Shown here piece by piece: positions 1 to 57,669 of a DNA stretch of 57,669 nucleotides. Positions within the stretch are counted from its first letter, which is position 1. The number at the start of each line of letters is the position of its first letter. Location of the stretch: NCBI GenBank assembly GCA_945864305.1, contig CAMBAJ010000004.1, positions 1-57,669 of the forward strand, given 5' to 3'. A model generated the notes under the pieces. That model saw only the letters and a list, made by a program, of their open reading frames with translations. It had not been told where the DNA came from and searched no databases. This DNA comes from an uncultured Clostridia bacterium (GTDB lineage Bacteria > Bacillota > Clostridia > Oscillospirales > Oscillospiraceae). The position numbers and the translations under genes are program-made.

Positions 1-1618
1 CGTTAGGGTTGTCCCAGCCCTCACGAAGGGCGGAGTGAGAGAAGATAAATCGTACCGGCTCGTCCAGACTAAGCAGACGCTCTTTGTCTTTCATGATCAA
101 ATCATACGCATCAGCATCATCAGAGGTCTGGGTTTTCCGGTCAATTTTACTCTCTACAAACCGTGCCTTTTTGCCCTTCTTCTTGTCAATGGAGAAATAG
201 CCCTGGTGGGTTTTGTGGACATCAATTTTATCCAGGTATTTGAGGTATGCCTCATCGCCAATCTCACGCTGGAGAGAACCCACCACGCTGGCATATTCCT
301 CCTCAAACATTTTGGCATACTCACCGTTGCGGCCATCGTCGTTGTCGCCGTCGTACAGGCGGTATTTTGCCACCTCATCGATGAAAAACAGGCTCAGGAC
401 CTTGATGCCCTTTGGATACAGTTCCCGCTCACGCTGAATGTGGGTGCGAATAGTCTCCCGAATCTGGACTCTCCGCTGGAGAGCGGTCATTTGTTCGTTG
501 CCCTGAATCTGTCCGGCATAGAGCTTCAATCCATTCAGGAAAGTGACAGAGTTGTCCCGACCATCGATGTTGGTGATAATATAGCGGTCATCATATTCCT
601 CCAGGCCGTTGGACTCATCCAGCAGGTTGGCCTCTCGCCCCAGCTTTTTTACAACAGTCCGCGTCCCTGTAGCTCCCTTGACTTCAAATCCAATGCGGGC
701 AGTCGGGGCTTTGTTTTTATAGAGGTCGATGCCCTCCAGATACACATACCCATTGGTGGCAGTGGAGCCGGTAAGGGTAACACCCAGTGCGGCGATTTTC
801 TTCACCAAATGCTGGTTGTAGGCGTCCATGGCATCCAAGCGGTACACCATGTCATATTTTTCCTTGTGGGTAGCGGAATAGCGTAGAGTGAACAGGGGGC
901 AGAACTTTTTCAGGCTCTCCTTTGTCTGTTTGCCTTCCACGCTTTGCGGCTCATCGATTATCAGAATGGGATTTGTTTTGGCAATGATGTCGATGGGCTT
1001 GCGGCTGCGGAAGGTATCCAGCTTTTTGTCAATGATTCGTTGGTTTTTGCTGGAATTGAACGCCTGCATATTGATGATCATGACGTTGATAGCACTGTCT
1101 GAGGCAAAGCGGTCCACCTCGGTGAGCCGGTCAGAGGAGTAGATAAAAAAACGGATTTTCTTGCCGTATTCCCCGGCAAAGTGTTCCTGGGTGGTCTGAA
1201 GGGATTTGTAGACGCCTTCCCGGATAGCTACCGACGGCACTACTATGATGAATTTGCTCCAGCCGTAGCGCTGGTTCAGCTCGTACATGGTCTTGACGTA
1301 TGTATAGGTTTTTCCAGTGCCGGTCTCCATCTCAATGGACAGGTTGATGCCCGGTCCCGCCAGAGCTTCAGAGGCCTTCAGGCCATTACGCCGCTGGACT
1401 GTTTGCATATTTTTCAGGATATGGGAGTTGGTCAGCTCCGGTACCAGGGGATGATTGCGGAAGCCGGTGTCGCTCATATCCAGATTTGTCTGGACATTGG
1501 TCATATCACCTAGGTCCAGGCGGTAGGTGGTGGTGCGGTAAGGCTGGCCGTTGAACACATCACAGACTGCTGCGGCAGCCTCTGCCTGGAAGGGCTGATG
1601 CTTGAATTGGAGTTTCAT
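1..1618 (-). CDS. Type III restriction enzyme Res subunit, 3' part cut by window
   Basis: This is the ATP-dependent nuclease/translocase subunit of a type III restriction-modification system; about 539 N-terminal residues are in the window and the gene runs off the left edge. Reading the minus strand from ATG at 1618 gives MKLQFKHQPFQAEA, then a Walker A motif ETGTGKTYTY near residue 99, a DEAD-like IDEPQSVEG near residue 222, an LRYSATH motif III, and FSHSALREGWDNPN at the window edge, which is the motif V/VI region typical of Res proteins. The C-terminal endonuclease domain is not visible. Its ATG shares an A with the TGA stop of mod (TGATG), so translation is probably coupled. Res needs Mod to find its site, which the operon order reflects. 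Confidence 0.93.
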   Translation of the reverse strand, partial: MKLQFKHQPFQAEAAAAVCDVFNGQPYRTTTYRLDLGDMTNVQTNLDMSDTGFRNHPLVPELTNSHILKNMQTVQRRNGLKASEALAGPGINLSIEMETGTGKTYTYVKTMYELNQRYGWSKFIIVVPSVAIREGVYKSLQTTQEHFAGEYGKKIRFFIYSSDRLTEVDRFASDSAINVMIINMQAFNSSKNQRIIDKKLDTFRSRKPIDIIAKTNPILIIDEPQSVEGKQTKESLKKFCPLFTLRYSATHKEKYDMVYRLDAMDAYNQHLVKKIAALGVTLTGSTATNGYVYLEGIDLYKNKAPTARIGFEVKGATGTRTVVKKLGREANLLDESNGLEEYDDRYIITNIDGRDNSVTFLNGLKLYAGQIQGNEQMTALQRRVQIRETIRTHIQRERELYPKGIKVLSLFFIDEVAKYRLYDGDNDDGRNGEYAKMFEEEYASVVGSLQREIGDEAYLKYLDKIDVHKTHQGYFSIDKKKGKKARFVESKIDRKTQTSDDADAYDLIMKDKERLLSLDEPVRFIFSHSALREGWDNPN

Positions 1619-3483
1619 CAGATCACCTTCACCTTCGTGTCCGGGGAGAGATTTTTGAAGATTTCGGTGACATTGATCTTGTCTGCATCGGTAGCGAAGG
1701 CGCTGTCCCGGAAGACGGCACGGAGGGGCTGCTGCTTCGCCATATGCTCCACCACGGTAGTGGGAACGTGTTCGTTAAAGCAGGCCATGAGGGCACCGGT
1801 GTCTACATTATGCACTATATAGCCATCCACGGTCTCGGCAGTATGGGGTAGGCTGATCTCCACTCCCCAGTCCAGCAGGCAGGCGTAGAGCAGGTCCAGG
1901 TCCGTGCGGTCATCCTTGATATTGCTTACTGTTTCACTGATGGTGAGCTGTGTCAACTCCTCGGGGTGATAATAGACATCCTTCATATTGCTCTCGTCTA
2001 CCCGGAATACCCGGAAGCCAATATCCAAGTTAGCGTCAGGATGCTCGGATTTGATTTTATCACCTGCTCGACGGATGCGCTCTTTGCCGATTTCGCAGAT
2101 ATTTTTGTAGCCGGCTTTGAATGCTTCGGATTTTTCATTGCAGGGCTCTTGGTACTGCACCATGATGAATTTTCGGTGTCCACCATCTTCAGCATTCAGC
2201 TGCATAACGGCGTGGGCAGTGGTTGCAGAACCGGAGTAAAAATCCATGATTGTTGAGCCTTCTTCAGAATAAAGCTGAATACACCGCTTAATTAATTCAA
2301 CAGGCTTAGGGTAATCAAAGAAAGATTTTCCGTCAAAAAGTTCTTTTAGGCGTTGCTTAGCTTCTTGAGAATGCCCAACTTCTGCATATTTCCAAATAGT
2401 CATAGGCGTAATGCCCTGCTTGACTTCGGATAAAAATCGCTTTATAGATGGAACGTTATTTCCATCTTCACCAAACCAGATTCGGTTGTCAGAAACAAAT
2501 TCATTAAACCTTGATTGATCTAATCGCCAGCAATAGCCGCTGGGCGGGAACACCTTACGTCCACTCGGCGTAACGATTTCATATACCTTAGATTCAACCC
2601 TGGGGCCGACAGATAAATCGCTCGACTTCCACGGACCGCGCGGATCATTGTCTGGATTGGAATACCGATCATTTGCCTCATTACTGCGAGTCAGCCCATT
2701 ACAAATTAGATTGCTGACACTCTTGGCGTAGCAAACCACATAATCGTGACTTTCAGAAAAATGCTTTTTTAAATTTACAGGAGAGTATGCTCGCTCCCAT
2801 ACGATTTGCGCGATAAAATTTGTTCCACCAAATACTTCGTCACAAATCTTTTTTAGATTTTCTTGCTCATGATCGTCAATTGAAATGAAGATAACTCCAT
2901 CTTCTGATAAAAAATTTCTGGCTTGTATAAGTTGCGGGAGCATAATCGAGCACCAGTCGGAGTGAAATCTCCCATTAGTATCTCTATTTACGCATAGGCG
3001 AGTTCCGCTTTCATCAACAACTCCAGCCGCAATATCTTCTTCATATTGAGAGTGAATTTGAGAATCCGGGTAAATAAAAACATCACTACCTGTGTTATAT
3101 GGCGGGTCTATGTAGATTACTTTAATTTTTCCCAGATAGCTCTCTTGCAAGATTTTTAGAACTTCTAGGTTGTCACCCTCGATATAAAGGTTTTCTGTGG
3201 TGTCCCAGTCACGGCTGTCTTCCTTTACCGGGCGGAGTGTCTTGGTGATAGGCCGAGCAGCCTCGGCCATGGCGGCCTTTTTGCCCACCCAGGTAAACTC
3301 ATAGCATTCATCGCCATCTACCACATCCCGGCTCAGCAGCTGCTTCAGCACTTCAAAGTTGACGCCTTTCTTGACCTGCCCATCCTCACCCCGCATCTCG
3401 GTTATGGCAGAGGGGAACAGCGTCGCAATCTTTTCAATATTATCAGACACCATATCCGGCGTTTCAAATTTCATGTGGTCCAT
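1618..3483 (-). CDS. Type III DNA methyltransferase Mod subunit
   Basis: Mod is an adenine-specific DNA methyltransferase that protects host DNA and gives the Res complex its sequence specificity. The 621-residue protein has the catalytic DPPY motif (IDPPYNTG near residue 126), then a long variable region, then the SAM-binding motif DFYSGSATTAHAV near residue 412. That order is the beta class used by type III enzymes. ATG at 3483 was chosen because GGGAGG lies 9 nt upstream; a longer frame to 3615 has no such site and overlaps the upstream gene. The start overlaps the TAA of the preceding gene (TAATG). The central third, about 2281-3180, is visibly AT-richer (about 35-40% GC in sampled lines) than both ends (about 65% in a sampled line), as if the target recognition domain had been exchanged. 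Confidence 0.95.
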   Translation of the reverse strand: MDHMKFETPDMVSDNIEKIATLFPSAITEMRGEDGQVKKGVNFEVLKQLLSRDVVDGDECYEFTWVGKKAAMAEAARPITKTLRPVKEDSRDWDTTENLYIEGDNLEVLKILQESYLGKIKVIYIDPPYNTGSDVFIYPDSQIHSQYEEDIAAGVVDESGTRLCVNRDTNGRFHSDWCSIMLPQLIQARNFLSEDGVIFISIDDHEQENLKKICDEVFGGTNFIAQIVWERAYSPVNLKKHFSESHDYVVCYAKSVSNLICNGLTRSNEANDRYSNPDNDPRGPWKSSDLSVGPRVESKVYEIVTPSGRKVFPPSGYCWRLDQSRFNEFVSDNRIWFGEDGNNVPSIKRFLSEVKQGITPMTIWKYAEVGHSQEAKQRLKELFDGKSFFDYPKPVELIKRCIQLYSEEGSTIMDFYSGSATTAHAVMQLNAEDGGHRKFIMVQYQEPCNEKSEAFKAGYKNICEIGKERIRRAGDKIKSEHPDANLDIGFRVFRVDESNMKDVYYHPEELTQLTISETVSNIKDDRTDLDLLYACLLDWGVEISLPHTAETVDGYIVHNVDTGALMACFNEHVPTTVVEHMAKQQPLRAVFRDSAFATDADKINVTEIFKNLSPDTKVKVI

Positions 3484-3857
3484 TATGTTTTTCCTCCCAA
3501 GCAAAGACTTGTCGTTATGATTGCGGTAAGGATTGAAACGATAAAAGGAATAATGGCTTCTTTTAGTAAGAAGGCACCAAATCTGCCTACATTGTTGGAA
3601 AACCACCCTTTCCAAAACTCCTTAACAGCAACAGAACCCTTAGGAGTTACAGCTAACCAAATAATTGTGTTGTCAGCAAAGCTATAACTTACATATTCGC
3701 TCTCTTTTAACTCTTTTAATTCTGATCTCAGTATATCATCATCGTATTTATTGGATTTGTAGCTTCTTGTTAGTGCATTTTTAAGATCGCCCAGTCCCAA
3801 AACTCCGGGTGTGTTTTTAATAGCTCTAAGTATTACAAATTGTCTGTAGGTTATCAT
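3483..3857 (-). CDS. Small winged-helix-like protein with C-terminal membrane segment
   Basis: This 124-residue protein sits inside the restriction operon between DUF4391 and mod. Residues 1-75 look like a winged helix: a helical LRAIKNTPGVLGLGDLKNAL stretch, a second helix ILRSELKELKESEYV, and a beta-wing with TIIWLAVTPKG. Residues about 98-118 (IIPFIVSILTAIITTSLCL) form one hydrophobic span, so the protein should be anchored in the membrane by its C-terminus. The start overlaps the DUF4391 gene by 32 bp in another frame, and the stop overlaps the mod start (TAATG), so it belongs to the same transcript. It is AT-rich compared with its neighbours. I do not recognise a named family; the domain reading is inference from sequence pattern. 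It could be a membrane-tethered regulator or an effector. Confidence 0.8.
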   Translation of the reverse strand: MITYRQFVILRAIKNTPGVLGLGDLKNALTRSYKSNKYDDDILRSELKELKESEYVSYSFADNTIIWLAVTPKGSVAVKEFWKGWFSNNVGRFGAFLLKEAIIPFIVSILTAIITTSLCLGGKT

Positions 3858-4503
3858 TTGAATTAACTTCCTCCAATCTCCGAATTTCTCGCCTCAGTTC
3901 CATCTGTTTTCCCAGCTGCTTCTCTTTTTTCATCTTTGCCTTCAGCTGCTCAATCTGCCGCTGGAGCTTTTCTTTTTCCCGGGTCTGCTCCACGGCTTCT
4001 TTCAGGCTCTCTGCTGCTGGGGCAGCAATGGCATCCCTGGCAATCTGGCGGACAATACTCTCGTACAGGCCGTCCATGTCCAAAGCGTGCAGTTCCAGCG
4101 TCAAATCGTCTAAAGGCATCCAGTCGGTGTGGTATGCCTGCCGGAGTTGGAAGGCGTTGCTGCCTGCCTGACTGGCTTCTTTGTAGCTGATCCAGAGCTT
4201 GCCCTCGCCGCCGTCACGCTCCAGCAGAAACAGGATGTGATAGGGAATCTGCTTGTCCATCAGCCGCAGTACGCTGGGGTCAATCTCCTGCCCCTGGAGC
4301 CGCAGGCGGAACACCTCAATCTCCGTCACTGTTTGCCCTGTGGCAAGGTTCATCGTCTGTGCCGAAAGCTTGTTCTGCCAGGTAATGAGTTTCACCTGGT
4401 CCACGAACATCCTCCGCAGCTCCGGCGTCACATCCAGGTGTTCATAAAATTTCTGCTTGGGGATGCGGCGGCCAAATTCCGTGGTTTTGGGGAAATTCAG
4501 CAT
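3826..4503 (-). CDS. DUF4391 domain-containing protein
   Basis: A 225-residue soluble protein matching the DUF4391 type (N-terminal FPKTTEFGRRIPKQKFYEHL, central IPYHILFLLERDGGEGKLWISYKE). DUF4391 proteins are commonly encoded beside SNF2 helicases and type III restriction genes, but their biochemical role is unknown. The last 60 residues are a charged coiled coil (EQTREKEKLQRQIEQLKAKM onward), likely used to bind a partner such as the helicase. Its ATG overlaps the end of the helicase gene by 7 bp (ATGCTGA), indicating coupled translation and probably a fixed stoichiometry. The 3' end overlaps the start of the winged-helix gene. The family assignment is from memory of the pattern. Confidence 0.85.
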   Translation of the reverse strand: MLNFPKTTEFGRRIPKQKFYEHLDVTPELRRMFVDQVKLITWQNKLSAQTMNLATGQTVTEIEVFRLRLQGQEIDPSVLRLMDKQIPYHILFLLERDGGEGKLWISYKEASQAGSNAFQLRQAYHTDWMPLDDLTLELHALDMDGLYESIVRQIARDAIAAPAAESLKEAVEQTREKEKLQRQIEQLKAKMKKEKQLGKQMELRREIRRLEEVNSNDNLQTICNT

Positions 4504-7500
4504 GAGCCATCCTCCTTTACCACCAGGAAGCAGATCAACTCAAAGTCATCCAGCCCGGACACCTGGCTCAGCAAGGCGGAAGTGCCGCCGGAACGGAACA
4601 GACTATCCAGGTCGCTGTCCTCCTTGGCGTCCACAATAGACAGCACGGCGTCCTCCAGCAAGCTGGAGTAGACAGCCATGTTCCTGCCATCGTCCGTTTC
4701 CTCATTGAAGGCACGGCACAGGGCTTCGATGGGCTTGTCCTTTCCGCGGCACAGCTGCCGCATGGCGTCCAGTGTATCCTTGGGGGAAAGGTGATCGTGA
4801 ACGGTGACGCCTTCCTCAGTGAGATAGACCAGATAGTAGGGGTGCAGTCGGTTTCGGTTATCGATATTTACCTCGTTATGCACATTTTTCAATACGAACA
4901 CGACACCTGCCGGGGCATCCGGTGTTGCGGCAGCGACGGCGCTGATACCGCCGGGACAAGTCTCCAGTTCCGGATGATGCTTGGAGTATTCTATCAGCTC
5001 CATGCGGAACTCATTGAGGCCCAGGTCAGTAATGGACACGCCGGTACCCATGTCCTCCAGGTCCACCACCTCGGTCTGAAGCCGCTGAAGCTGTTTGCGG
5101 CGGTATTCCAGATCGCCCTGTTCCTCCGGGGAAAGCAGATTGTCGTCGCCAGTGGAGGTCATGACCAGGGCTTTCATACGGGTCTCTACACGGGCTTTCA
5201 GATTAATGTAGTCGTCCAACTGCATATCCGGCCAGAAGTTGATCATCTGGATCACATCGTTCCGGCTGCCGATTCGGTCCACCCGGCCAAAGCGCTGGAC
5301 CAGACGCACTGGGTTCCAATGAATGTCATAGTTCACCAGGCAGTCGCAGTCCTGAAGATTCTGGCCTTCGGAAATGCAGTCGGTGGCGATGAGAATGTCG
5401 ATGTCCGGGCCATCAGGCATGAGAGACGCCCTGTCTTTGGAGATAGGAGAGAAACAGGTCAGGACGTTGTTCAAGTCGGCTTTGAACTTGGGGACAGTGG
5501 TGCGCCCGTCCACGCTGCCGGTAACCAAAGCGGTATTCAGGCCGAACTCCGACTGGGCAAACCGGCTGACATTGTCGTAAAGATATTTAGCGGTATCGGA
5601 GAAAGCGGTGAAGATGATGAGCTTTTTGTTACCGGGGTTCAGCGGATTTTCAATCTTCTGGGCAATGGTATCCAGGAGAATTTGCAGTTTGCTGTCGTGC
5701 TCCGGCGTGATCTTCGACACCGTGTTTACCAGAACATAGAGCGTATTGAAATCTTCCTCCAGGTCCTGTTTCCAGGTGACATAGTCCATGTCTTCCAGGG
5801 CAATCTTTACCTTTTTGCCAACGGAGCACAGATCGCTTTCCTGGTCATCGGCGTCAAAATCCACCGTACTGGTCAGGTCATTGAGCTCCAAAGTGAGGTT
5901 GGGGTCATAATGGGCTATGGTATCCAGCGTAGAGCAGATCTGGTCCTGGATGCGTTTTATCGTCAGGAGGAAAGAATGGACGGAACTCTCCAGCCGTTTG
6001 AGCAGGTTGATGCTCATCAGGCGGCGGATACCTTGCTCACGACCTACCTGTGTCAAACTGTTTTTGCCCTCGTGGTTCAGAGCGGCGTATTTCTCCATTC
6101 GGCTGGGCAAAATGTAGTTTGAAGGGGTATAGATGCTCAGTGTCAGGCTGAGGAGCATCTCATTAATTTCGTTGTAAGTAACAGTATCTTCCAAATCTGT
6201 CAGCGGTGGGCGCTTGGAGATGGGCGGTAGTCGTTTTGGAAATTTACCGATTTCACTGACGTTATAGTATTTTTCGATGTGTCTCCGGGAACGGGCAATA
6301 GTGACGGCATCCAGAATCTCAAAGAAATCGAAGTCCAGCATCCGCATGAGCTTATCGGTAGTGCGCAGCTCCACATCCCATTCGCTCCAGGTGTTGAATG
6401 CCTTCTGGGCATTGCGAAAAATTTCTTCCACACTACGATCTGTATTTAGTTTGCCGCGCCAGGTATCGCTGTTTCCTTCGTATGCCAGAGCCAGTTGGTT
6501 CCGCAGGTCATAAAAACGGTTGTTGACGGGTGTCGCGGAAAGCATCAGGACTCTGGTACGAGCGCCAGGGCGGATGACCTTTTCCATCAGATAATCGTAG
6601 CGGTTAAATTTGCCGTCTTCGGGGTTGCTGCTGCCGCCGTTACGGAAATTATGAGACTCGTCAATGACCACTAAGTCATAGGCGCTCCAATTCAATTTGG
6701 AAAGGTCCAATTCGCCGGACATGCCTTTGCTCCGGGAGAGGTCCGTATGATAAAGGACATCATAACGCAGACGGTCATCGGCGATAGGGTTATTGACATA
6801 GTTGGCCTTGTAGGTCATCCAATTATCGCTGAGCTTTTTTGGGCAGAGTACCAATACCCGCAAATTGCGGTTCTCGTAATATTTGATCACTGCCAGAGCG
6901 GTAAAGGTTTTGCCGAGGCCGACGCTATCTGCCAAGATACAGCCGTTGTACTGTTCTAACTTGCTGATGATAGCCAGCACGGCATCTTTCTGGAACGTGT
7001 AGAGCTTGTTCCATACCAGACTTTCCTTGAAACCATTGGCATCACTGGGGAGATCATCTTCACTGATATTCTCCAGAAAATCACTGAAAATGTTGTAGAG
7101 AGCGAAGAAGTAAAGAAATTCCGGACTATTTTCCCGGTAAGCAGTGGTAATGCGTTCCAAAACTACTTCCGTTACATCCTGAAGACGATGTTTGTCCGAC
7201 CAAAGCTGATCAAACAGGGCGATGTAGGCTTTGCTTTCCGGGGCATCAATTTTGTTGATCATGCTAAACATGTTGCCACCGCGCTCACAGCCCAAGTCCG
7301 CCCGTGTGAATCCATTGACTGGCGCATACGCAGTCGGATGTTCGTTATCCACAGCAATGAAACCAGGCATCGTTTCGTCTGTACAATTAGACTTGAAGCG
7401 GGCTTTTTTACGAATCCAATCAGCGCATTCCTTTGAAATCGTGCGCTGGGTAAATTCATTGCGTAGCCGAATCTCAAACTCGTTTCCGTGCAAGGCCTTT

Positions 7501-7736
7501 TCACGTTTCTGCCGTGGAATATAGAACTCACGCTGTTCTTTGCCTGAGGATTCTGAAAGGAAGGTCGGAGATGTAAAAATGAAGCGCATCTCATCAATAG
7601 ACTGAAGCTGCTCCTTCAATTCTTTATATGCATAGACAGAAAAACACGCGGCAGCAATAGAGAGTTTGCTGTTTTTGGTAACTTCAGTCTGCATATCATC
7701 AATTAGTTTCTCAGTAATATTATTAATGATTTTCAT
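4497..7736 (-). CDS. SNF2-family helicase, defence-associated
   Basis: A 1079-residue SNF2-type ATPase leading the restriction operon. The helicase core shows Walker A (LADSVGLGKTFTA near residue 270), the DEAH-type IDESHNFRNG near 358, MLSATPVNN, and the C-terminal motifs IATDCISEGQNLQ and QRFGRVDRIGS near 818. Residues 1-170 resemble the degenerate phospholipase-D-like N-terminal domain often found in such helicases, though I see no intact HKD pair. ATG at 7736 was chosen because AGGTGA lies 5 nt before it; an upstream ATG at 7778 lacks a site. In the family these enzymes remodel or translocate on DNA, and with Mod, Res and DUF4391 the gene probably belongs to a restriction-like defence system. 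The N-terminal 700 bp is lower in GC than the rest. Confidence 0.93.
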   Translation of the reverse strand: MKIINNITEKLIDDMQTEVTKNSKLSIAAACFSVYAYKELKEQLQSIDEMRFIFTSPTFLSESSGKEQREFYIPRQKREKALHGNEFEIRLRNEFTQRTISKECADWIRKKARFKSNCTDETMPGFIAVDNEHPTAYAPVNGFTRADLGCERGGNMFSMINKIDAPESKAYIALFDQLWSDKHRLQDVTEVVLERITTAYRENSPEFLYFFALYNIFSDFLENISEDDLPSDANGFKESLVWNKLYTFQKDAVLAIISKLEQYNGCILADSVGLGKTFTALAVIKYYENRNLRVLVLCPKKLSDNWMTYKANYVNNPIADDRLRYDVLYHTDLSRSKGMSGELDLSKLNWSAYDLVVIDESHNFRNGGSSNPEDGKFNRYDYLMEKVIRPGARTRVLMLSATPVNNRFYDLRNQLALAYEGNSDTWRGKLNTDRSVEEIFRNAQKAFNTWSEWDVELRTTDKLMRMLDFDFFEILDAVTIARSRRHIEKYYNVSEIGKFPKRLPPISKRPPLTDLEDTVTYNEINEMLLSLTLSIYTPSNYILPSRMEKYAALNHEGKNSLTQVGREQGIRRLMSINLLKRLESSVHSFLLTIKRIQDQICSTLDTIAHYDPNLTLELNDLTSTVDFDADDQESDLCSVGKKVKIALEDMDYVTWKQDLEEDFNTLYVLVNTVSKITPEHDSKLQILLDTIAQKIENPLNPGNKKLIIFTAFSDTAKYLYDNVSRFAQSEFGLNTALVTGSVDGRTTVPKFKADLNNVLTCFSPISKDRASLMPDGPDIDILIATDCISEGQNLQDCDCLVNYDIHWNPVRLVQRFGRVDRIGSRNDVIQMINFWPDMQLDDYINLKARVETRMKALVMTSTGDDNLLSPEEQGDLEYRRKQLQRLQTEVVDLEDMGTGVSITDLGLNEFRMELIEYSKHHPELETCPGGISAVAAATPDAPAGVVFVLKNVHNEVNIDNRNRLHPYYLVYLTEEGVTVHDHLSPKDTLDAMRQLCRGKDKPIEALCRAFNEETDDGRNMAVYSSLLEDAVLSIVDAKEDSDLDSLFRSGGTSALLSQVSGLDDFELICFLVVKEDGSC

Positions 7737-7803
7737 GCCTTCACCTATCATCCAACCCGTAATTTTATATTTAGTCATCAGAATTCTATCGAATAATATT
7801 TAT

Positions 7804-7832
7804 AGTATATATTTTACTTGTAAAAATATCAA
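7804..7832 (-). promoter_or_regulatory. Promoter of the SNF2-DUF4391-Mod-Res operon
   Basis: On the minus strand TTGATA (7832-7827), a 17-bp spacer and TATACT (7809-7804) form a near-consensus sigma-A promoter about 70 bp before the helicase start. The -35 lies inside one of two ATTGATATTTTT repeats, so a repressor bound there would block polymerase. Confidence 0.7.
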
Positions 7833-7865
7833 TGGTCTCTGTTAACGGTGCAAAAAATATCAATA
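7822..7865. promoter_or_regulatory. Pair of direct repeats, candidate operators of the XRE regulator
   Basis: AAAAATATCAATGGT at 7822-7836 and AAAAATATCAATAGT at 7853-7867 are direct repeats spaced 31 bp, about three helical turns. One covers the -35 of the operon promoter on the minus strand; the other lies just before the regulator gene. This placement suits coordinated control by the product of 7890-8222. Confidence 0.5.
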
Positions 7866-7889
7866 GTATAGATTGAGGGGTGAATACTA

Positions 7890-8222
7890 TTGACGATTGC
7901 AAAAACGATTGGAGAACGACTTCGCATTTACCGGGTCCAGAAAGGATGGAGCCAGGAAGTGTTGGCGGAATATGCAAAGCTGCATCCAACTTATATTGGG
8001 CAATTAGAGCGTGGTGAGAAAAACGCAACGCTTGAATCCATATCAAAAATTGCGGCTGCATTGGATGTGCCACTGTCCAAGCTATTTGAAAATATTTCTC
8101 TTCTTGCTGAAGAGCAGGATATTCCTTCCCGGTGTTATGCGCTGGTCCAGGCGCAATCGCCAAGGAAACAGGAAGCCCTGCTTGAGTTACTGAATACTGT
8201 TGTTCAATATGAAAAGCTTTAA
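7890..8222 (+). CDS. XRE-family helix-turn-helix regulator
   Basis: A 110-residue protein with an N-terminal XRE/Cro HTH domain (IGERLRIYRVQKGWSQEVLAEYAKLHPTYIGQLERG, residues 7-42), like the controller proteins beside restriction systems. It starts at TTG at 7890, with GAGGGG 9 nt upstream; no ATG fits. The C-terminal 35 residues are helical and may dimerise. The gene diverges from the restriction operon across a 153-bp gap holding the direct repeats described at 7822-7867. The likely role is to delay or limit expression of the operon after entry into a new host, as C proteins do, and to regulate itself. This function is inference from family and position. Confidence 0.9.
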   Translation: MTIAKTIGERLRIYRVQKGWSQEVLAEYAKLHPTYIGQLERGEKNATLESISKIAAALDVPLSKLFENISLLAEEQDIPSRCYALVQAQSPRKQEALLELLNTVVQYEKL

Positions 8223-8267
8223 GTATAAATCGGTAGTGTTGCTATGTAGATCATTCTTATAATAAAA

Positions 8268-8310
8268 GTGGCCGCTACACTTTTGGAAAGTGTGGCGGCT
8301 TTCATTTTAC
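8268..8310 (+). terminator. Terminator of the XRE regulator gene
   Basis: GCCGCTACACTTT (8271-8283) and AAAGTGTGGCGGC (8287-8299) form a 13-bp stem with one G-U pair and a 3-nt loop, followed by TTTCATTTTACTTTTTT. Confidence 0.85.
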
Positions 8311-8411
8311 TTTTTTAAAGGCTTACCATAGAAAGGGTTTATATGCCACTTTGCCGACAGGCCCCTTATCCGCGCCGTAAATCTCAATGAATTCAAGCCA
8401 TATAATGTGAT

Positions 8412-8451
8412 AATAAGAAATCCCGCAGAGAAGGAATTAATCTCTGCGGGA
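8412..8451 (-). terminator. Terminator of the 440-residue protein gene
   Basis: TCCCGCAGAGA (8421-8431) pairs with TCTCTGCGGGA (8441-8451). On the minus strand the stem is followed by TTTCTTATTAT, just after the stop codon at 8458. Confidence 0.85.
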
Positions 8452-8457
8452 CATTCT

Positions 8458-9780
8458 TTACTCGTCGATATAAAATTTCTTAAGCGTATTATTCAGTTCA
8501 CTTGCCGCTCGGCTTTTATTCAGCGGATAATAATAATTAGGCTCTAATGTGCCAATTGTTATATTACTGTCATTAACGAAATCTTTCGTCATCCAGAATT
8601 TTTCTTTGTCCATACGGTTATCTATATACTCTGTATATTTTGTAGCAAGTTCTTGAGCAGCCCCCAAAATTGAAGAATAGTTAGGATTGTTAGTATTGCT
8701 TGTTACATGAAATTCAATATCGGTCCAGGCCTTATCCCATCCTAATAGTTTTTGCCTAAGAAGTTCGTCAACCGCTTTATAGCAACTACTATACTTATAG
8801 TTGCTAAAAATTTGATATGCATTAGGGACATCGCTCGACTTACATAGTCCTTTATAAAACCCCTGAGATTCAGAATAAGCGCATTGTCTAACATATTTTT
8901 GATAGTTAATGTATGCCGCAGTTTCTTCATCGGTTGCTTGTAAGGGTATTGGATTTCTATTATCCGACGAGTAATATTCATCTCTATAGCTACTTAAATC
9001 ATGGTTTGCCCATGTATCGGCTGCTAATATCAATTCTGGGTCCAAAACACAATTCTCGGTACTAGCAGTAGTATAGATATATTTCTCACGCTGTTTTTGG
9101 TCATCATGTAACTCAGTTTTGGAAAGGGTACGTCCGTAGTCATCTTGTAACCCATTAGTAGCGCAAGGAATAAAGTAGAGATTTTCCTTCCAATCAAGCC
9201 TCTCCTCCTTTTTTAACGATTCTAGTGCTCGCTTAAGTGTTTCTCTGATTTTATATGACATACATCTTTTGTACTTGACAAGTCCAGGGGCCATGTCATC
9301 AGAAATATGCCACGGATTAAACGTGCGTTCTTGCTCTAATAGTTCCATTGCTAAATCGGGATGCTGCTTTAAGTAAATCCGTTTGTACTCTTCAAAAACG
9401 CCCCAACGGTCAAATAGTTCATATGGCTGGCCTTTAAAATCTGCTGTCGCCAATATAAGTGATTTTAGACAAGTAATATATGTTCCTGCTTTTCCTCTGC
9501 CATCATCCGGTGGCAACGGTGTATCGTAAACTTTAGTAATTATCTGAGCAGACTTTTTCCCGCAGTCTGGGTCTATATCTTTTAGAGCCGTAAACTCAAC
9601 ATAGCACCTTGCTACTTTTTCAGCTAAGGCTTTATTACGTGAGCCGCTTTTGTACCCTTTTGGAAGTTGCACACCGGCATCAGCAAGAGCATCAAATAAG
9701 GCTGTTTTGGTGTTGAAGATTTTGTTTTCAAGAGGTTTTAGTTTTTGACAGATTTCCAATTCTTTTGCAGAGTTTTGCAT
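8458..9780 (-). CDS. Unrecognised 440-residue protein with a structured leader
   Basis: I do not recognise this protein. It is 440 residues, predicted soluble and largely helical, with no signal peptide or membrane span. Visible traits are a lysine-rich N-terminal region (KLKPLENKIFNTK, then LPKGYKSGSRNKALAEKVARCYVEF near residue 40), a central DRWGVFEEYKRIYLKQHPD, and aromatic/acidic stretches (SSYRDEYYSSDNRNP; EPNYYYPLNKS near the C-terminus). No helicase, nuclease, RT (YxDD) or transposase motif is apparent. ATG at 9780 follows AAAGGAGTG. The gene is much AT-richer than the chromosome, lies between the restriction operon and a tyrosine recombinase, has its own promoter at 10140-10167, a roughly 350-nt hairpin leader and its own terminator. 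A role in defence or in element maintenance is inference. Confidence 0.85.
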   Translation of the reverse strand: MQNSAKELEICQKLKPLENKIFNTKTALFDALADAGVQLPKGYKSGSRNKALAEKVARCYVEFTALKDIDPDCGKKSAQIITKVYDTPLPPDDGRGKAGTYITCLKSLILATADFKGQPYELFDRWGVFEEYKRIYLKQHPDLAMELLEQERTFNPWHISDDMAPGLVKYKRCMSYKIRETLKRALESLKKEERLDWKENLYFIPCATNGLQDDYGRTLSKTELHDDQKQREKYIYTTASTENCVLDPELILAADTWANHDLSSYRDEYYSSDNRNPIPLQATDEETAAYINYQKYVRQCAYSESQGFYKGLCKSSDVPNAYQIFSNYKYSSCYKAVDELLRQKLLGWDKAWTDIEFHVTSNTNNPNYSSILGAAQELATKYTEYIDNRMDKEKFWMTKDFVNDSNITIGTLEPNYYYPLNKSRAASELNNTLKKFYIDE

Positions 9781-9833
9781 AGAGTCACTCCTTTTGTAAT
9801 TTAAATTGGTAAATTAAATTTACCTAAAATACA

Positions 9834-9887
9834 GGTACTTTATATTGCTATATATTAAATAAAGTTTATATAGCACTAAGAAGTACC
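9834..9887 (-). repeat. Leader hairpin A, 54 bp
   Basis: GGTACTT (9834-9840) pairs with AAGTACC (9881-9887); after a 5-nt unpaired segment on each side, TGCTATATA pairs with TATATAGCA around a 12-nt loop (9855-9866). It has the same length and layout as hairpin B. It lies in the leader of the 440-residue gene. Confidence 0.8.
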
Positions 9888-9976
9888 TTTTATTATGTTT
9901 GGGTTTGAGTAATATTCGGCTGTTACACACTTTAATTTAATAATTTAAATCACTAAATTTAGTTTTGCTAAAAACG

Positions 9977-10030
9977 GGTACTTTCTATTGTTATATATAA
10001 CTAAAAGCATATATAACAACAAGAAGTACC
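9977..10030 (-). repeat. Leader hairpin B, 54 bp
   Basis: GGTACTT (9977-9983) pairs with AAGTACC (10024-10030), and TGTTATATA pairs with TATATAACA around a 12-nt loop. Compared with hairpin A, a C-G pair is replaced by T-A on both arms, a compensatory change. On the minus strand the stem is followed by CGTTTTT. Confidence 0.8.
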
Positions 10031-10069
10031 ATAATTTCAATATTTGTTTTAACATTTAACTGTTAAGTC

Positions 10070-10083
10070 AAAAACGGGTACTT
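10070..10083 (-). repeat. Third leader half-site C
   Basis: CAAAAACGGGTACTT here copies TAAAAACGGGTACTT at 9969-9983, but the opposite arm is missing. Short AT-rich palindromes precede each of the three sites on the plus strand: GGTAAATTAAATTTACC near 9808, CTAAATTTAG near 9953, and TTAACA/TGTTAA near 10049. Confidence 0.65.
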
Positions 10084-10139
10084 ATTCTTCCGAATATATT
10101 TATAGATACGCTAAACACCTCCCTCTTTGATTATTATGT

Positions 10140-10167
10140 ATTATATCACAAATCCCCAAAATTGCAA
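10140..10167 (-). promoter_or_regulatory. Strong promoter for the hairpin leader and 440-residue gene
   Basis: On the minus strand TTGCAA (10167-10162), a 16-bp spacer and TATAAT (10145-10140) with an extended -10 TG (TGATATAAT) make a near-consensus sigma-A promoter. Confidence 0.8.
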
Positions 10168-10504
10168 GTGTTTTATACAAATAATAACCCGATTATTTGT
10201 TTATTATGACAATGCATATGTTTTTTTGAAATTACTAGACGCTTTCACCAATGTTTTAATTTCTTTCTTAATGAAAACAATAACATATCCCTTAAAAGCC
10301 ATTGAATAATCATGTGATAACGGTATAAGTTGCTATTGCGCCCCAAGTACCTTATTCATCACATTTTCATGAAGTGATACTAATGGTCATTCAAATCCAC
10401 ATATAAGTGCATTGAAATTACGCATTACGCAGCAAGAAAGAATACATGCTATGCTTTGAAGCACGGCCACACGCAGCACTCACATCCAAAACCACCCCCA
10501 CAAG
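10168..10504. other. AT-rich intergenic stretch without a supported gene
   Basis: About 340 bp upstream of the leader promoter. I see no credible reading frame with a ribosome site. It holds one isolated AAGTACC (10345-10351) matching the leader hairpin arm, and a TACGCA direct repeat near 10420. Nothing else is supported. Confidence 0.5.
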
Positions 10505-10536
10505 AAAAGGCAAGGCTTATGCCCTGCCTTTTGTGC
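10505..10536 (-). terminator. Terminator of the recombinase gene
   Basis: AAAAGGCA-A-GGC and GCC-C-TGCCTTTT (10505-10532) form a stem with one mismatch and a TTAT loop; on the minus strand it ends in TTTTCTTG, 36 bp after the recombinase stop. Confidence 0.75.
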
Positions 10537-10568
10537 TTTATTTGATAGATTATCTTTTGCTTGTTGCT

Positions 10569-11573
10569 TTATCGCAAATTTTGGACAGGGCTGAAATTCT
10601 GATAACGATGGGCGAGGTCGCGATCTGTTAAATCTAAGTATGCCTTTTCCGTAACCGACACACTGCTATGACCCAAAATACGGCTCAGCGTATAGACATC
10701 CATTCCCGCCATCAAGCAACGTTTTGCAAAATTGTTCCGCAACGCATGGGGTGATATAGCTTTATCGATACCAGCCCTATTCATGTAGTTTTTAAAGTTT
10801 GTTTCAAATGTCCCAATGCAAACTGGGAGTCCCGTTGCTTTCGTTGGAAATAAATACTTGGTTTCAATGTACCTGTCCTTAAATCTTATCCATCGTTGTA
10901 ATGCCCTTGCCGATTTCATAGAGAAAAATACAGCGCGTCCCTTTCTACCCTTTGTTACCTCAGCAGGGATTTGTATGATTCTCTGGTTCAAATCAATATC
11001 ATCTATTGAAAGCGAAAGACACTCTCCTAGTCGCATACCAGAATCCAATATCAACGTGATAACCGTAGCATCCCTACACTCTGGAAAATAACTCTTATCA
11101 AAGCTGTCAAGCAATTTTCTAACTTCACTATCTTCCATATAGTCCCGCGCTTTACGTTCGTTTTCCAGTAGATGAATTTTTTTCATAGGGTTTTTTATCC
11201 CCGGATATTCCTCCTCAAACCAATTAAAAAATGCTCTCAAATTACGAATATAATTGTTAATTGTAGTAATGCTGATTGGCTCGCGAAAATCCCGGCGGCG
11301 GTCAGGGCAATTCGTACACATGCGTTCTTCTTTTGCGTAGAAGCTGTACTTGCCTCTATTTTGCAAATCGCAGATATAATGTCGAATGGTCTGCTCCCGA
11401 ACTTCCGCAGGGCTTTTCAATCCCTCCTGTTCCTTTGTCCAGCGTTCAAAAAGGCGCAAGGTCTGTTCATAGCTGTTCAAGGTCTTAGGGCGCAGACGCC
11501 GACTTTGACAATAATAGAGGTATTCGTCAATGAAGAAATCAAAATCTCTTTTGGCTTGTTCCTTTCCTCGCAT
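10569..11573 (-). CDS. Tyrosine recombinase/integrase
   Basis: A 334-residue site-specific recombinase of the phage-integrase family. The N-terminal SAM-like core-binding domain (FFIDEYLYYCQSRRLRPKTLNSYEQTLRLFERW) is followed by the catalytic domain with Arg in SGMRLGE (near 180), Lys in TKGRKGR (near 207), HALR (near 278), GHSS (near 302) and the nucleophile Tyr in KAYLDL (near 312). A Cys pair MCTNCPDRRRDF sits in the N-terminal domain, an insertion seen in some Clostridia integrases. The gene lies between the island and spo0A, so it probably moved the island. The ribosome site AGGAG (11585-11581) is 7 nt from the ATG and is buried in a 20-bp hairpin, which should restrict translation from read-through transcripts. 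Confidence 0.95.
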   Translation of the reverse strand: MRGKEQAKRDFDFFIDEYLYYCQSRRLRPKTLNSYEQTLRLFERWTKEQEGLKSPAEVREQTIRHYICDLQNRGKYSFYAKEERMCTNCPDRRRDFREPISITTINNYIRNLRAFFNWFEEEYPGIKNPMKKIHLLENERKARDYMEDSEVRKLLDSFDKSYFPECRDATVITLILDSGMRLGECLSLSIDDIDLNQRIIQIPAEVTKGRKGRAVFFSMKSARALQRWIRFKDRYIETKYLFPTKATGLPVCIGTFETNFKNYMNRAGIDKAISPHALRNNFAKRCLMAGMDVYTLSRILGHSSVSVTEKAYLDLTDRDLAHRYQNFSPVQNLR

Positions 11574-11575
11574 AA

Positions 11576-11624
11576 AAACACTCCTAACTTATTGGTTTTT
11601 CAGCCCAATAAATTAGGAGTGTTT
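11576..11624 (-). promoter_or_regulatory. Hairpin sequestering the recombinase ribosome-binding site
   Basis: Arms 11576-11595 and 11605-11624 are 20 nt each. In minus-strand RNA all 20 positions can pair, one as G-U; in plus-strand RNA the same position is a C-A mismatch. The 3' arm contains the AGGAG ribosome site of the recombinase. Confidence 0.7.
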
Positions 11625-11700
11625 ATCGCTATAAGCAAAATAGTTTATCGGCATAGCAGGGCTGATTCATCGGTACTTTCACAGTGTTTATCGCTATGAG
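11618..11700. repeat. Direct repeats beside spo0A, candidate attachment-site core
   Basis: AGTGTTTATCGCTATAAG (11618-11635) and AGTGTTTATCGCTATGAG (11683-11700) match at 17 of 18 positions; a weaker third copy AGTTTATCGGCATAG lies at 11642-11656. An 8-bp inverted repeat CAGGGCTG/CAGCCCTG (11657-11664, 11713-11720) overlaps. Position between the recombinase and the spo0A 3' end suggests recombinase core or arm sites. Confidence 0.45.
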
Positions 11701-11737
11701 TCCAATTTCTTCCAGCCCTGTATCCCTTGCGGTGCAA

Positions 11738-12505
11738 TCAGACCAGCATGCCCGTGCCGTTCTTCCGCTCCAGTACCAGGCGGTCGGCGATCATGGCGAT
11801 GAATTCGCTGTTCGTCGGCTTGCCCTTGGCGTTGGAAACTGTGTAGCCGAAGTATTTTTGTAGAGTCTCCAGGTCGCCCCGGTCCCAGGCCACCTCGATG
11901 GCGTGGCGGATGGCCCGCTCCACCCGACTGGGCGTGGTGCCGAAGCGCTTGGCCACCGCCGGATACAGCACCTTGGTCACGGCGTTGATGACCTCCATGT
12001 CGTCCACGGCGATCATGATAGCCTCCCGCAGATACTGATAGCCCTTGATATGGGCGGGAACGCCGATTTCATGGATAACCGCGGTCACCTGATTTTTCAA
12101 AGACGATGCGTGCTCCTCCGGTGCGGCGGGCTGTCCGAAAATACTGTGCATCCGGTCCAACAAAGCGTCCGTCTCACAGGGCTTCGGCAAAAAATAGCTG
12201 GCACCAAGCGTCACCGCCTCGCTCACCACCTGATCGGCGCAGAAGGCGGAGAGCACAATCACCTTCGGCTGGTCTTTTTCCTGACTTTTGAGCTGTCGCA
12301 GAACCCCCAGGCCATCCAGTCCCGGCAGGACCACATCCATGACCAGTAATTCCGGCCTGTACTGACCAATCAACTGTAAAGCTTCCATTCCATCCCCGGT
12401 AGAACCCACAACCGTGAATTCCTCTGTCTTCTCTATGGCCTCCCGCAGCATGCCGCGGAATTCCTCATTCGCATCTGCCAGCAATACAGTTCTTCTGTTG
12501 TCCAT
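11738..12505 (-). CDS. spo0A: Sporulation master regulator Spo0A
   Basis: Spo0A is the phosphorelay response regulator that commits the cell to sporulation. The 255-residue protein has an N-terminal receiver domain with the phosphoacceptor Asp57 in [13 protein letters not shown] and the conserved Lys in FLPKPCE, a linker, and the C-terminal Spo0A DNA-binding domain ([12 protein letters not shown], then [21 protein letters not shown] and [24 protein letters not shown]). Its full length matches the family. ATG at 12505 is preferred because the first ATG (12514) is only 2 nt from AAAAGGA. Upstream there is an AGTCGAA near-match to the 0A box (12643-12637) and a weak sigma-H-like arrangement. The accessory island begins directly after its 3' end. 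Confidence 0.97.
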
Positions 12506-12635
12506 AGTTACCATAGTCCTTTTCCCTGAAATTTCGATTTGCGACGGATTGGCGAGTCTTCAAATCTCGTTTTCTATAAACTATCATAAACTTACAGAAT
12601 TTTCAAGTTTGACTTGTAAAATTATTCCAAAAATC

Positions 12636-12661
12636 ATTCGACTTTTTCTTCTAAATTCTCC
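12636..12661 (-). promoter_or_regulatory. Possible sigma-H-type promoter and 0A box of spo0A
   Basis: On the minus strand GGAGAATTT (near 12661) and TCGAAT (12641-12636), 11-12 bp apart, resemble a sigma-H promoter, and AGTCGAA differs by one base from the 0A box TGTCGAA. Known spo0A genes are under sigma-H and self-control; the match here is weak. Confidence 0.3.
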
Positions 12662-12696
12662 AAATTTTTGTGCCGGTTGGAACTTTTTCGTCCGGC

Positions 12697-12725
12697 TTTT
12701 CTTTCCAAACCAGATGTGCTATAAT
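12697..12725 (+). promoter_or_regulatory. Extended -10 promoter of the Nudix gene
   Basis: TGCTATAAT (12717-12725) is a perfect extended -10; the -35 region (TTTTCT) is poor. Transcription would start about 50 bp before the Nudix start codon. Confidence 0.6.
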
Positions 12726-12782
12726 GGTGTTAAATTTCGAACGCGCCGCTTTTCGGTGTGTTTTCCGCCTGGAGGTATCACC

Positions 12783-13355
12783 ATGAATATCCTGGATGAA
12801 CTGACAGTCTACCGCCCCTGGAACGAACAGGAGGCGCGGGATGTGGAGGAACTGCTGCGGCGGCTGCGGTCCGGCGAGGAGCTGTACACACGGGACAACG
12901 CGTCCGCACATCTGACGGCCTCTGCCTGGGTGGTCAGCCCGGACCGCACCCAGGTCCTGCTGGCCTATCACAATCTGTATCACTCCTGGGCCTGGCTGGG
13001 CGGTCACGCCGACGGAGAGCGGGACCTGCTGAACGTGGCCATGCGGGAGGTGCGGGAGGAAAGCGGTCTATCTGATGTCCGCCCTGTCACTGACGCGCTC
13101 TACTCTGTGGAGATTCTGACCGTGGATGGCCACGAAAAACGGGGGAAATACGTCTCCTCCCACCTGCATCTGAACGTCACCTATCTGCTGGAGGCAGACC
13201 CCGCCGCCCCGGTCCGGTGTAAGCCCGATGAAAACAGCCGGGTGGGCTGGTTTGCTCTGGAGGACGCCATCGCCGCCTCCACGGAGTCCTGGTTCCGGGA
13301 GCGCATTTACAGCAAGCTGAACGCCAAGCTGGCCAATTTTCCGCCGAAAATCTGA
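12783..13355 (+). CDS. Nudix hydrolase
   Basis: A 190-residue cytoplasmic Nudix hydrolase that should cleave a nucleoside diphosphate linked to another moiety. The Nudix box fits exactly: G-x5-E-x7-REVREESGL within GGHADGERDLLNVAM followed by REVREESGL, near residues 79-102, supplying the metal-binding glutamates. ATG at 12783 is chosen because GGAGG lies about 8 nt upstream; the frame stays open further upstream to 12414 but that part carries no coding signal and overlaps the promoter. The gene is monocistronic and convergent with kptA, sharing a short overlap of terminator sequence. The substrate cannot be read from sequence; ADP-ribose-like compounds are one possibility given the neighbour. 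Confidence 0.9.
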   Translation: MNILDELTVYRPWNEQEARDVEELLRRLRSGEELYTRDNASAHLTASAWVVSPDRTQVLLAYHNLYHSWAWLGGHADGERDLLNVAMREVREESGLSDVRPVTDALYSVEILTVDGHEKRGKYVSSHLHLNVTYLLEADPAAPVRCKPDENSRVGWFALEDAIAASTESWFRERIYSKLNAKLANFPPKI

Positions 13356-13363
13356 GATACCGA

Positions 13364-13395
13364 AGGAGACGGTTTCATTGCCGTCTTCTTTTTTA
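13364..13395 (+). terminator. Terminator of the Nudix gene
   Basis: GAGACGG (13366-13372) and CCGTCTTC (13381-13388) pair and are followed by TTTTTTAT. The T-run overlaps the 3' end of the opposing kptA gene. Confidence 0.65.
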
Positions 13396-13956
13396 TCGGA
13401 GGACTTTCGCGATGTAATCCGTATCCACCTGCTCCGCGCACCAGACGCCGTTGTCCGACACGCCGAACACCACGCCGTCCCGCTGCATCCGCTCCGCGTC
13501 GATCTGCAAAACCACCGCCTCCTGACGCCACCTGCGGGCGGACTGCCAGGCCTTTTCCACATCCGCCTGCATATGTACCGCGTGGCGGGCCATCTTACTG
13601 ATATAGCCGGTGCTTTGTATCTTCTCCCAGGCCGCCTGGGTCGTTCCGTGATAGAGAATCGCCGGCGGCGGGCCGTAGGTCAGCTCCGGCTCCACCCAGG
13701 GGATGGAATGGCCCTGGCAGGCCTTGATGCGGGTCTTATCCGCATTGAAGCGGTAGCGGCCTTTATTGTCCTCTGCCACGATCCGCTCCAGATGCTCCAT
13801 AGTCAGTGGGCATGTCTCCTGTATATTGGCAAGCAGCTGCGCCGTGCCCACCCAGCCATGCCGGTCCATGTCCAACGCCGCGGCCTCCGGATGATGCCGG
13901 AGCAAAAAACTCAAATATACGGAAATATCCCGGTCACTGCGAGGCATTTCTCTCAT
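13393..13956 (-). CDS. kptA: RNA 2'-phosphotransferase, KptA/Tpt1 family
   Basis: KptA enzymes transfer an internal RNA 2'-phosphate to NAD+, giving ADP-ribose 1'',2''-cyclic phosphate and nicotinamide. The 187-residue protein is full length and shows the family motifs in order: SFLLRHHPE (residues 16-24), the helical HGWV segment, KACQGHSIPW near 78-87, LYHGTTQAAWEKI, and MARHAVHMQADVEKA near 121-135. In fungi the reaction completes tRNA splicing; in bacteria the natural substrate is unresolved. The gene lies between spo0A and spoIVB on the minus strand. A NAD-dependent RNA repair or processing role is inference. Confidence 0.93.
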   Translation of the reverse strand: MREMPRSDRDISVYLSFLLRHHPEAAALDMDRHGWVGTAQLLANIQETCPLTMEHLERIVAEDNKGRYRFNADKTRIKACQGHSIPWVEPELTYGPPPAILYHGTTQAAWEKIQSTGYISKMARHAVHMQADVEKAWQSARRWRQEAVVLQIDAERMQRDGVVFGVSDNGVWCAEQVDTDYIAKVLR

Positions 13957-14038
13957 GGTGCATCTCTCCTTCTGATTCTGTTTTCAGAATATCACCAATA
14001 TCCGCCGGTGGCAAGAGACTTCCACTGTGCCGCAATAT

Positions 14039-14075
14039 GTAGGAGCACCGGCCGATTGGCCAGTGCTCTTTTTTC
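14039..14075 (+). terminator. Plus-oriented terminator hairpin near the spoIVB 3' end
   Basis: GAGCACCGGCC and GGCCAGTGCTC (14043-14067) pair around GATT and are followed by TTTTTTCTC on the plus strand. No plus-strand gene ends here, so it may stop antisense transcription from the Nudix promoter; without a T-run on the minus strand it is less suited to ending spoIVB. Confidence 0.6.
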
Positions 14076-14077
14076 TC

Positions 14078-15115
14078 TTATTTTGCCGCGTTCAGCATAT
14101 TTTCGATCAAAATTCCATACCCTTTGGTAGGATCATTTAAAAGCACATGAGTCACGGCTCCCACCAGCTTTCCGTTTTGCAGGATAGGTGACCCCGACAT
14201 GCCCTGGACAATACCGCCCGTGGCTTTGAGAAGCTTGGGGTCCGTGACGGAGATCACCAGGTCCCGGCCATCCGAGGTGCCTGAGACCACTTTCAAAATC
14301 TCAATCTCATACTCCTCCACTGCGTCTCCCTCCACGTTGGAGCGGATCACGGCGGGACCCGGTACAGCCTCGCCGATGGGAACGGCGTCCTGGCAGGCCG
14401 GCGCGTAATCGGATACGGCCAACGTGCCGAAAATGCCGCTCTCCGTGTTGGCATACAGGTCTCCCAAGCTGGTGTCCAGGTCAAAGTCTCCCCGCAGCTC
14501 TCCCGCGCTCCCTGTCTCGCCCCGCTTGACGGCCTTCACCGTGGAGGGCAGGATGGAGCCGTTGGAAAACGGCATCAGCAATGCGGTATCCGTGTCCGTG
14601 ATGCCGTGACCTAGCGCGCCGAAGTCGCCGGTGGCCGGGTCGTAGTAGGTCATGGTCCCGATTCCCGCCATACTGTCTCGGATCCAGGCGCCGATGCAGT
14701 AGACGCCTTTGTCATTCTGCTCCGGTTCCACGGAGAGGGTCATGCTGTCCCCAGCTCTCCGGACCTGGAGATCCATGGCTGAGTCGCCGTTTTTTTGCAG
14801 AAGAGACTGGAACTGCTCGCTGGAAGTCACAGAGACGCCGCCGCATTTCACAATGACATCACCGGTCTGAAGGCCGCATTCTTTCGCCGGTGTGCCGCCA
14901 TCCGTGAGTTTGACCACCAGAACGCCCCGTGCAAACAGCTTGATGCCGATGGTGTGTCCCACCGGGACCAGCATCCGGGCGGAGGATATCTGTGTGCTCC
15001 CGCTGTCCGTCACATCGGCGGCCATGGCCAGTATCGGGGAACACAGCAAAAACGCCAGAACCAGCGCCGCCCCGCGCCGCAGCATCCGTCTTGCACGCTG
15101 CAATGGTCCATACAA
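14078..15115 (-). CDS. spoIVB: SpoIVB serine peptidase
   Basis: SpoIVB is secreted from the forespore into the intermembrane space and starts the signal that activates pro-sigma-K processing. The roughly 345-residue protein has an N-terminal membrane/signal segment (GAALVLAFLLCSPILAMAA), a PDZ domain with GTPAKECGLQTGDVIVKCGG, and the S55 peptidase domain with the catalytic His in GALGHGITD and Ser in GIVQGMSGSPIL. TTG at 15115 is chosen because AAGGGGTGA stands just upstream; the frame is open to an ATG at 15223 but that extension would put a polar segment before the signal. It is shorter than B. subtilis SpoIVB (about 420 residues). Proximity to spo0A is the usual Clostridia arrangement, here interrupted by kptA and the Nudix gene. 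Confidence 0.93.
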   Translation of the reverse strand: MYGPLQRARRMLRRGAALVLAFLLCSPILAMAADVTDSGSTQISSARMLVPVGHTIGIKLFARGVLVVKLTDGGTPAKECGLQTGDVIVKCGGVSVTSSEQFQSLLQKNGDSAMDLQVRRAGDSMTLSVEPEQNDKGVYCIGAWIRDSMAGIGTMTYYDPATGDFGALGHGITDTDTALLMPFSNGSILPSTVKAVKRGETGSAGELRGDFDLDTSLGDLYANTESGIFGTLAVSDYAPACQDAVPIGEAVPGPAVIRSNVEGDAVEEYEIEILKVVSGTSDGRDLVISVTDPKLLKATGGIVQGMSGSPILQNGKLVGAVTHVLLNDPTKGYGILIENMLNAAK

Positions 15116-15254
15116 ACCAATCACCCCTTGTTTCAAAAAATCCGCCGGTACGGTTGTGCCGGCATGGTTATCATCTGCTGATGCCGCCGAATCACGCCAA
15201 GCAAATTGCGGCAGCATCACCATGGCACCGATTGCCTTTTTGAAAAGAAGGGCA

Positions 15255-15290
15255 ATTTAAAAAGGCCCGCAGGCAAAAACCTGCGGGCCT
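15255..15290 (-). terminator. Terminator of ftsZ
   Basis: GGCCCGCAGG (15264-15273) and CCTGCGGGCC (15280-15289) form a perfect 10-bp stem; the minus strand continues TTTTTAAATT. Confidence 0.9.
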
Positions 15291-15306
15291 TGTCAAAAAA
15301 TTCCTT

Positions 15307-16437
15307 TTAATCGCGCTTGTTGAAAATCTTGAAGATGTCCTCGAAGGGATCGTCCTCCGTCTCCACAGCCTTCTTCTCCGCCTCGGGATCAATGGGCTCC
15401 GGAGCCTTGGCCGTGTGGGCGCCGGAAGCCGCCTGTTCAGCGGCAACCTGTCCGCCGGCCATCTTGGGCAGTTCGCCGGGGGCCTTGTCAAAGCCGGTGG
15501 CAATGACCGTCACGCGGATTTCGTCATCCAGCGTCTCGTCGAAGGTGGCGCCGAAGATAGTGAGGGCGTCGGGATGGACGGCGGCCTGCACCAGGCTCGC
15601 GGCCTGCTCGACCTCCTCCAGGCCGATGTCCATGGAGCCGGTGACGTTGATGAGCACGCCCTTGGCGCCCTCGATGGAGGTCTCCAGCAGAGGGCTGGAA
15701 ATGGCCATCTTGGCGGCCTCCTCGGCCTTGCCCTTGCCGGCGGCCCGGCCCACGCCCATGTGGGCCATGCCGGCGTTCTTCATAATGGCCGTCACGTCGG
15801 CGAAGTCCAGGTTGATGAATCCGGTGTCCCGAATCAGGTCGGAGATGGACTGCACCGCCTGACGCAGCACATCGTCGGCAATCTCAAAGGCATTGGCAAA
15901 GGTGATCTTCTGGTCGGTGGCGTGCTTCAGCCGCTCATTGGGGATGATGACCAGAGAGTCCACCTTTCCCTCCAACTCGGCGATGCCAGCCTCGGCCTGT
16001 TGCATACGGCGGCGGCCCTCAAAGCCAAAGGGCTTCGTGACCACAGCCACGGTCAGAATGTCCATCTCCTTGGCGATTTCCGCCACGATGGGCGCGCCGC
16101 CGGTGCCGGTGCCGCCGCCCATACCTGCGGTGATGAACACCATATCGGTGTCCTCCAGAGCCTTGGCGATCTGGTTGCGGCTCTCCTCGGCGGACTTGCG
16201 GCCCACCTCAGGATCGGAGCCAGCGCCCTGACCATGGGTCAGCTTCTCGCCGATCTGAATTTTATAAGTAGCGCTGGACACATTCAGTGCCTGCTTATCG
16301 GTATTGACCGCCACAAAGTCCACGCCCTTGGTGCCGGAACGGACCATGCGGTTGACCACGTTGTTGCCGCCGCCGCCAACGCCGATGACCTTAATATTGA
16401 CAACGGTATCGGGACCGGTTTCCAATCCAAATGCCAT
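15307..16437 (-). CDS. ftsZ: Cell division protein FtsZ
   Basis: FtsZ is the tubulin-like GTPase that polymerises into the division ring. The 376-residue protein contains the GTP-binding N-terminus ([15 protein letters not shown], residues 17-31), the tubulin signature GGGTGTG at 107-113, the T7 loop region ([11 protein letters not shown]), and a C-terminal tail ending [16 protein letters not shown], which stands in for the conserved partner-binding peptide. ATG at 16437 follows AGGAGG by 7 nt. The gene is separated from the dcw cluster by the ftsQ terminator and has its own strong promoter, and no ftsA precedes it. Confidence 0.98.
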
Positions 16438-16523
16438 AGTGGTGCCTCCTGCTATCATTTGTATGACACTGCGGGAAAAGCTGTTTTCCAGCGCAATATC
16501 CTGTGTTCCATAACATTTAGTTT

Positions 16524-16552
16524 ATTGTATGACACTTTCCCTCTCCGGTCAA
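16524..16552 (-). promoter_or_regulatory. ftsZ promoter
   Basis: On the minus strand TTGACC (16552-16547), 17 bp and TACAAT (16529-16524). The 12-mer AGTGTCATACAA that includes part of this -10 recurs at 16470-16459, 66 bp downstream. Confidence 0.8.
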
Positions 16553-16583
16553 GTGCCCCATTTGGTTTTCGACTCCTTTTTCC

Positions 16584-16616
16584 AAAAAAAGTGGAAGAGC
16601 GCTTTTGCGCTCTTCC
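16584..16616 (-). terminator. Terminator after ftsQ at the end of the dcw cluster
   Basis: GGAAGAGCGC and GCGCTCTTCC (16593-16616) form a perfect 10-bp stem; the minus strand continues ACTTTTTTT. It separates the cell-wall cluster from ftsZ. Confidence 0.9.
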
Positions 16617-16621
16617 GGCTT

Positions 16622-17392
16622 TCAGCGCGTGTTCGGTCGAAAATAGGCGTCGCCGTTTTCCTGCATCAGATCAAAGGTCCCGGTCATGTTGTCCTGAATC
16701 TTTCCGCTCTCCAGAGACAGGCGCAGGGCCTTGAGCTTCATGGCGTAATCCGCGTTGTACGGCATCTCCACGGTGAACCGTCCCGCATAGTCCATGATCA
16801 CCTTTCCGGCATCGTCCAGGTGGATAGCGTCCACTTGCTTCAGCATCCCCGCATCCTCCAGCGCGGCCAGCAGTTCCAGAAGGCTGGTCTGCTGGTCGGC
16901 GTACTCCGTGGCCAGAGCCAGCGGGGTGCCCACAGAGGGAGCCAACAGCTTGCAGCCGTCGATGATGCCGGAATCCCCCACCTCGGCGGCGGATTTCTGC
17001 TCCACAATCTTGCCGCCGGGGCTGATCAGCCAGGCGCTGCCGTCCTGCACCAGGGCCAGCGGCGTGCCGCATTCCCGCACTTCGATCAGCAGGGTGTCCG
17101 GCAGCTTACGGCTGATGCGGATTTCCTCCACATAGGGCAGGGCCTTCACAATATTCTGGGCTACATCGTATTTATTCAGCAGGAACAGGTTGTCACCCTG
17201 TGCAATGCCGGTGGCGTCCTGAATCTCCTGAGAGGTGTACCGCTCCTGCCCGCTGACCACGATGGTGTCCACCCGGAAAAACAGGGTCAGCGCCACGATG
17301 ATCGCCGTGCAGATGATCAAAATGGACAGCAGCTTGTAGAGGACGCTGAAGCCCCCTCTGTGCCGTCTGTTGGAATGTCGGCGTCTCGCCAT
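16622..17392 (-). CDS. ftsQ: Cell division protein FtsQ/DivIB
   Basis: FtsQ/DivIB is a bitopic membrane protein that links early and late divisome proteins and works with FtsL. The 256-residue protein has a basic cytoplasmic N-terminus (MARRRHSNRRHRGG), one membrane span (residues 17-39, SVLYKLLSILIICTAIIVALTLF), then a POTRA domain (VDTIVVSGQERYTSQEIQDATGIAQGDNLFLLN) and the FtsQ beta domain. It is the last gene of the dcw cluster, 18 bp after murA. Confidence 0.92.
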   Translation of the reverse strand: MARRRHSNRRHRGGFSVLYKLLSILIICTAIIVALTLFFRVDTIVVSGQERYTSQEIQDATGIAQGDNLFLLNKYDVAQNIVKALPYVEEIRISRKLPDTLLIEVRECGTPLALVQDGSAWLISPGGKIVEQKSAAEVGDSGIIDGCKLLAPSVGTPLALATEYADQQTSLLELLAALEDAGMLKQVDAIHLDDAGKVIMDYAGRFTVEMPYNADYAMKLKALRLSLESGKIQDNMTGTFDLMQENGDAYFRPNTR

Positions 17393-17410
17393 ATCATCTA
17401 CCTCTGTTGC

Positions 17411-18667
17411 TTATGTCTCTATCCGAATGATGTCCGCGTTCAAATCCCGCAGGTCTCTTGCAATATCTTCGTAACCCCGGTCAATGTGGCTGATCTCCGA
17501 GATGTGGGTCTCGCCCTCAGCCGCCAGGGCCGCCACGCACAGCGCCGCACCGCCCCGCAGGTCCGTGCACCGCACGAATGCGCCGCAGAGAGTCTCCACG
17601 CCGGTGACCACCGCCACCCGGCCGGACACCCGGATCGACCCGCCCATCCGGGTCAGCTCATCCACGTGCCGGTAGCGGTTTTCAAAAATGTTCTCCTCGA
17701 ATACGGTGACGCCCCGGCTTCGCAGCAGCGCCGCCATCAAAATTGCTTGGGCGTCCGTGGGAAACCCGGGATAGGGCGCCGTCCGCACTGGCCGCACCGC
17801 CCGCGGGCGGTCCTGACAGGAGCAGGCGATGCCCGCGCTGTCCGAGCGGATGACGCAGCCCGCCTCCCGTAATACTGCCGTCACGGTGGCCAAGTGATGC
17901 TCATCAGCGCCCCGCAGGAAAATGTCTCCGCCTGCGGAGGCCGCCGCGCAGAGATAGGTGGCGGCCGCGATGCGATCCGGCATGATTTGATAGGTGCAGC
18001 CGTGAAGTGGCCGCCCGCCCTCCACCGTGATGGTGGAGCTTCCCGCGCCGGACACACTGGCCCCGCATGCGTTCAGGAAATTCTGGAGGTCCACAATCTC
18101 CGGCTCTCGAGCGGCGTTGGAGAGCACGGTGGTGCCTCCGGCGCCGCAGGCCGCCAGCATCAGATTCTCCGTGGCCCCCACGGAGGGCATGCTCAGCACC
18201 AGGTCCCACCCTCGCAGGGCATGAGCCTTGCAGCGCAGGACACCGCCGGTGTCGTCGATCTCCGCCCCCAGGTCCCGCAGACCTGCCAGATGCAGATCGA
18301 TGGGTCTGGGCCCCAGCTCGCACCCGCCGGGGTAGCTCAGCTCCGCCTGGCCGCACCGGGCCAGAATGGCTCCCAGGAAAATGGCGGAGGACCGCATTTC
18401 CCGCATCAGTACGTCTGAGATGGTACAGCTGTTCAACCCGGTCGTGTCCACCAACAGGCTATCGCCCTCCCACCGGGCGCCGCATCCCAGCGTCTCCAGA
18501 ATGCGGATGGACGCATCCACATCCCGCAGCCGGGGACAGCCCCGCAGCTCCACCGGGCCGCCTGCCAGCAGCGTTGCCGCCAGGATGGGCAGCACGCTGT
18601 TTTTCGCCCCCTGGATCGTCACCTCGCCTGTCAGGCGGCTGCCGCCTCTCACCAAAAGCTGGCTCAT
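17411..18667 (-). CDS. murA: UDP-N-acetylglucosamine 1-carboxyvinyltransferase MurA
   Basis: MurA adds enolpyruvate from PEP to UDP-GlcNAc, the first committed step of peptidoglycan synthesis. The 418-residue length is normal. The N-terminal GAKNSVLPILAA motif and the catalytic loop with Cys116 in SYPGGCELGPRPIDLH are intact, so fosfomycin sensitivity would be expected by target. The C-terminal RYKHVDEL-type segment appears as RYRHVDELTRMGG. A good ribosome site (GGAGGG) precedes the ATG. MurA inside the dcw cluster between murG and ftsQ is a Clostridia/Bacilli-type arrangement. Confidence 0.97.
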   Translation of the reverse strand: MSQLLVRGGSRLTGEVTIQGAKNSVLPILAATLLAGGPVELRGCPRLRDVDASIRILETLGCGARWEGDSLLVDTTGLNSCTISDVLMREMRSSAIFLGAILARCGQAELSYPGGCELGPRPIDLHLAGLRDLGAEIDDTGGVLRCKAHALRGWDLVLSMPSVGATENLMLAACGAGGTTVLSNAAREPEIVDLQNFLNACGASVSGAGSSTITVEGGRPLHGCTYQIMPDRIAAATYLCAAASAGGDIFLRGADEHHLATVTAVLREAGCVIRSDSAGIACSCQDRPRAVRPVRTAPYPGFPTDAQAILMAALLRSRGVTVFEENIFENRYRHVDELTRMGGSIRVSGRVAVVTGVETLCGAFVRCTDLRGGAALCVAALAAEGETHISEISHIDRGYEDIARDLRDLNADIIRIET

Positions 18668-18726
18668 ACACGTTTCCCTCCGTACCCCAGAATGGTATCA
18701 CAGACCATCCTATGGGGCCGGCGGGC

Positions 18727-19869
18727 TCATGGTTCCTGACAAATTTCCAGAACTGTCTGATAGATCCGCTCCGTGGCGTCCCGGATTCCCAGCGACGCCA
18801 TGGCCGTCTCCATCTGTTTCCGCCGCTCCGTGTCATGCAAAATCCCACAGGCCGCCTGGAACATGGCCTGTCCGGAGCAGTCCTTCTCCAGCAGCACCTC
18901 CGCGCCGCCGGCGCTTTCCAGCACCCGGGCGTTTTTCTCTTGGTGGTTGTTGGTCACATAGGGGGACGGCACGATCAGCGCGGGAACCCCCAGCGCCGTC
19001 AACTCGCTGATGGTGGACGCGCCGGCCCGGCAGATCACTAAGTCCGCCGCCCGCATGACAGGCGCCATGTCGTAGATGTACTCCCGCAGCTGGAGGGCCG
19101 GATGGGCCTCCAGGTCCACGCCCTTTTCCCGCAGGAGGTCCCGCACCATGGGATAGCCGGAGGCGCCTGCGCCGTGGATGTGGTGGAAGGGCTCCTTCGC
19201 CGCCTCCAGGGCCAGGAAGTCCGCCATCTGGCGGTTCATGCCGGAGGCGCCCAGAGAGCCCCAGAAGGAGACGATCAGCGGCCGCCCGTCGTCCACGCCC
19301 AATTGCCGTTTGGCCTCTTCCTTCGTCATTTTGAAAAAGTCGCCCCGCACCGGCGTGCCGGTGACCATTACCTTTTCGGGGTGCTTGTAGTGCTGGCGGC
19401 AGGCCTCAAAGCCCACCATGATCCGGTCCGCGAAGGGCTCCAGCATCTCCGTGGTCAGTCCGGGCACCATGTTGGACTCGTGGACCGCCGTGGGGATGCC
19501 CGCCTTAGCGGCGGCCTTCACCATAGGAAAGCTGGCGTAGCCGCCGGTACCGATGACCACGTCCGGCCGGAACTCCCGCAGAATGGCCCGGGCCTCCCGG
19601 GGTGCCCGCATCAGATTGCAGACGGAGACCAGGTTGTGTTTGATCTCCTTCGGCTTGAAGGAGCGGTGGAAGCTGGAGATGTGGACGGTGCGGAAATCAT
19701 ATCCCGCCTTGGGGACCAGGTCCTTTTCCAGTCCCCGCTCTGCGCCCACAAACAAAAACGATGTATCCGGGTTCTTTTCCGCCATCAGCTGCGCCAGGGC
19801 GATGGCCGGGTTCACATGCCCCGCCGTGCCGCCGCAGGTGAAGATGACGCGCTTCAATGTCTGTTCCAT
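18727..19869 (-). CDS. murG: Lipid II synthase MurG
   Basis: MurG transfers GlcNAc from UDP-GlcNAc to lipid I on the inner face of the membrane, making lipid II. The 380-residue protein is a GT-B glycosyltransferase with the family N-terminus IFTCGGTAGHVNPAIALA (residues 9-26), VVIGTGGYASFP near 106 and the UDP-GlcNAc-binding CRAGASTISELTALGVPALIVPSPYVTNNHQEKNA near 265-300. It starts 17 bp after ftsW, in keeping with the flippase/polymerase partner acting on its product. Confidence 0.97.
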   Translation of the reverse strand: MEQTLKRVIFTCGGTAGHVNPAIALAQLMAEKNPDTSFLFVGAERGLEKDLVPKAGYDFRTVHISSFHRSFKPKEIKHNLVSVCNLMRAPREARAILREFRPDVVIGTGGYASFPMVKAAAKAGIPTAVHESNMVPGLTTEMLEPFADRIMVGFEACRQHYKHPEKVMVTGTPVRGDFFKMTKEEAKRQLGVDDGRPLIVSFWGSLGASGMNRQMADFLALEAAKEPFHHIHGAGASGYPMVRDLLREKGVDLEAHPALQLREYIYDMAPVMRAADLVICRAGASTISELTALGVPALIVPSPYVTNNHQEKNARVLESAGGAEVLLEKDCSGQAMFQAACGILHDTERRKQMETAMASLGIRDATERIYQTVLEICQEP

Positions 19870-19886
19870 ATAGTCCCCTCTTTGTG

Positions 19887-21134
19887 TCAGCCCGCCTTGG
19901 TGGGCTTCATCTGCCTGGAAACGCTCAGGACAATTCCCATTTCCGCCAGTTGGATGGAGAGCGCCGTGCCGCCGTAGCTGAAAAACGGTAGGGAGATGCC
20001 GGTGGTGGGCAGCAGGCCCGTCACCACGCCGATGTTCAAAAACACCTGCATGGCCACCAGAGTGGTAACGCCCACCACCAGGAGGCTTCCGAAGCGGTCC
20101 CGGGCGTGGAGGGCGATCCAGTAGCCCCGCAGGATCAGCGCCGCGAACAGCAGCATGATAACAGCGGCGCCGATAAGGCCCAGTTCCTCACAGATGATGG
20201 CGAAGATGAAGTCGTTGTGCTCCTCTGGCAGGTACAAAAATTTCTGGCGGCTCTTGCCCAGGCCCACGCCCAGCAGACCGCCGGAGCCAATGGTGATCAG
20301 GCTCTGGGACAGCTGATAGCCGGCGCCCTGGGCGTCCTCCCAGGGGTCCAGCCAGTAGGTGATGCGGGAGGTGTTGTAGCCGATGACGAACAGGATGAAA
20401 TACAGCGCTCCCGTGACCGCTCCCACAGCCACGCCCACCCAGCCCCAGCTGATGCCGCCCACCAGCATCAGCACGGCTCCTACGCCCAGAATGAGGATGG
20501 CGCCGGACAGGTGGGGCTCCAGGGCCAGTAGCAGGGCCAGCACGATCAGGATCAGTGCGTAGGGCAGAATGCCGTAGCGGAAGGTGCGCATCTTGTCTTT
20601 TTTCTTGGAGATGCTGTTGGAAAAATACAGTACCACCGCTACCTTCGCGATCTCCGAGGGCTGGAAGGTGAACAGGCTGCCGAAGCCCAGCCAGCGGGTG
20701 GCGTTGTTGCGGGTGATGCCCACATGGGGGACCAGCACCAGCATCAGCAGGATGATGGACACGAACAGCAGCGGCTTTGCCACGCCCCGGAACCGCTGGT
20801 AGTTGATCTTTCCGATGAAGAACATGGCCGCGACGCCCATTACGGCGAAGATTGCCTGACGGATGAAGTAATAGGCGGGCTGCGCCGTGCCGCCGTCCTT
20901 CTGGGTCTCGTAATAGGCGGAGGGAAAACTGGCAGACAGCAGCATTACCAGGCCGATGGCCGTCAGCAGCAGCACCAGCAGGCAGAACGGCAGGTCGATG
21001 GGGCCCTTGGCCAGTTCCCGGCTCTGCTGCTCCATCTCCTGCTGATGCTGGCGGCGCTCCTCCCGCGCCCTGGCCTCTTCCCGGGTCATGGGACGCCGGC
21101 GGCGCTGGGCAGGCTTTCTCTGCGCTGTCGTCAT
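19887..21134 (-). CDS. ftsW: Septal peptidoglycan polymerase FtsW/SpoVE
   Basis: FtsW is a SEDS-family glycosyltransferase that polymerises lipid II at the septum with a cognate class B PBP, here likely the PASTA-PBP encoded upstream. The 415-residue protein has a charged N-terminus of about 45 residues rich in Arg/Glu, then about ten membrane spans, the first at LPFCLLVLLLTAIGLVMLLSA. The SEDS catalytic region contains WLGFGSLFTFQPSEIAKVA, and the loop with FIFAIICEELGLIG and the terminal GISLPFFSYGGT motif are intact. GAGGAGG precedes the ATG by 6 nt. SpoVE cannot be separated from FtsW by sequence alone. Confidence 0.95.
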   Translation of the reverse strand: MTTAQRKPAQRRRRPMTREEARAREERRQHQQEMEQQSRELAKGPIDLPFCLLVLLLTAIGLVMLLSASFPSAYYETQKDGGTAQPAYYFIRQAIFAVMGVAAMFFIGKINYQRFRGVAKPLLFVSIILLMLVLVPHVGITRNNATRWLGFGSLFTFQPSEIAKVAVVLYFSNSISKKKDKMRTFRYGILPYALILIVLALLLALEPHLSGAILILGVGAVLMLVGGISWGWVGVAVGAVTGALYFILFVIGYNTSRITYWLDPWEDAQGAGYQLSQSLITIGSGGLLGVGLGKSRQKFLYLPEEHNDFIFAIICEELGLIGAAVIMLLFAALILRGYWIALHARDRFGSLLVVGVTTLVAMQVFLNIGVVTGLLPTTGISLPFFSYGGTALSIQLAEMGIVLSVSRQMKPTKAG

Positions 21135-21176
21135 GGTCTCCCTCCTCTCCGTCAGATTTTCCGCTTGATGTCAGAT

Positions 21177-22172
21177 TCAATATCTGCCCTGGATGCCCAG
21201 GTACGCCAGTACGCAGCACACCAGCGTGATGCCGGAGAACACTGTTACCAATTTGGCCTCGCTCCAGCCGGACAGCTCCAGGTGATGGTGCAGGGGCGCC
21301 ATCTTGAAGAAGCGCTTGCCGTGAGTGGCCTTGAAATAAGCCACCTGGATGATATCGGACAGTGTCTCCGCGATGTAAATAATACCGACCAGAATCAGGA
21401 TCAGCGGCATATCCAGCGCAAAACCCAGCGCCGCCACAGCGCCGCCCAGAAACAGGCTGCCGGTGTCGCCCATAAAGACCTTGGCGGGATGGTGGTTGTA
21501 GACGAAGAAGGCCGCCAGGCCGCCCGCCAGCGCAGCGGGGAACAGGGCCAGGGTGGTCAGCTTCCACAGCAGGCACGCCACGGTGAAGAACACCATCACT
21601 ACAAAGGTGACGCCGGTGGCTAGGCCGTCGATGCCGTCCGTCAGGTTCACCGCGTTAACGCAGCCAACGATGACGAAGGCCGCGAACACCAGATAGACGA
21701 TCCAGTTCAGAGTAATGCTGGTGTTGAAGAAAGGGATGTACAACTCGTTGGTCAGCATACCCTCATACCGCATCAGGCAAAGGAACACGATCGCCGCCGC
21801 CAGCTGTAAAAGGAACTTCTGCTTGGCGGTCAGGCCCTCATTCTGGTGCTGCCGGACTTTGCGGTAGTCGTCCACAAAGCCGATCAGGCCGAAGCACAGG
21901 GCGAACAGGTACACATACAGGTGGGCGAACGCCCCCTGCAGCATGGGGCCCCAGCCCAGCAGGAACACCACCACGCCAGCGCCCAGGATGAACATGATAC
22001 CGCCCATAGTGGGGGTACCGGCCTTTCCGGCGTGCCATTTGGGGCCGTCCTCCCGGATCTCCTGTCCGGCCTTCAGCTTCCGAAGCTCCATCAGGACAAA
22101 CCGGCCGATCAGCAGCGTCAACAAAAAGCTGACCAGCACGGCAGCTCCTGTCATGATATACATCAGGTCCAT
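21177..22172 (-). CDS. mraY: Phospho-N-acetylmuramoyl-pentapeptide transferase MraY
   Basis: MraY moves phospho-MurNAc-pentapeptide to undecaprenyl phosphate, giving lipid I. The 331-residue integral membrane protein shows the family motifs GPKWHAGKAGTPTMGGI (residues 44-60), the catalytic FVDDYRKVR, NLTDGIDGLATG near 175-186 and MGDTGSLFLGGA. About ten membrane spans are visible. AAGGAG lies 7 nt before the ATG. murD, which follows mraY in many clusters, is absent here; ftsW follows directly. Confidence 0.98.
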   Translation of the reverse strand: MDLMYIMTGAAVLVSFLLTLLIGRFVLMELRKLKAGQEIREDGPKWHAGKAGTPTMGGIMFILGAGVVVFLLGWGPMLQGAFAHLYVYLFALCFGLIGFVDDYRKVRQHQNEGLTAKQKFLLQLAAAIVFLCLMRYEGMLTNELYIPFFNTSITLNWIVYLVFAAFVIVGCVNAVNLTDGIDGLATGVTFVVMVFFTVACLLWKLTTLALFPAALAGGLAAFFVYNHHPAKVFMGDTGSLFLGGAVAALGFALDMPLILILVGIIYIAETLSDIIQVAYFKATHGKRFFKMAPLHHHLELSGWSEAKLVTVFSGITLVCCVLAYLGIQGRY

Positions 22173-22214
22173 TTCCTCTCTCCTTCCGCCGGCCTTACCG
22201 GCGCTTTTGTATCT

Positions 22215-23666
22215 TTATGCCTTGGCGTTCAGATAGTCCGCTACAATTTCTCTCTCATCCATGTGATGCTTGACGTGGTTCACTTCCTGATAGGTCTCAT
22301 GGCCCTTGCCGCACAGGACGATAACGTCCCCCGGCTCCGCGTGGTCCATGGCCCAGTGGATGGCCTCGATCCGGTCCTCCACCACCACATGGGGCGTATC
22401 GCTGTCCTGCATGCCCGGCAGGATGTCGGCGATGATGTCTCCGGGCTTCTCCGTCCGGGGGTTGTCGGTGGTGACCACCACGAAATCCGCGATCTCTGCG
22501 GCGATCTTACCCATCTTGGGCCGTTTGGTCTTATCCCGGTCGCCGCCGCAGCCGAACAGGGCAATGGTGCGGCCCTTGGCAAAGCCCTTCACGGAGGTCA
22601 GCACGTTCTCCAGGCCGTCTGGGCTGTGGGCGTAGTCGATGAGGACCGTGTAGTCCTTCCCCGGCGTGGGGACCACCTCCACCCGGCCCTTCACATGGGG
22701 CACCCGGGCAAGGACATCCGCACTCTTTTCCAGGGGAATCCCCAGCATCAGCGCCGCCCCCAGAACATCCAGGGTATTATATACCATGAAGCCGCCGGGA
22801 ATATTCACCCGGATGGGCACACTTTTCTCCTTTGTCACGGCGTCGAAGGCCACGTGGTCGGCCTCCAGACAGACATTCTCCGCCCGCAGGTCCGCCGCCG
22901 CCTGCTCCGCGTAGAAGAATTTCCGGCAGGTGGCGTCCTTCAGCAGCCGCTCCGTCCAGGGGGCGTCGGCGTTGCAGACGCCGACGTCACAGTTGCGGAA
23001 GAGGATGGCCTTGGCGTCGCAGTAGGCCTCCATGGTCTTATGGAAATCCAGGTGGTCCTGGGTCAAGTTGGTAAAGATGCCCACCGCGTAGTGGACGCCG
23101 TACACCCGGTCCAGCGCCAGGGCGTGGGAGGAGACCTCCATCACCACGTGGGTGCAGCCCGCGTCCCGCATCTGGGCGAACAGCCGCTGGAGTTCGAAGG
23201 ACTCCGGCGTGGTGCGCTCAGTGGGGATGATCTCCTCCCCGATCATGTTCTGGTTGGTGCCGATGAGGCCCACCTTGGCCCCGGCCGTCTGCTCCAGGAT
23301 GGATTTCAGCAGGTACGTGGTGGTGGTCTTGCCGTTGGTGCCGGTGACACCCACCATGGTCATGCTGTCCGCCGGATGGCCGAAGAAGTTGGCGCCCACC
23401 TCCGCCAGTGCCCGCCGGGAGTCCGCCACCCGCACATAGGGAACCGCGGGGTCCTCCGGCTGCTTCTGGCACAGCACCGCCGACGCACCGGCGGCCATAG
23501 CTTTCCCGATAAAGGCGTGGCCGTCCGCCGCGAAGCCGGTCATAGCCACGAACAGGTCGCCGGGCTGCGTGGCCCGGGAGTCATAGCTCACATGAGGGAT
23601 TTCCATCTCCATGTCCGCCGTGGCGTCCAGGACTTCAATACCCTCCAATAATTCCTTTAATTTCAT
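22215..23666 (-). CDS. murE: UDP-MurNAc-tripeptide synthetase MurE
   Basis: MurE adds the third residue of the stem peptide to UDP-MurNAc-L-Ala-D-Glu. The 483-residue protein has the Mur-ligase ATP motif GVTGTNGKTTTTYLL near residue 108-122 and the substrate motif DNPR in TTDNPRTEKPGDII. DNPR marks meso-diaminopimelate specificity, so the peptidoglycan should be of the DAP type. Immediately upstream is an internal promoter-like TATAAT flanked by a 9-bp inverted repeat, which could allow murE and downstream genes to be adjusted separately from mraZ control. Confidence 0.97.
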   Translation of the reverse strand: MKLKELLEGIEVLDATADMEMEIPHVSYDSRATQPGDLFVAMTGFAADGHAFIGKAMAAGASAVLCQKQPEDPAVPYVRVADSRRALAEVGANFFGHPADSMTMVGVTGTNGKTTTTYLLKSILEQTAGAKVGLIGTNQNMIGEEIIPTERTTPESFELQRLFAQMRDAGCTHVVMEVSSHALALDRVYGVHYAVGIFTNLTQDHLDFHKTMEAYCDAKAILFRNCDVGVCNADAPWTERLLKDATCRKFFYAEQAAADLRAENVCLEADHVAFDAVTKEKSVPIRVNIPGGFMVYNTLDVLGAALMLGIPLEKSADVLARVPHVKGRVEVVPTPGKDYTVLIDYAHSPDGLENVLTSVKGFAKGRTIALFGCGGDRDKTKRPKMGKIAAEIADFVVVTTDNPRTEKPGDIIADILPGMQDSDTPHVVVEDRIEAIHWAMDHAEPGDVIVLCGKGHETYQEVNHVKHHMDEREIVADYLNAKA

Positions 23667-23688
23667 AAACGTGCGCCCCTTTGTAGAG

Positions 23689-23763
23689 TTTTGGCACTGT
23701 GTAATTTGCCAAGTCTATTATAAGCAGGCTAAAACGCGAAGTATACGGGGAAATGTGCCAAAA
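23689..23763 (-). promoter_or_regulatory. Candidate internal promoter with inverted repeat before murE
   Basis: TTTTGGCAC (23689-23697) and GTGCCAAAA (23755-23763) are a perfect 9-bp inverted repeat. Between them the minus strand has TATAAT (23722-23717), though no good -35. The repeat may be a looping operator or an RNA stem. Confidence 0.4.
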
Positions 23764-23781
23764 AACATGCAGTTCCTGCCG

Positions 23782-26247
23782 TCAGTCCAGTACAGAGCTG
23801 TCACCAAACTGGACTGTGACCACGCTGCCTGCCTCCAGTTCCGCCCCGGCGGGCTGGGACTGGGAGATGGCGTGGACGTTTCCGGAACTGGTGCTGGTGG
23901 CACCGGCTACCTTCATGATGAGCCCCGCGTTGGTCAGCTTCTTGTTGGCCTCAGCAGCACTCAGGCCCACCACATTGGGCACTGTGCACTTGGTATCCGG
24001 CTTCTCCTCGCCCAGGTACAGGATGATGGTGGCGTTGTTGGGCACAATGACGCCGCCTACAGGGGTCTGGTCCGTGACAGTAGCGCCGCTGCCCACGGTG
24101 CGGTACTCAAATCCGGCGTTGGACAGCTTCGTCTTGGCCTCCTCCGCCGTCAGGCCCACGGTATTGGGCACCGCGGCATCCGCCCCCACCAGCTCCTCGG
24201 CGGTGTAGTCCGGCTCCACGCCCAGAACGGGCAGAATCTCTGCCATGATCTGGCTGGCCGTGGGGGCCACCATGTTGCCGCCGGAGACGTAGGTGCCAGT
24301 GGTGCGGCTGGGTGTGTCCATGGTCAGCAACATGATGTACTGTGGGTCATCCGCCGGGGCGAAGCACATGAAGGAGACCACCACGTCGTTTGTGCCGGTC
24401 TTATCGGCCGTGCCGGTCTTGCCGCCGATGCGGTAGCCCGCCACCTGGCCGTTCTTGCCGGTGCCGGAGGCCACCACGTATTCCAGGCACTCCCGGACCT
24501 TGGCGGAGGTTTCCTCGCTGATGACCTGGCGGACCGGCGTGGAGTCGTGCTGCTCCAGAATGTTGCCGTCGTCGTCCAGCACCTGCTCCACCACGTAGGG
24601 CGTGTACAGATAGCCGCCGTTGATGCAGGCCGCCTGGGCCCGGATCAGCTCGATGGGCGTGACGTTGAAGGTCTGGCCGAAGGAGTAGGACGCCAGGGAA
24701 ACCACGTTCGAGTTGAAGCTCTCCTCACTGGCGAAGATGCCGGAGACCTCTCCGATCATGTCCACGCCGGTCTTTTCCATCAGGCCGAAGGCCTGGAGAT
24801 ACTTGTAATAGGTCTCGGTGCCGATGCGCAGGCCCATAGTGATAAAGGCAGGGTTGCAGGAGTTACCGGTGGCCACCTTCAGATTCTGCACGCCGTGGCC
24901 GGCTTTTTTGGAGCAGTAGATGGGCTTATACCAGCCCTGGACCTTGATGGAACCGCTGCAATTGAAAGTGGTGTTCATATTCACCACGCCCTCCTCCAGC
25001 GCTGTCGCCAGGGTGATGGGCTTGAAGGTGGAGCCGGGCTCGTAGGTGGAGTCGATGCACTTGTTGCGCCATTGGGTCTGGATGACATCACTCTTGGCCT
25101 TGCTCAATGCCTCCTGGTACGCCTCGTCGCTCTCGTAAGTGCTCTTCTTGGTCTCCACCGCGGATATGGCGGCGTCCAGTGCCGTTTGCAGCTTTTCGTC
25201 ATAGACCGTGCCGGGCTCGTTCAGGTCGTAGGTGGGATAGGACGCCATGCCCAAAATCGCGCCGGAGTTCACGTCCATGACGATACCCGTGCCGCCCTTG
25301 GCGGCGTCGAACTTCTTCAGCATGCTCTCGATGCCCTTTTCCAGATAGTACTGGACATCCACATCCAGGGTCAGCACCAGATCGTTGCCGTTCTCCGCGT
25401 CGAAGTACTGCTCATACTGATACAGCAGCGGCTGGCCGCTGTTGTTCTTGGCAGTGATGGTCATACCCGCCGTGCCCTCCAGCACGTCGTTGTACTTGGC
25501 CTCCAGCCCCACGGCACCGGTGTTGTCGCTGTTCACAAAGCCCAGGACGCTGGCTGCCAGGGTGCTGTACGGATAATAGCGTTTGGAATCCGGCTCCATG
25601 AAGATGCCGCTGAGCTTCGTGGGGCCCTTGGTGGGGGCGGAGATCAGGCGGGTCTTGCCCTCGTCATTGACGAAGGTCAATTGATTGCCCTCGTCGTCGA
25701 TCTCGCCGTTGACAAAGCGGCGGACCTCGTCGGCCATCTCCTGCTCTGCCTTTTTCCGGAGGACCACATACTCATAGTTGGTCTGCTCCATCTTTTCCAG
25801 AATCCATTCCTCGTCCAGTTCCAGGATGCGGGCCAGCCCCCGGGCGATGTACGTCTGGTCCCGGATGGGCGTGGGCGTGTAGACCTCGCCCTTTTCCGCC
25901 GCCTTTTTCGCCGCCGTCTCCTGGTCGTCCTTCTGCTTTTGCACGAAGGCGGCGATGTCCTTGGGGGACATGCAGATTTGCTCCGCCGTGGCGGAGATAG
26001 CCAGCGTATGGTGGTTCCGGTCGTAGATGGTGCCCCGGGACGCCGTCACCACCGTGCTGCGGGTCTGTTGGTCCACGGCCTTTTCCTGCAATTCATCGTG
26101 CTGGCGGATCTGGATATCATACAGCTTCCAGAACAGCAGGACAAATGTAAAAACGCCCAGCAGTGCCATCATCAGTACCGTCCGTCTCCGGATGACCTGA
26201 TTGGCCCGCCGGGCCGCGTCGCTTTTTCTGTGGGAGTTGCTCGCCAT
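23782..26247 (-). CDS. Class B penicillin-binding protein with two PASTA domains (SpoVD/FtsI-like)
   Basis: A transpeptidase that crosslinks septal or spore peptidoglycan, working with the SEDS protein FtsW. The 821-residue protein has a single N-terminal span (TVLMMALLGVFTFVLLFWKL), a PBP dimerisation domain, and the transpeptidase with the active-site STFK in EPGSTFKPIT near residue 404, SCN in TGNSCNPA, and KTG in IGGKTGTADKTG near 607. The C-terminus carries two PASTA domains (AVPNTVGLTAEEAKTKLSNAG and TVPNVVGLSAAEANKKLTNAG). ATG at 26247 is chosen because AGAGGAG lies 7 nt upstream. SpoVD of B. subtilis has one PASTA domain and PBP2B two, so its exact role is open. Confidence 0.95.
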   Translation of the reverse strand: MASNSHRKSDAARRANQVIRRRTVLMMALLGVFTFVLLFWKLYDIQIRQHDELQEKAVDQQTRSTVVTASRGTIYDRNHHTLAISATAEQICMSPKDIAAFVQKQKDDQETAAKKAAEKGEVYTPTPIRDQTYIARGLARILELDEEWILEKMEQTNYEYVVLRKKAEQEMADEVRRFVNGEIDDEGNQLTFVNDEGKTRLISAPTKGPTKLSGIFMEPDSKRYYPYSTLAASVLGFVNSDNTGAVGLEAKYNDVLEGTAGMTITAKNNSGQPLLYQYEQYFDAENGNDLVLTLDVDVQYYLEKGIESMLKKFDAAKGGTGIVMDVNSGAILGMASYPTYDLNEPGTVYDEKLQTALDAAISAVETKKSTYESDEAYQEALSKAKSDVIQTQWRNKCIDSTYEPGSTFKPITLATALEEGVVNMNTTFNCSGSIKVQGWYKPIYCSKKAGHGVQNLKVATGNSCNPAFITMGLRIGTETYYKYLQAFGLMEKTGVDMIGEVSGIFASEESFNSNVVSLASYSFGQTFNVTPIELIRAQAACINGGYLYTPYVVEQVLDDDGNILEQHDSTPVRQVISEETSAKVRECLEYVVASGTGKNGQVAGYRIGGKTGTADKTGTNDVVVSFMCFAPADDPQYIMLLTMDTPSRTTGTYVSGGNMVAPTASQIMAEILPVLGVEPDYTAEELVGADAAVPNTVGLTAEEAKTKLSNAGFEYRTVGSGATVTDQTPVGGVIVPNNATIILYLGEEKPDTKCTVPNVVGLSAAEANKKLTNAGLIMKVAGATSTSSGNVHAISQSQPAGAELEAGSVVTVQFGDSSVLD

Positions 26248-26309
26248 GGTGTGTCTCCTCTCCGGGTCATGGGCCCGTTCCATGTCCTGGGGCGGTTTTG
26301 CCCTTCTGC

Positions 26310-26349
26310 AAAGCAGGGAGCAAGAAGATTTCTTCTTACTCCCTGCTTT
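26310..26349 (-). other. Long hairpin between ftsL and the PBP gene
   Basis: AAAGCAGGGAG-C-AAGAAGA and TCTTCTT-A-CTCCCTGCTTT form a 19-bp stem with a 2-nt centre. The single non-Watson-Crick position is G-U in minus-strand RNA and C-A in plus-strand RNA, so the structure fits the dcw transcript. There is no T-run on the minus strand, which favours attenuation or mRNA processing over simple termination. Confidence 0.65.
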
Positions 26350-26432
26350 CGTCCATCATTCTGATCAGCATGCGTCTGTCTCCGGCCGCCGGGCGGAGAC
26401 TCCGCTCCGCATACCGCATTATAGTGCGGCGG

Positions 26433-26993
26433 TCAGTCGAAATATTCCACCACCGCGTAGATGCCGTGGTTCAGCGAGGCCAACAGCTTGTCCAGCACGC
26501 TGGGGTCCTCCTTCTGATACACCACGGCGCTGTCGCCGTCGGACAGGTCGATATAGGTGATCTGGCTGCTGGTGGGCTTGCCCATGCCGGCCTGCTCCGC
26601 GGCCTCCTTGACACTGGCCATGTCGAAGATCTGTTCATACTGGGCCGTCAGCCGCACGTTTTCCGTCTCCAGCTCCGCCAACTCGCTCTGGAGCTTCACG
26701 GTCTCGCTGGACAGCATGGTCAGCTGGATATAGCTGCCCAGAATCAGCACGGCCATGGCGATCACCGCGGCAAAGCCCAGGACCGTCACCGGAGAGACGT
26801 GCTGCCGCTCCCGGACCTGGACCTTGGAGACGCTGCGGACCTTCGGAGCCTCCTGAGCCGCCTCCCGGCGGCGGGGAAGCTCACCCGCGTGCCGGAATTC
26901 CCGCTCCCGGACTTCCCACTCCAGATCATATGCCAGGTTGCCGTCAACAGAATGCCGGCTGTTATAGCGCAGTTCCCGCGCTGTGGATGCCAC
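26433..26993 (-). CDS. ftsL: Cell division protein FtsL-like
   Basis: A 186-residue bitopic protein in the ftsL position between rsmH and the PBP. It has an 80-residue cytoplasmic region rich in Arg/Glu, one span (PVTVLGFAAVIAMAVLILGSYIQL, residues about 67-90) and an extracellular leucine-zipper-like coiled coil (SSETVKLQSELAELETENVRLTAQYEQIFD), followed by a short tail. FtsL pairs with FtsQ/DivIB and DivIC in the divisome. The start is GTG at 26993 with GGAGGA 7 nt upstream. Sequence identity in this family is low, so assignment rests on topology and gene order. Confidence 0.85.
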   Translation of the reverse strand: MASTARELRYNSRHSVDGNLAYDLEWEVREREFRHAGELPRRREAAQEAPKVRSVSKVQVRERQHVSPVTVLGFAAVIAMAVLILGSYIQLTMLSSETVKLQSELAELETENVRLTAQYEQIFDMASVKEAAEQAGMGKPTSSQITYIDLSDGDSAVVYQKEDPSVLDKLLASLNHGIYAVVEYFD

Positions 26994-27050
26994 AGAGGAC
27001 TCCTCCCTTCCCCAACGTCACACTAGGAAGGGCTTGTCCCCTCCTATGGA

Positions 27051-27317
27051 AGATCAAATGTTTCGCACTTCTCCGCGACCCGCAGTTTCGCGCTACGGGC
27101 TCTCGGATTTGTTTCCCGCAAAAGCAGTGCTTTTGCGGGGACCCGCATTGGACTCAAATCGCCAGGCAGAGCCCGCCGATTTCAAGGTTTTGACTGCCGT
27201 CAAAACGCTTGGACGCCGCACTTGCGGCGATGCGGAAAATCCGTTGAAAGCTGTCACAGATCAAAGCTATCGCACTTCTCCGCGACCCGCAGTTTCGCGC
27301 TACGGGCTCTCGGATTT
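27051..27317. repeat. 60-bp direct repeat duplicating the rsmH 3' end
   Basis: 27051-27110 and 27258-27317 match at 57 of 60 positions, with a fully identical 47-bp core (27064-27110, 27271-27317), offset 207 bp. The second copy encodes the last residues of RsmH (NPRARSAKLRVAEKCDSFDL). The first lies in the rsmH-ftsL gap and would read NPRARSAKLRVAEKCETFDL plus Pro and a TAG stop. The segment between holds three short perfect hairpins: 27115-27139, 27187-27206 and 27214-27229. Confidence 0.85.
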
Positions 27318-28201
27318 TCCGCCAGCTCCGCCTCGCCGGAGACGATGGGCTTGCGGGTCAGGAGCTTGACTTTCGGCTTCTTGCCGCACACGCACACCGG
27401 GAACTCCGGCGGACAGGTGCAGCCCCGGGCCATGTCCTGCATGGCACGCTTGACGATGCGGTCCTCCAGCGAGTGGAAGGTGATGACCGCCAGCCGTCCG
27501 CCGGGATTCAGCCCGTCCACCGCCGCGCTCAGCATGGGCGGCAGGGCGTCCAGCTCGCCGTTGACAGCGATGCGGATGGCCTGAAAGCTCCGCTTGGCGG
27601 GGTGCTGCTTCTCCCGCAGGGCCGCCGGGGGCATGGCCCCCTTGATGATATCCACCAGTTCCAGGGTGGTCTGAATGGGCGCGGTCTCCCGGGCCCGGAC
27701 AATGGCTTTCGCAATGGCGGGGGCGTACCGCTCCTCGCCATACTCGAATAATATCCGCCGCAGCTCCTCATAGCTCCAGACGTTGACCACCTCGTGGGCC
27801 GTCAGCGGCGCCGAGGCGTCCATCCGCATGTCCAGCGGCGCGTCCTGCATGTAGGAAAAGCCACGGGAGGCGTCGTCCAGCTGGGGTGAGGACACGCCCA
27901 GATCGAAGAGCATCCCGTCGGCGCCGGCGACGCCCGCTTCCCGCAGGACGTTGCCCAACTCCGCAAAGTTGCTGTGGACCAGCATCACCCGGTCCATCCA
28001 CGGCGCCAGACGCTCCTTTGCCGCATCGATGGCTGCCATGTCGCGGTCGATACAGATGAGCCGGCCGGTGGTCAGCCTTTGGGCGATCTCTCTGGAGTGC
28101 CCCGCACGTCCCAATGTACCGTCCACATACACCCCGTCGGGGCGGATGTTCAATGCTTCGATGCACTCGTTCAGAAGAACGGGCTTGTGTGTATACTCCA
28201 T
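27254..28201 (-). CDS. rsmH: 16S rRNA (cytosine-1402 N4) methyltransferase RsmH
   Basis: RsmH (MraW) methylates N4 of C1402 in 16S rRNA using SAM. The 315-residue protein begins MEYTHKPVLLNECIEALNIRPDG, has the SAM motif VDGTLGRAGHSREIA (residues 25-40), DLGVSSPQLDDASRGFSY near 101-118 and the C-terminal ITFHSLEDRIVK. It starts 6 bp after mraZ. The last 20 codons exist again 207 bp downstream, as described for the repeat at 27051-27317, so the C-terminus may derive from a recombination event. Confidence 0.97.
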   Translation of the reverse strand: MEYTHKPVLLNECIEALNIRPDGVYVDGTLGRAGHSREIAQRLTTGRLICIDRDMAAIDAAKERLAPWMDRVMLVHSNFAELGNVLREAGVAGADGMLFDLGVSSPQLDDASRGFSYMQDAPLDMRMDASAPLTAHEVVNVWSYEELRRILFEYGEERYAPAIAKAIVRARETAPIQTTLELVDIIKGAMPPAALREKQHPAKRSFQAIRIAVNGELDALPPMLSAAVDGLNPGGRLAVITFHSLEDRIVKRAMQDMARGCTCPPEFPVCVCGKKPKVKLLTRKPIVSGEAELAENPRARSAKLRVAEKCDSFDL

Positions 28202-28207
28202 TACCGA

Positions 28208-28651
28208 TCACCCACGATTCTTCCGGGCGCGGGCCAGCGCGTCCAGGGCGGCGGCCATATCGCCGCTCTCCAGCATCTCCATCTCCCGCTCCGTCCAGGT
28301 CTTTTCGTCCCAGATCTCAGCGAAGGTGTTCAGGCCCACGATGGTGACGGTCTTTTTCAGTCCCGCGTAGGTGCGCAGGGTGGAGGGGATCAGAACACGG
28401 CCCTGCCCGTCCGGCTCGCACTGGACGGCATTGGCGTACAGCAGCGTCAGCGCCCGGGCCTCGGTATAGGGCAACTCGTCCATTTCCTCGGACATCTGCT
28501 CCCATTTGGCCTGGGGATAGATGGTCAGGCAGTGCTGGGCGCCGATGGTGATATAAAAGGTATCCCCCAGCGCCTCCCGCATGGCGGAGGGAATGACCAG
28601 ACGGCCCTTGGAGTCGATGCTGTTGTTGGATTTTCCCAGCAGTCTCGCCAC
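28208..28651 (-). CDS. mraZ: Transcriptional regulator MraZ
   Basis: MraZ is a SpoVT/AbrB-type DNA-binding protein that represses the dcw operon it heads. The 147-residue protein carries the two duplicated family motifs, [16 protein letters not shown] (residues 11-26) and [20 protein letters not shown] (79-98). The start is GTG at 28651 with AAGGGGG 8 nt upstream. Its operator repeats and a strong promoter lie at 28710-28773, indicating self-regulation. Confidence 0.97.
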
Positions 28652-28709
28652 GAAAGCCGCCCCCTTCTCCCTCTTTTTGGGACTCGATGGTTTTCTCTGG
28701 CACTTATGT

Positions 28710-28734
28710 ACCCCTATTTACCACTTTTCCCCAC
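28710..28734 (-). promoter_or_regulatory. MraZ operator: three repeats at 10-bp period
   Basis: ACCCC (28710), ACCAC (28720) and CCCAC (28730) on the plus strand read as GTGGG/GTGGT/GGGGT-type repeats on the minus strand, spaced exactly 10 bp, matching the known MraZ box layout. They fall just downstream of the transcription start. Confidence 0.75.
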
Positions 28735-28744
28735 CAGTAATTTG

Positions 28745-28773
28745 AGTATACGCAAATATTTGTGTAATTGCAA
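28745..28773 (-). promoter_or_regulatory. dcw cluster promoter before mraZ
   Basis: On the minus strand TTGCAA (28773-28768), 17 bp and TATACT (28750-28745). Confidence 0.85.
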
Positions 28774-28885
28774 GGATTTTTTTTCGACAAGAAACTTGCA
28801 AAAAAAGCCAAAAATGCATAAAATCGCCCCAAAAACCATTAATTAAAACGCATGTTCGATACCTTTACAAGTGGTTGACGTAAAG

Positions 28886-28932
28886 TAAAAAGCATCCCCC
28901 GGCACAACATTTTGTGTCGGGGGATGCTTTTC
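28886..28932 (-). terminator. Terminator after the rsmD-coaD-coiled-coil operon
   Basis: GCATCCCCCGGCACAA and TTGTGTCGGGGGATGC (about 28892-28927) form a 16-bp stem with one G-U pair, flanked by A- and T-runs on either side. The sequence from 28774 to 28885 and 28933 to 29031 is AT-rich with no gene seen. Confidence 0.85.
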
Positions 28933-29031
28933 CATTCCCATTTGCGCTAAATCTTGATTTATTTCAAAAAGTTTCAGAAATGTTTTCGTCGTTTTTTACA
29001 AATTTTTTGGGATTATGGTCGACCGGTGGAT

Positions 29032-29559
29032 TCAGCCTGCCTCGTCCACGCCGACTGAGTCGTTCTTGCCGTCCAGCTTGTCCCGCTGCTCCTGCATTTT
29101 CGCGGCGGACGCCGTGCGGAACTGGACCCGGGACTGCTTCACCTCGTCCAGTGCGGCCTGGACCGCCTCCTCCGTTCTGGCCAAGGCGTCCTCGGCGTAC
29201 TCGTTGGCCACCTGATACAGCTGGCGGGAGCGGTCCTCTGCCCGGGCCACGATCTGACGGGCCTTTTCCTTGGCGGCGTACAGCACCTCGCTCTCGGAGA
29301 CCTTGGTCTTGGCGTCCAACTCCGCCTGACGCATCATGCGGTCCACGTCCCGCTTGGCGTCATCCACAAACTTGTCCCGGGCGGCCAGCAGCTCCTGGGC
29401 GCGCTTGATCTCCACCGGCAGCTGCGCCCGCAGCTCGTCCAGCAGGTCCAGCATCTCGTCCCGGTCCACCATACTCATATTGGGCTTCAGCGTGGGAGAC
29501 TTCGCATCCTCGATGCGCTCATACAGCATATCAATCAGGCGGTTGATGTCATTTGCCAT
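29032..29559 (-). CDS. Coiled-coil protein of the ATP-synthase-B/DivIVA-like type
   Basis: A 175-residue, highly charged protein without signal peptide or membrane span. After a short N-terminal segment (MANDINRLIDMLYERIEDAKSPTLKPN) nearly the whole chain is amphipathic helix rich in Ala, Glu, Arg and Lys (KRAQELLAARDKFVDDAKRDV onward), the pattern that makes such proteins match ATP synthase subunit B or DivIVA models. It is the third gene after rsmD and coaD, 5 bp from coaD. Proteins of this kind are common beside coaD in Clostridia; no function is established that I can name. Confidence 0.8.
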   Translation of the reverse strand: MANDINRLIDMLYERIEDAKSPTLKPNMSMVDRDEMLDLLDELRAQLPVEIKRAQELLAARDKFVDDAKRDVDRMMRQAELDAKTKVSESEVLYAAKEKARQIVARAEDRSRQLYQVANEYAEDALARTEEAVQAALDEVKQSRVQFRTASAAKMQEQRDKLDGKNDSVGVDEAG

Positions 29560-29564
29560 ATTTC

Positions 29565-30056
29565 TTATCCTTCCTTCTTTTCTGTCATGTCCCGCACCAG
29601 CGGAATGATGGACATCGGCAGGTATTTTTCCAGCGGTTGATGGTACCGGATCATCTCCCGGGCCATGGAGGAGCTGAAATGCTGGTATTCCGCGCTGGCG
29701 GGCAACATCATCGTCTCCAGTCCGGGGTGGATGCCTCCGTTGATGAGCGCCATCTGGTACTCCACGTCAAAGTCGCTGACGTTCCGGACGCCCCGGACGA
29801 TGACGTTGGCTCCGTGGGCCACGGCGTAATCCGCCAGCAGGCCTGGGAAGAGCTCCGCCTCCACGTTGGGCAGGTCGGCCACCGCCGTCTTTACCAGCAG
29901 GAGCTTCTGCTCCGGCGTGAACATCTGGTTCTTCTTCTCAGCATTGGGGCTTACACATACCCAAACCTTATCAAAACATGTGGCAGCCCGGCGGATGATA
30001 TCCAGGTGGCCCAGGGTGATGGGATCAAAGCTGCCGGAGCAAATAGCTGTTCTCAT
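29565..30056 (-). CDS. coaD: Phosphopantetheine adenylyltransferase CoaD
   Basis: CoaD joins AMP from ATP to 4'-phosphopantetheine, the next-to-last step of coenzyme A synthesis. The 163-residue protein is the usual length and has the nucleotidyltransferase motif GSFDPITLGHLDII (residues 8-21), VRGVRNVSDFDVEYQMA near 88-104 and the C-terminal HFSSSMAREMIRY. It overlaps rsmD by 4 bp (ATGA), a gene pair conserved in many bacteria. Confidence 0.97.
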   Translation of the reverse strand: MRTAICSGSFDPITLGHLDIIRRAATCFDKVWVCVSPNAEKKNQMFTPEQKLLLVKTAVADLPNVEAELFPGLLADYAVAHGANVIVRGVRNVSDFDVEYQMALINGGIHPGLETMMLPASAEYQHFSSSMAREMIRYHQPLEKYLPMSIIPLVRDMTEKKEG

Positions 30057-30625
30057 GGGTTTTGTTCCTCGTTCTCTTCGTTTCCGCCGCGGCGATAGAT
30101 GGTCAGGCCGATCTTGCCGTAGCGGTAAGTCCGGTGGACCCGGTAGGGCGCCGACAGGGCGGGCAGTGTCTTTTCCGCCGGATGTTCCGCCACAATTATA
30201 CCATGAGGCGCCAAAATGTCAAACCTTGCGATGTGCGCAATGGCCGGTTCCAGCAGCCCCGCCGCGTAGGGCGGGTCCAGCAGGATGATATCAAAGGTCT
30301 CCCGCAGGGACTTCAGAAACTCCATGGAATCCCCGGAGACCACCCGGGCCCGGTCCTGGAGCTCCGTGACCTTCAGATTTTCCTTGATGAGCTTCACGGC
30401 GTCGGCCCGGCGGTCCACAAACACGGCCGAGGCCGCGCCCCGGCTGAGGCACTCGATGCCCAGTTGGCCCGTGCCGGCAAAGAGGTCCAGGACCTTTCGC
30501 CCCTCAATCTCGAATTGCAGGGCGCTGAACATGCCCTCCTTGACCCGGTCCGTGGTGGGGCGGGTCTCCATCCCCTCCAGTTCTTTCAGGCGGCGGCCCC
30601 GGGCGAAGCCTGTGATAACGCGCAT
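30053..30625 (-). CDS. rsmD: 16S rRNA (guanine-966 N2) methyltransferase RsmD
   Basis: RsmD methylates G966 of 16S rRNA during small-subunit assembly. The 190-residue protein has RVITGFARGRRLKELEG at the start, TRPTTDRVKEGMFSAL, the SAM motif VLDLFAGTGQLGIECLSRGA (residues 45-64) and the catalytic LLDPPYA near 117-123. It leads the operon with coaD. Confidence 0.96.
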   Translation of the reverse strand: MRVITGFARGRRLKELEGMETRPTTDRVKEGMFSALQFEIEGRKVLDLFAGTGQLGIECLSRGAASAVFVDRRADAVKLIKENLKVTELQDRARVVSGDSMEFLKSLRETFDIILLDPPYAAGLLEPAIAHIARFDILAPHGIIVAEHPAEKTLPALSAPYRVHRTYRYGKIGLTIYRRGGNEENEEQNP

Positions 30626-30679
30626 GGCGGACTCTCCTTTTCGCTCGTCCCCCAGCGGCGGAGACGGTAATACTTGTTT

Positions 30680-30708
30680 ATTTTACGGCAAACTTCTCCG
30701 CTTTTCAA
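30680..30708 (-). promoter_or_regulatory. Promoter of the rsmD-coaD operon
   Basis: Minus strand TTGAAA (30708-30703), 17 bp, TAAAAT (30685-30680). Confidence 0.7.
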
Positions 30709-30743
30709 TAGGTTCCCGCCTTCCAATCCCCTCTTTTTAGGAC

Positions 30744-30772
30744 TTGTACTTTACAAAAGAATCGTATATAAT
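30744..30772 (+). promoter_or_regulatory. Promoter of the Asp23-DAK2 operon
   Basis: TTGTAC (30744-30749), 17 bp, TATAAT (30767-30772), giving a 5' leader of about 85 nt before the Asp23 gene. Confidence 0.85.
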
Positions 30773-30865
30773 AAAGTTCTAAAAGTACGGACACCTCTGA
30801 ATGTGCTTATTGGGAAGCGGCTGCGCCGTTTCTTCCGTCAATATTTGGAAAGAAAGGACGTTCTC

Positions 30866-31216
30866 ATGATTCAATTTAAATCTGATCAGGGTGAGATCTC
30901 CATCAGCAGTGCCGTGTTCTCCAACATCACCGGCATGGCTGCCACCAACTGCTTCGGCGTCAAGGGCATGGCCTACCGCTCCATGACCGACGGTCTGGTG
31001 CATCTGCTGCGCCGGGAGGCCATGAGCAAGGGCGTCAGCATCACGTATCACGACGACAACTCCATCTCCATCGAGCTCCACATCATCGTGGAGAACGGCG
31101 TCAATCTCCCCGCGGTCTGCCGTTCCATTATGAATGAGGTCCGCTATGTAGTGACCAAGAATACCGGCGTGCCCGTCAAGGCTGTGGACGTGTGCGTTGA
31201 TTCCATGACCCTGTGA
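30866..31216 (+). CDS. Asp23/Gls24 family protein (YloU-like)
   Basis: A 116-residue member of the Asp23/Gls24 family: short, soluble, with the pattern GEISISSAVFSNITGMAATNCFGVKGM and a C-terminal SIMNEVRYVVTKNTGVPVKAVDVCVDSM. Members are membrane-associated or cytosolic envelope-stress proteins; the version next to a DAK2 kinase (YloU-YloV in B. subtilis) is widespread in Firmicutes. ATG at 30866 is chosen because AAAGGA precedes it by about 8 nt; the open frame reaches back to 30674 but crosses the promoter. It is co-transcribed with the DAK2 gene 16 bp downstream. Confidence 0.92.
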   Translation: MIQFKSDQGEISISSAVFSNITGMAATNCFGVKGMAYRSMTDGLVHLLRREAMSKGVSITYHDDNSISIELHIIVENGVNLPAVCRSIMNEVRYVVTKNTGVPVKAVDVCVDSMTL

Positions 31217-31232
31217 GGGAGGACAAAAACAA

Positions 31233-32927
31233 ATGAACGAACGAATTACCGGTGCGCTGTTCAAGCAGATGGTGCTCCACGGTGCCGCCGCCATCACCGC
31301 CCAGAAGCAGGCCATCAACGACCTGAACGTGTTCCCCGTCCCTGACGGCGACACGGGCACCAATATGTCCATGACCATCGGCACCGCCGTGGCCGAGCTG
31401 CGTAAGACCTCCCCCGCCACGCTGGACCAGGCCGTCTCCGTCACCGCCTCCGCCCTGCTGCGGGGCGCCCGGGGCAACTCCGGCGTCATTCTGTCCCTGC
31501 TGTTCCGCGGCATGTCCAAAGGTCTGAAGGGCATGGAGTCCGCCGACGCGGCCGCCTTTGCCGCCGCCATGCAGGAGGGCGTCTCCTCCGCCTACAAAGC
31601 CGTCATGAAGCCCGCTGAGGGCACCGTCCTCACCGTCTCCCGTCTGGCCGCCAAGCGGGCTGCGGATGTAGCCGCCGAGGGTGAGACCGATGTGGAGAAG
31701 ATGCTGGAGGAGGCCATCAAGGAGGGCCACGAGGCCCTGGCCCAGACCATTGAGATGAACCCCGTCCTGAAAAAGGCCGGCGTGGTGGACGCCGGCGGCA
31801 AGGGCTACCTGCTGATCCTGGAGGGCATGCTGGCTGAGATGCGCGGCGAGCCCATGCCGGAGGTCACGGAGGATGCCCAGGCCCAGGAGAAGGCGGATTT
31901 CGCCGCCCTGTCCGAGGAGGACATCACTTTCACCTTCGACACCGTGTTCATCGTCCGCAAGACCGTGAACAAGCCCCTGGAGCCCCTGCGTGCCTATCTG
32001 AGCAGCATCGGTGACAGCTTGGTCATCGGCGAGGATGACGAGGCCTTCAAGGTCCACGTCCATACCGACATTCCCGGCGCCGCCCTGACGGAGGCCCAGA
32101 AGTACGGCACCCTGGAGCTGGCGAAGATTGAGAACATGCGCACCCAGGCCGAGGACCTGGCGGCCGGTCGGAAGGCCCAGAGCACCGACGATCTGGACGC
32201 CGTGGAGGCCGAGCTGGAGTCCGCCCCCGCTGAGGCTGAGACCGGACATGTGGTGGCCGTCCCCGAGAAGAAATACGGCTTCCTGGCCGTCTGCGCGGGC
32301 GACGGTCTGGCGGCGGTGTTCCAGGACCTGGGCGCCGACGGCGTGGTGTCGGGCGGCCAGACCATGAATCCCTCCACTGAGAGCATTCTGGCCGGCGTGG
32401 ACAAAATTCCCGCCGAGACCGTGTTCGTCCTGCCCAACAACAGCAACATCATCATGGCTGCCCAGCAGTGCGACGCCCTGACGGAGAAAAACGTCATCGT
32501 CATCCCCACCAAGACCGTGCCCCAGGGCATCACCGCCATGATGAACGTGGACTTCGAGGCCTGCGACGCCCAGTCCATCACCGACGCCATGACGGAGTCC
32601 CTGTCCACCGTCACCACCGCCCAGATCACCTACGCCGCCCGGGATTCTGACTTTGACGGCTTCGAGATCAAGGAGGGCGACTACCTGGCCTTGGAGGAGG
32701 GCAAGCTCTTCGGCACCGACGGCTCTCTGGACACGCTGCTGGAAAAGCTGGCGGCGGACGCCGTGGAGCGGGGGGCCTCCTTCATCTCCCTGTACTTCGG
32801 CGAGGATGTGTCCGAGGAGGACGCCCAGAAGGCCGCGCAGGTCTTTGAGACCGCCTGCCCGGACGCCGAAATCGCCGTTCTCTCCGGCGGACAGCCTGTT
32901 TACTACTATATCATCTCCATGGAGTAA
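31233..32927 (+). CDS. DAK2-domain fatty acid kinase, FakA-like (YloV)
   Basis: A 564-residue protein of the FakA/YloV type, which phosphorylates fatty acids bound to a FakB carrier so they can enter phospholipid synthesis. The N-terminal DAK2 domain shows NVFPVPDGDTGTNMSMTI (residues 30-47) and LLRGARGNSGVILSLLFRG (near 75-93), the nucleotide and metal site. A middle domain (FTFDTVFIVRK ... VHVHTDIPG) and a C-terminal domain (VFVLPNNSNIIMAAQQ) follow, as in the family. No FakB gene is in the window. An Ala/Glu-rich linker lies at about 310-345. Confidence 0.93.
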   Translation: MNERITGALFKQMVLHGAAAITAQKQAINDLNVFPVPDGDTGTNMSMTIGTAVAELRKTSPATLDQAVSVTASALLRGARGNSGVILSLLFRGMSKGLKGMESADAAAFAAAMQEGVSSAYKAVMKPAEGTVLTVSRLAAKRAADVAAEGETDVEKMLEEAIKEGHEALAQTIEMNPVLKKAGVVDAGGKGYLLILEGMLAEMRGEPMPEVTEDAQAQEKADFAALSEEDITFTFDTVFIVRKTVNKPLEPLRAYLSSIGDSLVIGEDDEAFKVHVHTDIPGAALTEAQKYGTLELAKIENMRTQAEDLAAGRKAQSTDDLDAVEAELESAPAEAETGHVVAVPEKKYGFLAVCAGDGLAAVFQDLGADGVVSGGQTMNPSTESILAGVDKIPAETVFVLPNNSNIIMAAQQCDALTEKNVIVIPTKTVPQGITAMMNVDFEACDAQSITDAMTESLSTVTTAQITYAARDSDFDGFEIKEGDYLALEEGKLFGTDGSLDTLLEKLAADAVERGASFISLYFGEDVSEEDAQKAAQVFETACPDAEIAVLSGGQPVYYYIISME

Positions 32928-32938
32928 ATCCTGAGACG

Positions 32939-32977
32939 CACAAGCCCCGGACCGACGGTCCGGGGCTTGTTTTTTAT
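32939..32977 (+). terminator. Terminator of the Asp23-DAK2 operon
   Basis: ACAAGCCCCGGACC and GGTCCGGGGCTTGT pair around GAC and are followed by TTTTTTAT. Confidence 0.9.
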
Positions 32978-33201
32978 CTGCGTCTGCCGGGCGGATAGGG
33001 TGTTTTCTCATCGGTGCGGCCCAGCAGGTAATCCACGCTGGTGCCGAAGTAGTCTGCCAGACGGTCCGCCAATTCCAATGGAAGTGGGCGCTCTCCGCGC
33101 TCGTATTTGGAATACAGGCTCTGGTCACACAGAAGATAGGATGCCACCGTCTTTTGGGGCAAGTCCCTGTCCTCTCTCAATTCACGAATCCGCAAATACA
33201 T
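32974..33201 (-). CDS. Small XRE-family regulator
   Basis: A 75-residue protein that is almost entirely an XRE HTH domain: RIRELREDRDLPQKTVASYLLCDQSLYSKYERGERPLPLELADRLADYFGTSVDYLLGRTDEK. ATG at 33201 has AGGTGAT just upstream; the longer frame from 33258 runs through the operator. The gene faces a small Cys-rich protein gene across a short divergent region with a perfect 10-bp inverted repeat, so it probably controls that gene and itself. Confidence 0.88.
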   Translation of the reverse strand: MYLRIRELREDRDLPQKTVASYLLCDQSLYSKYERGERPLPLELADRLADYFGTSVDYLLGRTDEKTPYPPGRRR

Positions 33202-33230
33202 ATCATCACCTGTATTCACTATATCTAGTC

Positions 33231-33262
33231 CATATTGTCCTATTGTAATTTTGGACAATATG
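33231..33262. promoter_or_regulatory. Perfect inverted repeat operator between XRE gene and Cys-rich gene
   Basis: CATATTGTCC (33231-33240) and GGACAATATG (33253-33262) are perfect arms around a 12-bp spacer in the only gap between two divergent genes, the expected place for the XRE protein to bind. Confidence 0.65.
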
Positions 33263-33290
33263 TCCTAAAATATAGCTGGAGGTGATGCAT

Positions 33291-33491
33291 GTGCCATCTT
33301 ACGATGCCATAGACGCCGCCGTGTGCGGGAGCTGTGCCCACTTCCGGCGCCACTACGCCAAAATCGGGTCGATGTACTCCGCCCTGGCCTACGGGCACTG
33401 CGTCTATCCCCGACTGAAAAAGCGGACCGACGGACAGACCTGTCCCCACTGGGTGCCCGCCGAGATGCCGGAGGACACGGAACCCCCATAA
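33291..33491 (+). CDS. Small cysteine-rich protein, unknown function
   Basis: A 66-residue protein with four cysteines in CGSC (after DAAV), YGHC and GQTCPHW, plus nearby histidines: a plausible zinc or iron-sulfur site of the form C-x2-C-x20-C-x13-C. The start is taken as GTG at 33291, 8 nt after GGAGG; ATG at 33285 and GTG at 33282 are too close to that site. I do not recognise a family. It is controlled by the facing XRE gene if the shared inverted repeat is the operator. Confidence 0.7.
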   Translation: MPSYDAIDAAVCGSCAHFRRHYAKIGSMYSALAYGHCVYPRLKKRTDGQTCPHWVPAEMPEDTEPP

Positions 33492-33530
33492 AAAAACTGC
33501 CGCGGGAGGTATCCCACGGCAGTTTTTTTA
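33490..33530. terminator. Bidirectional terminator
   Basis: ACTGCCGCGGGA and TCCCACGGCAGT (about 33496-33523) pair with one mismatch around GGTA, with an A-run before and a T-run after, serving both the Cys-rich gene and the opposing HD-domain gene. Confidence 0.85.
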
Positions 33531-34112
33531 CAGGCTCGCCATCTCGGCGTTGATGCTCTCCTCACAGGACCGCATGGCCAGAATGGTCTTCTCCATCAGG
33601 TCCTCCAGGGTCCAGCCCAGGCGCTCGGCGCCCTCCTTGATGACGTCCCGGGAGCAGCCGGCGGCGAACTTCTTGTCCTTGAACTTCTTTTTCAGGGAGC
33701 TGACCTCCATGTCGGAGACGCTCTTGCTGGGCCGCATCCGGGCGGCGGCGCCGATGAGGCCCGTCAGCTCGTCCGCCGCAAAGAGGACCTTCTCCATCTC
33801 GTGGGTAGGCTCCACGTCGCAACACAGGCCGTAGCCGTGGGAGCAGACGGCGTGAATGAACTCGTCGCTGCACCCGATCTCCGCCAGCAGCTCCGGGGCC
33901 TTCTTGCAGTGCTCCTCCGGCCACTTCTCAAAGTCCACGTCGTGGAGCAGGCCCACGGTGGCCCAGAAGTCCGCGTCCTCGCCGTAGCCCAACTCGCCCG
34001 CGTACCAGCGCATGGTGCCCTCTACCGTCAATCCGTGCTGGATGTGGAAGGGCTCGCCGTTATATTTCCGCAGCAGCGCCAGGGCTGCTTCTCTGTCAGG
34101 ACATGCTTTCAT
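33528..34112 (-). CDS. HD-domain phosphohydrolase
   Basis: A 194-residue HD-superfamily protein, metal-dependent phosphohydrolases acting on nucleotides or second messengers. Visible ligands are His in FHIQHGLTVEGTMRW (residues 23-37), the HD pair in VGLLHDVDFEKWPEEHC near 56-72 and HAVCSHGYG near 87-95. ATG at 34112 follows AAAGGAG; an upstream ATG at 34136 lies before that site and is not used. The specific substrate cannot be read. The gene is flanked by terminators and appears monocistronic. Confidence 0.9.
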   Translation of the reverse strand: MKACPDREAALALLRKYNGEPFHIQHGLTVEGTMRWYAGELGYGEDADFWATVGLLHDVDFEKWPEEHCKKAPELLAEIGCSDEFIHAVCSHGYGLCCDVEPTHEMEKVLFAADELTGLIGAAARMRPSKSVSDMEVSSLKKKFKDKKFAAGCSRDVIKEGAERLGWTLEDLMEKTILAMRSCEESINAEMASL

Positions 34113-34181
34113 GGGGAAATCGCTCCTTTGTATCAAATTGGGGACAGTATAGTCCCTTTTTCCACACTTTTCAAGGAAAAC

Positions 34182-34862
34182 TTACGGCTCCCTGGGGTCC
34201 GGGTCCCCGTCCAGGGTGACAAAATAATCGTACCAGGGCAGCAGAAATTCATATCCCGCCTTCAGGCGGTCCACGATGTCCCGGCAAAACAGCTCGTCCG
34301 TCAGCTTGTCCTGATGAAGGACGGAGAAGGACTTTGCCTGATACCAGGGCTCCAGCAGCGCCAAGGGTGCCTGGCTCCGGGGCTTCTTGTAGTCCTCCGT
34401 CTCCAGGACGAACTCCTCCTGGCGCGCCAGGGCCCGCATCAGCTTCTCCATGGTCCCGGGGTCCCGGTCGATCCGGGCCCGGAGCTTCGCCATGGTCAGA
34501 GGCTTGGGCATGTAGTACCCCATGCCGTAGGTCCAGCCTTCCGGCATCAGCTCGAACCAGAAGGTAGGCTTAGCGGTCCACTGCTCCGCCGGCTGTTCCA
34601 CAGAGAACCACAGGCTCTCCTTATAGGGCCCCCGCCCGTGGAGCCGCCGGGCGTCCCGGTAGATGCGCGTCACCTTGCGGATCAGGCCGTAGTCCGGCCG
34701 CCGTTCCTGCAAATAATTGTAAATCTCGTCGCCCAGCTCCTTCATGGGCTCATAGAACTGGGTCACATAGATGCTCTTGTGGGCCTCGAACCAGGACCGC
34801 TCGTTATTGAAGCGGATGCCCCACATAAAGTCCACGGTCTCGTCGGTAAATCCGGTAAACAT
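34182..34862 (-). CDS. DUF2461 family protein
   Basis: A 226-residue soluble protein of the DUF2461 (TIGR02453) type, recognised by MFTGFTDETVDFMWGIRFNNERSWFEAHKSIY at the N-terminus and KVTRIYRDARRLHGRGPYKESLWF in the centre, followed by FWFELMPEGWTYGMGYYMP. The family is common across bacteria and has no established biochemical role. It stands alone between the HD and kinase-like genes; no clear terminator was seen at its 3' end. Confidence 0.88.
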   Translation of the reverse strand: MFTGFTDETVDFMWGIRFNNERSWFEAHKSIYVTQFYEPMKELGDEIYNYLQERRPDYGLIRKVTRIYRDARRLHGRGPYKESLWFSVEQPAEQWTAKPTFWFELMPEGWTYGMGYYMPKPLTMAKLRARIDRDPGTMEKLMRALARQEEFVLETEDYKKPRSQAPLALLEPWYQAKSFSVLHQDKLTDELFCRDIVDRLKAGYEFLLPWYDYFVTLDGDPDPREP

Positions 34863-34943
34863 GCTTGCCTCCGTCTGTTAAATTCCTGGTCACTATACCA
34901 CAAAATCGCCGGCGGAGCAACGGCGGGCGGGTGGGAAATCAGC

Positions 34944-34987
34944 TGAAAAAGCCACGGTCCGGAGCTGTCCGGACCGTGGCTTTTCGA
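34944..34987 (-). terminator. Terminator of the cytidylate-kinase-like gene
   Basis: AGCCACGGTCCGGA and TCCGGACCGTGGCT form a 14-bp perfect stem; the minus strand continues TTTTTCAGC. Confidence 0.88.
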
Positions 34988-34998
34988 TTACTTTGCCC

Positions 34999-35601
34999 TT
35001 ATTCAGCGGCCTGGGCCACCTCGGTGATGAGCTTGACGCACAGGTCATAGCCCAGCGCGCCGCTGTCCAGCGTCAGGTGGTAGTTCTTGCTGTCGCCCCA
35101 CTTTTTGCCGGTATAGCGGCTGTAATAGGTGTGGCGGCTGCTGTCCTTCTTGGCCATCATTCTCTGAATCTCCGTGGCGTTGGTGCTGCCGATCAGCTCG
35201 CTGACGCGCACGGCCCGGTGGACATCGTCGGCGTGGATGAACACATTGATGCTCTCAATGCCAACCTCCCGCAGAATCTCGTCGGCGCAGCGGCCCAAAA
35301 TCACGCAGGGCCCCGCCTGGGCGAATCGCAGAATGATGGCCTTCTGCACGTCGTGGATAGCCTCCTGGGTGTCCCGGTAATAGGTGCTGGAGGCGGAGCA
35401 GATGCTCTTCAGGATGGAGTCGGTCTTGGAGATGTCCTCGCCCTCGTCCTCGATGAGTTCTGGGTCAAAGCCGCTGGCCTTGGCGGTCTCCCGCACGATG
35501 TCCCGGTCGTAGAACGGGATGCCCAGGGCCTCCGCCACGCCCTTGCCGATGCTGTGGCCGCCGGCGCCGTATTCCCGGCTGATGGTAATGATCTTGTTCA
35601 T
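34999..35601 (-). CDS. Cytidylate-kinase-like family protein
   Basis: A 200-residue P-loop NTPase of the cytidylate-kinase-2 group. The N-terminal MNKIITISREYGAGGHSIGKGVAEALGIPFYDRDIV holds the degenerate P-loop (GAGGHSIGK, residues 12-20) typical of the group. The LID-like Arg/Lys stretch appears as MMAKKDSSRHTYYSRYTGKKWGD. These proteins are frequent in Clostridia and distinct from the true CMP kinase; their substrate is not established. The gene has its own terminator and no obvious partner. Confidence 0.9.
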   Translation of the reverse strand: MNKIITISREYGAGGHSIGKGVAEALGIPFYDRDIVRETAKASGFDPELIEDEGEDISKTDSILKSICSASSTYYRDTQEAIHDVQKAIILRFAQAGPCVILGRCADEILREVGIESINVFIHADDVHRAVRVSELIGSTNATEIQRMMAKKDSSRHTYYSRYTGKKWGDSKNYHLTLDSGALGYDLCVKLITEVAQAAE

Positions 35602-35699
35602 GGTATCTCTCCCTCAATTCTCCCGCCGCCGACGCGGCTCTTCCTGAGGGCAGTATACCATATTCTTCTCCGGGACACAATGGAAACTTCGGCGTTTTG

Positions 35700-36377
35700 T
35701 CACCCCTGCAGCGCCCGCTCCAGCATCTCCATCAGCTCGGTGGCATGGCGGTACTCATCGGCGCTCAGCTCATTGAGCAGCTCGGCCAGACAGGGGTCCG
35801 TGGTCCCCTCCGCGGCCCGGGCGTAGTTCAGGCCGTTGCAGGCCTCCGCGTGATACCGCTCCCGCAGCGCCGGACACCAGCGGCCGATGTAGATGTGCTC
35901 ACAGCTGACCGCCGGCCGATAGCACTCCCCGGTGATGAGATAGTGCACGGCCATCAGCCTGCGGGCGTGGCCGCCCTCGTCGGCGGCGATATCCCGCAGG
36001 CGCTGCCGCGCCCAGACCGGGGCCTGGCGGGACAGGGCCAGATAGTACCGCCGGTCCCCCAGCTCCTCCTCGACGAAGCCCGTCAGCACCTCCAGCATCT
36101 CCGCCGCCGCACTGCCCATACAGCAGGGATTCTGGGCCGCGCCGGGCAGCTGGCCCTCCTGGGCGGTCTGGGCGGCGGACGTCTGCTGGGAAACCGGCGC
36201 CATCATCGTCGTGCTATTGGCCGGAGCGGCGGCCGGTGCCGCCTCTGCGGATGAATTTTTCGAATCCGGAGACTGCCGCATCCCGGGATAGGGCTCCAGG
36301 TTGGGCGCCACCCGCTGCCAGACCCGGTCGTACTGCCGGTAATCATAGATTTCAGGTCTATGTACGTTTTGTTCCAT
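35700..36377 (-). CDS. Ferritin-like domain protein
   Basis: A 225-residue protein with a low-complexity Ala/Pro/Gln linker (residues 35-85) between a short N-terminal segment (YDYRQYDRVWQRVAPNLEPYPGM) and a four-helix ferritin-like domain. The likely di-iron ligands are Glu in FVEEELGDRRYY, ExxH in ADEGGHARR and ExxH in LSADEYRHATEL. ATG at 36377 follows AAGGAGG. The gene diverges from the SufC-SufBD iron-sulfur genes, which fits a role in iron or peroxide handling. Whether it stores iron or acts like rubrerythrin cannot be told. Confidence 0.82.
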   Translation of the reverse strand: MEQNVHRPEIYDYRQYDRVWQRVAPNLEPYPGMRQSPDSKNSSAEAAPAAAPANSTTMMAPVSQQTSAAQTAQEGQLPGAAQNPCCMGSAAAEMLEVLTGFVEEELGDRRYYLALSRQAPVWARQRLRDIAADEGGHARRLMAVHYLITGECYRPAVSCEHIYIGRWCPALRERYHAEACNGLNYARAAEGTTDPCLAELLNELSADEYRHATELMEMLERALQG

Positions 36378-36428
36378 AGAGGTCCCTCCTTTTCTCCCCA
36401 GTCTATGCGGCGGCGGATATTTTTGTGT

Positions 36429-36446
36429 CTGTTGCGGCCGCAACAG
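36429..36446. promoter_or_regulatory. 18-bp perfect palindrome between ferritin-like and Fe-S genes
   Basis: CTGTTGCGGCCGCAACAG is a perfect 18-bp palindrome, extended to 26 bp with one mismatch, located between the divergent starts. It is well placed for an iron or redox regulator acting on both sides. Confidence 0.5.
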
Positions 36447-36497
36447 GCACAGCCGCCCCTTTCGGGGTAAAATACCCTCAAACCTAGCGGCTTTTCA

Positions 36498-36526
36498 TTG
36501 CTTTTTTCTCTTATATCTGCTAGAAT
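36498..36526 (+). promoter_or_regulatory. Promoter of the sufC-sufBD pair
   Basis: TTGCTT (36498-36503), 17 bp, TAGAAT (36521-36526). Confidence 0.7.
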
Positions 36527-36571
36527 AGAGAAACTATGAGCATTTTTGCCATTAAAGGAGGTTCCGATTCC

Positions 36572-37312
36572 ATGCTGGAATTGAAACATATCAGCTACTC
36601 CGTCCATGAGGGGGACGAGGAGCTGGGGATTCTGAAGGATATCTCTCTCACCATTGATGACCACAAGCTGGTGGTGTTCACCGGTCCCAACGGCGGCGGC
36701 AAGACCACACTGGCGAAGATCATCATGGGTCTGGTAACGCCCACCGAGGGCCAGATCATCTGGAACGGGCAGGACATCACCGGTCTCGGCATCACCGAGC
36801 GGGCGCGGCTGGGCATCAGCTACGGCTTTCAGCAGCCGCCCCGGTTCAAGGGCCTGACCGTCCGGGACCTGTTGACACTGGCCTCCGGCGACAGCAAGCT
36901 GTCCAAGGACAAGTGCTGCCAGTACCTGACGAAGGTCGGCCTGTGCGCCAACGACTATCTAGACCGAGAGGTGGACGTGTCCCTCTCCGGCGGCGAAGTC
37001 AAGCGTATTGAGATCGCGTCCATCCTGGCCCGGAACAGCCAGCTGATGATCTTCGACGAGCCGGAGGCGGGCATCGACCTGTGGAGCTTCGCCCGGCTGA
37101 CGGAGACCTTTGAGCAAATCCACGCCAACGGCAGCGCCACCATGATCATCATCTCCCACCAGGAGCGCATCATCTCCCTGGCGGATGAGGTCATCGTGGT
37201 GGGTGACGGCGCCATCCGCCACCGGGGCTCCGCATCTGAAATTCTGCCCCAGATTCTGGCAGACACTTTGGGCGGCTGCCCGGTACTGACGAAGGAGGTG
37301 ACGGCGCAATGA
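36572..37312 (+). CDS. sufC: Fe-S assembly ATPase SufC
   Basis: SufC is the ABC-type ATPase that drives iron-sulfur cluster assembly on a SufB/SufD scaffold. The 246-residue protein has Walker A GPNGGGKTT (near 38-46), the Q-loop FQQPPRFKGLTVRD, the signature LSGGEVKRIE and Walker B LMIFDEPEAGID. ATG at 36572 is preceded by AAGGAGG. Its stop overlaps the start of the SufBD gene (ATGA). There are no sufS, sufU or sufD genes beside it, so this is the minimal two-gene form. Confidence 0.93.
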   Translation: MLELKHISYSVHEGDEELGILKDISLTIDDHKLVVFTGPNGGGKTTLAKIIMGLVTPTEGQIIWNGQDITGLGITERARLGISYGFQQPPRFKGLTVRDLLTLASGDSKLSKDKCCQYLTKVGLCANDYLDREVDVSLSGGEVKRIEIASILARNSQLMIFDEPEAGIDLWSFARLTETFEQIHANGSATMIIISHQERIISLADEVIVVGDGAIRHRGSASEILPQILADTLGGCPVLTKEVTAQ

Positions 37313-38235
37313 TGGACAACGAGATCGACCGCGAGCTTCTGGAAAAGATCGCGGACATGTTGGGAAAGCCCGTGGGGGCCTTCAATATCCGGAAGGACAG
37401 CGGCTGCGACGGCCGTCAGAGCACCGAACACATCGAGATCACCAGCAAGACCGACGGCAAGTCCGGCATCGACATCCGCATCAAGGACGGCACCGTGGGC
37501 GAGACCTGCCATATCCCCGTCATCATCACCAAGCCCGGCATTGAGGAAATGGTGTACAATGACTTCTATATCGGCGAGAACTGCAATGTGGACATTGTGG
37601 CCGGCTGCGGTATCCACAACTGCGGCGACCAGACCAGCCGCCACGACGGCCTGCACACCTTCTACGTGGGCAAGAACTCCCACGTCCACTACACGGAAAA
37701 GCACTACGGCGAGGGCGACGGCAAGGGCGGCAAGATCATGAACCCCCAGACCGTGGTCTATCTGGAGGAGGGCGCCTCCATCCAGATGGACACCACCCAA
37801 ATTCGGGGCATCGACTCCACCAAGCGGTACACGAAGATCGTCTGCGGCAAGGGGGCCGAGGCCGTCATCACCGAGCGCCTGCTGACCCACGGCGACCAGG
37901 TGGCCGAGAGCGACATGGAGATCGTGCTGGACGGCGAGGACTCCAAGGGCCGGGTTATCTCCCGGTCCGTGGCCCAGGATGAATCCAGCCAGGTGTTCTA
38001 TCCCCGTATGGTGGGCAACGCCCAGTGCTTCGGCCATGTCCAGTGCGACTCCATCATCATGGGACAGGCCAAGATCAAGTCCATCCCCGCCATCACAGCC
38101 AACTGCACGGAGGCCCAGCTGGTCCATGAGGCCGCCATCGGCAAGATCGCAGGCGACCAGCTCTTAAAGCTGGAGACCCTGGGTCTCACCGAGGAGGAGG
38201 CCGAGGACTGCATCCTGAAGGGCTTCCTGGCCTGA
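37309..38235 (+). CDS. SufB/SufD-family scaffold protein (minimal, SmsB-like)
   Basis: A 308-residue SufBD-family protein, much shorter than SufB (about 470) or SufD (about 420). The right-handed beta-helix core is visible in ENCNVDIVAGCGIHNCGDQTSRHDGLHTFYVG (with several Cys/His), VVYLEEGASIQMDTTQIRG, and the C-terminal SufBD signature ITANCTEAQLVHEAAIGKIAGDQLLKLETLGLTEEEAEDCILKGFL. Together with SufC it corresponds to the compact SUF-like minimal (SMS) system described in anaerobes and archaea, thought to be ancestral to SUF. The 4-bp overlap with sufC implies coupled synthesis. Confidence 0.9.
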   Translation: MMDNEIDRELLEKIADMLGKPVGAFNIRKDSGCDGRQSTEHIEITSKTDGKSGIDIRIKDGTVGETCHIPVIITKPGIEEMVYNDFYIGENCNVDIVAGCGIHNCGDQTSRHDGLHTFYVGKNSHVHYTEKHYGEGDGKGGKIMNPQTVVYLEEGASIQMDTTQIRGIDSTKRYTKIVCGKGAEAVITERLLTHGDQVAESDMEIVLDGEDSKGRVISRSVAQDESSQVFYPRMVGNAQCFGHVQCDSIIMGQAKIKSIPAITANCTEAQLVHEAAIGKIAGDQLLKLETLGLTEEEAEDCILKGFLA

Positions 38236-38240
38236 GAACA

Positions 38241-38301
38241 CGCAAAACGAAGTTTTGCGCGTGAAAGTTCTTTTTGGTTCTTTTTCTTGAAAGAAAAAGA
38301 A
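38241..38301. repeat. Two short palindromes after the Fe-S genes
   Basis: CGCAAAAC-GAA-GTTTTGCG (38241-38259) and TTCTTTTTCTT-GA-AAGAAAAAGAA (38278-38301). They resemble other intergenic palindromes in this window at 27115-27139 and 45210-45280. Confidence 0.6.
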
Positions 38302-38316
38302 TCACATCAGACGTAA

Positions 38317-38353
38317 AAAATCCTCCGGGAGTTTCCCCGGAGGATTTTTTGAT
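38317..38353. terminator. Bidirectional terminator between Fe-S genes and rny
   Basis: ATCCTCCGGG and CCCGGAGGAT form the stem, with AAAAA before and TTTTTT after, so it can serve both converging units. Confidence 0.9.
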
Positions 38354-38360
38354 GCGTATT

Positions 38361-39911
38361 TTACTTTGCGTATTCGACCACTTTAGTCTCCCGCAGGACA
38401 TGGACCTTGATCTGGCCGGGATATTCCATCTCTTCCTCGATCTTCTTGGCCAGGTCCCGGGCCAGAATGACCATCTGGTCCTCACTGACCTGCTCGGGCT
38501 TCACCATCACGCGGACCTCACGGCCGGCCTGGATGGCGTAGGCCTTGTCAACGCCGGGATAGGAGCCGGTGATGGTCTCCAGCTGCTCCAGACGCTTGAT
38601 GTAGTTCTCCAGATTCTCACGGCGGGCGCCGGGACGGGCGGCGGAAATGGCGTCCGCGGCCTGGACCAGGCAGGCGATGATGGTCCGGGGCTCCACGTCG
38701 TTGTGATGGGCCTCGATGGCGTGGATGATCTCCTCTTTTTCCTTGTACTTCCGGGCGAATTCCACGCCCAGGGCCACATGGGTGCCCTCCATCTCATGGT
38801 CCACGGCCTTGCCCAGATCGTGCAGCAGACCGGCGCGCTTGGCGGCCTGGACGTCGGCGCCCAGCTCGGCGGCCATCATGCCGGCGATGTGGCTGACTTC
38901 CACGGAGTGCTGCAAAACGTTCTGGCCGTAGCTGGTGCGGTAGTGCAGGCGGCCCAGCATCTTCACCAGTTCGGGGTGGAGATTGCGGACGCCGCACTCG
39001 AACGTCACCCGCTCGCCCTCGGCCTTGATGGTGGCGTCCACCTCCCGGCGGGCCTTCTCCACCATCTCCTCGATATGGGTGGGATGGATGCGGCCGTCGG
39101 CGATCAGCTTTTCCAGTGCCAGCCGGGCGATCTCACGCCGCACCGGCTCAAAGCAGGAAACCGTGATCGCTTCCGGCGTGTCGTCGATGATCAGGTCCAC
39201 ACCGGTCAGAGTCTCAATGGTGCGGATGTTACGGCCTTCACGGCCAATGATGCGGCCCTTCATCTCGTCATTGGGCAGGGGAACCACACTGACGGTCATT
39301 TCGGCCACCTGGTCGGCGGCGCACCGCTGGATGGCCTGCGCCACCACTTCGCGGGCGCGGGCCTCGCACTCTTCCTTCATCCGGGACTCGACCTCTTTGA
39401 TCTTGAGGGCGGTCTCGTGGGTCACTTCAGACTCCACCTGATCGATCAGATACTGCTTCGCTTCCTCGGCGGTAAAGCCGGAGATGCGCTCCAGCATCTC
39501 GGTCTGGCTGCGCTTGATGACCTTGATTTCTTCATTTTCCTTGTCGATGGCCGCATGCTTCTGGGCCAGGGACTCTTCCTTCTTCTCGACAGCCTCGGTC
39601 TTTCGTTCCAGGCTCTCTTCCTTCTGCTGCAGGCGGTTTTCCTGCCGCTGCAGGTCGGCTCTGCGCGATTTCTCTTCCTTCTCGTACTCGCTGCGGTTTT
39701 TCAAAATCTCTTCTTTTGCTTCCAGCAGGGCCTCACGCTTCTTGGATTCCGCGCTCTTGATGGCCTCGTTGATGATGCGCCGTCCTTCTTCTTCCGCGCT
39801 TGAGATTTCTTTTTCGGAAACGGTCTTCCGGTAGCGAATACCGAGCGGGAAGCAAATCACGCCACCGACCAGCAGTCCGATCAGGGCCGCAATAATGGTG
39901 ATGGGTTGCAC
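38361..39911 (-). CDS. rny: Ribonuclease Y
   Basis: RNase Y is the membrane-bound endoribonuclease that initiates mRNA decay in Firmicutes. The 516-residue protein has an N-terminal membrane anchor ([21 protein letters not shown], residues 4-24), a long coiled coil to about residue 190, a KH RNA-binding domain ([21 protein letters not shown]), and the HD catalytic domain with [19 protein letters not shown] near 345. The start is GTG at 39911 after GGAGGA. It has its own promoter with a palindrome over the -35. Confidence 0.97.
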
Positions 39912-40031
39912 GATTTGATCTTCCTCCTGTCTTTCGGTATTGGTTCGCTGTATATGCAGACCGGATGGGTCGCATGGTTAAGAAAACAATCGACGGCACC
40001 CCTGTTGCCTGCCGACAATTATCTTTTATCT

Positions 40032-40061
40032 AGTTTAATCATTTACTTGACCACTGTCAAG
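40032..40061 (-). promoter_or_regulatory. rny promoter with overlapping palindrome
   Basis: Minus strand TTGACA (40060-40055), 17 bp, TAAACT (40037-40032). CTTGAC-CACT-GTCAAG (40046-40061) is a perfect palindrome covering the -35, a possible operator. Confidence 0.75.
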
Positions 40062-40152
40062 AGAAACCGTATGAACGGCGTCTCAAATATGGTATACGTG
40101 CCCCCACTCCCCACAAGATGTCGGGGCGCGTTCCTATGGATTTCCAGGCGGT

Positions 40153-40893
40153 TCAGGTATCGATATATGCAGCGGCCGCGTAACCCACGTAGTCGCCGTA
40201 GTGGACCACATACCAGCCCTGCCACTCCCCATAGACCGTCACCGGCGATCCGTCGGGCATGTTGGCGATGATGGTCCCGGTGGAGGACGGATAGCTGCGC
40301 AGGTTCAGCGTGCCGTAGCTGACGGACACAGTGCCTCCCACCGGCTCCATGGGATAGATGAACGGCAGGCCGAAAAAGCGGGTCAGGGCCCGGGCCAGCT
40401 GCTGGGCGATGGCGTCCATATGCCCCTCCACCCAGGTGGCGTCGGCGTAGTTGTCGTGGTAGCCGATCTCCGCCAGCACCGCCGGGGCCCGGGACTGCCG
40501 CACCTCCCCCAGAGTGGTGGTCTCCCGGGTGGTGACCTTGTTGGGCAGCGGATAAATTTTTCGCAGCTCCTCCGCGATCAGCTCCGCCGCCCGCTGGCCC
40601 TGGGGGCTTCCGGGGTAGTAAAAGACGATGATGCCCCGCTCCTCACCGTAGTGGCCCTCCGGGGCGGCGTTGGAGTGGAGTGCCAGATAGAAGTCGTAGT
40701 AGCCGCTGTTGGCATGCCGGATGGAACTGGCGGCGGTCATATCCGGGGTGTTCCGGGTGTACTGGATGCCGTTGGATAGCAGATAGGGCACCAGGGCGTC
40801 CGCCAGCAGGTTCATGTTATACTCCTCGGAGCCGCTGCCGGTGACGTACATGTTCCACTCCTGCGTGGACGGGCTTAAATAGATGATAGGCAT
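40153..40893 (-). CDS. N-acetylmuramoyl-L-alanine amidase with SH3-like domain
   Basis: A 246-residue amidase_3-type cell-wall hydrolase. The zinc site includes Glu in a SxEYNMNLLADALVPYL helix and His in YDFYLALHSNAAP (near 70-78), with the catalytic Glu in VLAEIGYHDNYADATW. The C-terminal 55 residues are a bacterial SH3 domain (YGTLNLRSYPSSTGTIIANMPDGSPVTVYGEWQGWYVVHYG). ATG at 40893 follows AAGGAGG. There is no signal peptide, so release may depend on mother-cell lysis, a non-classical route, or action inside a sporulating cell. Confidence 0.88.
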   Translation of the reverse strand: MPIIYLSPSTQEWNMYVTGSGSEEYNMNLLADALVPYLLSNGIQYTRNTPDMTAASSIRHANSGYYDFYLALHSNAAPEGHYGEERGIIVFYYPGSPQGQRAAELIAEELRKIYPLPNKVTTRETTTLGEVRQSRAPAVLAEIGYHDNYADATWVEGHMDAIAQQLARALTRFFGLPFIYPMEPVGGTVSVSYGTLNLRSYPSSTGTIIANMPDGSPVTVYGEWQGWYVVHYGDYVGYAAAAYIDT

Positions 40894-40984
40894 ATGGAGT
40901 CCCTCCTTCTCATTCGATTCTATGGCAATTTCCCGGAAAGTGTGATACACTGGTTGCCAAATGAACCGTGCGGGAGGAACTTTT

Positions 40985-42214
40985 ATGAAAGCAGAGCGCA
41001 CATACCCCAGATTTACCGTCACCCCCAAGGCGGAGGCCGCCATTCTCCGGGGACACCCCTGGGTCTACGACGCTGAGGTACTGGCCGTAGAGGGCACACC
41101 GGAGAACGGCAAATTGGTGGATATATTGAGCAAAAAAGGCCGATATCTTGGCACAGGCTTTCTGTCGGAGCAGTCAAAAATCCGCATTCGCCTCATTTCC
41201 CGAAACGCCAACGACCGCTTTGACGGCGCCTTCTGGGAGCGGAAGCTCCGCTGGGCCTGGGAGTATCGGAAGTCTGTGATGGCCCCCGAGGACTTGGACT
41301 GCTGCCGCGTCATTTTCGGTGAAGCGGACGCCTTCCCCGGCCTGACGGTGGACAAGTTCCACGACCTTTTGAGCGTGCAGGTCCTATCCGTGGGCATGGA
41401 GGGCATCAAGGACATGCTGCTGCCCGCTCTGGTCCGCATTCTGCGGGAAGACGGGCAGGCCATCCGGGGCGTGTTCGAGCGGAACGACGTGGCCCTGCGG
41501 GACAAGGAGGGCCTGCCCCAGTACAAGGCCTGGTTCCCCCTGCCCGGCGAGGAGACGCCGTCGTCCCCCATTGTGGAGATCACCGAAAACGGCGTCAAAT
41601 ATTTGGTGGATGTGGAGAACGGTCAAAAGACCGGCTTCTTCCTGGATCAGAAGTACAACCGTCAAGCGGTGGCCCGGCTGGCCCGGGGCAAGACGGTGCT
41701 GGACTGCTTCACCCACACCGGCTCCTTTGCCCTGAACGCCGCCCGGGGCGGGGCGAAACACGTCACCGCCGTGGACGTGTCGGAGTCTGCCGTGGAGATG
41801 GCCCGGGCCAACGCGGAGCGGAACGGCCTCTCCGACGTGGTGGACTGTGTGGCCGCCAACGTGTTTGACCTGTTGCCGGAGCTGGAAAAGGAGCCGGTGA
41901 AGTACGATTTCATCATCCTGGACCCCCCGGCCTTCACCAAGAGCCGCAAAACGGTGGCCAACGCCATCACTGGGTACAAGGAGATCAACTACCGGGCCAT
42001 GAAGCTGCTGCCTCGGGGCGGGTATCTGGCCACCTGTTCCTGCTCCCACTTCGCCACGGAGGAAAAATTCGTGGCCATGCTCCACGACGCGGCCAAGGAC
42101 GCCGGCGTCCAGCTGCGGCAGATCGAGGCCCGGCAGCAGAGCTGCGACCATCCCATCCTCTGGGGCGTGGAGGAGACCAACTATCTCAAGTTCTATCTGT
42201 TCCAGGTGGTGTGA
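40985..42214 (+). CDS. Class I rRNA methyltransferase, RlmI-like
   Basis: A 409-residue SAM-dependent methyltransferase of the RlmI/RlmK (COG1092) type, which make 5-methylcytosine or related marks in 23S rRNA. The N-terminal PUA domain contains ILRGHPWVYDAEV (residues 20-32); the EEHD-like linker DVENGQKTGFFLDQKYNRQAV leads into the Rossmann domain with VLDCFTHTGSFALNAARGGAKHVTAVD and the catalytic IILDPPAFTKSR near 310. ATG at 40985 follows GGGAGGA. The exact base modified cannot be read from sequence. Confidence 0.93.
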   Translation: MKAERTYPRFTVTPKAEAAILRGHPWVYDAEVLAVEGTPENGKLVDILSKKGRYLGTGFLSEQSKIRIRLISRNANDRFDGAFWERKLRWAWEYRKSVMAPEDLDCCRVIFGEADAFPGLTVDKFHDLLSVQVLSVGMEGIKDMLLPALVRILREDGQAIRGVFERNDVALRDKEGLPQYKAWFPLPGEETPSSPIVEITENGVKYLVDVENGQKTGFFLDQKYNRQAVARLARGKTVLDCFTHTGSFALNAARGGAKHVTAVDVSESAVEMARANAERNGLSDVVDCVAANVFDLLPELEKEPVKYDFIILDPPAFTKSRKTVANAITGYKEINYRAMKLLPRGGYLATCSCSHFATEEKFVAMLHDAAKDAGVQLRQIEARQQSCDHPILWGVEETNYLKFYLFQVV

Positions 42215-42228
42215 CGGCCCTTGGAGAT

Positions 42229-42267
42229 ACAGAAAGCCCCGGACAGGCGCTGTCCGGGGCTTTTTGC
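42229..42267. terminator. Bidirectional terminator
   Basis: AAAGCCCCGGACAG and CTGTCCGGGGCTTT are perfect arms around a 3-nt loop with T-runs usable on both strands, between the methyltransferase and the opposing YhcH gene. Confidence 0.9.
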
Positions 42268-42273
42268 GGTCTC

Positions 42274-42723
42274 TTACAGTTTCACTTTTACCACGCACTT
42301 GCGGGCCGGGGCCGGATCTCCGGCGGCGATGGCGGGGGCGTGGGCGTCGCCGGGCCACACTGCGATAAAGCGGCCCTTCTCCAGCGTCAGATAGTCCAGA
42401 CGGCCTGCCTTGTACAGCCAGATATCTCCCTCCGGGCGGGCCTCCACTACCTCGCCCATCTCCTCCAGTGGGCCGACGCCGATAAGCTCCCGGCCTTCAA
42501 AGACGTACTGGATGTCCATGTACTTCACATGGGCCTCAGGGGTCTCATTGGCGGGCTTCGTCTCATAGCTGCCGATATTGGCAAACAGGTCATCGCCGTC
42601 GATCTCGCACCGGCCGTCCGGCATGGCGGAAAAATCCGTCTCCGCCAGAAAGTCCAGCGCTTTGGCGAAACGGGCTCCCAGAGTGCGGTACTGAGCCCGG
42701 TGTTCCAGCGTATCATAAATCAT
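42274..42723 (-). CDS. YhcH/YjgK/YiaL family protein
   Basis: A 149-residue cupin-like protein of the YhcH/YjgK/YiaL (DUF386) family: MIYDTLEHRAQYRTLGARFAKALDFL at the start, then HVKYMDIQYVFEGRELIGVGP and the metal-site pattern RFIAVWPGDAHAPAIAAGDPAPARKCVVKVKL. Family members are linked to sialic acid and other sugar metabolism. ATG at 42723 follows AAGGAGG; no sugar genes are nearby, so its substrate is unknown here. Confidence 0.9.
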   Translation of the reverse strand: MIYDTLEHRAQYRTLGARFAKALDFLAETDFSAMPDGRCEIDGDDLFANIGSYETKPANETPEAHVKYMDIQYVFEGRELIGVGPLEEMGEVVEARPEGDIWLYKAGRLDYLTLEKGRFIAVWPGDAHAPAIAAGDPAPARKCVVKVKL

Positions 42724-42772
42724 GCGCGTCCCTCCTTTTTTCTGCATTATACAGCGGCGGAGGCCGATTTGT

Positions 42773-42811
42773 AAAGGACGGGGCACAGCTTTCGCCGTGC
42801 TCCGTCCTTTT
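42773..42811 (-). terminator. Terminator of the SLH protein gene
   Basis: AAAGGACGGGGCAC and GTGCTCCGTCCTTT pair with one mismatch around a 10-nt loop; the minus strand continues TTTACAAATC. Confidence 0.75.
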
Positions 42812-42821
42812 GGGATTCTAC

Positions 42822-45086
42822 TCAGCCCACTTCGATGATACGGACCACGCCGTTGTGAATATACAGGGTGGATTCGCTGGCGTAGGCGTGTGCCGCGGAC
42901 AGACTCACCCAGTCCTTGGTCTGGCGGTTGTAGCACAGAACGTCGGAGGGGACTGTATAGGTCCGGCCGCCCACCGTCACGGCGCCCTGGCCGCTCCAGG
43001 CACTGTTGGAGACATTCTTCAGCGCCGTCAGCCGTACCAGTGCGGCGATGTGCTTATTGCTGCCGGTGCCGGTGAGGCTGATGCCGATGCACTCGCCGGT
43101 ATACGACCGATAGCCCGTCTCATAGGGGCCATAGGTCTTGCTGCCGGCGTCCAGGGTGATCTTGTTGTTGCCGTGGCTGGTCGTCTCCTCGCCGGTCTCC
43201 GGGTCGGTCCAGGTGGTGTCGCCGTCCTCGAAGATCGCCCGGCCGTAGAGGAAGGTGCTGCCCACAGCGGAGCCGATGAGGATCACCTTCACCCGGCCCG
43301 CCCAGTCCGTGGCGGCGTAGGTAATCTGGTTGGAGGGGATCGTGGCGCTGGTCAGCTGGCTGAGGCTGATGGACTGCACGCCGTCAGAGGTATTCTCGAA
43401 CACCATCACATTGTCCGCCAGCTTCTTGCTGCCCAGCGTCCGGGCCGCCACATCCAGGCTGCCGCTGACGCCGCCGGTCAGGCGGGACAGGGAGATATAG
43501 CCCTTCTTATTGGAGGACACCCGCACCAGCTGGCCGCTCAACTGTTCCGCCGCGCCATCGGAGAGAGTGGTGCTGCCGGAGATGGAGATGCCGCACAGCA
43601 GGTCCACCGTGGCGCTGCCGCTGGTCACCTTCCTGGCGATGCCGACGATGTTGGCCGTGGCCACGTTGCCCTTGGCCTCCACCGCGCCGGCCACCTGATT
43701 GTCCTCCGTCAACAACAGAGTGATCTGGTCGCCGGGCTTGAACTGGGAGAGGGTCTCCACCGCCGTGGGCAGAACTTTGAAGGCATGGCCCAGGACGGTG
43801 ATCTCCGTGGGCTCCTGGGGATTGGGCTTGCAGGTCTCATAAAAGCCCGTGATCTTGTTGTCGCATACCCGGATGGAGTTGGTGGCTGCGGAATAGGTCG
43901 CCACGTCGTACTTGCGCATGTCCTTGGCAGTGGCCTCCAGGCCGTTCTTGTAAATCTGGAAGCCGCTGCCGCCGGCCAGGGAGTCAAAGCCCGCCGTGGA
44001 CTCGTTGTCATAGACGATGACCGCCTCGTTGGAGCTGGTGCCGCCACCCACAAAGACGTACTCCACACTGCCGGAGGCATTCAGATACAGCGTCGCGGAG
44101 GCGCCGGCGTTCAGCCAGGAGTAGAGTTCGCTCCAGGCCTGCTGCTTGCCGTTGTAATAGGCGTTGGCGCCGCTGGCCACCGTGTACTTGGTGCCGGTGA
44201 TATCCGTGATCTGGGTGGCTGTCGCCGTGAAGATGGTGACGACCTTGCTGGTGCCCATCAGGTCGGGGACAAAGGTCAGGACCTTGCCCTGCTTGTTCAG
44301 CACCAGGGTGCCCTTGCAGCCGTTCAGCGCGCCGTTGGAGGTCTTGCCGGAGGCCAGCTGATACACCTGGTCGCTGGTGTCCAGCTGCAACCCGTTGTCC
44401 CGTCCGTCCGCCGCCGTGGCCGCGGAGGTCACCAGCACCACGTCCGCGATTTCCGTTCCGATGGTGGAGAGGTACGTGCCGCCCTCCCGCTTGTCGGCGC
44501 GCAGCAGGTTCAGAAACAGCCGGGCCGCCTGGCCCCGGGTCAGAGGGGCGTTTCCGTCGGCACCCACGCCGTCGGTCAGGCCGATGGTGGCGCCTACGGC
44601 CATGTAGCTGTCCGGCCACACACCGCCCACGTTTTCATCTTTGTAGTCCAGCAGCCGCAGCAAAATCGTGACCGCCTGGCCCAGGGTGACGGTCCGCTCC
44701 GGATGGAACTTGCCGTCGGGATAGCCGGCGATGACGTTCTTGCCCTTGGCCGCCATGTTGATATAGGAGGACGCCCAGTGGAAGGGCTTCACGTCCGGGA
44801 ACACCGTGACGGTCCGGTAGAGGCCCAGCTCACTCTCTCCGTTCATGGCGTACACCGCCATCTTGCAGAACTGGGCCCGGGTCAGCACCGCGTCAGGGCG
44901 GAAGTTGCCGTCCTGGTAGCCGTCCAGCACGCCCATCAGGCGCAGGGACTCCACCGCCACGGCGGTCTCCGTGTCGCGGATGTCAGCGAACCGGACGGTG
45001 TCCGCCGCGGCCGCGCCCGCCGGCAGGACCAGCAGGGACGCCGCCATGCACACCGCCAGCAGGGCGCTCAAAAGTCGTTTTTTCAT
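42822..45086 (-). CDS. SLH-domain surface protein
   Basis: A 754-residue secreted protein with a signal peptide (MKKRLLSALLAVCMAASLLVLPAGAAAA) and three S-layer homology domains: FADIRDTETAVAVESLRLMG near residue 32, FPDVKPFHWASSYINMAAKG near 95 and VWPDSYMAVGATIGLTDG near 160. SLH domains bind pyruvylated secondary cell-wall polymer. The remaining 550 residues are Ser/Thr/Gly-rich beta-type sequence with repeated short modules (for example VYQLASGKTSNGALNG, DKQGKV-type turns) and no enzyme motif I recognise. ATG at 45086 follows AAGGAGG. A structural envelope role is inference. Confidence 0.92.
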   Translation of the reverse strand: MKKRLLSALLAVCMAASLLVLPAGAAAADTVRFADIRDTETAVAVESLRLMGVLDGYQDGNFRPDAVLTRAQFCKMAVYAMNGESELGLYRTVTVFPDVKPFHWASSYINMAAKGKNVIAGYPDGKFHPERTVTLGQAVTILLRLLDYKDENVGGVWPDSYMAVGATIGLTDGVGADGNAPLTRGQAARLFLNLLRADKREGGTYLSTIGTEIADVVLVTSAATAADGRDNGLQLDTSDQVYQLASGKTSNGALNGCKGTLVLNKQGKVLTFVPDLMGTSKVVTIFTATATQITDITGTKYTVASGANAYYNGKQQAWSELYSWLNAGASATLYLNASGSVEYVFVGGGTSSNEAVIVYDNESTAGFDSLAGGSGFQIYKNGLEATAKDMRKYDVATYSAATNSIRVCDNKITGFYETCKPNPQEPTEITVLGHAFKVLPTAVETLSQFKPGDQITLLLTEDNQVAGAVEAKGNVATANIVGIARKVTSGSATVDLLCGISISGSTTLSDGAAEQLSGQLVRVSSNKKGYISLSRLTGGVSGSLDVAARTLGSKKLADNVMVFENTSDGVQSISLSQLTSATIPSNQITYAATDWAGRVKVILIGSAVGSTFLYGRAIFEDGDTTWTDPETGEETTSHGNNKITLDAGSKTYGPYETGYRSYTGECIGISLTGTGSNKHIAALVRLTALKNVSNSAWSGQGAVTVGGRTYTVPSDVLCYNRQTKDWVSLSAAHAYASESTLYIHNGVVRIIEVG

Positions 45087-45113
45087 AGATTTCTTCCTCC
45101 TTATACTGATCTT

Positions 45114-45294
45114 CCATAAAAACATTTCAAAATGTTTTTATGGGCGTGGGCCGACGGCCCGCGCCGCCCGCCGAAAATGCGGGCGAAGATGTCGTGAAAT
45201 ACCGATCTTGCCAAAACAACTTGTTTTGGCATACACGGCTTTTGCCCCATGATCAAAAACCGGAAATTCCGGTTTTTGATAAAAGATCGGTATT
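45114..45294 (-). repeat. Cluster of five hairpins upstream of the SLH gene
   Basis: CCATAAAAACATTT/AAATGTTTTTATGG (45114-45143), GGGCC/GGCCC (45147-45159), GCCCGC/GCGGGC (45166-45184), GCCAAAACAA/TTGTTTTGGC (45210-45230) and ATCAAAAACCGGAA/TTCCGGTTTTTGAT (45252-45280). The last two are enclosed by a 12-bp outer stem AATACCGATCTT/AAGATCGGTATT (45198-45209, 45283-45294), which would give a three-way junction. The outer arm overlaps the stop codon of the ABC permease. Confidence 0.75.
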
Positions 45295-46546
45295 ATTCCG
45301 CCCGCAGGGCCTCCACGGGCTGAAGCTTGGACGCCTTGGCCGCCGGATAGATGCCGAACAGCACGCCCAGCGCCACGGACAGCGCAAACGCGCCCAGGGT
45401 GATCGTCACCGAGGGCCAGATATCGATTTGGATGAGCAGCCGCCCCGCAAGCCTGGTGGCCAGCGTGCCGAAGGCGATGCCGATGATGCCGCCGATGCCG
45501 CAGAGCATGGCCGCCTCAATGAGGAACTGGGTGACGATGCTGCTCCGCTCGGCGCCGATAGCCCGGCGAATGCCAATCTCCCTTGTCCGCTCCGTGACCG
45601 TCACCAGCATGATGTTCATGATGCCGATGCCGCCCACCAGCAGACTGATAGCGGCGATGCCGCCCAGCACCACACTCATCATGGTGGCCTGCTCATTGTA
45701 AGAGTTCTGCCACTGGTTGTTGCTGTCCACCCAGAAGTAACCCTTCTCCTGATTCTGGCCCATCAGGCCCGTCAGATAGCCGCTGATGCGGGAGGTGGCC
45801 TCCACGGCCGCCTCGGCGCTTCTGGCCTTGACGCTGAACTCGGAAAACGTCTCTCCGGGGGAGAGAATCCGGCTCATGGTGTACGGAAACACAATAATGT
45901 TGTCCTGGGACCACTGGGAGTCCGGGTCCTTTTCCCGATAGACGCCGACCACCGTGAAGGGATAGCCGTTCACGCTCATGGTCTGGCCCACCGGATCGGC
46001 GTAGCCGAAGAAATTTCTGGCCGCCTGGGCGCCCAGTACGCAGACCTGGTTGTACTTCTGGATATCCAGAAAGCTGAGGTCCCGACCCTTTTCGATCTGG
46101 AAGTTGTTGCACACGGCGTACTGGTCGCTGCCCAGGTACATGTTCGGCGGCAGCTCCACGTCCGTGCCGCTCATTCCGTCGCTGTTCCCCATATTTTCCT
46201 GGTTTTTCTCCATGGCCTTGCTGCTCTTGGTTCCATAGACCACGTTCACGTTCCAGAGGGTGCTGTTGGGCGTCACGCCCTCCACATAGTCGCTGAGCTG
46301 GAGGCAATAATCGTACAGGTCCTGGAACACATCCTGGCCGTCATACCGCTGGGCGGAGACAGTGATCTTGTTGGTGCCCATGGCCTCAAACTGCTTCAGG
46401 GACTGCTGGTTCATGCCGTTGATGGTGGACACGATAGTCATCACCGACGCGATGCCGATAATGATGCCCAGCATGGTCAGCACGGACCGGCCCTTGTTGC
46501 CCAGGATGGACCGGAATGCCATTTTAAACGCCTGTCGGATATTCAA
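45293..46546 (-). CDS. MacB-type ABC exporter permease
   Basis: A 417-residue permease of the MacB/FtsX-like family: an N-terminal span ([31 protein letters not shown]), a large extracellular MacB core domain of about 220 residues, and three C-terminal spans ([38 protein letters not shown]). The start is taken as TTG at 46546: it overlaps the ATPase stop (TTGA) and GGAGG lies 10 nt upstream inside the ATPase gene. The mechanotransmission type exports peptides, lipoproteins or antibiotics without transporting through the membrane pore; the cargo is unknown. Confidence 0.92.
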
Positions 46547-47238
46547 AGCCAATCTACCTCCTGCTCCCGGTCCTCCACGATCTTCCCGTCCTGGAGCCGC
46601 ACGCACCGGGGCGCGGTGGCGGCGATGCCGTTGTCGTGGGTGATGAGGATGACCGTGGTGCCCTCCCGGTTCAGCTGCTGCAAGAACTGCAGCACCTCAT
46701 GGCCGGTGTGGGAGTCCAGCGCGCCGGTGGGCTCATCCGCCATAATGATGGGGGGATGGGTGGCAATGGCCCGGGCGATAGCCACCCGCTGCTGCTGGCC
46801 GCCGGACATCTCCGCCGGCCTGTGCTTCACGCGGCCGGCAAGGCCCACCCGCTCCAGCGCCTCCATGGCCATGTCGTGCCGGTCGTCGGCATTGATACCC
46901 TGATAGATCAGGGGCAACTCCACATTCTCCAGGACGTTCAGGTTCTGGATCAGGTTGTACTGCTGGAAGATAAAGCCAATCTGCCGGTTGCGGATGTGGG
47001 AGAGCTCCTTGTCCGTCAGCTCCCGGACGTTGGTACCGTCCAGGAAGTAGTCGCCCCGGGTGGGGATATCCAGACAGCCCAGCACATTCATCATGGTGGA
47101 CTTGCCAGAGCCGGACTGGCCCACGATGGCAACGAACTCCCCCCGGTCGATGGAGAGGGTCACGCCGTCCAAAGCCCGGACCTCGCTCTCCAGTCCCTCT
47201 CCGTAGATCTTATAAACATCGTTGATCTGTATCAGCAT
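46543..47238 (-). CDS. MacB-type ABC exporter ATPase
   Basis: A 231-residue ABC ATPase of the LolD/MacB group. Walker A is GQSGSGKST (near 39-47), the Q-loop [22 protein letters not shown] is typical of the group, the signature is [14 protein letters not shown] and Walker [13 protein letters not shown]. It lies 9 bp after the adaptor gene and overlaps the permease start, so the three genes form one operon powering a tripartite-like exporter. Confidence 0.95.
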
Positions 47239-47247
47239 GGCGCCACC

Positions 47248-48948
47248 TTACCAGTTGTTGCCGCTCTCGGTCTGGACGGTGGTAAAGACCTCCATGCCTT
47301 CCTCCACGCCGGACTTGATCTCCACGTTGTAGTCGTCAGAAAGGCCGATCTCCACCTGTACGGGCCAGAAGCCCTCCGGCACGCCGGCCACTTCCACGGA
47401 CAACTCGATGGCGTTGTCCGGCCGGTCACCCTTGACGAACACCACGTTGCCGTTGCTGCCATCCTCCAGAGGCACGGATTTCACGCACTGAATGGGCAGC
47501 ACCAGGCAGTTGTCGTTCTCACTGGCGACGAGGGAGTAGTCCACATAGCTGCCGGTCATCAGGGTGCCGTCGTAGTTGTCCACAGTGATGACCATGGGAT
47601 AGCTGGCCACGCCGTTTTCCGCCTTGCTGTTCAGGCTGACGGACTCCACCGTGCCGGTGAACATGCTGCCCCACTGGTTAATATCCACCATCATGCCGGA
47701 CTTCACATAGCTGACGTTCCGCTCGTCCACGGTGGCGTCCACCACGATGGTGGAGGTATCCGCGATGGTAATGACCGCCGTATTGGCCTCGATCTCCATG
47801 CCGGGCTGGATCATCAGTCCGATGACCGTACCGTCAATGGGTGCCACGGCATTGCAGTTGTCCAGGTTCTTCTGGGCGGTCTCCAGGGTCTTGCGCGCCT
47901 CGTCCAGGCTCTGCTGGACGGTGAAAATCTCGCTCTCGCTCTCCTCGCCGTCGATGCGGACCAGCACCTGGCCGGCGGCCACCTGCAGGTAGTCCACAAG
48001 GCTGCTGGAAATCACCGTGCCGCTGACGGTGGAGCACAGGTCGCCGGTACGGTAGTACTCCAGCTTGCCAGCCTCATAGGGGTAGACCGTCTCGCCGTTC
48101 ACCACGGCGGTAGCGGTGGCCGTCATCTCAGCGGTCAGGGCTCCCTCGTTTTTGACGATGATCTCCGCGGAGAAGAGCTTGGATCCCTCCGAGGTGATGC
48201 GGCTGACCATATGTACCGCCTCCACCGTGCCGGGGACGGAGGTCATCAGGGCGGGGATGGACACGTCCACCGTCTGGCCCGCCTTCAGCTCGCCGGCGTA
48301 GGCGTAGCTGTAATATTGCGTCAGGCGCAGGCGAGTGTCGTCCGCCAGGGTTGCCACCTTGTCCCCCTTATTGATGGTGTCGCCGGGGTTCAGTTTCACC
48401 GTCTCCATCAGCTTTCCGGCATACCCGGCGGAGAGGTTCAGTCCGGCGATGTCCTTTTTCAGCGTCGCCAACTGCTTCTCGTAGCCCTCCACGTCCTGCC
48501 GGGCCTTCTCCACCGCCGTGCGGGCCGCCTCGGAGTCGATGGCAAACAGGGGCGTGCCGGCGGTGACCTGCTGGCCCTCCGTGACCATCACGTCCTGCAC
48601 CGTGCCGCCGGTGGTCAGGGTGATGGTCTCGCTGTTCTTGGCCTTGGTCAGGCCGCTGCCCTCCACGGTGGAGGTAATAGCGCCGTAGCTGACGAAATCC
48701 GTCACCACCTGAGCGTCATTTCCGCCTTTGCCGCCCAAGAACCTGTACAGCAGCGCGGCCGCCAGGATCACAACCAGCAGTACAACCGTCCAGCGGACCA
48801 TCTTCCGCCGTCTCTTCTTGGGAATTCCTCTCCACTTCTCCTTCACGGATTTCTTTTCAGGCGCGGGCTCCGCTTCATGGACGGCCGCCGCCCTCTCAGC
48901 CTCCTGCTGAGCCGAAGCCAGGTCTCCGCGTTCCAGCATCTCTGTCAT
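47248..48948 (-). CDS. HlyD/MacA-type membrane-fusion adaptor
   Basis: A 566-residue adaptor, longer than most. A 50-residue cytoplasmic N-terminus rich in Glu, Lys and Arg is followed by one span (VRWTVVLLVVILAAALLYRFLGG), lipoyl/biotinyl-like half domains (TITLTTGGTVQDVMVTEGQQVTAGTPLFAID and NAVAPIDGTVIGLMIQPGMEIEANTAV), two short helical hairpins (ARTAVEKARQDVEGYEKQLATLK; EIFTVQQSLDEARKTLETAQKNLDN) and a beta-barrel domain. In Gram-positives such proteins bring cargo to the permease on the outer face. It is the first gene of the exporter operon. Confidence 0.92.
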   Translation of the reverse strand: MTEMLERGDLASAQQEAERAAAVHEAEPAPEKKSVKEKWRGIPKKRRRKMVRWTVVLLVVILAAALLYRFLGGKGGNDAQVVTDFVSYGAITSTVEGSGLTKAKNSETITLTTGGTVQDVMVTEGQQVTAGTPLFAIDSEAARTAVEKARQDVEGYEKQLATLKKDIAGLNLSAGYAGKLMETVKLNPGDTINKGDKVATLADDTRLRLTQYYSYAYAGELKAGQTVDVSIPALMTSVPGTVEAVHMVSRITSEGSKLFSAEIIVKNEGALTAEMTATATAVVNGETVYPYEAGKLEYYRTGDLCSTVSGTVISSSLVDYLQVAAGQVLVRIDGEESESEIFTVQQSLDEARKTLETAQKNLDNCNAVAPIDGTVIGLMIQPGMEIEANTAVITIADTSTIVVDATVDERNVSYVKSGMMVDINQWGSMFTGTVESVSLNSKAENGVASYPMVITVDNYDGTLMTGSYVDYSLVASENDNCLVLPIQCVKSVPLEDGSNGNVVFVKGDRPDNAIELSVEVAGVPEGFWPVQVEIGLSDDYNVEIKSGVEEGMEVFTTVQTESGNNW

Positions 48949-48977
48949 AGCACGTTCTCCTTCATTGATCTTTCACA

Positions 48978-49029
48978 GACTGTATGATTCATGCTAGTAC
49001 AGTCGTATATGCAAAGCAACAACAAAACA
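48978..49029 (-). promoter_or_regulatory. Candidate promoter and inverted repeat of the exporter operon
   Basis: Minus strand TTGCTT (about 49022-49017), 17 bp, TAGCAT (about 48999-48994). GACTGTA (48978-48984) and TACAGTC (48998-49004) form a 7-bp inverted repeat spanning the -10, a possible operator. Confidence 0.45.
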
Positions 49030-49125
49030 GTAACAGTTTTTGTACCGCACACAGTCCTTTTATTGATTAGACGGTCCTGCTCCCCAAATGGTTTCCAGAA
49101 TTTTCTCAAGCGAACTGAAAATATG

Positions 49126-49165
49126 AAAAAGGACCACTCTTCCCGGGGAAGAGCGGTCCTTTTTT
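49126..49165 (-). terminator. Terminator of the TRAP permease gene
   Basis: AAAAAGGACCACTCTTCCC and GGGAAGAGCGGTCCTTTTT pair with one mismatch; T-runs lie on both sides. Confidence 0.9.
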
Positions 49166-49195
49166 GCCGAATATTTTTGTTGTCTTGCGGCAGTC

Positions 49196-51217
49196 TCAGG
49201 CGTTGACGGTCAGGCGCTTGGCAGCGGCGCGCTGCAGGATGACCACAGCAGCCACCACGGCCAGGCCAATGACATCGGTCAGCGTACCGGGGATCATCAT
49301 ACCCAGACCGCCTGCCACCAGCAGGATGCGGAACAGCGGGTTGATCTTGCAGTACAGGAAGCCGTTGAGGGCGGAGGCCACACCGAGCAGGCCGATCAGG
49401 GAGCTGATGATGATCTGCACCACCTGAAGGGCGTTGGTGTCGATGAACAGCATGGCGGGGTTCAGCGCGAAGATATAGGGGACAATGAAGGCCGCGATGG
49501 CCAGCTTCGTGGCATTGAAACCCGTTTTCATGGGGTCGGCCTTGGCGATGGCGCTGCCGGCGTAGGCGGCCAGAGCCACGGGCGGGGTGATGTCGGCCAC
49601 GATGCCGAAGTAGAACACGAAGAAGTGGGCAGCCACGGTGGGGATGCCGATCTTGATCAGGATGGGGGCGCAGGTTGCCGCCATGATGCAGTAGTTGGCG
49701 GTGGTGGGCACGCCCATGCCCAGCACGATGCAGCACAGCATGGTCAGCACCAGGGCGATCATGGCGTGGCCGCCGGAGATCGTCACGATGGCGGTGATCA
49801 GCTTGGAGGCAAGGCCTGTGACGGTGATGCAGCCGGCCACGATGCCGGCCATGGCGCAGGCCACGGCTACGGTGATGGTGCCCTTGCCGCCGGCCTCCAG
49901 GGCGTTGAAGCACATAATGCCCAGGTTCTTCAGGGTGTTCCAGGCGTGTTTGAGGAAGCCGCCTTCCTCCCCCTCCTTGGGACGGCTGTCCGCGATGGTG
50001 TGGGGGATGCTCACCGCAATGGCCACGATGATGGCCACAGCCGCGGAGAACTGCATGGTCTTCATGTTGGTTGCCACCATTCCCACCAGCACCACCAGGG
50101 GCGCCAGCAGGTAAATTCTCTTGATCAGCACGCCGAACTTGGGCAACTGGTCCTTGGGGATGCCCTTCAGGCCCAGCTTCTTGGCCTCCAGATGGACAGC
50201 GATGTAGATGCCGGTGAAGTACAGCACGGCGGGCAGGATGGCCTTCACGGCCACGGTGGCGTAGCTGACGCCCATGTACTCCGCCATCAGGAAGGCGGCG
50301 GCGCCCATGATGGGGGGCATGATCTGGCCGCCGGTGGAGGCCGCGGCCTCCACGGCGCCGGCGAATTCGCCCTTGTAGCCGGTCTTCTTCATCATGGGGA
50401 TGGTGACGGAGCCGGTGGTGACGGTGTTGCCCACGGAGGAGCCGGACACCATGCCGCACAGGGCGGAGGAGATGACGGCCACCTTGGCGGGGCCGCCGGC
50501 GGAGGCGCCGGCGACGGAGTTTGCCAGGTCAATGAAGAACTGGGCGATGCCTGTCCGCTCCAAAAACGCGCCGAAGATGATGAACACCACGATGTACTTG
50601 GCACAGACGTTGATGGGCGTGTTCATGACGCCGGAGGTGGTGTAGAACAGGTTATAGATGACCAGCTGGGGCTGCACCTGGGTGAAGGTATACACCAGCA
50701 GGGCGCCCACCACACACAGGATGGGCAGGCCCACGCTGCGGCGGCATAGCTCGATCAGCGCGATGATGCCGATGACGCCGATCGCCAGCAGGAAGGGGTC
50801 CTTGGCCGCCCGCAGAGACAGCTTGATGATCTTCTGGGCGTTGGCCGCGTAGTAGAAAAACGCGGCGGAGCCCAGCACCATGATGACGATGTCGTACCAG
50901 GGCATGGAGTTTACTTTCACATGGTTCTTCCGGGCCGGGAAATTCAGATAGCCCATCAGCAGGACCATGCCCAGGAACAGGCTCAGCCGGACCTCCGGCA
51001 GGGCGGTGCTGAACAGCGTGACATAGATGCTCCACAGGGAGAAGAACACCATAAACACGCGGACCAGCAGTTTGGGCCGTCCCTCCCAGATACGGGTGTT
51101 GGACTCCCTGTCGTACTTCTTCATGACCGCTTCCACATCGGCGGCTGTGCCGATGGCGGTATCGTCCACCGGAGCGGTATCCACGGGAGCTTTTTCACTC
51201 TTTTTCCAAAAGCTCAT
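49196..51217 (-). CDS. TRAP transporter, fused 4TM/12TM permease
   Basis: A 673-residue membrane protein in which the small (DctQ-like) and large (DctM-like) TRAP subunits are fused, the form that works with TAXI binding proteins. The N-terminal 50 residues are soluble, then many spans follow; the large-subunit region shows AKVAVISSALCGMVSGSSVGNTVTTGSVTIPMMKKTGYKGEFAGAVEAAASTGGQIMPPIMGAAAFLMAE and the later GMGVPTTANYCIMAATCAP. Transport is driven by sodium or proton gradient. It lies downstream of the TAXI gene in the same direction. Confidence 0.95.
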   Translation of the reverse strand: MSFWKKSEKAPVDTAPVDDTAIGTAADVEAVMKKYDRESNTRIWEGRPKLLVRVFMVFFSLWSIYVTLFSTALPEVRLSLFLGMVLLMGYLNFPARKNHVKVNSMPWYDIVIMVLGSAAFFYYAANAQKIIKLSLRAAKDPFLLAIGVIGIIALIELCRRSVGLPILCVVGALLVYTFTQVQPQLVIYNLFYTTSGVMNTPINVCAKYIVVFIIFGAFLERTGIAQFFIDLANSVAGASAGGPAKVAVISSALCGMVSGSSVGNTVTTGSVTIPMMKKTGYKGEFAGAVEAAASTGGQIMPPIMGAAAFLMAEYMGVSYATVAVKAILPAVLYFTGIYIAVHLEAKKLGLKGIPKDQLPKFGVLIKRIYLLAPLVVLVGMVATNMKTMQFSAAVAIIVAIAVSIPHTIADSRPKEGEEGGFLKHAWNTLKNLGIMCFNALEAGGKGTITVAVACAMAGIVAGCITVTGLASKLITAIVTISGGHAMIALVLTMLCCIVLGMGVPTTANYCIMAATCAPILIKIGIPTVAAHFFVFYFGIVADITPPVALAAYAGSAIAKADPMKTGFNATKLAIAAFIVPYIFALNPAMLFIDTNALQVVQIIISSLIGLLGVASALNGFLYCKINPLFRILLVAGGLGMMIPGTLTDVIGLAVVAAVVILQRAAAKRLTVNA

Positions 51218-51317
51218 GCTGCTTTCCTCGCTTTCTCACCAGATTCGTTTACGAAACGCATGACTTTTCACCGTGTTCCGTGCAAACTCATCCATCTCGT
51301 AAAAACCGACAAGGGAC

Positions 51318-51344
51318 TGCGGCGGGCCAGGCCCACCGCAGCCT
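51318..51344 (-). other. Hairpin between the TAXI and permease genes
   Basis: CTGCGG-GGG and CCC-CCGCAG (about 51318-51342) form a GC-rich stem without a T-run on the minus strand. It may adjust the ratio of binding protein to permease by 3' protection. Confidence 0.45.
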
Positions 51345-51390
51345 CTCGGAGGGTTTTTATGGTTTTTTAACAGGTTTTGAACGTCTTGTC

Positions 51391-52419
51391 TTACTTGGTG
51401 GGAACGTCGTAGCCCTTCTCGGCGAAGTACTTGGCAGCGCCGGGATGATAGGGAACAGAAGTCACGGAAGTGGCGAAGTCCAGATTCAGCTCAGCGCCCT
51501 TGGCGTGGACAGCGGTGATCTCGTCGATGTGCTCAAACACGCCGGAGCAGAAGTTGTACACGTCCTCCTCGGAGACATCGTCGCGGGCGATGACCACGGC
51601 GCCGACGGCCACGGTGGTGGTGTCGGAATCCAGGCCGTAGGTGTCAGCGGAAATCACGTACTTGCTGTAGTAGGGGGACTTGGCCAGCAGGGTCTCGATG
51701 TGCTCGTCGTCCAGGCTCACCAGATAGACATCCTTGGAGCTGGCCAGCTCGGTGATGGCGGTGGTGGGGGCACCGGCGACCACGAAGGCGGCGTCGATCT
51801 TGCCGTCCTTCAGAGCGTCAGCGCTGTCGCCGAAGCCCTGATAGGTGGGGTTGATGTCCTCTTCGGTCAGGCCGTAAGCGCCCAGGACGTCGATGGCGTT
51901 GTAGTACACGCCGGAGCCGGAGTCACCGATGGACACGTTCTTGCCGGCCAGGTCGGCAACGGTCTTGATGCTGGGGTCGCAGGTGACGATCTGGACCTGC
52001 TCCATGTACAGGGCGGCCACGGTGGAGAAGCAGTCAACCTTGCCGGTCTCGGCGAACAGGTTGGTGCCGCTGTAAGCGTAGCTCATGACGTCGGACTGGA
52101 CGAGGCCCAGCTGGGCACCGTTCATGTCCATCAGCTCAATGTTGCCCTGAGAACCCTTGCCCTCGACAGCGGTGATCTTGCTGCCGGTGCAGTCGCTGAT
52201 CTGGCCTGCCAGCACGGAGCCGAAGGCATAGTAAGTGCCGGAGGAACCACCGGTGGTGAAGGTCAGCTCGGAGCCGGTGGAGGCGGGAGCCTGGGTCTCT
52301 TCCTGGGCCTTGTCACCATCAGTGCTGGCGGGCTGCTCTTCGGTCTTGCTGCCGCCGCAGGCGGTCAGGACGGTAGCCATCATCATGACGGCCATCAGTA
52401 AAGACAGAAACTTCTTCAT
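51391..52419 (-). CDS. TAXI-family TRAP solute-binding lipoprotein
   Basis: A 342-residue extracellular binding protein of the TAXI group. The lipoprotein signal MKKFLSLLMAVMMMATVLTAC places the acylated Cys at residue 21, followed by a Ser/Thr/Gln-rich linker. The core contains LTFTTGGSSGTYYAFGSVLAGQI, the TAXI N-lobe signature, and SIGDSGSGVYYNAIDVLGAYGL. It delivers its ligand (often glutamate-like or other carboxylates) to the fused permease. A strong promoter and flanking GCAAGTACTTGC-type sites precede it. Confidence 0.95.
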   Translation of the reverse strand: MKKFLSLLMAVMMMATVLTACGGSKTEEQPASTDGDKAQEETQAPASTGSELTFTTGGSSGTYYAFGSVLAGQISDCTGSKITAVEGKGSQGNIELMDMNGAQLGLVQSDVMSYAYSGTNLFAETGKVDCFSTVAALYMEQVQIVTCDPSIKTVADLAGKNVSIGDSGSGVYYNAIDVLGAYGLTEEDINPTYQGFGDSADALKDGKIDAAFVVAGAPTTAITELASSKDVYLVSLDDEHIETLLAKSPYYSKYVISADTYGLDSDTTTVAVGAVVIARDDVSEEDVYNFCSGVFEHIDEITAVHAKGAELNLDFATSVTSVPYHPGAAKYFAEKGYDVPTK

Positions 52420-52458
52420 CTTTCAATCCTCTTTTCAATGTTTTGATCCAGGGGTCTT

Positions 52459-52543
52459 GCAGTTACTTGCATATCATACCGTAGTTTCTTTCATTTTTCA
52501 AGTATTTCTTTGCCTTTATTGATAATTTTCTGCAAGTACTTGC
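52459..52543 (-). promoter_or_regulatory. TAXI-TRAP promoter flanked by palindromic sites
   Basis: Minus strand TTGAAA (52501-52496), 17 bp, TATGAT (52478-52473). GCAAGTACTTGC (52532-52543) is a perfect 12-bp palindrome upstream of the -35, and GCAGTTACTTGC (52459-52470) is a near-copy by the start point. The pair could be regulator binding sites. Confidence 0.7.
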
Positions 52544-52611
52544 CAGATAAGTTTCATATCCGGATTTGTTTTTGCATGATTTTGCATATATTCCTGCAAG
52601 AAGAGTCATTC

Positions 52612-52652
52612 TGAACAAAGTGCCCTGCTCCCGGCAGGCCCTTTCTTGTTGA
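52612..52652 (-). terminator. Weak terminator after pyruvate carboxylase
   Basis: On the minus strand AAAG-GCC-TGC and GCAGGGC-CTTT pair around CGGGA with a mismatch and a bulge, followed by TTTGTTC. The T-run is poor, so some read-through into the TRAP genes is possible. Confidence 0.45.
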
Positions 52653-52686
52653 GATTGCCGAGATAGGTCGTACCTATTGTCCGCTC

Positions 52687-55600
52687 TCACCGGATCGTCA
52701 GCAGCAGCTGGCCGCCCTTGACGGTGTCGCCCTCCCGGACGTCGATGCTGTCGACCACGCCGCCCATGCGGGCCGTGATAGCGGTCTCCATCTTCATGGC
52801 CTCGATGGTCACCAGCGTCTGGTTCTTCTCCACCCGGTCGCCCACCTTGACGCCGATCTTGCTGACCGCGCCGGGGATGGAGGCGCCCACCTGGCTCTTG
52901 TCCTCGGGGTCCGCCATGGGCACCTTGACGATGCTCTTCTGGGCCGCCTCGTCGGGCACCTGCACATCCCGGCGGATGCCGTTGAGCTCAAAGCTGACGG
53001 TGCGCATGCCCTCTTTGTCGACCTCGCCCAGGCCCAGATACTTGATGACAAGGGTCTTTCCGTCGGCGATGTTGACCTTGTTGGTCTCACCCACCGCCAG
53101 GCCGTGGAAGAACACGTGGCTGCCCAGACGCATGATGTAACCGTACTCCTTCTGCTGCTTCACATAGTCCTCCACCACTTTGGGATACAGGCAATAGCTC
53201 AGGACGGCACGCCAGCTGGGGTCCGGATCAAAGGCCTGCATCTCCCGCTTCTTGGCCTCGAAGTCCACCGGGGGCAACAGTTCGCCGGGACGGCAGCTGA
53301 TGGGCTTCTTCCCTTTCAGGACCACCCTCTGCAAGTCCTCCGGGAAGCCGCCGGCGGGCTGCCCCATCATGCCGGAGAAGTAGCTGACGGCGCTGTCCGG
53401 GAAGGCCAGGCCCTCGCCCTTTTCCACGATGGTCTCCGGTGTCAGGTTGTTCTGGGTCATGAAGATGGCCATGTCGCCCACCATTTTGCTGGACGGCGTC
53501 ACCTTCACAATGTCTCCCAGCATCTCATTGACCTTGCGGTAGTTCTCCTTGACCTCCGTGAACCGGCTGCCCAGGCCCAGGGACTCCACCTGGGGCTTCA
53601 GGTTCGTGTACTGGCCGCCGGGGATCTCATAACGGTAGATGTCGGTGCTGTTGCACTGGATGCCGCCCTCGAAGGAGTCGTAGCGCTTGCGCACGTCCTC
53701 CCAGTAGTCGGTCAGGTACTGGAGACGGTCCAGGTCCAATCCGGTGTCCCGCTCGGTGCCCTGGAGAGCCGCCACCACGGCGTTCATGGAGGGCTGGCTG
53801 GTCATGCCGGCCATGGAGCTGATGGCCAGGTCCACCACGTCCACGCCGGCCTCCGCCGCCATCAGGCAGGCGGCCACCTGGTTGCCGGAGGTGTCGTGGG
53901 TGTGGAGCTGGATGGGAATGCCGATCTCCTGTTTTAGGGTGGAGACCAGCTTCTTGGCAGCGTAGGGCTTCAGGATGCCGGACATGTCCTTGATGCACAG
54001 CATGTGGGCGCCCCGGTGCTCCAGCTCCTTCGCCAGCTTCACGTAGTAGTCCAGGGGGTATTTATCCCGTTTGGGATTCAGAATGTCGCCGGTGTAGCAG
54101 ATGGTGGCCTGGCAGATTTTATCCTGGTTCAGCACCTCGTCCATGGCGACTTCCATGCCGGGCAGCCAGTTCAGGGAGTCGAACACCCGGAACACGTCAA
54201 TGCCGGAGCGGGCGGCCTCCTTGATGAACTCCCGGATGACGTTGTCGGGGTAGTTGGTGTAGCCCACGGCGTTGGCGCCCCGGAGGAGCATCTGCAAAAG
54301 CAAGTTAGGGGCCTTCTCCCGGATCAGGTCCAGACGCTCCCAGGGAGATTCGTGGAGGAAACGGTAGGCCACGTCGAAGGTGGCGCCGCCCCAGCACTCC
54401 AGAGAGAAGGCGTCCGCCAGAATTTCGGAGGTGCCCTCCATGCCCTTCACAATATCACGGGTGCGGACCCGGGTGGCAAGCAGGGACTGGTGGGCATCAC
54501 GGCAGGTGGTGTCGCAGACCAGCAGCTTCTTCTGGTCCAGCACCCAGTCCGCCACAGCCTTGGGGCCCTTGGCGTCCAGCAGCTGCTTCAGGCCGTTGGG
54601 GCGGTTTCCGGTGACCGGCGGAAACCGGGGCGTGTCGTAAAACTTGTGGCCGTCCTGCTCCTTCACCACGATGTTGCCGATGTACTTCAGCATCTTGGTG
54701 GCCCGGTCCTGGCTCTCGTCGATCTGGAACAGCTCCGGCGTCTCGTCGATGAACTTCGTGTGGCACTTGCCGGCCATGAAGGTGGGGTTTTTCAGGATGT
54801 TGGTGATAAAGGCGATGTTGGTCTTGACGCCCCGGACATGGACCTCATTGATGGCCCGGGCCGCCTTGCGGCACACACCCTCAAAGGTGTTATCCCAGGT
54901 AGTGATCTTTACCAGCAGGGAGTCGTAGTAGGGGGAGATGACGGCGCCCGTATAGGCGTTGCCGCCGTCCAGCCGGATGCCGAAACCGCCGGCGGAGCGG
55001 TAGGCCGTGATCTTGCCGGTGTCAGGGGCGAAGTTGTTGGCCGGGTCCTCAGTGGTGACGCGGCACTGGATGGCGTAGCCGTTCTGGTGGACGTCCGCCT
55101 GGCTGGTAATGCCAATCTCCGGGTCGCTGAGGGGCCGCCCCTCGGCGATCAGAATCTGAGAGCGCACCAGGTCGATGCCCGTGACCATTTCGGTGACGGT
55201 GTGCTCCACCTGGATGCGGGGGTTCATCTCGATGAAGTAGTGGTGCCCCTCCTTGTCCACCAGGAACTCCAGAGTGCCGGCGTTGACATAGCCCACGTGC
55301 TTGGCGATCTTCACTGCATCCTCATACAGGGCCTGCCGCACCTTTTCATCCACGGAGAAGGCCGGAGTGAACTCCACCACCTTCTGATACCGCCGCTGGA
55401 GGGAGCAGTCCCGCTCGTACAGGTGGACCACATGGCCGAACTCGTCGCCCAGAATCTGAACCTCAATGTGCTTGGGCTCCACCAGGAACTTCTCCATGAA
55501 GATGTCGTCGTTGCCGAAGGCCTTCTTGGCCTCCGCCTTCACCAGGTCGAAGTTGATGCCCACTTCCTCCACGGTGTCGCAGCGGCGCATGCCCCGGCCT

Positions 55601-56103
55601 CCGCCGCCCGCCGCCGCCTTCAGGATCACCGGGAAGCCGAACTCCATGGCCAGCTTCTGGGCCTCCTCCCGGCTCTTCAGGGGCTCCGTGGTACCGGGCG
55701 TGGTAGGTACGCCGCACTCCACGGCCATCTGCTTGGCGGACAGCTTGTCGCCCATCATGTCCAGGATGCGGGAGCTGGGGCCGATGAACTGGATGCCCGC
55801 CTCCTCGCAGGCCCGGGCGAAGTCACCGTTTTCAGACAGGAAGCCGTAGCCGGGGTGAATGGCGTCGGCGCCGTGCTGCTTCGCCAGCTGGATGATGCGT
55901 GGGATGTTCAGATAGGCCCCCAGCGGGCTCTCGTTTTCGCCGATCAGGTAGGACTCGTCGGCGGCCGTGCGGAACAGGCTATAGGTATCCTCATTGGAGT
56001 AGATGGCGATGGTCTGCAAGCCCAGGTCATGGCAGGCCCGGAAAATGCGCATGGCAATCTCGCCCCGGTTGGCGATCAACACCTTTTTGAACATTTTGCT
56101 CAT
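52687..56103 (-). CDS. pyc: Pyruvate carboxylase
   Basis: A single-chain biotin enzyme that makes oxaloacetate from pyruvate, bicarbonate and ATP, an anaplerotic step. The 1138-residue length is normal. In order: biotin carboxylase (KVLIANRGEIAMRIFRAC at the start, ATP-grasp KAAAGGGGRGMR near 160, EMNPRIQVEHTVTE near 290), carboxyltransferase (DTTCRDAHQSLLATRVRT near 550 and metal-site LHTHDTSGN near 750), the PC tetramerisation region, and the biotinyl domain with the acceptor Lys1104 in IEAMKMETAI. ATG at 56103 follows AGGAGG by 7 nt; the frame is open upstream to 56226 but crosses the promoter. Confidence 0.98.
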   Translation of the reverse strand: MSKMFKKVLIANRGEIAMRIFRACHDLGLQTIAIYSNEDTYSLFRTAADESYLIGENESPLGAYLNIPRIIQLAKQHGADAIHPGYGFLSENGDFARACEEAGIQFIGPSSRILDMMGDKLSAKQMAVECGVPTTPGTTEPLKSREEAQKLAMEFGFPVILKAAAGGGGRGMRRCDTVEEVGINFDLVKAEAKKAFGNDDIFMEKFLVEPKHIEVQILGDEFGHVVHLYERDCSLQRRYQKVVEFTPAFSVDEKVRQALYEDAVKIAKHVGYVNAGTLEFLVDKEGHHYFIEMNPRIQVEHTVTEMVTGIDLVRSQILIAEGRPLSDPEIGITSQADVHQNGYAIQCRVTTEDPANNFAPDTGKITAYRSAGGFGIRLDGGNAYTGAVISPYYDSLLVKITTWDNTFEGVCRKAARAINEVHVRGVKTNIAFITNILKNPTFMAGKCHTKFIDETPELFQIDESQDRATKMLKYIGNIVVKEQDGHKFYDTPRFPPVTGNRPNGLKQLLDAKGPKAVADWVLDQKKLLVCDTTCRDAHQSLLATRVRTRDIVKGMEGTSEILADAFSLECWGGATFDVAYRFLHESPWERLDLIREKAPNLLLQMLLRGANAVGYTNYPDNVIREFIKEAARSGIDVFRVFDSLNWLPGMEVAMDEVLNQDKICQATICYTGDILNPKRDKYPLDYYVKLAKELEHRGAHMLCIKDMSGILKPYAAKKLVSTLKQEIGIPIQLHTHDTSGNQVAACLMAAEAGVDVVDLAISSMAGMTSQPSMNAVVAALQGTERDTGLDLDRLQYLTDYWEDVRKRYDSFEGGIQCNSTDIYRYEIPGGQYTNLKPQVESLGLGSRFTEVKENYRKVNEMLGDIVKVTPSSKMVGDMAIFMTQNNLTPETIVEKGEGLAFPDSAVSYFSGMMGQPAGGFPEDLQRVVLKGKKPISCRPGELLPPVDFEAKKREMQAFDPDPSWRAVLSYCLYPKVVEDYVKQQKEYGYIMRLGSHVFFHGLAVGETNKVNIADGKTLVIKYLGLGEVDKEGMRTVSFELNGIRRDVQVPDEAAQKSIVKVPMADPEDKSQVGASIPGAVSKIGVKVGDRVEKNQTLVTIEAMKMETAITARMGGVVDSIDVREGDTVKGGQLLLTIR

Positions 56104-56156
56104 AATGGTTCCTCCTCTTTTATGTAAAACGCCCATAAAGTCCCTTGATTTTTTAC

Positions 56157-56186
56157 AGTATACTCCTCCCATTTTGGCGGTTGCAA
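56157..56186 (-). promoter_or_regulatory. pyc promoter
   Basis: Minus strand TTGCAA (56186-56181), 18 bp, TATACT (56162-56157), about 55 bp before the start codon. Confidence 0.7.
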
Positions 56187-56303
56187 CGGCTTCTTGCCGC
56201 GTTTTCTCATTTTCAGTGAAGCCCACACATTTTTTACGTAAAGTTGCCTAATATTTTGTCTATTTTGGCAGTACAATTGTCCACATACAGCGGTCATATC
56301 TTA

Positions 56304-56342
56304 ATAAAAATCACCGCACCCTGTCCGGATGCGGTGATTTTG
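56304..56342 (-). terminator. Terminator of thrS
   Basis: AAATCACCGCA and TGCGGTGATTT form an 11-bp stem around CCCTGTCCGGA; the minus strand continues TTTTATT. Confidence 0.88.
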
Positions 56343-56352
56343 AGCAGTGGGT

Positions 56353-57669
56353 TTACTTGCATGCCTTGGTATCCACCAGTTCCTTCAACTGGGCCATGAA
56401 GTCCTCGGTGGACATGACGCCCAGGTCGCCGTCGGCGCGGTGACGGACGGACACGTTGCCCGCCTCGGCCTCCTTGTCGCCGATGACCAGCATATAGGGC
56501 ACCTTCTCCAGCTGGGCGTCGCGGATCTTCTTGCCGATCTTCTCATTGCGGTGGTCGGTCTCCACACGGTAGCCGGCGGCCTCCAGCTTGGCGGCCACCT
56601 GGTCGGCGTACTCGGCGGCGCGATCGGTGATGGGCAGCAGCTTCACCTGGACGGGAGACAGCCAGGTGGGGAACGCGCCGGCGAAGTGCTCAGTGATGAT
56701 GCCGATGAAGCGCTCGATGGAGCCAAACACCACGCGGTGGATCATGACGGGGCAGTGCTTCTCGCCGTCGGCGCCGGTGTACTCCAGGTTGAAGCGGCCG
56801 GGCAGCTGGTAGTCCAGCTGGATGGTGCCGCACTGCCAGGTGCGGCCCAGGGAGTCCTGGATGTGGAAGTCCAGCTTGGGGCCGTAGAAGGCGCCGTCGC
56901 CGGGGTTGACCTCGTAGGTCTTGCCGATGCTGGTGATGGCGTCCGCCAGGGCATTGGTGGCAATGTCCCAGTCCTCCACGGAGCCGATGTGGTCCTCGGG
57001 CATGGTACTAAGCTCGATCTTGTAGGGCAACTTGAACAGCGAGTATACCTCGTCGAACAACTGGGCGATGCGGATGACCTCGTCCTTGATCTGCTCCTTG
57101 GCCAGCAGGATGTGGGCGTCGTCCTGGGTGAAGCAGCGGACGCGGAACATGCCGTGGAGGGCGCCGGACAGCTCATGGCGGTGGACCAGGCCCAGCTCGC
57201 CGTAGCGCAGGGGCAGATCGCGGTAGGAGTGGGGCTCCAACTCATAGACCAGAATACTGCCGGGGCAGTTCATGGGCTTGATGGCGAAGTCCTCCTCATC
57301 GATGACGGTGGTGTACATGTTCTCCTTGTAGTGATCCCAGTGACCGGAGGTCTCCCACAGGGTGCGCTTCATGATCTGGGGCGTGGAGATTTCCAGGTAG
57401 TCCCACTTCTTGTGGACCTGGCGCCAGTAGTCGATCAGGGTGTTCTTCAGCACCATGCCCTTGGGCAGGTAGAAGGGGAATCCAGGGGCCTCGTCCCGGA
57501 AGGCGAACAGGCCCAGCTCCTTGCCGAGCTTGCGGTGGTCGCGGCGCTTGGCCTCCTCAATGCGCTCCAGATAGGCGTCCAGTTCCTCCTTCTTGGGGAA
57601 GGCGATGCCGTAGATCCGCTGCAGGGTCTCCCGGTTGGAGTCGCCCCGCCAGTAGGCGGCGTTGCAGGC
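56353..57669 (-). CDS. thrS: Threonyl-tRNA synthetase, 5' end outside window
   Basis: The C-terminal 438 residues of a class II aminoacyl-tRNA synthetase that charges tRNA-Thr. The frame is open to the right edge (ACNAAYWRGDSNRETLQRIYGIAFP...), so the start, the TGS and editing domains lie outside the window. Visible parts: the end of the second additional domain, motif 2 (LVHRHELSGALHGMFRVRCFTQDDAHI), the zinc-binding Cys in PMNCPGSILVY, motif 3 (HRVVFGSIERFIGIITEH), and the anticodon-binding domain (LPITDRAAEYADQVAAKLEAAGYRVETD). A T-box leader, common for thrS in Firmicutes, would be outside the window. Confidence 0.98.
   Translation of the reverse strand, partial: ACNAAYWRGDSNRETLQRIYGIAFPKKEELDAYLERIEEAKRRDHRKLGKELGLFAFRDEAPGFPFYLPKGMVLKNTLIDYWRQVHKKWDYLEISTPQIMKRTLWETSGHWDHYKENMYTTVIDEEDFAIKPMNCPGSILVYELEPHSYRDLPLRYGELGLVHRHELSGALHGMFRVRCFTQDDAHILLAKEQIKDEVIRIAQLFDEVYSLFKLPYKIELSTMPEDHIGSVEDWDIATNALADAITSIGKTYEVNPGDGAFYGPKLDFHIQDSLGRTWQCGTIQLDYQLPGRFNLEYTGADGEKHCPVMIHRVVFGSIERFIGIITEHFAGAFPTWLSPVQVKLLPITDRAAEYADQVAAKLEAAGYRVETDHRNEKIGKKIRDAQLEKVPYMLVIGDKEAEAGNVSVRHRADGDLGVMSTEDFMAQLKELVDTKACK

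Follow-up and report, generated by a model that had tools for sequence, protein, structure and literature searches.

A quasi-palindromic leader element, present in both orientations, upstream of an unnamed protein family on mobile DNA of gut bacteria

Introduction

The dimeric RepE protein of plasmid F binds inverted repeats that lie between the repE promoter and the repE reading frame (sections of PMC13028717). At the RNA level, the locus of the AbiF RNA (RF03085; RCd22 in C. difficile, with its start site 168 nt before the ATG) is composed of a promoter, a leader with two structured motifs, the integrity of whose stems matters, and one protein gene on mobile DNA (sections of PMC12373285). 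In type III toxin-antitoxin systems the antitoxin is encoded by a tandem short-repeat array, which a Rho-independent terminator separates from the toxin gene (sections of PMC5086642).

We have analyzed a stretch of 57,669 nucleotides, here called the window, from an uncultured Clostridia bacterium (GenBank assembly GCA_945864305.1, contig CAMBAJ010000004.1; genome G000), in which the gene for a 440-residue protein, P0001, follows a long leader with two hairpins, and have compared it with homologous loci in genomes G371 (protein P0002), G492 (P0003), G1155 (P0004) and G1181 (P0005). As with RepE of mini-F, this is a gene of mobile DNA with inverted repeats between the promoter and its own reading frame (in the window, G371, G492 and G1155), the arms are repeated both singly and in pairs, and the product may well be DNA-binding. 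Unlike RepE, which is of the Rep_3 type, the protein family matches no Rep family in Pfam (nor any HTH, RNase or recombinase family there), NCBIfam or PHROG; no iteron array or origin is shown here, its arms, of about 24 bp, form a hairpin whose spacers are unpaired, and the C-terminal part of the protein has no assignment.

Among RNA systems AbiF comes closest in layout, and the locus shares with it the order of promoter, structured leader and single protein gene on mobile DNA. It differs in that the hairpins are of 54–61 nt as against 33–35 nt in AbiF, that they occur in both orientations, and that the window lacks a terminator-like site between hairpins and gene; there is no Abi_2 Pfam match in P0001 at E up to 1, in P0002 or P0003 at 0.5, in P0004 at 0.01 or in P0005 at 1, and neither the window leader nor that of G1155 matches the abiF motif RF03085 at E up to 10. 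The type III systems ToxIN, CptIN and TenpIN, in which the toxin is an endoribonuclease inhibited by the RNA, likewise have a structured leader upstream of one protein gene, as here, where it is repeated in the window; unlike them, our locus has no tandem short-repeat array, no terminator between leader and gene in the window and no RNase family match. A first-pass annotation of this DNA, made from the sequence alone, had likened the locus to such RNA-protein systems, a likeness that finds no support given these absences, the lack of an Abi_2 match and the two orientations of the element. P0001 is also much larger than known type III toxins, a point that the same annotation made.

The leader in the window

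The leader and the genes on either side of it contain the following features.

8458..9780, minus strand: gene of the 440-residue protein P0001, one of five known members of its family
9788..9795, minus strand: ribosome-binding site AAAAGGAG, read from the sequence
9792..9887, minus strand: downstream copy of a local tandem duplication (repeat families D1 and D2; the other copy is at about 9936–10030)
9808..9824, no strand assigned: short palindrome GGTAAATTAAATTTACC, read from the sequence, in the interval that separates HP3 from the ribosome-binding site
9834..9887, minus strand: HP3, second copy of the quasi-palindrome, orientation class A (70.9 bits with covariance model R1, of which it is a training sequence)
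9977..10030, minus strand: HP2, quasi-palindrome with facing arms GGTAYTTNTT-N-TATATA, orientation class A (68.5 bits with R1, also a training sequence)
10077..10112, plus strand: lone arm (half-site) with the sequence GGTACTTATTCTTCCGAATATATTTATAGATACGCT on the non-coding strand
10140..10167, minus strand: promoter-like site TTGCAA-16-TATAAT with a TG before the -10, reading toward the 440-residue gene
10569..11573, minus strand: tyrosine integrase gene (PF00589, 3.8e-34), directly upstream

Inspection of the sequence and a repeat search place the two 54-bp quasi-palindromes exactly where the first-pass annotation had put them, and both follow the plan it described, with a 7-bp GGTACTT stem, five unpaired positions, a 9-bp TGYTATATA stem and a 12-nt loop; the third half-site it reported is also present, with GGTACTT on the plus strand from position 10077. 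Between the copies a C-G pair has become T-A on both arms (TGCTATATA/TATATAGCA as against TGTTATATA/TATATAACA). This had been taken to mean that the stem is conserved and not only its sequence; the double change is real and is followed into the homologues below, but two copies derived from a local duplication are weak evidence. The hairpins sit inside a locally duplicated segment some 95 bases long, in two parts (61 nt, 79% identical, and 38 nt adjoining, 76% identical), and the two copies have diverged and lie 143 bases apart. The promoter proposed for the leader is likewise there, at 10167–10140 and with 10 of 12 positions matching, but a promoter scan of the region performed at chance (12 found, 9.6 expected).

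The 353-nt leader has a folding energy of -79.2 kcal/mol compared with -56.2 when shuffled (z -5.1), and none of 100 dinucleotide shuffles folds as well. No Rfam family reaches its gathering score in the whole window; in a permissive Rfam scan of the leader the best match is mir-2944 (27.0 bits, E 0.0023, with a gathering score of 56), followed by ten weaker ones. No terminator-like site was found on the coding strand between 10140 and 9781.

The protein family

Homologues were gathered by whole-genome searches in which the genome sets are samples, and four were found. With P0001 as query, 400 genomes of its family yielded a single relative besides P0001 itself (in G371; 25% identity, E 1.8e-31), and P0002 used in the same way on 400 genomes of G371's family found only itself. 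A two-row profile led to G492 among 394 genomes of the order, a three-row profile found nothing further credible in 391 genomes of the class, and an N-terminal profile identified G1155 among 60 relatives. The four-row profile matched 3 of 86 genomes of the genus (the window's own G000, G1155 and G1181), and the five-row profile, applied to 87 genomes of G492's family, recovered G492 and a relative in G1240 that matches by its N-terminal domain only. A contig search gave no loci with P0001 and two (G492 and G371) with the alignment. Viral contigs scanned at the protein level had no homologue, and neither did the phages and plasmids searched by tblastn with P0001 or the phages searched with P0004. 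Identities in the five-row alignment are 24.9 to 35.6% between lineages and 71.3% between P0004 and P0005, and the protein tree pairs P0002 with P0003 and P0004 with P0005.

Two further matches were set aside. One in G1026 (E 1.3e-5 over 89 positions) overlaps a repetitive 473-residue reading frame and crosses four stops, and was rejected; the G1240 relative, which has the N-terminal domain only, is in two overlapping frames and has no R1 match, was excluded from the family and kept as a domain relative. It occupies 860–1797 of locus L035, is perhaps a disrupted gene, and its locus lacks the hairpin element.

P0001 had been described as without a recognized domain. That description stands for P0001 itself, for which Pfam, PADLOC and NCBIfam gave nothing at E up to 1, but two of its four homologues, P0002 (5e-4) and P0004 (0.004), weakly match phrog_36702, a family of unknown function, through the N-terminal domain; P0001, P0003 and P0005 have no such PHROG match, so that it is seen in two of the five members. 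An hhalign comparison (95.6%) matches the N-terminal 84 columns of the family profile to the gp200 protein of Geobacillus virus E3. The likeness to phrog_36702 and E3 gp200 is limited to this domain, and the rest of the protein is unaligned. Neither GGTAYTT nor AARTACC occurs in the 399 bases examined upstream of E3 gp200 or in the 504 bases upstream of the G1240 gene, and the 302 bases upstream of a related TR-TP2 gene contain one isolated GGTATTT; in these three cases, then, the element does not accompany the N-terminal domain alone.

An AlphaFold2 model built with the five rows is mostly of low confidence (mean pLDDT 56), its confident parts being most of residues 11–90 and parts of 221–340. 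Residues 11 to 90 are modeled in blocks at pLDDT 74–91, in the order helix-helix-helix-strand-strand, and we read this predicted secondary structure of the N-terminus of P0001 (residues 1–92) as winged-helix-like; fold searches with the family models gave no significant structural match. Rep_3-type initiators such as RepE have a tandem winged-helix fold. The residues invariant across the five sequences include no His, Cys or Glu, one Asp and no catalytic set, which argues, weakly with five sequences, against a conventional nuclease. Both the protein and the element are unnamed in all of the libraries searched, and narrow literature searches found no paper on phrog_36702 or describing such a system.

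Recurrence of the element with the gene

At four of the five loci (the window, G371, G492 and G1155) the hairpin plan recurs, with a promoter-like site on one side of it and the gene on the other; the promoter-like sites of the G371, G492, G1155 and G1181 leaders were read by eye. At G371, G492 and G1155 it is made up of a GGTAYTT box, an unpaired spacer, an inner AT-rich stem, a loop and the mirrored return. Each of the four other leaders has one hairpin, compared with two in the window, and the outer boxes are GGTAYTT/AARTACC in the six hairpins, one G371 arm having a changed base. Equivalent lone arms are present in G371, G492 and G1181, and in a degenerate form in G1155. Leader alignments score 62 for the window and G371 (shuffle mean 42; 3 of 1000 shuffles as high), 76 for the window and G492 (mean 46; 0 of 1000) and 99 for G371 and G492 (mean 40; 0 of 1000); with one leader reverse-complemented the scores are 59, 60 and 76 respectively, still above the shuffle means, which is to be expected of palindromes.

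At G1181 the 120 bases before the P0005 gene are without such a hairpin, and a repeated sequence abuts the start codon (L017 1–120, on contig C29), matching ten places in that genome. The G1181 hairpin is near the end of contig C30 (L033), below a promoter-like site, in a leader that points toward the contig end. Leader and gene are thus on separate contigs, unlike those of the window, G371, G492 and G1155, and we infer that an element has inserted between them, the sequence of C30 beyond the leader being judged by eye. G1181 was considered as a counterexample and dropped as such, given the tenfold repetition of the bases before the gene and the location of the hairpin on C30.

Covariance model R1 was trained on five hairpins (two of them from G000 and one from G1155, with G1181 not used), and its scans scored up to 63 candidates per genome under strict filters, with rough model E-values. 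It matches 3 of the 86 genus genomes, and these (G000, G1155 and G1181) are also the ones in which the protein was found; of 89 order genomes it matches one, that of the window. Because two of the three genus genomes supplied training sequences, G1181 is the sole independent success (1 of the 84 remaining). The first-pass annotation had proposed a covariance-model search as a check, and the repeated association with homologues that it would have counted as support is what we find, together with further compensatory changes. No second hairpin below E 1 was found in the five loci searched (one in L006 is at E 1.1), and single arms elsewhere are few, with one in the window (0.8 expected for all sites) and one each in L014, L033 and L018. 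A DNA pattern for the lone arm had a single match in viral contigs, by eye in apparent coding sequence, which we take as chance.

Covariation and folding

In an alignment of five hairpins 91.3% of 80 cells pair and 7 are unpaired; double-sided changes are seen in 5 of 16 pairs (6 of 500 shuffles have as many) and in 7 of the 80 cells (1 of 500 shuffles), there are no one-sided changes, and further pair types are no more numerous than shuffles would give (65 of 500 as high). With the G1181 hairpin added and the two inverted copies turned, 89.6% of 96 cells pair and 10 do not, and 9 of the 96 carry double changes, one of them U-G (0 of 500 shuffles as many); for pairs with a double change 28 of 500 shuffles have as many, and for further pair types 147 of 500.

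The interiors of the hairpins were also folded with the outer 7-bp stems fixed (the window hairpins against 1000 mononucleotide shuffles each). They fold better than shuffles in the two window hairpins (p 0.003 and 0.002), G371 (0.017) and G1155 (0.001), and are not significant alone in G492 (0.16) and G1181 (0.09); the combined p is 2e-7 for six hairpins and 5e-6 without the duplicate HP3. Each folded alone, the leaders give z values of -1.75 in G371, -4.3 in G492 and, starting at the lone arm, -2.9 in G1155. In three of the six hairpins it is the transcribed strand that folds better; this strand forms 119 pairs with 8 G-U, compared with 116 with 10 G-U for the other strand.

Covariation of this kind is no proof of RNA. 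DNA template switching homogenizes the arms of inverted repeats and inverts spacers (PMC8604942) and can create compensatory changes in stems (PMC8794818), and it therefore also yields both compensatory change and inversion.

Orientation of the hairpin

Each hairpin has two unlike arms, GGTAYTTCTT and a GGTA that runs on into T-rich sequence. On the coding strand, class A hairpins (HP2 and HP3 of the window, G492 and G1181) have GGTAYTTCTT as their 5′ arm, and class B hairpins (G371 and G1155) have it as their 3′ arm. All 15 pairwise comparisons fit these two classes, without a shuffle control and with some score differences small, down to 1.0: the seven within-class pairs score higher the same way round and the eight between-class pairs score higher inverted. 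Only 32 of 32768 sign patterns are consistent with any two-class split, the pairs not being independent. In the clearest case, the G1155 and G1181 leaders are co-directional over about 380 bases, and their hairpins score 78 inverted as against 61.5 the same way round. Turning the two B copies raises the mean column identity from 69 to 74%. R1 scores the G1181 hairpin at 49.9 bits on the non-coding strand and 41.9 on the coding strand, so this mixed-orientation model alone does not reproduce the class assignment. Since the P0002/P0003 and P0004/P0005 tree pairs are each split between the classes, at least two inversions are needed. The presence of both orientations, together with the lack of a folding advantage of the transcribed strand, favors recognition at the level of DNA, and the simplest account of an element whose arms stay distinct while its direction changes is a site in DNA.

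Interpretation

Our preferred reading, held tentatively and at somewhat short of even confidence, is that the leader is a DNA operator array bound by the product of its own gene. The repeated unit would be an arm of about 24 bp (GGTAYTTNTT, about six bases, TATATA), arranged as a lone arm followed by a facing pair, or by two such pairs in the window, each pair forming a hairpin. The downstream protein, encoded on mobile DNA, would bind the arms as double-stranded DNA through its winged-helix-like N-terminus and, once bound, would control its own transcription from the promoter just upstream, in a RepE-like autoregulatory manner; it may perhaps also have a maintenance or replication function for the mobile element. 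What is shown is the element with its conservation, its coupling to the gene family, its two orientations and its double-sided pair changes; binding by the protein, DNA as the form bound and autoregulation as the effect are inferred. The occurrence of the arm singly supports a DNA site, and the data as a whole suggest a control site that is read in its DNA form no less than in its RNA form. The position of the lone arm, 28–63 bases below the -10 in the window and about 200 in G1155, is unusual for an operator and speaks against one. It also counts against plain co-evolution of protein and site that, by eye, the inner-stem bases of a hairpin agree with one another but differ from the lone arm in that leader; base pairing or template switching would explain this better.

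We favor the operator over a leader that acts as RNA, a less likely reading but not far behind, in which the protein would bind the hairpins of its own mRNA, either regulating expression or being held inactive as in AbiF or type III systems. In its favor, a promoter-like site precedes the element at each of the four intact loci and in the displaced leader of G1181, shuffled interiors fold less well than the real ones, and pairs change double-sidedly and never one-sidedly. The lone arm has a small hairpin of its own with a covarying stem (by eye, UUAC-AAA-GUAA in G371 and G492 and AUUC-GGAA-GAAU in the window). Pairing between the lone arm and the first arm of HP2 could form at all 7 outer positions in the window and in G492, at 6 of them in G371 and in G1181 and at 5 in G1155, and would make a two-state switch. 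Yet an RNA hairpin that is flipped shows other bases in its internal and apical loops, and both orientations occur; the transcribed strand has neither a folding advantage nor an excess of G-U; 7 of 80 and 10 of 96 cells are unpaired, further pair types are not above shuffles, and the G492 and G1181 interiors are not significant alone. The window also lacks a terminator-like site between hairpins and gene, and the hairpin matches in Rfam, all below gathering in the window and G1155 leaders, are to eukaryotic types, except a 25-base match to an S4 leader on the opposite strand (E 4.2). A rather unlikely arrangement that draws on these features has the leader adopt two mutually exclusive structures, with the lone arm joined to the 5′ arm of HP2 or with HP2 closed, their state being set by the protein; the hairpin would be invertible without loss of function and possibly a genetic switch. 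If true, this undescribed family of mobile-element proteins would come with a new RNA-protein or nucleic-acid switch.

It seems improbable that the hairpin is a recombination or replication site read as folded single-stranded DNA or a cruciform, in the manner of attC or an origin hairpin, even though its plan of 7-bp box, unpaired spacer, inner box and variable loop would suit such a site, integrase or resolvase genes are near (in the window, G492 and G1155), and inversion is seen. It keeps a constant place relative to one gene family, the five loci have no second hairpin below E 1 and few single arms elsewhere, and the protein matches no recombinase family. The outer core boxes of integron attC sites are RYYYAAC/GTTRRRY, unlike the GGTAYTT/AARTACC boxes of the six hairpins. 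We give slightly less credence still to the view that covariation and inversion are both products of template switching, so that the GGTAYTT boxes and TATATA alone matter and the hairpin is functionless; the properties of template switching given above fit it, but every one of the five leaders has the facing pair, even where the proteins are 25% identical, so that the pair is kept as a unit.

The unnamed protein family and its cis-element constitute a testable control module of gut-bacterial mobile elements, in which the cis-element is still recognizable while the protein diverges to 25–36% identity. The locus is also an example of classic covariation that is ambiguous: where a covarying element occurs inverted, recognition as DNA and template switching should be ruled out before it is called an RNA, and the orientation check used here could be applied to palindromic leaders in covariation-based RNA discovery.

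Genomic neighborhood

The P0001 gene is adjoined by a defense-type cluster at 1618–8222 of the window, made up as follows.

1618–3615: type III-like methyltransferase
3826–4503: DUF4391 protein
4497–7778: SNF2/Helicase_C protein (in PADLOC, nearest to the HKD+Snf2 model and then to DrmD)
7890–8222, plus strand: HTH control-protein-like gene

On the other side, upstream of the integrase start, a direct repeat (GTTTATCGCTAT) at 11621 and 11686 could represent att sites or arm sites of the integrase; a search of window positions 1–9000 gave no exact 12-base match to this region. Integrase and resolvase genes also occur close to the homologues in G492 and G1155. The G371 homologue has upstream of it a stretch that by eye resembles a tRNA (L003, about 7490–7570), a likely integration site, and a DUF4011/MTES_1575 helicase is encoded downstream. 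The G1155 and G1181 leaders (L013 1240–1290, matching L027) share a conserved stretch that contains, by eye, a terminator-like GC-rich hairpin, and that could encode a short peptide, M-x-R-P-x-L-D-D-S-G-G-G-F, also noted by eye.
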